Positions 1 through 26,003 of a DNA stretch of 26,003 nt are shown piece by piece (position 1 is the first letter of the stretch; every line of letters starts with the position of its first letter). The translations under genes were made by a program, and so were the position numbers. Origin of the DNA: a virus; the IMG/VR virus record IMGVR_UViG_3300020205_000095, positions 1 through 26,003 of that record, one strand, 5' to 3'. The notes beneath the pieces are model-generated. The model was not told the origin of the DNA. It searched no databases and saw only the letters and a list, made by a program, of their open reading frames with translations.

Positions 1-621
1 ATTAGTAGTCTCAATAACTAGATTTCCTGTTACAGTATCTAAATATACGTTAGATCCATTTGGACCACCTCCAACGCTAGGAATTTTATTTTCAAGTTTA
101 ATAGAGAAATTAGAAAAATACTTATCAGAGGTATTTTGAATTCCTAAAATATTATTATGATTATATTGTTGTTGTATTGATGAAAGATTTTTAATAGGTT
201 GATATGATACCTTTTGTCCATTCACAATATCATTACGTGCAATATTAATTAATTCATGCCCTCCAATATTTTCAAAAATTAAATCTGTCATTACCTCAAT
301 TGGAACTGAGTCATCATTGAATAATATTGTATCAATTGGTGCAGTTTTTACTGTTGTTGCTGGAGGCGAAGAAACTGCTGGTGTTGCTGGAACTTGTGGA
401 ACTGCAGCAATAAGACTTGCTGATTTTTCTTTAGTTACTGATTGAGTAAATAAATTAGCTTGTTTTTCTGCAATAACTACTGCTGTATTAACTTTTTGTT
501 CAGCTGCTAAAGCTGCTGTTTCTGTTTTAGCTACATTTGCCAATAGCTCTTTTATTGAAGGTTTTTTTTCATAACTTTTGCTGGCACTTGGTCTAGCAAA
601 TGCATCAAGATATTCAGCCAT
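1..621 (-). CDS. Minor tail protein, N-terminal 207 aa (runs off window)
   Basis: The open frame starts at ATG 621, one base past the stop of the tail hub gene, and continues without a stop to base 1, so the C-terminus is missing. GAGG inside the last codons of the hub gene can act as ribosome binding site. The first ~20 residues are followed by a Lys/Ala/Glu-rich helical stretch (~20-70), a Pro/Ala/Val/Thr-rich linker (~72-95, with PQVPATPAVSSPPATT), and then a folded-looking segment containing DLIFENIGGHELINIARNDI and YQPIKNLSSIQQQYN. That segment resembles N-terminal parts of minor tail proteins placed just after the hub gene in actinobacterial phages (family knowledge, from memory). After it comes a beta-type segment with a GGGPNG turn. 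The role as a tail-tip or fibre-associated protein is inferred mainly from position. No enzymatic motif is visible in the part present. Confidence 0.75.
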   Translation of the reverse strand, partial: MAEYLDAFARPSASKSYEKKPSIKELLANVAKTETAALAAEQKVNTAVVIAEKQANLFTQSVTKEKSASLIAAVPQVPATPAVSSPPATTVKTAPIDTILFNDDSVPIEVMTDLIFENIGGHELINIARNDIVNGQKVSYQPIKNLSSIQQQYNHNNILGIQNTSDKYFSNFSIKLENKIPSVGGGPNGSNVYLDTVTGNLVIETTN

Positions 622-622
622 T

Positions 623-3600
623 TTATACCTCGCTCAAATATACTGACATGTTGGGTCCACTATTATTTCTAGAATACTCTATATTATATACTACAAACCT
701 ATCTGTGTCAGATGAGATAAGATCCATGTTAGAAGAGTCTTTATAGCTTAATGTCACAATGTCTCCAAGCTGTAATGTTGGTATTGCAAACATGTTAATT
801 CCAATAGATTTTTTAGGTTTCATCAATTTATTAATAATCCAGCCCATTAATGCATTTGCATCATCATCTGTTTGAATGTATAGGCTATCTATAGAAAATT
901 CATTTTTTCCATATATCATTCTACTTTGTCTTATTTCATCATACTTTAATTTTTCTACAAGTGGAGAATAAACTAGTGAACTACCCTTGAATTCTGGATC
1001 TGATAAATTACCACGTTTTTTAAAATAGTCATCAACAGTTAACTCCTGAGTAGTATCTTGAGTAAATGTTATTCCTTGTATTCTTAAAAAATTTCCAGTA
1101 GTTTCATCTAAACTTAATGCTTTATCTGTAGCATTAAATATTAAAAATTCTGCCCCATAAGAATCTGCTTGAAATCCAGAAGTAGTGTAACCCTTAATTC
1201 TATTAAATGTTGGAGACATTTGTGCATAAAGTGCTGGGTATGCACGATCATATCTGATGTCAAAATATGCACACTCTCTCATAATTGACCCAAACTCTTC
1301 AAAATACATATTGTATTTGGGTGGCTGTTGTGCGCTAAGTCCAGATAGATATGTGCTTTGTATAATTCCACTCATTGCGTATTTAGTAAATGACTCATTA
1401 GCATTAACCTTTCCTTCTGAAAAAGCAGAAGATAAAGTTTCACCAACAGTAAACACACTATTTTGTGAATAGTTTTCTGAAAGTGCATAAACATTTTCAA
1501 ACATACACCTTGAAGAACCACGAGTAAATATAGCCATATTGTTATATACTGGAAGTGGATCTGTATCATCTACAATCTTAATTAACTTATTATTGATGTA
1601 TAAAAAGAATCTCCTAGTCTTTCCAATGTCTTGATACTCTACAGATAGGTCGTATACTGTTGGATTTTCCTCAGAAGCCATTCTATATTGTCCAGTAAAT
1701 CTTCCGTCGTCTACTAGAATCTTTGATAGCCCTCCCCATAATTTTACAGGTATTGCTTTACTGCTAGTAGATTCTTTTTTAATTTTATAAAAAACAATAT
1801 TGTTTATTGATTTTTCTGCGTTGCCCTTAGTGTCAATTTTTAAGTATGAATTTATATTATCTTCTGTTAATGCAACAATTTCAAAATAGTATCCATTATT
1901 AGTTTCTGGATTAAGCAAAACAGCCAGTCCGCCAGAACCACCACCAATATTTACATTTTGATCAGTCTGGGTTCCAGAGGTTTGATAATAGGTTGTGCTT
2001 CCAATTGGGGTTTGTGTTCTAGTTTCATTATTTTCAATTTTTCCAACAATACGAATTCTAGTTCCAAAATGTTTATACGCATTGTTAAGTTCTTTATATA
2101 CATAAGAAACAAAGTTTAATGGAGTTTCTGTTGTTTTAAAAGATGGACCATTCATTACTAATGCAGAAGATTGAATAGTTCCGCTTGTTGTGCTTTTTAA
2201 ATTATTAACTGCAGTTTCAGTTAAATAATTTGTTGCCATAAAGTTTTTAATAATGCCATTTCTTGTGGTTTGTCTAGCAAAAGTATTATTTACTCCAGCA
2301 GCGCCTAACGTAGTTGCTGGATACGTAACATCGGAATCCAACTTGGTTGTAAACATATAACTAGATTCCATTTCACATCCACGAACATAATCATTGTTTG
2401 ACCAGTATGGACTGATTCCTGCAGTATGTGCAGAAATTGATGTTCCAAATTGGGCACGACCATGCTCAACGACATCTCCATTTTGCAATCTATTGACTCC
2501 ATCAACAACTTCATAGTATGGAATGGAGTAAATTCTTATCAAACCAGTTGGATATATTTTTCCATTAAACGGTAGTGATGAAAAATACTTTTGATATTCC
2601 TGGTTATCGCTAATCCAAACGTTTCCAGTTCCTGTAATATTAAACTCTGCTGCATCATACCTAATAATTTCTCCATTAGAGTATATGTATCCCTGATACC
2701 TTGTTAGCCAATATACATTTTCTCCAAGATCAATTATATTATTAGTAACAGCATGGTTTACTACTGTTGGTGCTGTGGTAGTAATATTAGAATTTAATGG
2801 CATTGCTCCCAATACATAACTACCCTGCTTTGAAGCAAGTTCATTAATTGTTTTTGTGTTGTCTGTTCCAGATACTTCCCACAATAATGCAGGCTTATAT
2901 ATCCATGTTTTTTCTTGGTCTAGTAAACTTGATTGACGAATTGATCCATACGAACGCTGAATATACCTTGTAGTATAGTTAATTTTACCGTCGTTATATA
3001 TTTTTTTATCTTTAGATGCAATAGAAATAATATTTGGAAGGTTTCCAGATGTTGAATTCTCAATTACACCTGTATCTGACTGCCCATTGTTTCCAGAAAT
3101 AACAAAGTCTGTGCTTCTTTGTTCTTCAGTAGGCATAAGATAATCTTTGCTCATTACGATAAAGTTATTATATTCATCAAAAAACATTGCTGTTTGTGTT
3201 GCTATTGCTAACTGATTTAATACTTCTGCAACATTTTGGTCTGGGGCAACAAAGAAATATGGAATAACTGGATCGGACTCACCAGGAACTCTTCTAAAAA
3301 CATAATTGCTAAATCCAATATAGTCTAATAATGTTGTAATAGCATAACTTAAAGAACTTTGAGTTGTAAGTAATCTTGGAGCAGGCATAGATTCTAGGAA
3401 AAAGAAAAAGTCTCTTAGCTGAATTGACAAAGTGCCAGCAGTTACATCAGCCTGTGGAAATCCTTCGGAGTATAAAGACTTAATGGGAATATGATAGTCA
3501 TATCCGTCTACACCTAAAACAGCTTCATAAAAATTAAACTTTATATTTTTTCTTACATATTTTGAAATAATACTATTAGAGTTCTGATCATTAAAAGCTT

Positions 3601-4933
3601 GGTCATCATCAAATAAAGATATCTCTCCATTAGAAGCTAATAGTTGTCCTACTGGTAAAGAAGTCACACCAATATCAGAAAGCATCTTCGTAATTTTAAA
3701 ATCTATAACCTTGTCTGAGATATCTGCTACTAATCTTGGAGACATTTCAATTAAATCAAATGTAGAATCAAACTTATTCATGGTAGTTACTGCTACCCTA
3801 ATTCCTTTAACATATGAAAATTCACGGTATGTTATTCCGCCATCTATATCATTATTAAATGAATCTGGAGATGTAAAGTCTGTTACAAAATTAGTATTTC
3901 CAGTAACTGATTCTGATCCCAACTTCCAACCATATTGCGGTATAAAAGAAGTGTATGCTCCGTTAATCCAAATATAAAATAATCCACGCTCACCATCATT
4001 TTCTACTACAAGGTAAGCATAACCTTCTAGGCTTAACTCTGGTAGCAATGTATCTGATGATAATCTATCTGCAAATACAAAACTAGTTGCATATTCTTCT
4101 GGGATTATTAATCCATATTCTAATTCTAAATATCCATCATTATCAACTATAGCTTCCCCAGATTCACGCAGATCATTTTCGTTAAAGTTATATGCATCTA
4201 CCCAACTATTATTTTTAAGATATTGAATCTTCCATCTTTTGGGAACTGTTTTATTTGTTTCTCCGTATAGTGGATCTATAATAGTAGATGTTGGTGTAGT
4301 AAATGGTCCAAGGTTAACATCTCCTACGTTTGTTTGCATTTTTACAACAATCCTATTAGTTGGAACTTCTTCTTTATATACTACAAATGGAACAGCATCA
4401 TCAATATAATTTAATCCATTAGATATATTTTTTGCAATACCACGCTCAATATTATTTTCAGTTCTATATGATGTCCAATATTTAAACTCATCATACCTTG
4501 AAGGCATATAGTATCTTGGTCTTTGTGCCATTAAAGCACCCGAGTTTGCAAGAAATCTGTTATTAAAATATAGTGGTTTATTGATTCCTGATCTTGGTCT
4601 AAATGGTTTTAAACAATCTTCTAATGAATATATCATTTTCATTTTATCTTTAGTTGCCGTAAATTTTTGAGGAACATTTAAATTATCAAAACCACCATCA
4701 ATTACTACATCTGCGTCTGTAGCATTTGTGTAGTAGTTTCCGGAATCGGATGAGTCAAAAACATTTGGTAGAGTATGGTATGTAGAACCAGCAGTTAAAG
4801 GACGGTATCTATAGTTTCCGAGTTTAAAAATATTATCGGGCATATTCATATTCCACTCAGCAAGAACTAAAGATTCTAGCCTTACAGTTGAAGATGTTTC
4901 TAAGTGTGTCTTTAATGCCTCATTAACAAACAC
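623..4933 (-). CDS. Tail hub / tail-tip minor protein with jellyroll-like insertion (1436 aa)
   Basis: Very large tail-tip protein read directly after the distal-tail-like gene; the start is GTG at 4933, with AGAGGT just upstream and one base between the preceding stop and the start. Residues ~500-600 (RDFFFFLESM, then NVAEVLNQLAIATQTAMFFD) and the last ~120 residues (ANALMGWIINKL, LQLGDIVTLSYKD) look like the split beta domains of gp27/Tal-type tail hubs, in which the protein closes the distal tail and carries host-contact modules. Residues ~950-1160 form a separate beta-rich unit with jellyroll-type strands (FGTRIRIVGKIEN, NGYYFEIVALTED, RRFFLYINNKLIKIVDD, CMFENVYALSENY), suggesting a carbohydrate-binding insertion. 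A Gly-rich turn (GGGSGG) sits inside it. No catalytic signature was seen. The tail-tip role is well supported by order (tape measure, distal tail, hub); the receptor-binding role is inference. Confidence 0.8.
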   Translation of the reverse strand: MFVNEALKTHLETSSTVRLESLVLAEWNMNMPDNIFKLGNYRYRPLTAGSTYHTLPNVFDSSDSGNYYTNATDADVVIDGGFDNLNVPQKFTATKDKMKMIYSLEDCLKPFRPRSGINKPLYFNNRFLANSGALMAQRPRYYMPSRYDEFKYWTSYRTENNIERGIAKNISNGLNYIDDAVPFVVYKEEVPTNRIVVKMQTNVGDVNLGPFTTPTSTIIDPLYGETNKTVPKRWKIQYLKNNSWVDAYNFNENDLRESGEAIVDNDGYLELEYGLIIPEEYATSFVFADRLSSDTLLPELSLEGYAYLVVENDGERGLFYIWINGAYTSFIPQYGWKLGSESVTGNTNFVTDFTSPDSFNNDIDGGITYREFSYVKGIRVAVTTMNKFDSTFDLIEMSPRLVADISDKVIDFKITKMLSDIGVTSLPVGQLLASNGEISLFDDDQAFNDQNSNSIISKYVRKNIKFNFYEAVLGVDGYDYHIPIKSLYSEGFPQADVTAGTLSIQLRDFFFFLESMPAPRLLTTQSSLSYAITTLLDYIGFSNYVFRRVPGESDPVIPYFFVAPDQNVAEVLNQLAIATQTAMFFDEYNNFIVMSKDYLMPTEEQRSTDFVISGNNGQSDTGVIENSTSGNLPNIISIASKDKKIYNDGKINYTTRYIQRSYGSIRQSSLLDQEKTWIYKPALLWEVSGTDNTKTINELASKQGSYVLGAMPLNSNITTTAPTVVNHAVTNNIIDLGENVYWLTRYQGYIYSNGEIIRYDAAEFNITGTGNVWISDNQEYQKYFSSLPFNGKIYPTGLIRIYSIPYYEVVDGVNRLQNGDVVEHGRAQFGTSISAHTAGISPYWSNNDYVRGCEMESSYMFTTKLDSDVTYPATTLGAAGVNNTFARQTTRNGIIKNFMATNYLTETAVNNLKSTTSGTIQSSALVMNGPSFKTTETPLNFVSYVYKELNNAYKHFGTRIRIVGKIENNETRTQTPIGSTTYYQTSGTQTDQNVNIGGGSGGLAVLLNPETNNGYYFEIVALTEDNINSYLKIDTKGNAEKSINNIVFYKIKKESTSSKAIPVKLWGGLSKILVDDGRFTGQYRMASEENPTVYDLSVEYQDIGKTRRFFLYINNKLIKIVDDTDPLPVYNNMAIFTRGSSRCMFENVYALSENYSQNSVFTVGETLSSAFSEGKVNANESFTKYAMSGIIQSTYLSGLSAQQPPKYNMYFEEFGSIMRECAYFDIRYDRAYPALYAQMSPTFNRIKGYTTSGFQADSYGAEFLIFNATDKALSLDETTGNFLRIQGITFTQDTTQELTVDDYFKKRGNLSDPEFKGSSLVYSPLVEKLKYDEIRQSRMIYGKNEFSIDSLYIQTDDDANALMGWIINKLMKPKKSIGINMFAIPTLQLGDIVTLSYKDSSNMDLISSDTDRFVVYNIEYSRNNSGPNMSVYLSEV

Positions 4934-4934
4934 T

Positions 4935-5570
4935 CTAGACCTCTTCCAGAGTTACCGATATATTCCAAAGATCATGATTAGACCCACCACGTTTTGTAAC
5001 GGTATAACTAAAATCTGCAAAGTAAACCTGCATAATTTGATTGTATTGAGCCAAGTGCCCAAAAGCTGCATCATCTTTTCCAAAATTAGAATACTTATCA
5101 TAAGCAAGATAAATCCAAAATGGTCCTGGATGGTTTTCATACCAGTCTAGTAACTCTACTCCACCTGCACCACCATCAGCTGTAAATTCTCCATTGCTAT
5201 TTTTATAGGGGGATACGCCAGAAGCACTGAATGATGGGTCTTGATAATATGATCTTGATGGTAGATTATTCCAAGACAAGTTCATTGTTAGTTTATCTGC
5301 AATATGATAAGACCTCATCCTGCCATTAATAGTTCTTTGACGTTGTTCTATTCTAGTTGGATTAAATTGAAGTTCCCCACGATTATGGTCAGACAGGACT
5401 AGGAACTGGTCTATTAGGGCCTCATCAGTCTCTGCTGGCACCTCTGCGCCTATTTCAAAGCCTGTTGGTAGATAAACTCCATTTACTAGGGTTCCAGCAT
5501 TCTCAGACCACAGAAGGGCTTGTGGTCGCTGGTATCTACGTCTGCCTGCTAAATATGCTGCGGTAGCCAT
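4935..5570 (-). CDS. Distal-tail-like minor tail protein (211 aa)
   Basis: The ATG at 5570 shares a base with the stop of the tape-measure gene (TAATG), and GAGGA lies just upstream, so it is translated as part of the tail operon. The protein begins with a basic segment (GRRRYQRPQALLW), has a mixed middle, a Gly/Ser/Asn-rich loop (~115-137), and ends in a beta-rich portion (HPGPFWIYLAYDKY, IMQVYFADFSYTVTKRGG, LWNISVTLEEV). Length, beta content and position between the tape measure and the large hub protein fit the Dit (distal tail) slot of siphophages, where a ring of this protein joins the tail tube to the tip. I recognise the general type from actinophage minor tail proteins but cannot confirm a Dit fold by eye. 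Confidence 0.75.
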   Translation of the reverse strand: MATAAYLAGRRRYQRPQALLWSENAGTLVNGVYLPTGFEIGAEVPAETDEALIDQFLVLSDHNRGELQFNPTRIEQRQRTINGRMRSYHIADKLTMNLSWNNLPSRSYYQDPSFSASGVSPYKNSNGEFTADGGAGGVELLDWYENHPGPFWIYLAYDKYSNFGKDDAAFGHLAQYNQIMQVYFADFSYTVTKRGGSNHDLWNISVTLEEV

Positions 5571-8500
5571 TATCTTTGTCCTCTGATTCTTTGTGCATCA
5601 ATATATTTAATCTGACTTATTACTGCATTTGCAATATCGCCAGAACTTGCATTTGATTGTGGAACTGTAATTCCAATATTATAATTATACATGGCGCTGG
5701 AGTTATCTACCATGGTATTTGAACCAGAAGACCCAGCACTATAAGAAGTTGATTTTGGCATTTTAAAACTTGGATTATTCATTGCTGATAGCATCGGGCC
5801 ATACTTATCTACAGACGATTTACTCATTACAAACTCTCCTGGAGTTAGCATAGCTGGAACTGTATCTGTTCCTCTTGATAGTCCACCTTTTGCAAAATAT
5901 TTAGGAACTAAGCCACCTTTTGCAAAACCCATTCCAGCCCCAGGACGGAAAATAGCATCTTCATATTTAGTTAAATCTCTAATCTCTTGGTCTGTTAATC
6001 CTAGATCATCCGTTTTTGTTACAAATCCACCACCACCGCCACCACCACTACTTTGAGCAGCAGATACGGCAGCCCATGCAGCAGCAATTGCTAAGACAGC
6101 TGCTTCTTGATCTTTAAGAATACCATTAATATTGGTCAAAGTTCCAGGAAGTGCATCTACTATTAGTTTTTGCTTATCCCATTCAATTCTTTGATTATCA
6201 ATTACATCAAGTTGGTCTTGAAGTTTTTTCTCTAGAGCTTCAAGTTTTGTTTTTTGTATTTCTAATTTACTATTCTGTGTGTCAAGGTCTAAATTTCTTT
6301 TTTGTTCAATAGCATATATTTGCTGGCTGATTTGGTATTGACGTTCCTCAATTTGAGCTCTTGTCATTCCATTAACCAATAAGGCATCTAGTTCTTTCTT
6401 TCTTGCAGCTTCTAAAGATCCAGTCTGTTGCCCTAAAGCATTTTGTGCTGCAGATGCTCTCATATCTTGTGCTGCTGCTGCAGCTGCAGATATATCTCCC
6501 TGAGACAATGCATCTGCCAAAGTTAGTTGTTGTTTTTGTTGACCTGCTATTTCAGAATTAATCTCTGATATTTGTTGTAATGCACTTGCTTGCAAATCAT
6601 ACTTATCATTAATTGCCTGTGACTGATGATCTATAATTGCAAGGTTATTAGATAATACAGTTGATTCATCATTTAATGGCTTTAGTGCAGTTTCTGCATC
6701 TTTATTTATTTTATCAATTTCAGCTTGAACTTCATCAACAGCAGTCTTTGCAGCTTTAATTAATGGGTCAAGGGCTTGACGTGCCTGTGCTTCTTGAATT
6801 CTAAAATGTTCCATAGCTTGATCAAATGCTTGCCCAAATGCTTCTATACTCTTTTTAACATCTGCAAATGGATCTATAACACGAGCAAGATTTTCTTGTG
6901 ATTTAATATTTTTATCTATTATAGCTTTTAATTCTTTATAGGATAAAGTAGCATATTTTGGATTGTTAATAAGATTTACCATATCAACATCATTTATTAA
7001 TTCTTCTGCTTCTTTAGTATCATACCCAGATTTAGTTAAACGCTCATAGGCTTGTTTTTTTGCATTAATATCTTTTGTCTGTTGTTTTAAATTAGATAAT
7101 GCTGTAGCTGCACCCAATGCTTTTTCTACTTCATTTGCTTTACCTTGAGCTTTTTGAAGTTGTTTCACTAGCTTTGCCCATTCACCTGTTCCAGCTTTAA
7201 TTTTTCCTGCTGCAACATCTGCTGCAATTAAAGAATCTGACGCCATGTCTGAAGCAGTTTTTGCATCTACCCCAGCTGCCCTTAATGTGTTGTAAGCTTT
7301 AGCTTGCTCTCTAATTGACTTAATTTTTTCTTGCATATTTTTTAAAGCACTTGGTTTATCTTCTCCACTACCTATTTCTTGAAAAGCAGCTGCAGTTGCT
7401 TTATTTAATTCTGCTATTATTTTTCCAGCTTCTGCTATTTTATCTTTAAATTTTGTCAATATCTCTTCTGCGCTTTTTGCTTCTCTTGCAGAAACATTAT
7501 CTTTTTCTACAGTTTCCATTGCTCTTATAACTTGTGCAGTTACTGCAACACCAGCAGCTTTTGCTTGAAGAATAAGTAATTTTGAAGATATTGTTTCAAT
7601 TCCTTCTGCAGATTTTTGAAGATCTTTTGGAAGACTTTTCATTAATTCTGCCATCAAAAACATTCCTGCTGGTGCAGGCATTCCAGAAATACTTTCTTTA
7701 ATTTTATCAAAAGCCATAGCAAATTGTTCTGAAGATATTGTTGAATTCTGTAGTTGCCCAGATAATCCATTAATCATTCCTACTATAGATTTTGATGCTG
7801 TGCTTAAGCTTGTTTTAAGATTATCTGACATTGTTTCAATTGTATTACCGTAAAATTGATCTATATAGGTAGAATATCCAGTAGCAAAATTCTTAGATAA
7901 ATTTTTAGCAAGTGCATCTGTTGTTTTTTCTAATGTTTTCATTCCATCTTTGCTAGCCAAATCTATACTTTTAACATCAAATTTTATACTAGTCTTGCCA
8001 GCTTCTTCTTGAAGGGCATTTATAATAGTTTGAACTTGATCTGCTGCATATCCTTTACCCTTAAGTTGAATTGCCAAGGAATTAAATATAAGCTCTGCTT
8101 GTTTAGATGTAGCTGCTTTTAATGAAGTAATATCTTTTGCAAAAGTTTTTTGAAATCCTTCATCAGCCTTTAACTGTTCAAGTTGTGTTCTTTGAGCAGA
8201 ACTTGTTGCAAGCTGTGGAGTAGCAGATTCAAACTTTGTTTTTGTTTCAACAACACCAAAAAATGATCCAAGCATTTTTAGCTTTTCTGCAGAAAGTGTT
8301 GCAGCATCACCAAGACCTTCAATAGCAAGTCTTTCTTTTTCTCTTTGATTATTAATATACTTAATAATAGATACGCCTGCTGTTATAACGCCTATTGCTA
8401 TTCCTATAGGGCCAAGGAATTTTGCTATCATCCCACCAAATCTAAGCAGGTTGGGAAGCAACTTTTTAATACCACCAGAAAATAATGTTGTATTTAATGC

Positions 8501-11500
8501 CATCTTTTTCGTTGCAACATTTTCAAGAAGAAGACCAGCATTTTTTGCTCTATTGGTTGCAAGTTGTAGCATATTACTTTGTGTTAATAAACCCGTTACT
8601 GCTTGTAGTGCAAACATTGCTCCAGTTACTTTAGATATTGTTCCAGACATTTCTCCAAGTTTACCGCCAGACATTGAGGCAATTCCTGAAAGTGATGAAA
8701 CTGCAAAAGATGCACCCATTAAAGATCTATCAAGTTTTTGCATTCTTTGTGTTGCAGTTTCTGTTGCTCTTGCATTTTCAATTACTTTTTGTGTAGTGTC
8801 TGGACCCATTGGCATATTTGCAGCAACAGTGCTCATTGGAAGTGATGGATCACCTTGTGGTCTTGATGCTACTCTTCTAACTCTTTTACCTGGAATTCTT
8901 GTAGGGGCACCCTCTGGGCTTGATGCTACTCTTCTACGATTTTGTGTTCCTCTAACTGCTGCGGTAGATAGGCTAGATCCTGATTTTTCTACATCATCTT
9001 GACGATTGGCCATTCCAACTTCAAGGCCTCTAGCAATATCTTCTCCAATTGGAATTGTTCTTTTAGATGGTGATCTAGTTCCTGCTGCTCTAGCTGTTGC
9101 TAAAACTGCTTCATCTGTAATCTCTGTGGCCATTGCTCCAACACCGCCACGTTTTCTTTTACTTGAACTCGATCCAGGAGTAACACGACCACTGGTTCTT
9201 GGAACACCTCCTTCAGTTGTAACAATTTTGCTTAGTGATGGATCTGCTTTTTGAGCATCTAACATTAACTGTGCTTGTTCTTTTGTTAAATTATACCTAA
9301 TCTCGGTTATTGTATTTTCTGCAATATCAAGAACTGATTTTAATTCTGCTCCAAATGATCCTAAACCTTCTCTTGCATTTCTTTCTATAATTTCAAAATC
9401 AGCATCTGTTATCTTATAACCCTGAGCGCTCTTGTCAATTAATTCTTGAACTCCAGTTTGAATTGATTTGTCATATGCTTCAATTTGTGGTAAAAGTTTT
9501 TGAAAATCACCTCCGCCAATCTCTATTGATTTCATCCATTTTCTTGGACCACGTTCTACAAAGTCATCCATAAATTTTTGAATTTCAAATCCACCATGAG
9601 CCATGGCATTATTAATATCACCACGTATATCATATCCAAGTCCACCCTTTGAAGTAACTTGTGCTTCGGGAACTATTCTTGCTAAATCTTCAAGTCTTTT
9701 TAAGGTTGTTGGATCAATAATTCCATTCCTACTTGAAAACATTGCCGATGCTGATGTTTGTGTTCCACCTTGACCCACATGGCCAAACTGTCCTCTTCCC
9801 TGCTGTCCAATATTTGCAGTATACTGTGATCTAAATTCTCTTAAATTTTCTTTTAAGTTTTTCATTGTAACTGACATTTCAGAAGAAATAGTTGTAACAA
9901 GTTCTTTAAAAGGCTCCACTAACTCTGGTCCCATTCTTGATAATTCTGCATCAAGGAATTTTTTTACCTCTAAAGAACTACTTTGTGGCGATGCCATTGA
10001 AGCAATTCTTGAAGAAAAATCTTCGTCCCCAGAATTAAGTCCTCTTTTATATCCTGGTATATTTCCAGCAATCATGCCTTCAATTAGTGGAGCATACTTC
10101 TTTGCCATAGCTGCTGGGATAACTGCTTCTCCAGGAGTAAGCATTGCTGGAACTGTATCGCCCTTACCACTTCCAGGAACACTTATAACTCCATTAGCAT
10201 AACCTTTTCTTGCACCAGGAAGCATCATACCTGGGTTATTAAGCATAAACTTTTGACCAGCAACAGTTGCTTGTTGATATGCCGCAATTAATTGTGCAAC
10301 AGCACTTGCTTCTGCAGTAAATTGTTGTGTTAGTCTGGCATGTGATTGATCTAATGAGTGTGCTGCAGCAGCTGCCTCAATCTGCTCCATTGTCAAATAT
10401 TGAGTTTGCTCTCCAAGTATTTGAGATTGTCCAGTTAATCTTAAATATCCATTGCGAAGAATCATTGCTCCCTTAACTGCGTTAGCAAGTAAGTTAGCAA
10501 GCAAACCAAAAGTCATTAAGAATATAGGACCAAGACCAGCAATACCAAGAGTTATTAATGTAACAACTTTTTTAGTTCCACTAGAAAGATTTCCAAATTT
10601 CTCTAATATGTTTCCAACAAATTCAAGTATTGGGGTTACCGCTTCTAGGAATGCTTGACCCACTGGTATTAATGCAACCTTTAGATCTTCAACTGTTTTC
10701 TTAAACTTATTCATTGATGACTCAGCAGTCATCCCTAATTCTTTTTCAGATAATGAAGATAGTTCTTCTACTGAAGAATTTGCTAATCCAAGAACACGAG
10801 CAGCTTGATTTCCATCTTTTGCTACGTTTGCAAATAGTGTTGATAGACGTGCAAATTGGAATTTACCAAACATTTGCTCAATTGCTTGTGCTCTATTTAA
10901 TGGATCTAGTTGATTGAGTGCTGTTGCAAATTCTATTACTGTTGCCTTAAGGTTTCCTCTATTTTTAGTAACAATATCAGTTGCATTTATGCCAAACTGC
11001 TTAAGCATAGCTGATGCTCTACCTGTTGGATTAATAAGGGCAGCTAGACCAGACTTTAGTGCGTTAGCTCCTTCTGATGCATTGATGCCACCTTCTTTCA
11101 TTGCTGCAATAAAGAATGTTAAATCTTTTACATCTCCACCAAGCTGTTGAATTACTGGGGCTACTTTTGGAATGGCGGTTGTAATATCATCTAGAGATAC
11201 TACTGTTTGGTTTTCTACTGCGTTAAGAAAGTTAATTGAATCTGCAAGCTTATCACTTGACATTCCAAAAGCATTTTGAAGTGCAATAGTTGTTTCAAGT
11301 GCTTTCTGGCTATCAATCTGTCCAAGAACAGATAGTCTTGTTGCCTCTGTTGTTTGACGTTGCAGATCTAATCCTTGAAAACCTGCTGCTGCTGCTTCTG
11401 CAGCTAAACCTACAGTTTGTGATACGGCAATACCATACTTAGTAAATTGTCTTCCAAGCTCTGTAATATTATCTAGGGCTACTTGTGTTTCTTCTTGTGG

Positions 11501-12193
11501 TGTAAATAAATCTCCATATACCTTTTTAAATTTAAGCGCTTGGGCTTCCATTTCCATAAATGTTTTTGTTGCTGCACTGCCAACAATAGATAGTGGTATT
11601 GTAAAACCAACCATAAGTTGGCGACCTGCCCACTGTGTATTTTTACCAAAGTTAAGAAGATTAGTTGATCCTTGTTTCATTAATTGATTAAATAAAGCTT
11701 GTTTTTGTGCAGCTATGGCGACTTTAGTTCCATAGTCATTCATGTTTAGACTAGTTGGAGTAACTGCCAATGCCTGCATTGCACCGTTTGTATCACGGCC
11801 TAATTTTATATATTGTGTCTGAAGTCTTTTGACACGCTCTTCAGCAACCTTACCGATAGTATCAAATTCTGATTTAAATAATCTACCAAATGTTTTTGTA
11901 GAAGCTCCAGCATAGCGGAAGTATTCACGCATTGAAAACTTATTACTCTCAAGAGAAGCGGTAAAAGATTCTGCCGATGTTCTAACAGTGCGAAGCTCTG
12001 CAGAAAAAGCACCAATGGCATTTACGCTATTAAGTAAATTCTTCTGCAGAGACTTCTGTGCTATTGCAGCTGATTCGCTGCTTTTTGAAATAGATGTGTG
12101 AAACTGAGATATTTGTCTCTGTAATGACTTGAGTTGTGCTAATGCTGCAGACGTATCAATATTTACGCCAATATTAGCATTAACATCAGCCAT
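5570..12193 (-). CDS. Tail tape measure protein (2207 aa)
   Basis: Sets tail length and fills the tube lumen before DNA ejection. Residues ~200-480 carry the TP901-type tape-measure core (MEMEAQALKFKKVYGDLF, GLAAEAAAAGFQGLDLQRQT, AMKEGGINASEGANALKSG). Hydrophobic stretches lie near ~541-575, ~1155-1200 and ~1245-1280, as expected for segments that insert into the host membrane. A basic, Ser/Arg/Gly-rich low-complexity linker spans ~985-1120 and includes a twice-repeated RRVAS motif. A long coiled coil occupies ~1795-2015, followed by a glycine run. The motif DTVPAMLTPGE occurs at ~679-689 and again at ~2109-2119. No lysozyme or peptidase motif was recognised. The ATG has AAAAGG eight bases upstream and follows the short chaperone by 28 bases. 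At the usual ~1.5 angstrom per residue the tail would be about 330 nm, an inference. Confidence 0.95.
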   Translation of the reverse strand: MADVNANIGVNIDTSAALAQLKSLQRQISQFHTSISKSSESAAIAQKSLQKNLLNSVNAIGAFSAELRTVRTSAESFTASLESNKFSMREYFRYAGASTKTFGRLFKSEFDTIGKVAEERVKRLQTQYIKLGRDTNGAMQALAVTPTSLNMNDYGTKVAIAAQKQALFNQLMKQGSTNLLNFGKNTQWAGRQLMVGFTIPLSIVGSAATKTFMEMEAQALKFKKVYGDLFTPQEETQVALDNITELGRQFTKYGIAVSQTVGLAAEAAAAGFQGLDLQRQTTEATRLSVLGQIDSQKALETTIALQNAFGMSSDKLADSINFLNAVENQTVVSLDDITTAIPKVAPVIQQLGGDVKDLTFFIAAMKEGGINASEGANALKSGLAALINPTGRASAMLKQFGINATDIVTKNRGNLKATVIEFATALNQLDPLNRAQAIEQMFGKFQFARLSTLFANVAKDGNQAARVLGLANSSVEELSSLSEKELGMTAESSMNKFKKTVEDLKVALIPVGQAFLEAVTPILEFVGNILEKFGNLSSGTKKVVTLITLGIAGLGPIFLMTFGLLANLLANAVKGAMILRNGYLRLTGQSQILGEQTQYLTMEQIEAAAAAHSLDQSHARLTQQFTAEASAVAQLIAAYQQATVAGQKFMLNNPGMMLPGARKGYANGVISVPGSGKGDTVPAMLTPGEAVIPAAMAKKYAPLIEGMIAGNIPGYKRGLNSGDEDFSSRIASMASPQSSSLEVKKFLDAELSRMGPELVEPFKELVTTISSEMSVTMKNLKENLREFRSQYTANIGQQGRGQFGHVGQGGTQTSASAMFSSRNGIIDPTTLKRLEDLARIVPEAQVTSKGGLGYDIRGDINNAMAHGGFEIQKFMDDFVERGPRKWMKSIEIGGGDFQKLLPQIEAYDKSIQTGVQELIDKSAQGYKITDADFEIIERNAREGLGSFGAELKSVLDIAENTITEIRYNLTKEQAQLMLDAQKADPSLSKIVTTEGGVPRTSGRVTPGSSSSKRKRGGVGAMATEITDEAVLATARAAGTRSPSKRTIPIGEDIARGLEVGMANRQDDVEKSGSSLSTAAVRGTQNRRRVASSPEGAPTRIPGKRVRRVASRPQGDPSLPMSTVAANMPMGPDTTQKVIENARATETATQRMQKLDRSLMGASFAVSSLSGIASMSGGKLGEMSGTISKVTGAMFALQAVTGLLTQSNMLQLATNRAKNAGLLLENVATKKMALNTTLFSGGIKKLLPNLLRFGGMIAKFLGPIGIAIGVITAGVSIIKYINNQREKERLAIEGLGDAATLSAEKLKMLGSFFGVVETKTKFESATPQLATSSAQRTQLEQLKADEGFQKTFAKDITSLKAATSKQAELIFNSLAIQLKGKGYAADQVQTIINALQEEAGKTSIKFDVKSIDLASKDGMKTLEKTTDALAKNLSKNFATGYSTYIDQFYGNTIETMSDNLKTSLSTASKSIVGMINGLSGQLQNSTISSEQFAMAFDKIKESISGMPAPAGMFLMAELMKSLPKDLQKSAEGIETISSKLLILQAKAAGVAVTAQVIRAMETVEKDNVSAREAKSAEEILTKFKDKIAEAGKIIAELNKATAAAFQEIGSGEDKPSALKNMQEKIKSIREQAKAYNTLRAAGVDAKTASDMASDSLIAADVAAGKIKAGTGEWAKLVKQLQKAQGKANEVEKALGAATALSNLKQQTKDINAKKQAYERLTKSGYDTKEAEELINDVDMVNLINNPKYATLSYKELKAIIDKNIKSQENLARVIDPFADVKKSIEAFGQAFDQAMEHFRIQEAQARQALDPLIKAAKTAVDEVQAEIDKINKDAETALKPLNDESTVLSNNLAIIDHQSQAINDKYDLQASALQQISEINSEIAGQQKQQLTLADALSQGDISAAAAAAQDMRASAAQNALGQQTGSLEAARKKELDALLVNGMTRAQIEERQYQISQQIYAIEQKRNLDLDTQNSKLEIQKTKLEALEKKLQDQLDVIDNQRIEWDKQKLIVDALPGTLTNINGILKDQEAAVLAIAAAWAAVSAAQSSGGGGGGGFVTKTDDLGLTDQEIRDLTKYEDAIFRPGAGMGFAKGGLVPKYFAKGGLSRGTDTVPAMLTPGEFVMSKSSVDKYGPMLSAMNNPSFKMPKSTSYSAGSSGSNTMVDNSSAMYNYNIGITVPQSNASSGDIANAVISQIKYIDAQRIRGQR

Positions 12194-12221
12194 CTATCAC
12201 ACCTTTTCTTTTATATAATTA

Positions 12222-12539
12222 TTATGCGTTAAGAACGTCTGTGACAGATGACAAGTTAATGCCTGATGCTGCCTCAACGATCTTATACACAGTTGGTAAA
12301 TCTAAAAGATCTTCCAACTTCTGAATGTCTCCAGCCAGTTCTGGCTTGTATTGCTCCATAGCAATTTGAACACATTCTATAAGCAGAGTCATTGATTTCT
12401 CATTGTCCTCCGCAACCTTTGCCACCCCTTCAAACTTCTTCATAAACGGACGAAGAAGTGATATCTTTAGTGGGCGAACGGTTATCTTTGTTCCATCAAT
12501 GAGAGTGACTTGTTCAGCCTCATGTGTGGTTGTCGCCAT
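12222..12539 (-). CDS. Tail assembly chaperone, short form (105 aa)
   Basis: Small acidic helical protein directly upstream of the tape measure, the slot of lambda gpG-type chaperones, which coat the tape measure and recruit tail-tube subunits. It aligns end to end with the first ~100 residues of the upstream 231-aa protein: both start MATT and share PLKI, LR-FM--FE, ECV-I-M-QY-P and a DL-T-Y-I--A-GI ending. It therefore represents the short (G-like) product, and only 28 bases separate its stop from the tape measure, leaving no room for a frameshifted extension. AGGAGG lies five bases before the ATG, and an extended -10 precedes it. Its G+C content is visibly higher than that of the long paralogue, in line with high expression. 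Function is from family position; the paralogy is seen directly. Confidence 0.85.
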   Translation of the reverse strand: MATTTHEAEQVTLIDGTKITVRPLKISLLRPFMKKFEGVAKVAEDNEKSMTLLIECVQIAMEQYKPELAGDIQKLEDLLDLPTVYKIVEAASGINLSSVTDVLNA

Positions 12540-12563
12540 TGTTTCCTCCTATAGGTTAAGTCA

Positions 12564-12572
12564 ATTATAGCA
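12564..12572 (-). promoter_or_regulatory. Extended -10 promoter for the short tail chaperone
   Basis: Minus strand reads TGCTATAAT, a perfect extended -10. A start site ~7 bases downstream (about 12557) gives an 18-base leader containing AGGAGG. No convincing -35 at 17 bases. It would add transcription of the short chaperone and tape measure beyond read-through from the long chaperone gene. Confidence 0.6.
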
Positions 12573-12580
12573 TAAAAGCA

Positions 12581-13276
12581 CTATTTTGTTAGATCTTCGT
12601 AATCAAGACCCATGTTGATACCAAAGCCTGCTTTTTGTGCCTTTGGTCCTTGGAAAGATAATATATCATTAGAGTCTGAAGTTTGTCCACCACTAAATAC
12701 TCTTGCTTTTAAATCTTCCCACTCTTTCTGGCCCTTTGATTCTCCAGACTGAGCATCTAAATCTACTCCCTGAATAGCAGCCAAAAACTTTTTTTCTGTA
12801 TAGTCTAACTCTCTACTTACTTCTATTGTAGCCATTAACTCTGGCATAGATAATGATTTTTCTAATTCTTGATAGTCTTTCCAGATCCCCAGCAAAAATA
12901 CTTCTGATTCTAATTTTGCTAAATCTAAAGTTTCCCAAGTTACCCCACTTTTTTCTGCCTGATCTTTAACTGGCTCTTCAGACTTTTTATTAATTTTGAT
13001 TCCAGCAGCCACGTCCAATATTATATACATGGTTGCTAAATCAATATTGTCTTGAACAGTAAATATACTATTTGATATTTGTGGATAATATTGCTTCATG
13101 CATATTCTTACACATTCTAGCAAAATATCAATTGCTTCATCATCGTTACTTGTATTTTTTATATCTTCAAATGCTACCATAAATTCACGAAGATACTTAA
13201 TCTTTAATGGTATTATTTCTAATTCTGTATTATCAAATAATAAAATATTTTGACTATTATATATTGTAGTTGCCAT
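12581..13276 (-). CDS. Tail assembly chaperone, long form (231 aa)
   Basis: The N-terminal ~100 residues are paralogous to the 105-aa protein encoded next. The remaining ~130 residues form a second domain with ELEKSLSMPELMATIEVSRE and FLAAIQGVDLD, typical of the T-part of actinophage tail assembly chaperones. The protein is thus equivalent to a GT fusion but is encoded in one uninterrupted frame rather than made by ribosomal slippage. No Shine-Dalgarno precedes the ATG; instead a weak extended -10 (TGGTAGAAT) lies nine bases upstream, just below a strong terminator, so low-level and possibly leaderless expression is expected. Its G+C is low (31 of 120 bases in 13021-13140). It presumably bridges the tape measure and tail-tube subunits during assembly; that role is family knowledge. 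Confidence 0.85.
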   Translation of the reverse strand: MATTIYNSQNILLFDNTELEIIPLKIKYLREFMVAFEDIKNTSNDDEAIDILLECVRICMKQYYPQISNSIFTVQDNIDLATMYIILDVAAGIKINKKSEEPVKDQAEKSGVTWETLDLAKLESEVFLLGIWKDYQELEKSLSMPELMATIEVSRELDYTEKKFLAAIQGVDLDAQSGESKGQKEWEDLKARVFSGGQTSDSNDILSFQGPKAQKAGFGINMGLDYEDLTK

Positions 13277-13285
13277 AGAAATTCA

Positions 13286-13294
13286 ATTCTACCA
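13286..13294 (-). promoter_or_regulatory. Weak extended -10 for the long tail chaperone, predicted leaderless
   Basis: Minus strand reads TGGTAGAAT, one mismatch from TATAAT, with the ATG at 13276 nine bases beyond it. Transcription starting seven bases past the -10 would leave a leader of about three bases. It lies just after the terminator that ends the major tail protein gene. Confidence 0.45.
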
Positions 13295-13305
13295 TAAAAC
13301 AACAA

Positions 13306-13329
13306 AGCCCACATCCGAAGACGTGGGCT
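13306..13329 (-). terminator. Rho-independent terminator after the major tail protein gene
   Basis: On the minus strand AGCCCACGTC and GATGTGGGCT pair as a 10-bp stem (one G-U) closed by a UUCG tetraloop, followed by TTTGTTGTTTTA. It begins 19 bases after the stop of the major tail protein gene and insulates that highly expressed gene from the chaperones. Confidence 0.9.
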
Positions 13330-13348
13330 ATGAAGTATAGTTAAACTA

Positions 13349-13987
13349 TTATGATAGAAGATCTCCGAATGTGCGATCTACGATTTTACCGTATGATCCT
13401 GAAGTATCCTCTGGTAGCAAACGGAATGAAACTTCAAACATTGAAGCTTCGTCACGCTTTGCTGAAACTGTTACGTTTTCAATTGACAAAGCACGGTATG
13501 CTGTGTAGACACGCTCCACGAATGGAGAATCTACGCAATCACCTGTTCCAGGTCCTATTGCAACAATTCCACGCTCTACTGGACATTCACCGATATCTCC
13601 TGCAGATAAGTTCAAAGACCTACCTGTGTGAGTTGCGACGTTTCCAGTCAATTCAGTATCGCTAAATGCTAGAGCCAAGAGAAGGTTCTCAAGGGTAGCT
13701 TCAGCAAAAGCAGTTGCAAGATTAACTTGCATACCTTGCTTGTAAAGCTTTGCAACGTCAAGAATTTGGTCAACTTGAACTTCACCGAAGTCTGGTTGGA
13801 ACTGCATTTCTAGACCGTTCATGGTATAACCTACGTTAGTATATGCTGCATCATTTGAAAGTGTCTCTCGGAATGATACCTCAGTGCTAAAAGTCTCCAA
13901 TGTATTTGGAGCTAGGGTTGTGTCTGCAACGAAAAGTGCTGCTGCACCAACGATAATGTTGGACGACGTTCCACGACTATATGCCAT
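13349..13987 (-). CDS. Major tail (tube) protein (212 aa)
   Basis: Forms the stacked rings of the tail tube. Its size (212 aa), beta-rich composition, and position after the tail terminator gene and before two tail chaperones and the tape measure fit a siphophage major tail protein. Typical features include MNGLEMQFQPDFGEVQVDQ near residues 56-75, a helical LENLLLALAF at ~98-107, and a C-terminal FEVSFRLLPEDTSG followed by a short GKIVDRTFGDLL tail. A good Shine-Dalgarno (AGAGGTG) sits upstream of the ATG, an extended -10 gives it a ~55-base leader, and a UUCG-hairpin terminator follows, all signs of strong independent expression. Codons look richer in G/C than in neighbouring connector genes. 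No Ig-like decoration domain is visible at the C-terminus. Confidence 0.88.
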   Translation of the reverse strand: MAYSRGTSSNIIVGAAALFVADTTLAPNTLETFSTEVSFRETLSNDAAYTNVGYTMNGLEMQFQPDFGEVQVDQILDVAKLYKQGMQVNLATAFAEATLENLLLALAFSDTELTGNVATHTGRSLNLSAGDIGECPVERGIVAIGPGTGDCVDSPFVERVYTAYRALSIENVTVSAKRDEASMFEVSFRLLPEDTSGSYGKIVDRTFGDLLS

Positions 13988-14047
13988 TTATTCACCTCTT
14001 TCTGTAAAAATAGATATTAAGTTTTTGGCGTTTGTTTCCTCAACTTA

Positions 14048-14056
14048 ATTATAACA
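14048..14056 (-). promoter_or_regulatory. Extended -10 promoter for the major tail protein gene
   Basis: Minus strand reads TGTTATAAT. A start near 14041 gives a leader of about 54 bases that ends in AGAGGTG before the ATG at 13987. It is the longest leader among the start-proximal promoters of this window. No clear -35. Confidence 0.6.
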
Positions 14057-14061
14057 CCATT

Positions 14062-14634
14062 TTATGTATATCTGGCGTTGACCGCATCTGTGGTGTGATA
14101 GTCATACTCAATGACCAGCTTATTTAGAAATAGTGTCCTGGCTGAGGCCAGCTCTGCTATATCCCGTGATTCATCTGCCTGGTAAACCTTAGTATTATGG
14201 AAATATACGTTAGGGGTAATGACATTACCATTTTCGTCTAAAATATCATTTGATGCAAGCCACAGGTTCATGTCTTGAGCTGAAGAGTCTTCTCTGTCTA
14301 AACACTCAATGATTACTCTGGTTACATCAAACAAGTTAGTCAGATCTGGGGCATATATAAAATAGACTAGCTGCTCACGCTTATTTCTATAAAAAGCATT
14401 AGGTCTAAATCTAATTAATCTATCAAACATGATTACAGTGGCATTAGGGTTATTTCTAATATACACACTATCGTTATAGATATCCTCTATATTTATTGGG
14501 CTTTGTGCTGGGAAAAAAGGTTGAAATGGATTAGGTCCGTCTGGAACCAGGCCAAACTCTTTAAGCTCACTATTTATATAAGCATTAAGAAAGGTTGGCG
14601 GGAAGCCAGTATTTAAATTAACGTTAGAAGCCAT
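14062..14634 (-). CDS. Probable tail terminator / tail completion protein (190 aa)
   Basis: Last gene of the five-gene connector cluster, four bases after the gp10-like gene and just before the major tail protein gene, the usual slot of the tail terminator that caps the tube and docks to the head. The N-terminus (PPTFLNAYINSELKEFGLV) looks helical, followed by beta strands (NATVIMFDRLIRFRPNAFYR, EQLVYFIYAPDL), a helix (LFDVTRVIIECLDRED), and a C-terminal beta portion (LFLNKLVIEYDYH). The strand-helix-strand pattern, with a body of about 150 residues, is compatible with the lambda gpU / HK97 gp10-terminator fold. Assignment is by order and general shape, not by a diagnostic motif. No separate Shine-Dalgarno is evident; translational coupling is likely. 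Confidence 0.65.
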   Translation of the reverse strand: MASNVNLNTGFPPTFLNAYINSELKEFGLVPDGPNPFQPFFPAQSPINIEDIYNDSVYIRNNPNATVIMFDRLIRFRPNAFYRNKREQLVYFIYAPDLTNLFDVTRVIIECLDREDSSAQDMNLWLASNDILDENGNVITPNVYFHNTKVYQADESRDIAELASARTLFLNKLVIEYDYHTTDAVNARYT

Positions 14635-14638
14635 ATGT

Positions 14639-15316
14639 CTATTCTACACCAATCTTTGCATTAATTATCCATTTATATCCAGTATCAATACCCTTGTTTT
14701 TACCTGCTTTAGATCCCGCTTTAATATTTTTCTTAAATACTGTAGGCTTTTGGATATAGTCATAAAGGCCACAGGCTCTAAGAAATGATTGTTTAAAATA
14801 TTTTAGCATAAACTCATCCATAACATTTTCAAACGATCCCTCAACATAATCTCCACCAGGGTTTCTCACAGTGATTGAGCCTTTTGTAAAAACAGTTTTG
14901 CCACCTTCATTAAATACTAAGACTGATGATTTTTTAGGTGATATTGTAACTGAAAGACCCTCTTCCATAATTCTTGCTTTATTATAAAATGGGGTATTAG
15001 CATCTTCTTGTAATGTTCTAGACTGCCTAAAACTTGAATTAATTCTTAGTCCTGAGTTGCTAACTTTATACTGTAAATCAAACAGTCTGGCTGATGGACT
15101 GCCTACCTTATACCATTCATAAACATGATGCAACGCATTTGGATTACCCCTTGCAGAAACATCTATATAAGATGCTAAAGCTTCAATAACTCCTTCACCA
15201 AGATTTTTTAAAAATAAAGCTTTTCCTTTTTGAATACCGTCTAGAAAGCCTATAGAATAATTGACAATGTTTGTCATTTGTTTTTCAAATTGTTTTGTAT
15301 TAGTTCTTGCTATCAT
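14639..15316 (-). CDS. HK97 gp10-like neck/tail-completion protein (225 aa)
   Basis: The ATG overlaps the stop of the preceding stopper gene (TGATG), so the two are translationally coupled. A helical N-terminus (residues ~1-55, with LDGIQKGKALFLKNLGEGVIEAL) is followed by LHHVYEWYKVGSPSARLFDL, a beta portion with FYNKARIMEEGLSVTISPK and VFNEGGKTVFTKGSITVRNPGG, and a helix FENVMDEFMLKYFKQSFLRA. The basic C-terminus (KNIKAGSKAGKNKG) may touch DNA or tail subunits. The combination of an N-terminal helix, a MEEG-type strand and NPGG loop, and position between stopper and tail terminator is what HK97-gp10-like neck proteins show in actinophages. The precise structural role is inference. Confidence 0.7.
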   Translation of the reverse strand: MIARTNTKQFEKQMTNIVNYSIGFLDGIQKGKALFLKNLGEGVIEALASYIDVSARGNPNALHHVYEWYKVGSPSARLFDLQYKVSNSGLRINSSFRQSRTLQEDANTPFYNKARIMEEGLSVTISPKKSSVLVFNEGGKTVFTKGSITVRNPGGDYVEGSFENVMDEFMLKYFKQSFLRACGLYDYIQKPTVFKKNIKAGSKAGKNKGIDTGYKWIINAKIGVE

Positions 15317-15765
15317 CAGTCACTCACTGTTTGATTCTCTGTTCTACGCCAGAGCATCTTAAAGTATTCTACTGATCCAAAAGGTCCAGTAAATGGTTCT
15401 ACGGTTGCCATTTCGTATATGGTTCCTTTGCCAGATCTTGGACCTGCTGTTTCTTTATAAATCATCTCGTCATAAGCATTACGAATATTAGTTACTAAAA
15501 TATTAGTTATAGCATTTTCAGAATTGTTAGAAGATGTTCTTGGATCAGTCTTAGTTCTAGCAATAAGCTTATTCTCATATTGAAGAAATGTTTCTGGCTT
15601 AATGTCTTCAGTTCCTGCACCGCCAACACTTGTGGCATTGCATATTATTGTTCTATCAAAAACCCAAGTTTTAGTTGCTTGTCCATACTGTGTTTGATTA
15701 ATAATAGGATAATATATATCAGCCTTCATTGGATACATGAAATCTGTTTGTTCGCAAGAATCCAT
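15316..15765 (-). CDS. Probable head closure (stopper) protein (149 aa)
   Basis: The ATG shares a base with the stop of the adaptor gene (TAATG), with AGGAG about nine bases upstream; its own stop overlaps the start of the gp10-like gene. The protein is small and beta-rich: MYPMKADIYYPIINQTQYGQ, then KTWVFDRTIICNATSV, ending in FGSVEYFKMLWRRTENQTVSD. Strand-rich ~150-residue proteins directly following the head-tail adaptor are typically stoppers (SPP1 gp16 / HK97 gp7-like), which seal the portal channel after packaging and form the docking ring for the tail. The assignment depends on order and size; I see no diagnostic motif. The stretch at residues ~45-90 contains many polar residues and is probably a loop. 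Confidence 0.65.
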   Translation of the reverse strand: MDSCEQTDFMYPMKADIYYPIINQTQYGQATKTWVFDRTIICNATSVGGAGTEDIKPETFLQYENKLIARTKTDPRTSSNNSENAITNILVTNIRNAYDEMIYKETAGPRSGKGTIYEMATVEPFTGPFGSVEYFKMLWRRTENQTVSD

Positions 15766-16775
15766 TACAAGACTCCTGGGCGGATAATCGTTTCTACGTA
15801 TTTGTTAAGAATTTTATCTACCATGATATTGCCAGTGCCTTCTATCATTCTTTTATCATATTCAATTTTAAATTGATCTGTGCTATAGTTTTTAACATAC
15901 CGCTTGTAATAGTCTAGCTTGCCACATTTAATATCTTCAATTAACATTTTGGTTGCATCGGTAATATCTACTGGAACTACTTTATATCCAGTTTCTAGTA
16001 AAAATATGCAGTCAAGTCCTTCTGGAAAAGCTGCACTTGGGAAAATAGTCTGAACGTTGCCACTATCTTCTGTATCAAATAAACTAATTGAGTCTGAAGG
16101 TGCAACAGGTATTCTTGGATATTTTCTTTCTGCACGGCTTAAAGAATCAACAAATGCTACTGGATCTTTTGTAATTGCAGTTTTATCTTTAGTAATAATG
16201 TAATTGTATTCTTTTAATGCTGGACCATTTACGGTATCAGTAAGGTCGTAAACTAACTCTGCATTTTCATATGCCTTCAAAATTTTATGTGTTTTTTTCC
16301 AAAGCGGTATATAGTCAGTTCCTTGTCCAACAACTTCTAAGTATGTTCTATTATAATAAAATCCACCAGTTATAGAATCAATTATCATTCTTGCTAAATT
16401 TTCATATTCTGTATAAGCGGCAATATCTGATGCTGTTCCAGAGGTAGCAAGTGTAGCTGGGTTTACATATGGTCTAACAATTTCTAAATTATCCTCAACA
16501 ACAATATCTCCACGCACAAGGTCTACTCCAGATGATCCAGCATCTTCATAAATACTTATGGCATAAGACTTATCATATTTTACAAAATCTCCAGTTAAAG
16601 AATATACAATTTTTCCTTCTGAAGAAGATGTTTGTCCAGACTCTCCGCTAATAAACACTTCAAGTTCTGTTTGCTCTGCTACATCTTCAATAACAAGAAT
16701 ATAGTCTGCGGACTCATCTGGAACTGAATAGGTTACAGAGAGTGGATATGGTGGGGTGCGAAGAATTGTTGACAT
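15765..16775 (-). CDS. Head-tail adaptor with N-terminal Ig-like extension (336 aa)
   Basis: Starts two bases after the stop of the 119-aa gene with no clear Shine-Dalgarno, implying coupling. Residues ~1-100 form a beta-rich unit (PLSVTYSVPDESADYILVIE, EGKIVYSLTGDF, KSYAISIYEDAG) resembling an Ig-like fold. Residues ~120-336 match the adaptor proteins that bind below the portal: YTEYENLARMIIDSITGGFY and YIPLWKKTHKILKAY as helices, then LLETGYKVVPVDITDATKML, IEDIKCGKLDYYKRYVKNY, STDQFKIEYDKR and a terminal helix VDKILNKYVETII. That C-terminal block is the best recognised part, known from actinophage head-tail connectors. Usual adaptors are shorter, ~100-200 aa, so the beta-rich N-terminus is extra. 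It forms the first ring of the neck, directly before the stopper. Confidence 0.75.
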   Translation of the reverse strand: MSTILRTPPYPLSVTYSVPDESADYILVIEDVAEQTELEVFISGESGQTSSSEGKIVYSLTGDFVKYDKSYAISIYEDAGSSGVDLVRGDIVVEDNLEIVRPYVNPATLATSGTASDIAAYTEYENLARMIIDSITGGFYYNRTYLEVVGQGTDYIPLWKKTHKILKAYENAELVYDLTDTVNGPALKEYNYIITKDKTAITKDPVAFVDSLSRAERKYPRIPVAPSDSISLFDTEDSGNVQTIFPSAAFPEGLDCIFLLETGYKVVPVDITDATKMLIEDIKCGKLDYYKRYVKNYSTDQFKIEYDKRMIEGTGNIMVDKILNKYVETIIRPGVL

Positions 16776-16777
16776 AA

Positions 16778-17137
16778 TTATTTACCGTAGTATGCGGATA
16801 CCTCTTCAGGTGGTGCAATTCTAACCAACCTGTGTGTTAACCACTTTTCCGATGCCTCCTTTGAGACTATATTGTAACCTACCTTTAAAGCACCTAAATT
16901 ATCCATATGTAGGTTTCTTTCTGAATATAGGGCTACCTTATTAATTAAAGTTTTTGTTTTTTCTACTTCTTCTACTTCTTCTATTTTTTCTTTTTGCTTT
17001 GGTGGAATCCAGCTAGCTAAAATTTCTAAAATTTCAAGTTTAGTCTTTGCATCAAACAATTCAATATTATTTTTTTTGGCATATGCCTTTAATGCCATTA
17101 CGGTCTTTGTTGATAACTCTTCTATTGTTAGACTCAT
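16778..17137 (-). CDS. Small neck-region protein with HeH/SAP-like helix pair (119 aa)
   Basis: First gene of the connector cluster after the capsid gene and its terminator. The first ~45 residues contain LSTKTVMALKAYAKKNNIEL and KTKLEILEILASW, a helix-extended loop-helix pattern like the HeH/SAP families that bind DNA or DNA ends. A Glu/Lys-rich linker (~49-60) follows, and the C-terminal half has LGALKVGYNIVSKEASEKWL then HRLVRIAPPEEVSAYYG, a conserved-looking block I know from small phage genes between capsid and connector. GGAG precedes the ATG, and an extended -10 lies ~23 bases upstream. The role is unknown; a capsid- or connector-associated DNA contact is only a suggestion. Confidence 0.75.
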   Translation of the reverse strand: MSLTIEELSTKTVMALKAYAKKNNIELFDAKTKLEILEILASWIPPKQKEKIEEVEEVEKTKTLINKVALYSERNLHMDNLGALKVGYNIVSKEASEKWLTHRLVRIAPPEEVSAYYGK

Positions 17138-17154
17138 AATTCTCCAGTGCTCAT
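17136..17154 (-). CDS. Possible six-codon leader peptide (MSTGEL)
   Basis: ATG at 17154 opens six codons (MSTGEL) and ends with a TGA that overlaps the ATG of the 119-aa gene. The ATG is five bases beyond a TGGTATAAT element, almost exactly where transcription should start, so it could be read leaderless and hand ribosomes to the next gene. Very short; may be chance. Confidence 0.25.
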
Positions 17155-17159
17155 TTGTA

Positions 17160-17168
17160 ATTATACCA
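17160..17168 (-). promoter_or_regulatory. Extended -10 promoter for the connector cluster
   Basis: Minus strand reads TGGTATAAT, 13 bases downstream of the hairpin of the capsid terminator. Start expected near 17153-17154. It would drive the five connector genes down to 14062. No -35 recognisable; the upstream 20 bases are the terminator hairpin and its U-tract. Confidence 0.6.
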
Positions 17169-17180
17169 GAAAAGAATAAA

Positions 17181-17204
17181 GCGGGTAGTTTTTACGCTAC
17201 CCGC
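17181..17204 (-). terminator. Rho-independent terminator after the major capsid gene
   Basis: Minus strand GCGGGTAG and CTACCCGC pair perfectly over 8 bp around an 8-base A-rich loop, followed by TTTATTCTTTTC. It lies 22 bases after the capsid stop codon and separates the highly expressed capsid gene from the connector cluster. Confidence 0.88.
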
Positions 17205-17226
17205 CATATTACTTATTGGTTAAATC

Positions 17227-18378
17227 TTAGGAATCAGCACTATCTGAGTCGACATAAGCGACTGCATCTAGCTCTTCCCATTGGATACCAAAGCGAACGA
17301 ATACTGTGTATTCGATTGTGTCCTTCTTTGCACGATATTCACGATTTACTGTGATATCACGTTGGAAGCCCCATACACGGTTCTGAGGGAATGTCAAGTC
17401 GACATATCCTGCAGGGTAATAAGGAACTTCAAGAACATCTACACCAAGCACACGGGTTGTGCGTGTATTGCCAAGTGTTTGTGCAGTTCCATCAAGAAAT
17501 TCTTGACGGTTTGCTTGTGTGCTACCAGTGCGATCTGAGAAAGCTGCTGAAATAGCGTCTGCTAGTGTTCCGTTGTTACGGACAATACCAGCGAATGCAT
17601 CAGTTCCTGCGTAGAACTTAAGGTTTGACTTAAGTGCACGATACTTGCGTGGCATTGCTAAAAGCAAGCCCTGCATTACTGATGTTGTGTAGTTATCGTC
17701 TGTAACTGTTGCAGCATATTCGTGAGCATCGTTTCCGACTGTTCCACGAGTTTGCTTTACGAATCCAGGCATAATTGAAAGGAATGCGTCTGCACCTGAA
17801 CCTACACCATTAATGGCAAGGTCTTCGATGTCGTTAGCAAATGCATTAGTCATCAAGCGAACTAGATGATCTTCAAGTGCTCCGCCTTCAATATTGTCTT
17901 CAAGTGCTTCAGTAGAGACTTCCCAGTCAAGACGAATCTTTTTGGTTGTCAATTCTACCTTTGTGAATGTTGCACCTGCGTTTGTGTAGTCTGGTGCTCC
18001 TTGAGCAGCAGCACGGATTACACGCTCTCCAACGTTGACCTTTTCGATCTCCATTGTGTTAGCACGCATTGTAACTCTACGACCATCTTTAGCGAGAACT
18101 GTTGCATCCCACACATAGTCGATGAAGCGACGAGCTTGTTCTGGTGCTAGAATACCACCTGCTGCGCCTGTTGGGTTAACTGCGTTTGCTCCAGTTGTTG
18201 AACCGAAAGCTGCAGTTGCTGTGTTACCGAGTTGTGATCCTACAGACGCTGCTGCAGAGTCCAAACCAGTTGCGCTACCAACACCACCAGATACGAAACC
18301 GCCTTGAGAGTTAATCTCATTGCCTGCTCCGCCTGATCCAGGGTAGTTCTTTTCTAGATTGTTATTTTGTTCCGACAT
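17227..18378 (-). CDS. Major capsid protein, HK97 fold (383 aa)
   Basis: Builds the icosahedral shell. I start it at ATG 18378 (MSEQNNNLEKNYPG), eight bases after a perfect AGGAGG; an in-frame GTG nine bases upstream lies inside that Shine-Dalgarno and is rejected. Residues ~15-72 are Gly/Ala/Ser/Thr-rich low complexity. The folded part begins near ILAPEQARRFIDYVWDATVL and continues with ANTMEIEKVNVGERV (N-arm/E-loop region), TTKKIRLDWEVSTEALEDNI, a helix LEDHLVRLMTNAFANDIEDL (spine-helix type) and a C-terminal strand block ending RFGIQWEELDAVAYVDSD. Order (portal, protease/scaffold, capsid) supports it fully. Its G+C content is higher than that of neighbours (24 of 60 bases at 17281-17340), fitting high expression, and a terminator follows. 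Whether the protease trims the Gly-rich N-terminus cannot be told. Confidence 0.93.
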   Translation of the reverse strand: MSEQNNNLEKNYPGSGGAGNEINSQGGFVSGGVGSATGLDSAAASVGSQLGNTATAAFGSTTGANAVNPTGAAGGILAPEQARRFIDYVWDATVLAKDGRRVTMRANTMEIEKVNVGERVIRAAAQGAPDYTNAGATFTKVELTTKKIRLDWEVSTEALEDNIEGGALEDHLVRLMTNAFANDIEDLAINGVGSGADAFLSIMPGFVKQTRGTVGNDAHEYAATVTDDNYTTSVMQGLLLAMPRKYRALKSNLKFYAGTDAFAGIVRNNGTLADAISAAFSDRTGSTQANRQEFLDGTAQTLGNTRTTRVLGVDVLEVPYYPAGYVDLTFPQNRVWGFQRDITVNREYRAKKDTIEYTVFVRFGIQWEELDAVAYVDSDSADS

Positions 18379-18406
18379 ATTGTTCACCTCCTAGTGATTT
18401 TATATC

Positions 18407-18967
18407 TTAGTTGAATAGGTCGGTTGATTTGAGGAAACGACCGCCCCATAGGGATTTTTGGGCCTTGGTAGGCTCAAACTGCACGATCTCGCCTAGATCG
18501 CCAGACTTGCGGAAAGCGGTATCTTGCTCTACGGCATCTACTCGCTTACCAAACTCATTAAAGACACCCTTAACATTGTTAACTTCTCCAGATACGGCTT
18601 TAACCTCACCAGATACAGTGTCAATAGATTTACTTAGTGCAGCAATTTGGTCATGTAGTGACTTTACTGTTGCTGCAAGATCGCCAAAGGCATTTGTAAG
18701 AGAATTCTTGATTTCAGTAACTGCCTCAACAATTACTTCATCAGATTTAGTTACATCATTTACGTCTGCAACCTTTTCTCCCTCTTCTGATTTTTCAATA
18801 GAAGAATCTGCACTACCATCATCTGATTTAGCAACTGCAAGTTCTTCAACTGCTGCTGCTTCCTCAACGACTGCAATAGCTTCTTGAGCTACTACTGGTT
18901 GTGCCTCTGGAGCGACCTGAACATCTTCAACTACAGTATCTAATACTGCTCCTGTTGCTTCTGTCAT
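18407..18967 (-). CDS. Nested scaffold protein from internal start (186 aa)
   Basis: In-frame ATG at 18967, codon 254 of the protease gene, preceded by AAAGGAGGT with eight bases between GGAGG and ATG; this is among the strongest ribosome binding sites in the window, better than that of the parent gene. The product (MTEATGAVLDTVVEDV...) would contain only the acidic segment, the coiled coil and the LWGGRF C-terminus, that is, a complete scaffold without protease. The arrangement parallels lambda C/Nu3, where scaffold is made from an internal start inside the protease gene. The start signal is seen directly; the product and its function are inference. Confidence 0.7.
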   Translation of the reverse strand: MTEATGAVLDTVVEDVQVAPEAQPVVAQEAIAVVEEAAAVEELAVAKSDDGSADSSIEKSEEGEKVADVNDVTKSDEVIVEAVTEIKNSLTNAFGDLAATVKSLHDQIAALSKSIDTVSGEVKAVSGEVNNVKGVFNEFGKRVDAVEQDTAFRKSGDLGEIVQFEPTKAQKSLWGGRFLKSTDLFN

Positions 18968-19726
18968 AGGACTAACCTCCTTTGTAATCTTAATTGTGCT
19001 AATGCCTTTGGCACTATCAACTAAGAACTTTATCATATTTACTTTTTCGTTATCATTCTTTTCAACAAACCCTATATTTTGCATTTGCTTTTGTGTTACT
19101 GGATGCATTGCTATTTCGGAATCTGAAACCATAACCATTCCTGTTTCTGCATCATAAAAAATATTTTCTGTCTCAACTTTTGAAAGCATTCCGTCAATCA
19201 CATTATGACCATCTTTCTTCTCTATAGAAACAATATTGGCAAATTGATTTGCTGGAGAATCTACCAAAGATAATTCAAAAAGATCATAATCTTTAATTAC
19301 ACGGATTGTCTTATCCATATCTTCATTGTAGGCATCATCCCAAGACTTAATGTTTCCACCAATTGAGAAACCTGTGTATGTTCCGTCTAATACTTTTTCC
19401 CAGGCATTTTGGGCACCCTTTGAAACGTATGCAGATACATAAACTCCGCTATAAAACTTCTTATCATTTGGATCAAAGTATCTATCTTCTTTAAATGAGA
19501 CTATCTTTCCAACTGCTGATGGTTGGTGCATTTCTCTTAGATTCCCACGGAAATTCTTAAATGCTTCAATACTTGATTCGGTTGTTACAATGTCACCTTG
19601 CTTATCAATATTGTCAAGGGTAGCAAAACCTGACACCATACGGCGTTCAATATCTACTTTTCCAATAGGCATTGAAAGACGAACATTGTCGCCATCAGTT
19701 ACCCAATGTCCTTTATTTATATTCAT
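18407..19726 (-). CDS. HK97-family prohead protease fused to scaffold domain (439 aa)
   Basis: Residues ~15-165 are an S78-type prohead protease: RMVSGFATLDNIDKQGDIV, catalytic His in LREMHQPSAVGK (H67) and catalytic Ser in LFELSLVDSPANQ (S153), matching the family's His...E-S-L-V pattern. It cleaves scaffold and capsid during maturation. After a ~90-residue linker the protein becomes acidic and Ala/Val/Glu-rich (~254-330), then a coiled coil (~330-415, with DTVSGEVKAVSGEVNNVKG) and ends KSLWGGRFLKSTDLFN; this looks like a scaffold. An internal ATG at codon 254 has a perfect ribosome binding site, so free scaffold is probably made too. The gene's own start has no Shine-Dalgarno but an extended -10 nine bases upstream, predicting a near-leaderless mRNA. 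Lies between portal and major capsid. Confidence 0.9.
   Translation of the reverse strand: MNINKGHWVTDGDNVRLSMPIGKVDIERRMVSGFATLDNIDKQGDIVTTESSIEAFKNFRGNLREMHQPSAVGKIVSFKEDRYFDPNDKKFYSGVYVSAYVSKGAQNAWEKVLDGTYTGFSIGGNIKSWDDAYNEDMDKTIRVIKDYDLFELSLVDSPANQFANIVSIEKKDGHNVIDGMLSKVETENIFYDAETGMVMVSDSEIAMHPVTQKQMQNIGFVEKNDNEKVNMIKFLVDSAKGISTIKITKEVSPMTEATGAVLDTVVEDVQVAPEAQPVVAQEAIAVVEEAAAVEELAVAKSDDGSADSSIEKSEEGEKVADVNDVTKSDEVIVEAVTEIKNSLTNAFGDLAATVKSLHDQIAALSKSIDTVSGEVKAVSGEVNNVKGVFNEFGKRVDAVEQDTAFRKSGDLGEIVQFEPTKAQKSLWGGRFLKSTDLFN
18975..18983 (-). promoter_or_regulatory. Internal Shine-Dalgarno for the nested scaffold
   Basis: Minus strand AAAGGAGGT inside the protease/scaffold gene, followed eight bases after GGAGG by an in-frame ATG. 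Nothing in the encoded protein (TKEVSP) demands this exact nine-base string, so it is likely kept for translation initiation. Confidence 0.75.
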
Positions 19727-19735
19727 AGCTTATCT

Positions 19736-19744
19736 ATTATACCA
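19736..19744 (-). promoter_or_regulatory. Extended -10 for the protease/scaffold gene, near-leaderless
   Basis: Minus strand reads TGGTATAAT, with the ATG at 19726 nine bases beyond the -10, giving a predicted leader of about three bases. No Shine-Dalgarno occupies the gap. It lies between the portal stop and the protease start. Confidence 0.6.
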
Positions 19745-19758
19745 AACATTTTCAACAT

Positions 19759-19775
19759 ATCTCAATTACTGAGAT
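19759..19775 (-). other. Small perfect inverted repeat over the portal stop codon
   Basis: ATCTCA and TGAGAT flank a five-base spacer, and the portal stop codon lies within the repeat. No T-run follows, so it is not a standard terminator. It could weaken read-through, protect a 3' end or be a small operator before the adjacent promoter; it may also be chance. Confidence 0.35.
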
Positions 19776-21364
19776 GCTCTCCCTTCGCCCTGTGCATTTC
19801 TTCCAGAAACAGTTGTAGTAGAGTCTGAATTATTATTTGTTCTTTCAGAATCACGTTGCCTGTTACCTGCAAGATTTGCTGCTGCGTCAGTTGCCTGACG
19901 TGCAGACATTACAAAAGGCTCATCCCCATCTGCTCTTTGTGGAAGATCTAGTTTAATTCTAGCCTCATTTGGAGTCATAACTTGAGTCTTAACGTAACGT
20001 TCAAGAATTTGTGATTGAGCAATCTCATCAGTTAGAGTGAATTCATTAAACTTAAGCTCAAGAATATCCGTCTTTTCTTTAATAATCTTATTTACTACCT
20101 TGGCAATATGGCTTTGTGCTGGACGGCAAACTTGTTCTTTAAATGTTCTATCTTGGGAAATAGCTGCAGCAACGCCAGAGCTTTCAGATCCACCAATTTT
20201 AGACATAGGCATCTGATGGGCAATAAAAATATCATCACGATTTTGTTTACGATACTCTTTAAATGAACCGTCTTGAATGCCATTTTCAACAGCTTCCATC
20301 TTAAACTCAACTTTGTTTTGATCGGTATCCCCAGGAAGAGGAATGTAGAGAGTTCTATGTGACTGAGATTTTAAACCAGTTTGAAGGAATCTAAACATCT
20401 TATCCTCACCGTCAGAAGATAACTTTGCGCCTTTAAGAGTTACAACATATCTTGGAACTGCTTTGTTTTCAAAATAATCAATGTTGTATTGAGATGCAAG
20501 TTGATCACCGATCAAGGACGGAAGGGCAGCAATAATGTCTGGAATTCCATAGTATGTGTTTAATGGAGAATATTCTTTATAATGAATGATTTCATTTGGA
20601 CGAGCATCTGCTGTCATTGGATTTGGATTTTTAGCCCCAAAATTTCTAAAGTAAACTACGGAGTTTCCAATAATTTGAACAAAGCCATCGTGAAGACGAC
20701 GCACACGAACTGTGGTTGCTGGAATGTGGCCAAGATATCCAATTTCTCCAGTTATTGTTCTTCCTATTTCTAGGAATCCATTTCCTGTAGCTTGAACATC
20801 TGTGTAAAACTTTTCCATTGTTTTTGTAAATGAATCATCATCGTTTAGATCTTCTATCCAGTCTTTAAGCTCAAGCTTCATTCTTTCAATTCTACGACGA
20901 GCACGATCAACTGCTGCCTGGTCATCATTCATTTCAAACCTAAGCATTGTTTTATCTGCTAATTCAAATGAATATCCAAGGCCAACAACGTTTTCTACCT
21001 TTGCATCAATAGCAGCATGATTGGCAAAAGATGTATCATAAAAGTTAGCTAATTCATACATGTTGTATGGTGGAGTAATAACATCAAACAAACCATAACC
21101 ATTACGATATACCGTTCCAGGATTAATAGCTTTTGAAGAAGCATCTACCCCTGTTGGTGTTGCATTAGCTGAATCTAGATATGCATTTGTTGCAGTATTA
21201 ATTGCCTTTGTTACATTCCGTGCAGTTTTTCTGCGGAAGTTTTGATTAAGACCTGAATAGTCTTTTAAATTATCCCAAGATTTATTAAATGGATCTTGAG
21301 AAGCAAAAATGTTTTCATCTTTTTCTTGAGTGTTGAGTCCAACACTTACATATTCATTATTCAT
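19766..21364 (-). CDS. Portal protein (532 aa)
   Basis: Dodecameric channel for DNA packaging and docking site of the neck. I start it at ATG 21364 (MNNEYVSVGLNTQEK), which overlaps the stop of the upstream gene by a few bases; in-frame ATGs at 21373 and 21418 exist, but the extra N-terminus at 21418 would lie deep in the upstream gene. The portal core is recognisable: YELANFYDTSFANHAAIDAK near 103-122, TGNGFLEIGRTITGEIGYLG near 193-212, then NEIIHYKEYSPLNTYYGIPD and IAALPSLIGDQLASQYNIDY near 257-297, the wing/stem helices of PBSX/SPP1-like portals. The last ~40 residues are Ser/Thr/Asn/Arg-rich and probably disordered. Immediately followed by protease/scaffold and capsid genes. No terminase gene lies within the window upstream, so that part of the packaging module is elsewhere. 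Confidence 0.92.
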   Translation of the reverse strand: MNNEYVSVGLNTQEKDENIFASQDPFNKSWDNLKDYSGLNQNFRRKTARNVTKAINTATNAYLDSANATPTGVDASSKAINPGTVYRNGYGLFDVITPPYNMYELANFYDTSFANHAAIDAKVENVVGLGYSFELADKTMLRFEMNDDQAAVDRARRRIERMKLELKDWIEDLNDDDSFTKTMEKFYTDVQATGNGFLEIGRTITGEIGYLGHIPATTVRVRRLHDGFVQIIGNSVVYFRNFGAKNPNPMTADARPNEIIHYKEYSPLNTYYGIPDIIAALPSLIGDQLASQYNIDYFENKAVPRYVVTLKGAKLSSDGEDKMFRFLQTGLKSQSHRTLYIPLPGDTDQNKVEFKMEAVENGIQDGSFKEYRKQNRDDIFIAHQMPMSKIGGSESSGVAAAISQDRTFKEQVCRPAQSHIAKVVNKIIKEKTDILELKFNEFTLTDEIAQSQILERYVKTQVMTPNEARIKLDLPQRADGDEPFVMSARQATDAAANLAGNRQRDSERTNNNSDSTTTVSGRNAQGEGRASQ

Positions 21365-21728
21365 CGCTACCATACTTATCATAAGTTTGTCGTGCTGCAA
21401 CCCAAGCTCCATGATCATTCATAGAAGGGATTAAGCCATTTTTCATTCTATCTAGTTGTTCTGAATACTCTTCTTCACTAATTCTGGTAAGTCCTGGAAC
21501 AAAAACACACTTTCCTTCCCCATCATCACCGTAGTGCATTGCAACCTTTTTTAATTCTGATATTTTAGATATATCTCCACGCATTGATTCTATATTTAGA
21601 ATGCTTCCTTCGCCATCTGTAAACCAAGAACCATTAGACTTTTTGTATACGTAAAGACCCCAATTGTAGTCTTTTTCAATTACTTTGCGTCGGACATTGC
21701 CAACTTTTTTAAGAATCTCATTATCCAT
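21357..21728 (-). CDS. Hypothetical protein upstream of the portal (123 aa)
   Basis: I do not recognise this family with confidence. The protein is small and polar, with a basic N-terminus (LKKVGNVRRKVIEKD), an aromatic strand-like part (WGLYVYKKSNGSWFTDGEG), a Gly/Asp turn (HYGDDGEGKCVFVPG), and a C-terminal helical part (SEEEYSEQLDRMKNG, AWVAARQTYDKYGSDE). Two in-frame ATGs exist; I chose 21728 because the -10 element ends at 21736, so transcription from it would begin just one base before this ATG and after the ATG at 21734. The stop overlaps the portal start, suggesting coupling with the portal. It may assist packaging or connect to the portal, but only position suggests this. Confidence 0.7.
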   Translation of the reverse strand: MDNEILKKVGNVRRKVIEKDYNWGLYVYKKSNGSWFTDGEGSILNIESMRGDISKISELKKVAMHYGDDGEGKCVFVPGLTRISEEEYSEQLDRMKNGLIPSMNDHGAWVAARQTYDKYGSDE

Positions 21729-21735
21729 AACCATA

Positions 21736-21744
21736 AGTATAGCA
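21736..21744 (-). promoter_or_regulatory. Extended -10 for the pre-portal gene, predicted leaderless
   Basis: Minus strand reads TGCTATACT, one mismatch from the consensus. The chosen ATG at 21728 is seven bases beyond it, so the mRNA would start at or one base before the ATG. It would drive the portal as well. Confidence 0.55.
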
Positions 21745-21746
21745 TA

Positions 21747-24700
21747 TTAGACAGGAACCTTGACAGATGTCTGCCAAGATGTGTCTGTATAGATTTTTAT
21801 CTTATCTGCATCAAAAATCATTCCTTCTGAGTCATCAATAATAATCTTATTAGTTCCAAGGTAGGTTTTATAAACAGCATCGGGGTTTACACCATATAAG
21901 CTGGAGGTTCCAATTACTAAAACGCCCTGCCAAGTAAAGTTGTTTATCCAGTATTGCCAGTTAAAGTTAGTTATACCATCAGTCTTAACCTTTAGCCAAG
22001 GTCTAACCAGTGTGCTTTGGATCTGTTGCAAGTTGTTGGCTTGATAATATCCAACGTTATTAAATAGCATTGGTCCAGTTAAATTAATTCCCCCTAGATA
22101 TAGGTCAAGATTTAGGGCATTAGAAAATGCTATTCCAAGAACCCCCCACTCTTTAACAGTTATGACTGGCTCTCTAACTAATGATCCATTCCAAAAATAT
22201 GACAACCCATTGAAGTCTAAGCCAGTGTTTTGGCTTTTTGCATAGATTCTTGCTCTATTTCCTTTTTCGCTATCCGCAACCATATAAAATTTAATCTTAT
22301 CGTTTTTATAATTAATCTCAAATAACTCAGTTGGAACTAGTGGAAAATTTTCTTCATCATATCTCATCCAAAGCTGTGCAGCACTGACACGATAATTTGA
22401 TGCTAATTCTTGATTTATTGGAACAGCAATACCCCTACTTATCTGTTTATCAAATTCACCACGAACCTGTATTCCACTTTTTCTATCTAAGTATAAATAT
22501 GGTGTGCTTCCTTTATATATACTAAATGGATTTTTAGATTTATAGTCATAATATATTCCAGATCGTTTATACGGAAATAGGTTAAGTCCAAAACGAGTTC
22601 CAATTGGATTAAAAGAATTTTCACTTAGTGCTTGTGAAGCAAACTCTAGCCTGCTAAGTTTAATTGGCTTTGTTAGCGTATTCCTTAAATTAAACTCTAA
22701 ATGAAATACAACAGCTAAATCATTAAAATCAACAGTTTTTGTGGGGTATATTAAAGTGTTATCAATAATTTCAAATTTAGTATTAGCCCACTGTGCATGT
22801 TCATCCATGTCTATTATTTTATTACTTTTTGGAGTTTCTGTTATAGTAAAAGAATCTTGTAAAGCATTTGCTCCGTCAGCAACATACTGGAATGTTAGAT
22901 AGCTTCTAATTGAAGCACTTGTTGTATCATATTCATAATATTTTGCAGATTTTTGTAGCATGTCTTCATAGTCTGCCCAGCCAGTATATAATATATTACC
23001 TAGTTGCTCATATGTTTTTTGAACTGGATTTTTATATTCATTCTTTAAATCAGAATAAGTCCAGTTTTCTACAATTGATTCTGACTCTAACAATTTATCT
23101 GGGGAAGGGTATCCAATATTAAATTGTAAAAAATCTAAATCATAAAACTCATTGCCAACATCATTTGTTACAAATTGTGCAAAGTATGACAAAGGTAAAT
23201 AATCTTGCCAGTATCCAGATACTCCAATATCCAAAAAGAATTTATCATATGCTTCTGTTGGTAGTAATGTATAGCTTGCTGTGTGATTAATTAATTCTGT
23301 AGAAGTTTCTGCAGTTGTTCCGCTTTCTGATAAATCATCAAACAATACAAAACCAGATTCGTCAAAGTAATTTTCTATTTCAGCTGCATTAGATGCAGTA
23401 GATAGTCCAACAGAATAAATTTTACCAGTAAACGTATTTTCTTCTCCTTCATCTCCTCCCACATATAGCTTTAATGAATTTTGAGTTCCAAAAAAGGATG
23501 AAAGGTTTTCTCCAAATTTATTTGTTATTGTTTCAAGGTTTATGCCTACCGAAAACAACTGGCCTGATTGAAGATTGGCCGTTGTGTAAAGTAACTCTTC
23601 TACTCCGTTAGAACTTAAAACATATTTAATCAAATCTTCTTCTTGTCTAATAATAAAAAAATCACCATTTATAGAGTTATATATTTTAAGAAGTGTTTGT
23701 GGCTGTATTGTTCCAGATTCTGGCCCAATATCAGTTGTATTAAAAACTGCATAGACAGACCTAACCTGATCTTTTAAAAGATTGAATTGTGGAAAATTAA
23801 AATAACATTGTTTTGAATTCCAAGTATTATTTGGTCTAAATGTAATAAACTTGTTTGGCACTGTAAGCCCAGAAGCAACCTCTTGGATTTCTTGATTATC
23901 TAAATAAAGCTCATTTAATGTTTTTGATCCTGTTGAAATTTCGGGTAGTGAATATTCTGGAGTTGTTAATACCGTAGACGTTGTAACTAAATTATCAAAG
24001 GCCCCCTGTTGCCATTGTGCAAAACCTGGATAGTTATAGTTAGCCGTATAATCTGCAAATGGATAATCTATAAATGCAGAAGTTCCTCCGTAAGCAGAGT
24101 TAATTCCTTCAGGAGAAAGAACTCCTTGGCCATAGACCCATCGTCTTTTAGCAACCGTTATTGGAACTTGGTATGAATATATGGCAACACAATCTATTTC
24201 TATTGGAGAAACATTTTCATATGCATAAAAACCAAGCCAATCTTGTGAATCTCCATTAACAATTTCACTTGGCAATTCCATATTAGCAGTATCTATTGTT
24301 AAAGATATTACTTCTTCACCATTCAGTATCATTGTTGCAGAATTATTAATTATACGAATTTGAATAAGCATTGGCCTTACCCATTCGCCAACAAAATGCG
24401 AAGCAAAACTATCACCAAGAACTAAAGTTAAAAATCCAGACTCTACATAAAGTCCATTAGATCCAACAATTGGACCAAATATTCTTTTAGGCTCTACTGT
24501 ATCAGAATTTATTCTTGCCCAAAACTCTACGGTATATTCTTTATATCTTCCAACTTCATTTAAAAATCCTTTACCAGGAACTATTAAAGAAGGCTTCCCA
24601 GATGTATTAGGTATTAGTTTTGTAACTCCTGATGCACCATAGACTAAAGGTATACTAGTATTTTTTGCAAGCAAAGCATTATTGTTTACTAAGTAATATC

Positions 24701-25397
24701 CTTGATCTGAAGAAATACCATAAGCTGATGCTGGAATTACTTTGTCTGTAGTAATTATAGCTATGTCAGATGGAAATACTGATGGAGTTACACCAAGAGA
24801 TATAGTATTAAATTCTTCTGACCACTGTCCTAAAGTAATTCCATTTAAATAAAATTCATAGTCTGTTGAGCTAGCTCCACCAGTTAAATATGTTATTTTA
24901 ATTACTGCACGTAGGTTTGTATATTCATTTGGAGTTTCAAATGTTTTTGAAATAAATGCCCAATTTTGAAATAGGGTTGTTTCAAATGTTTCTAGTTTTT
25001 GAACAATTTGGGAAGTGGTTGTATCTGTATATTCATATCCAATAGATATAGATTTAATATATGCGCTATTTGAATAAAAATATGAACCAACACAAAATGT
25101 AGCAAGCTCTGAATTTAGATCAGAAAAATTAACAAGATCGGAACTGATAGAAGTTACACTTCCAGTAGCACCAACTGGAACAGTTCCCCTTAGCCTTGTT
25201 GTTATGCTATCTGGAAATGGTTCATTATCTATAGTTGATACTAGTGATGTTCCACCTGTAGTAGTCCATTGAGTTTGTATATTCCGCTGAGTTTCTGAAA
25301 TAAGGCTAATATAGTCAGACGCATCATCTAATGCCCAAAGCACCAATGGGTGCTCTGAATATATCTTTTCTGCATATAGATTTGATGGGTTAGACAT
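21747..25397 (-). CDS. Large LamG/jellyroll-containing minor structural protein (1216 aa)
   Basis: Structural protein of a type common in actinobacterial phages. The N-terminus has the HPLVLWALDD motif typical of these proteins. Residues ~270-412 form a LamG/concanavalin-like jellyroll (EYTVEFWARIN, FVGEWVRPMLIQIRIIN, SATMILNGEEVISLTID, IDCVAIYSYQVP). A second beta-rich unit lies at ~500-680 (VRSVYAVFNTTD, NSLKLYVGGDEGEENTFTGK) and a third at ~1020-1130 (KIKFYMVADSEKGNRARIY, VKEWGVLGIAFSNALNLDLY). The C-terminus (WQGVLVIGTSSLYGVNPDAV, YKTYLGTNKIIIDDSE) is also a conserved block. Such domains bind glycans, so host-surface attachment is likely. It is remote from the tail-tip genes, next to ribonucleotide reductase and upstream of the portal, so virion location (tail fibre or capsid fibre) is open. 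An extended -10 lies nine bases before the ATG. Confidence 0.85.
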   Translation of the reverse strand: MSNPSNLYAEKIYSEHPLVLWALDDASDYISLISETQRNIQTQWTTTGGTSLVSTIDNEPFPDSITTRLRGTVPVGATGSVTSISSDLVNFSDLNSELATFCVGSYFYSNSAYIKSISIGYEYTDTTTSQIVQKLETFETTLFQNWAFISKTFETPNEYTNLRAVIKITYLTGGASSTDYEFYLNGITLGQWSEEFNTISLGVTPSVFPSDIAIITTDKVIPASAYGISSDQGYYLVNNNALLAKNTSIPLVYGASGVTKLIPNTSGKPSLIVPGKGFLNEVGRYKEYTVEFWARINSDTVEPKRIFGPIVGSNGLYVESGFLTLVLGDSFASHFVGEWVRPMLIQIRIINNSATMILNGEEVISLTIDTANMELPSEIVNGDSQDWLGFYAYENVSPIEIDCVAIYSYQVPITVAKRRWVYGQGVLSPEGINSAYGGTSAFIDYPFADYTANYNYPGFAQWQQGAFDNLVTTSTVLTTPEYSLPEISTGSKTLNELYLDNQEIQEVASGLTVPNKFITFRPNNTWNSKQCYFNFPQFNLLKDQVRSVYAVFNTTDIGPESGTIQPQTLLKIYNSINGDFFIIRQEEDLIKYVLSSNGVEELLYTTANLQSGQLFSVGINLETITNKFGENLSSFFGTQNSLKLYVGGDEGEENTFTGKIYSVGLSTASNAAEIENYFDESGFVLFDDLSESGTTAETSTELINHTASYTLLPTEAYDKFFLDIGVSGYWQDYLPLSYFAQFVTNDVGNEFYDLDFLQFNIGYPSPDKLLESESIVENWTYSDLKNEYKNPVQKTYEQLGNILYTGWADYEDMLQKSAKYYEYDTTSASIRSYLTFQYVADGANALQDSFTITETPKSNKIIDMDEHAQWANTKFEIIDNTLIYPTKTVDFNDLAVVFHLEFNLRNTLTKPIKLSRLEFASQALSENSFNPIGTRFGLNLFPYKRSGIYYDYKSKNPFSIYKGSTPYLYLDRKSGIQVRGEFDKQISRGIAVPINQELASNYRVSAAQLWMRYDEENFPLVPTELFEINYKNDKIKFYMVADSEKGNRARIYAKSQNTGLDFNGLSYFWNGSLVREPVITVKEWGVLGIAFSNALNLDLYLGGINLTGPMLFNNVGYYQANNLQQIQSTLVRPWLKVKTDGITNFNWQYWINNFTWQGVLVIGTSSLYGVNPDAVYKTYLGTNKIIIDDSEGMIFDADKIKIYTDTSWQTSVKVPV

Positions 25398-25406
25398 GAT
25401 AACCCT

Positions 25407-25415
25407 ATTATAGCA
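25407..25415 (-). promoter_or_regulatory. Extended -10 for the LamG structural gene, near-leaderless
   Basis: Minus strand reads TGCTATAAT, perfect consensus, with the ATG at 25397 nine bases beyond. A start at the seventh base gives a three-base leader. It falls in the 27-base gap after the ribonucleotide reductase stop, so late structural expression can begin here independently of the nucleotide-metabolism gene. Confidence 0.65.
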
Positions 25416-25424
25416 GGATGGAGA

Positions 25425-26003
25425 TTAATATAATTTAATTTCACAGGCATCTGTAGAGCAATATGCTTCTCCAGCAGCCTCAAGATTTTCTACTCCATCA
25501 TAAATAGCAGACCAGTCAATCTTACCAATTTTACCTACATGAGAATTATACTCTTCACGAGTAATCTCGGTATAAGGTTGTTGTGGATAAGTTTTATTGC
25601 CCATTGGAAGGAATGAAACTGCCTTTAGTTGTCCCTCATACATATTAAGAGCTGGAGCAATAAATTTAGTCTCTTCTTCTTTGTCAAATGAAAGAGTTAC
25701 AGAGACACCATTATCTGACCAATACTTTTGAGCAGTTGCTGCTAGACCAATCTTTTCAAATAGGCTAACTTCTTTTTCAGAACGTTTATGTCCTGATGCT
25801 ATTGGAAAATATACTACTGAAGTATTTGCTGATACTAAGTCATCTTCAATTTTATATCCCGCTGCTTTAAATAAATAAAGCATAGGATCAGTATTACCAA
25901 AACGAATAGCACGGAGATAAAACTCTCCTCCAGGACCCCAGTGAACTCCAGGAGTCGCACCAGAAAGAAGTGAGACAGAGCCTGATGGCTTTACTGTTGT
26001 TAC
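25425..26003 (-). CDS. nrdJ: Adenosylcobalamin-dependent ribonucleotide reductase, C-terminal part
   Basis: Makes deoxyribonucleotides from ribonucleotides with a B12-derived radical. The frame is open from the window edge; its true start is outside, and the first internal ATG (25883) is simply a methionine of the protein. The 192 visible residues begin TTVKPSGSVSLLSGATPGVH, the conserved substrate/phosphate-binding stretch of monomeric class II reductases, followed by YLRAIRFGNTDPML and, later, AQKYWSDNGVSVTLSFDKEE, which corresponds to the family's QKYWADN-VSVT-F block. The C-terminus YCSTDACEIKLY carries two cysteines five residues apart, the spacing of the redox-relay cysteines (C731/C736) of Lactobacillus leichmannii RTPR, so the enzyme end looks functional. 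It supplies nucleotides for phage replication. The gene symbol is the general one for class II enzymes. Confidence 0.9.
   Translation of the reverse strand, partial: VTTVKPSGSVSLLSGATPGVHWGPGGEFYLRAIRFGNTDPMLYLFKAAGYKIEDDLVSANTSVVYFPIASGHKRSEKEVSLFEKIGLAATAQKYWSDNGVSVTLSFDKEEETKFIAPALNMYEGQLKAVSFLPMGNKTYPQQPYTEITREEYNSHVGKIGKIDWSAIYDGVENLEAAGEAYCSTDACEIKLY

Follow-up and report, generated by a model that had tools for sequence, protein, structure and literature searches.

The window, which is the whole 26,003-nt stretch of DNA that was analysed, carried two adjacent putative tail assembly chaperone genes on its minus strand. The relevant features of the window are as follows.

13349-13987, minus strand: major tail protein gene (context), matched to phrog_2175 (protein with Ig domain) and weakly to phrog_885 (major tail protein).
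13306-13329, minus strand: terminator-like hairpin with a U-tract, in the gap that separates GT from the major tail protein gene (RNA fold z -5.9).
13286-13294, minus strand: TGGTAGAAT, the extended -10 box of GT, separated from the ATG by 9 nt.
12581-13276, minus strand: long tail assembly chaperone GT, 231 aa, a single uninterrupted gene matched to phrog_10504 (residues 1-100) and phrog_10474 (residues 131-192); residues 1-96 form the G domain and about 109-231 the T part.
12564-12592, minus strand: predicted short-gene promoter, in which 17 nt separate CTAACA from TATAAT with its extended TG.
12564-12572, minus strand: extended -10 box TGCTATAAT of the short gene.
12545-12550, minus strand: Shine-Dalgarno sequence AGGAGG of the short gene.
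12222-12539, minus strand: short tail assembly chaperone G, 105 aa, a paralogue of GT residues 1-97 by BLASTP, hhalign and phrog_10504.
5570-12193, minus strand: tape measure protein gene, 2207 aa (context), matched to phrog_10030 (E 2e-97).

Read along the minus strand, the order was major tail protein, hairpin, GT, short G, a gap of 28 nt (12194-12221) and the ATG of the tape measure gene. The chaperone genes of relatives also lie between the major tail protein, which is annotated as such in their records, and the tape measure protein. An earlier note on this DNA had described two open reading frames of these sizes and positions, with 28 bases between the short one and the tape measure gene, and had proposed from a set of shared motifs that the two genes were paralogous. 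The open reading frame positions, the exact gap and the motifs all agreed with our results. Comparison of the pair by BLASTP revealed 38 identities over 97 residues (39%, E 2e-25), and a profile-profile comparison with hhalign gave a probability of 99.9% (E 4e-31), which contradicts the possibility that the two proteins are unrelated. GT therefore contains the whole short G domain with the T part added to it.

In the tblastn search of cultured phages, Streptomyces phage genes annotated as tail assembly chaperones were found to match. In addition, phrog_1932 (tail assembly chaperone) was reached by 19 of 31 members at E values up to 0.1, with a best value of 0.0013. Pfam contained no model for GT or short G, and the PDB sequence search returned nothing relevant for the pair. 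The structure models of both chaperones were of low confidence. The G model (pLDDT 57) was superposed on the HK97 chaperone (2ob9) with a Z-score of 5.1 and an rmsd of 3.9 over 84 aligned residues, a score that unrelated entries equalled. The GT model matched viral proteins named tail assembly chaperone, one of them at E 4.7e-4; a Foldseek search of this model against the PDB, followed by a second look with VIA-align, gave noise only. The predicted folds thus weakly favour the same identity. As part of the overall reading given below, we consider it quite likely that a long-tailed phage uses the pair as its tail assembly chaperones, G being the short form and GT the long one, and their products may act as lambda gpG and gpGT do.

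In lambda and its relatives, the gpG and gpGT chaperones are made through a programmed -1 frameshift (PMC5009743). The window resembles that system in that a short and a long form share an N-terminal domain, the long form bears the T part, and both are encoded downstream of the major tail protein gene and upstream of the tape measure gene. In contrast to lambda, where one start and slippage are used, each form in the window has a gene and a start of its own, and the slip site is absent. Lambda-type pairs are further characterised by a short form that greatly outnumbers the long one and by contacts with the tape measure and the tail tube protein.

The cultured relatives found by tblastn were Streptomyces phages of the Stanwilliamsviridae and, more weakly, Rhodococcus phages. 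In the cultured and aquatic relatives that were inspected, a single G gene was followed by a T open reading frame in the -1 frame, and several of their records annotate a joined G-T product. The T part was scored in the -1 frame in 80 of 80 distinct sequences, a set that includes one locus (L111) later seen to be a truncated locus of the window type, and it usually stood behind CCCAAAC, CCCAAAT or AAATTTG. When translated through the slip, the products of the relatives comprised 214-220 aa and aligned end to end with the GT of the window. The codons at the slip encode Asp-Pro-Asn in most relatives and are replaced in the window clade, where GT is one open frame and no slip site is present at the homologous position.

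Several details of these relatives were also observed. In the Boydwoodruffvirinae (L003, L006, L007, L170, L171 and L174, at about 3290-3345), G and T overlap without a classical heptamer, and CCCGGAA stands where the others have CCCAAAC or CCCAAAT, which is a possible non-canonical slip site. In the Rhodococcus phages (L167, L168 and L169), a large insertion interrupts the domain of the G protein near its middle, and the match to their T part persists. The annotation of phage Faust (L005, 3591-3650) reduces the T part to a 60-nt fragment, and many sister records list it as a separate hypothetical protein; both look like missed frameshift joins.

We considered whether frameshifting persists in hidden form, with the paralogue being an extra subunit only. 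Slippage in GT would then give a second short form, or slippage in short G would give another extension. In 28 of 100 loci, codon 126 of GT indeed carries TTTTTTG or TTTTTTA, and in 14 of 100, TTTAAAT or TTTAAAC lies close to the 3' end of G. However, no heptamer was conserved throughout the clade or at the old slip position, and in the commonest classes the shifted frames of the short gene extended at most about 13 codons past the stop and held no T sequence. We consider hidden frameshifting very improbable.

The survey of loci drew on five viral-contig scans and the cultured phages. It revealed 225 intact loci in which a fused GT is followed by G (the window type, with 143 distinct core sequences), and 159 loci of the frameshift type (106 distinct core sequences), although some loci are overlapping views of one contig. 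With so many intact examples, the arrangement is not a product of chance. A comparison of relatives with one slippery gene and with two genes, which the earlier note had suggested, therefore separated the loci into these two types, and no intermediates were found among the 225 and 159. Neither a fused GT without G nor a frameshifting G with a second G was encountered in the survey except at contig ends. Apparent G-only, GT-only and T-G loci, all of which lay at contig ends, were rejected as exceptions, and L111, which had been taken for the frameshift type, was reassigned as a contig-end truncation of the window type. No window-type locus was present among the cultured phages inspected.

In the tape measure tree rooted with the Rhodococcus phages, the window type formed one clade (100/100, with L111 counted in it). 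This clade was sister to the aquatic frameshifters (98/96), and the Streptomyces frameshifters lay outside. The direction of the switch is well supported because the outside groups all frameshift, and it is not certain because the root rests on long branches. In the G-domain tree, the short copies grouped together (99/95), as did the long copies (97/95), and the two groups were sisters (100/99). Recombination can also produce adjacent paralogues, and the clade has a long stem branch, as might be seen if the second G had been acquired from another phage and not duplicated in place. Yet the short and long G domains were closest to each other (100/99) against all frameshifters and the Rhodococcus outgroup, and we regard acquisition as very improbable. 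One duplication and one loss of frameshifting would explain all of these sequence relationships, and this single origin is strongly supported. The idea in the earlier note that duplication stands in place of frameshifting was thus supported, as the relatives slip by -1, the window clade lacks the slip site, and the trees indicate one event.

For short G, and for GT in pairs of equal length, the median dN/dS was about 0.10; neither gene is decaying, and both copies are under purifying selection. The value of 1.38 obtained for a C-terminal slice of GT was discarded as an artefact of end-slicing genes of unequal length, and that of the N-terminal slice was also left unused. In a diverse set, mean pairwise identity was 80% for short G, 64% for the GT G domain and 73% for the GT T part.

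The far higher conservation of short G than of the GT G domain (80% and 64%), together with the 39% identity of the two G domains in the window, could mean that their functions have split and that they are no longer interchangeable in one co-assembly. They might contact separate regions of the tape measure or work at distinct stages. However, the core residues and the predicted secondary structure are common to both G domains, and a lower constraint on the minor subunit could cover most of the difference. A division of functions is a possibility that we judge rather unlikely.

The expression signals differed consistently between the two genes. The hairpin upstream of GT was kept in 51 of 52 diverse loci. 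The -10 box of GT was non-consensus, being TAGAAT or TAAAAT in most of the 133 distinct loci, although a few carry TATAAT for GT too. It lay 5-9 nt before the start in 122 of these 133. The mean Shine-Dalgarno pairing energy of GT was -2.35 kcal/mol over the 133 loci, the GT gene of the window having no such sequence, and the start codon was ATG in 131 of 133. A -10 box places the transcription start about 7 nt downstream. With the box 9 nt from the ATG, transcription of GT is expected to start on the AUG or only a few nt from it, and a leaderless mRNA (5' UTR under 9 nt) is therefore predicted. The -10 spacing, the lack of a Shine-Dalgarno sequence and the AUG all agree with this prediction.

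In a sublineage of eight loci (L126, L130, L137, L140, L142, L159, L278 and L284), a distance of 14-20 nt separates the GT -10 box from the start, and a G-rich run that resembles a Shine-Dalgarno sequence precedes GT. GT seems to have moved to a short leader in this sublineage.

The short gene was preceded by the consensus TGNTATAAT in 130 of 133 distinct loci, with a leader mostly of 23-31 nt after the -10 box and a mean anti-Shine-Dalgarno pairing energy of -10.0 kcal/mol over 133 loci. The single G gene of the frameshifters has a similar cassette, consisting of an extended -10 box, a 22-30 nt leader and -10.2 kcal/mol, and it starts with TTG in 80 of 107 cases. Loci in which the start of short G seemed weak or had no -10 box were checked, and those of L279, L280 and L318 proved to be mis-picked start codons. 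L288 and L309 have TGTTATAAT as the -10 box of short G, and in L126 this box overlaps the stop region of GT. The fourfold-site control yielded no usable sites. Extended -10 motifs numbered 14 in the window against 10.4 by chance, which is not above chance, and only their position and conservation are therefore informative.

These results confirmed what the earlier note had read from the window, namely a long gene with no Shine-Dalgarno sequence, a weak -10 box and a strong terminator above it, and a short gene with AGGAGG (12545-12550) and a perfect -10 box (12564-12572). The 9-nt spacing that predicts a leaderless GT mRNA is an addition to that note. Its suggestion of differential initiation gained ground, as the unequal signals are conserved in about 130 distinct loci. 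The conserved signals may set the ratio that is otherwise set by frameshifting.

Taken as a whole, the best explanation is that an ancestral frameshift gene was duplicated once and that the ratio of the products now comes from unequal starts; we give it a probability of about 80%. The ancestor would have made G and GT from one gene by -1 programmed frameshifting, as in the sister lineages, and its G part would have been duplicated once in the ancestor of the clade. The upstream copy is joined in frame to T and no longer has the slip site, and the downstream copy is G alone, with an ancestral-like cassette (extended -10, a leader of about 25 nt and AGGAGG). Transcription from the major tail protein gene would stop at the hairpin, so that read-through is blocked. 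The non-consensus promoter would then give a leaderless GT mRNA, and the consensus promoter a well-initiated G mRNA. Many G and few GT would thus be set by unequal starts of transcription and translation and not by slippage. Both the transcription starts and the G/GT protein ratio are predictions from the DNA.

We lean slightly towards a two-promoter design, in which rare GT would come from a leaderless mRNA and abundant G from a Shine-Dalgarno mRNA, with control wholly removed from recoding. In mycobacteria, leaderless mRNAs can match Shine-Dalgarno mRNAs in translation (PMC8485053). The GT start therefore need not be weak, and the contrast between the promoters may count for more than the leader. 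The -10 box of GT departs only mildly from consensus, and transcripts that run on from the GT promoter would include G as well. If the two-promoter design is true, a slippage-fixed ratio on a single message is dispensable for tail building.

Few recoding events in tailed phages are as widely conserved as the G/GT frameshift. A whole clade appears to have dropped it once, with duplication and unequal starts in its place, and its close relatives have kept it. This offers a natural before-and-after comparison of whether recoding is kept for a per-message ratio or merely for compactness. The conserved contrast between leaderless and Shine-Dalgarno starts within one gene pair is also a ready test of translation ratios in actinobacteria.

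We compared the arrangement with other known systems. The Stanwilliamsviridae (Coruscant, Circinus, Faust, Patelgo and Yaboi) have homologous G and T parts, the same gene order, and a terminator and extended -10 box upstream of G. They differ in that T follows a single G gene in the -1 frame and the start is usually TTG or GTG with a Shine-Dalgarno sequence. T4-like phages are reported to encode the short form in one gene and the long fusion in another, with no frameshift (Vladimirov, Gautam and Davidson 2022, Virology 566:9-15, as described in PMC10885494). By that description the arrangement is alike, whereas the phage group is another one, and in the present case sister lineages still frameshift and unequal start signals are conserved. 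Because the sister lineages of the window clade still frameshift, the switch can be placed on a tree. No T4-like records were present among the tblastn matches. As far as the description of T4-like phages goes, the window clade seems to have reached this arrangement independently, as a second case in a different kind of phage. In Cluster EA Microbacterium phages, the chaperone open reading frames are apparently expressed separately with no evident frameshift, but the second one is not described as a fusion with its own G copy (PMC7302621).

Genes similar to whiB, which are typical of actinobacteria and their phages, were carried by 7 of the 8 long contigs from the clade. Together with the cultured relatives, they suggest actinobacterial hosts, and the window-type clade is a large uncultured family of phages that probably infect such hosts. 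No relative was found in GTDB genomes or plasmids, and a host or prophage was therefore not identified directly. Leaderless mRNAs are common in actinobacteria; in Streptomyces they account for 21% of primary starts, and AUG is preferred on them (PMC4895711). The ATG of GT in 131 of 133 loci is consistent with this preference.

Similar starts were observed elsewhere in the window. On the minus strand, at 25397-25415 and 19726-19744, a 1216-aa gene and a 439-aa protease-like gene respectively start exactly 9 nt after TGCTATAAT or TGGTATAAT, and because of this spacing from an extended -10 box they look leaderless. Among the ATGs that lie 9 nt after such boxes on the coding strand, 3 of 6 are gene starts. 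A second node of a terminator and an extended -10 box was found at 17137-17205 on the minus strand, between the capsid gene and a 119-aa gene, with the hairpin at 17180-17205 and TGGTATAAT at 17160-17168.
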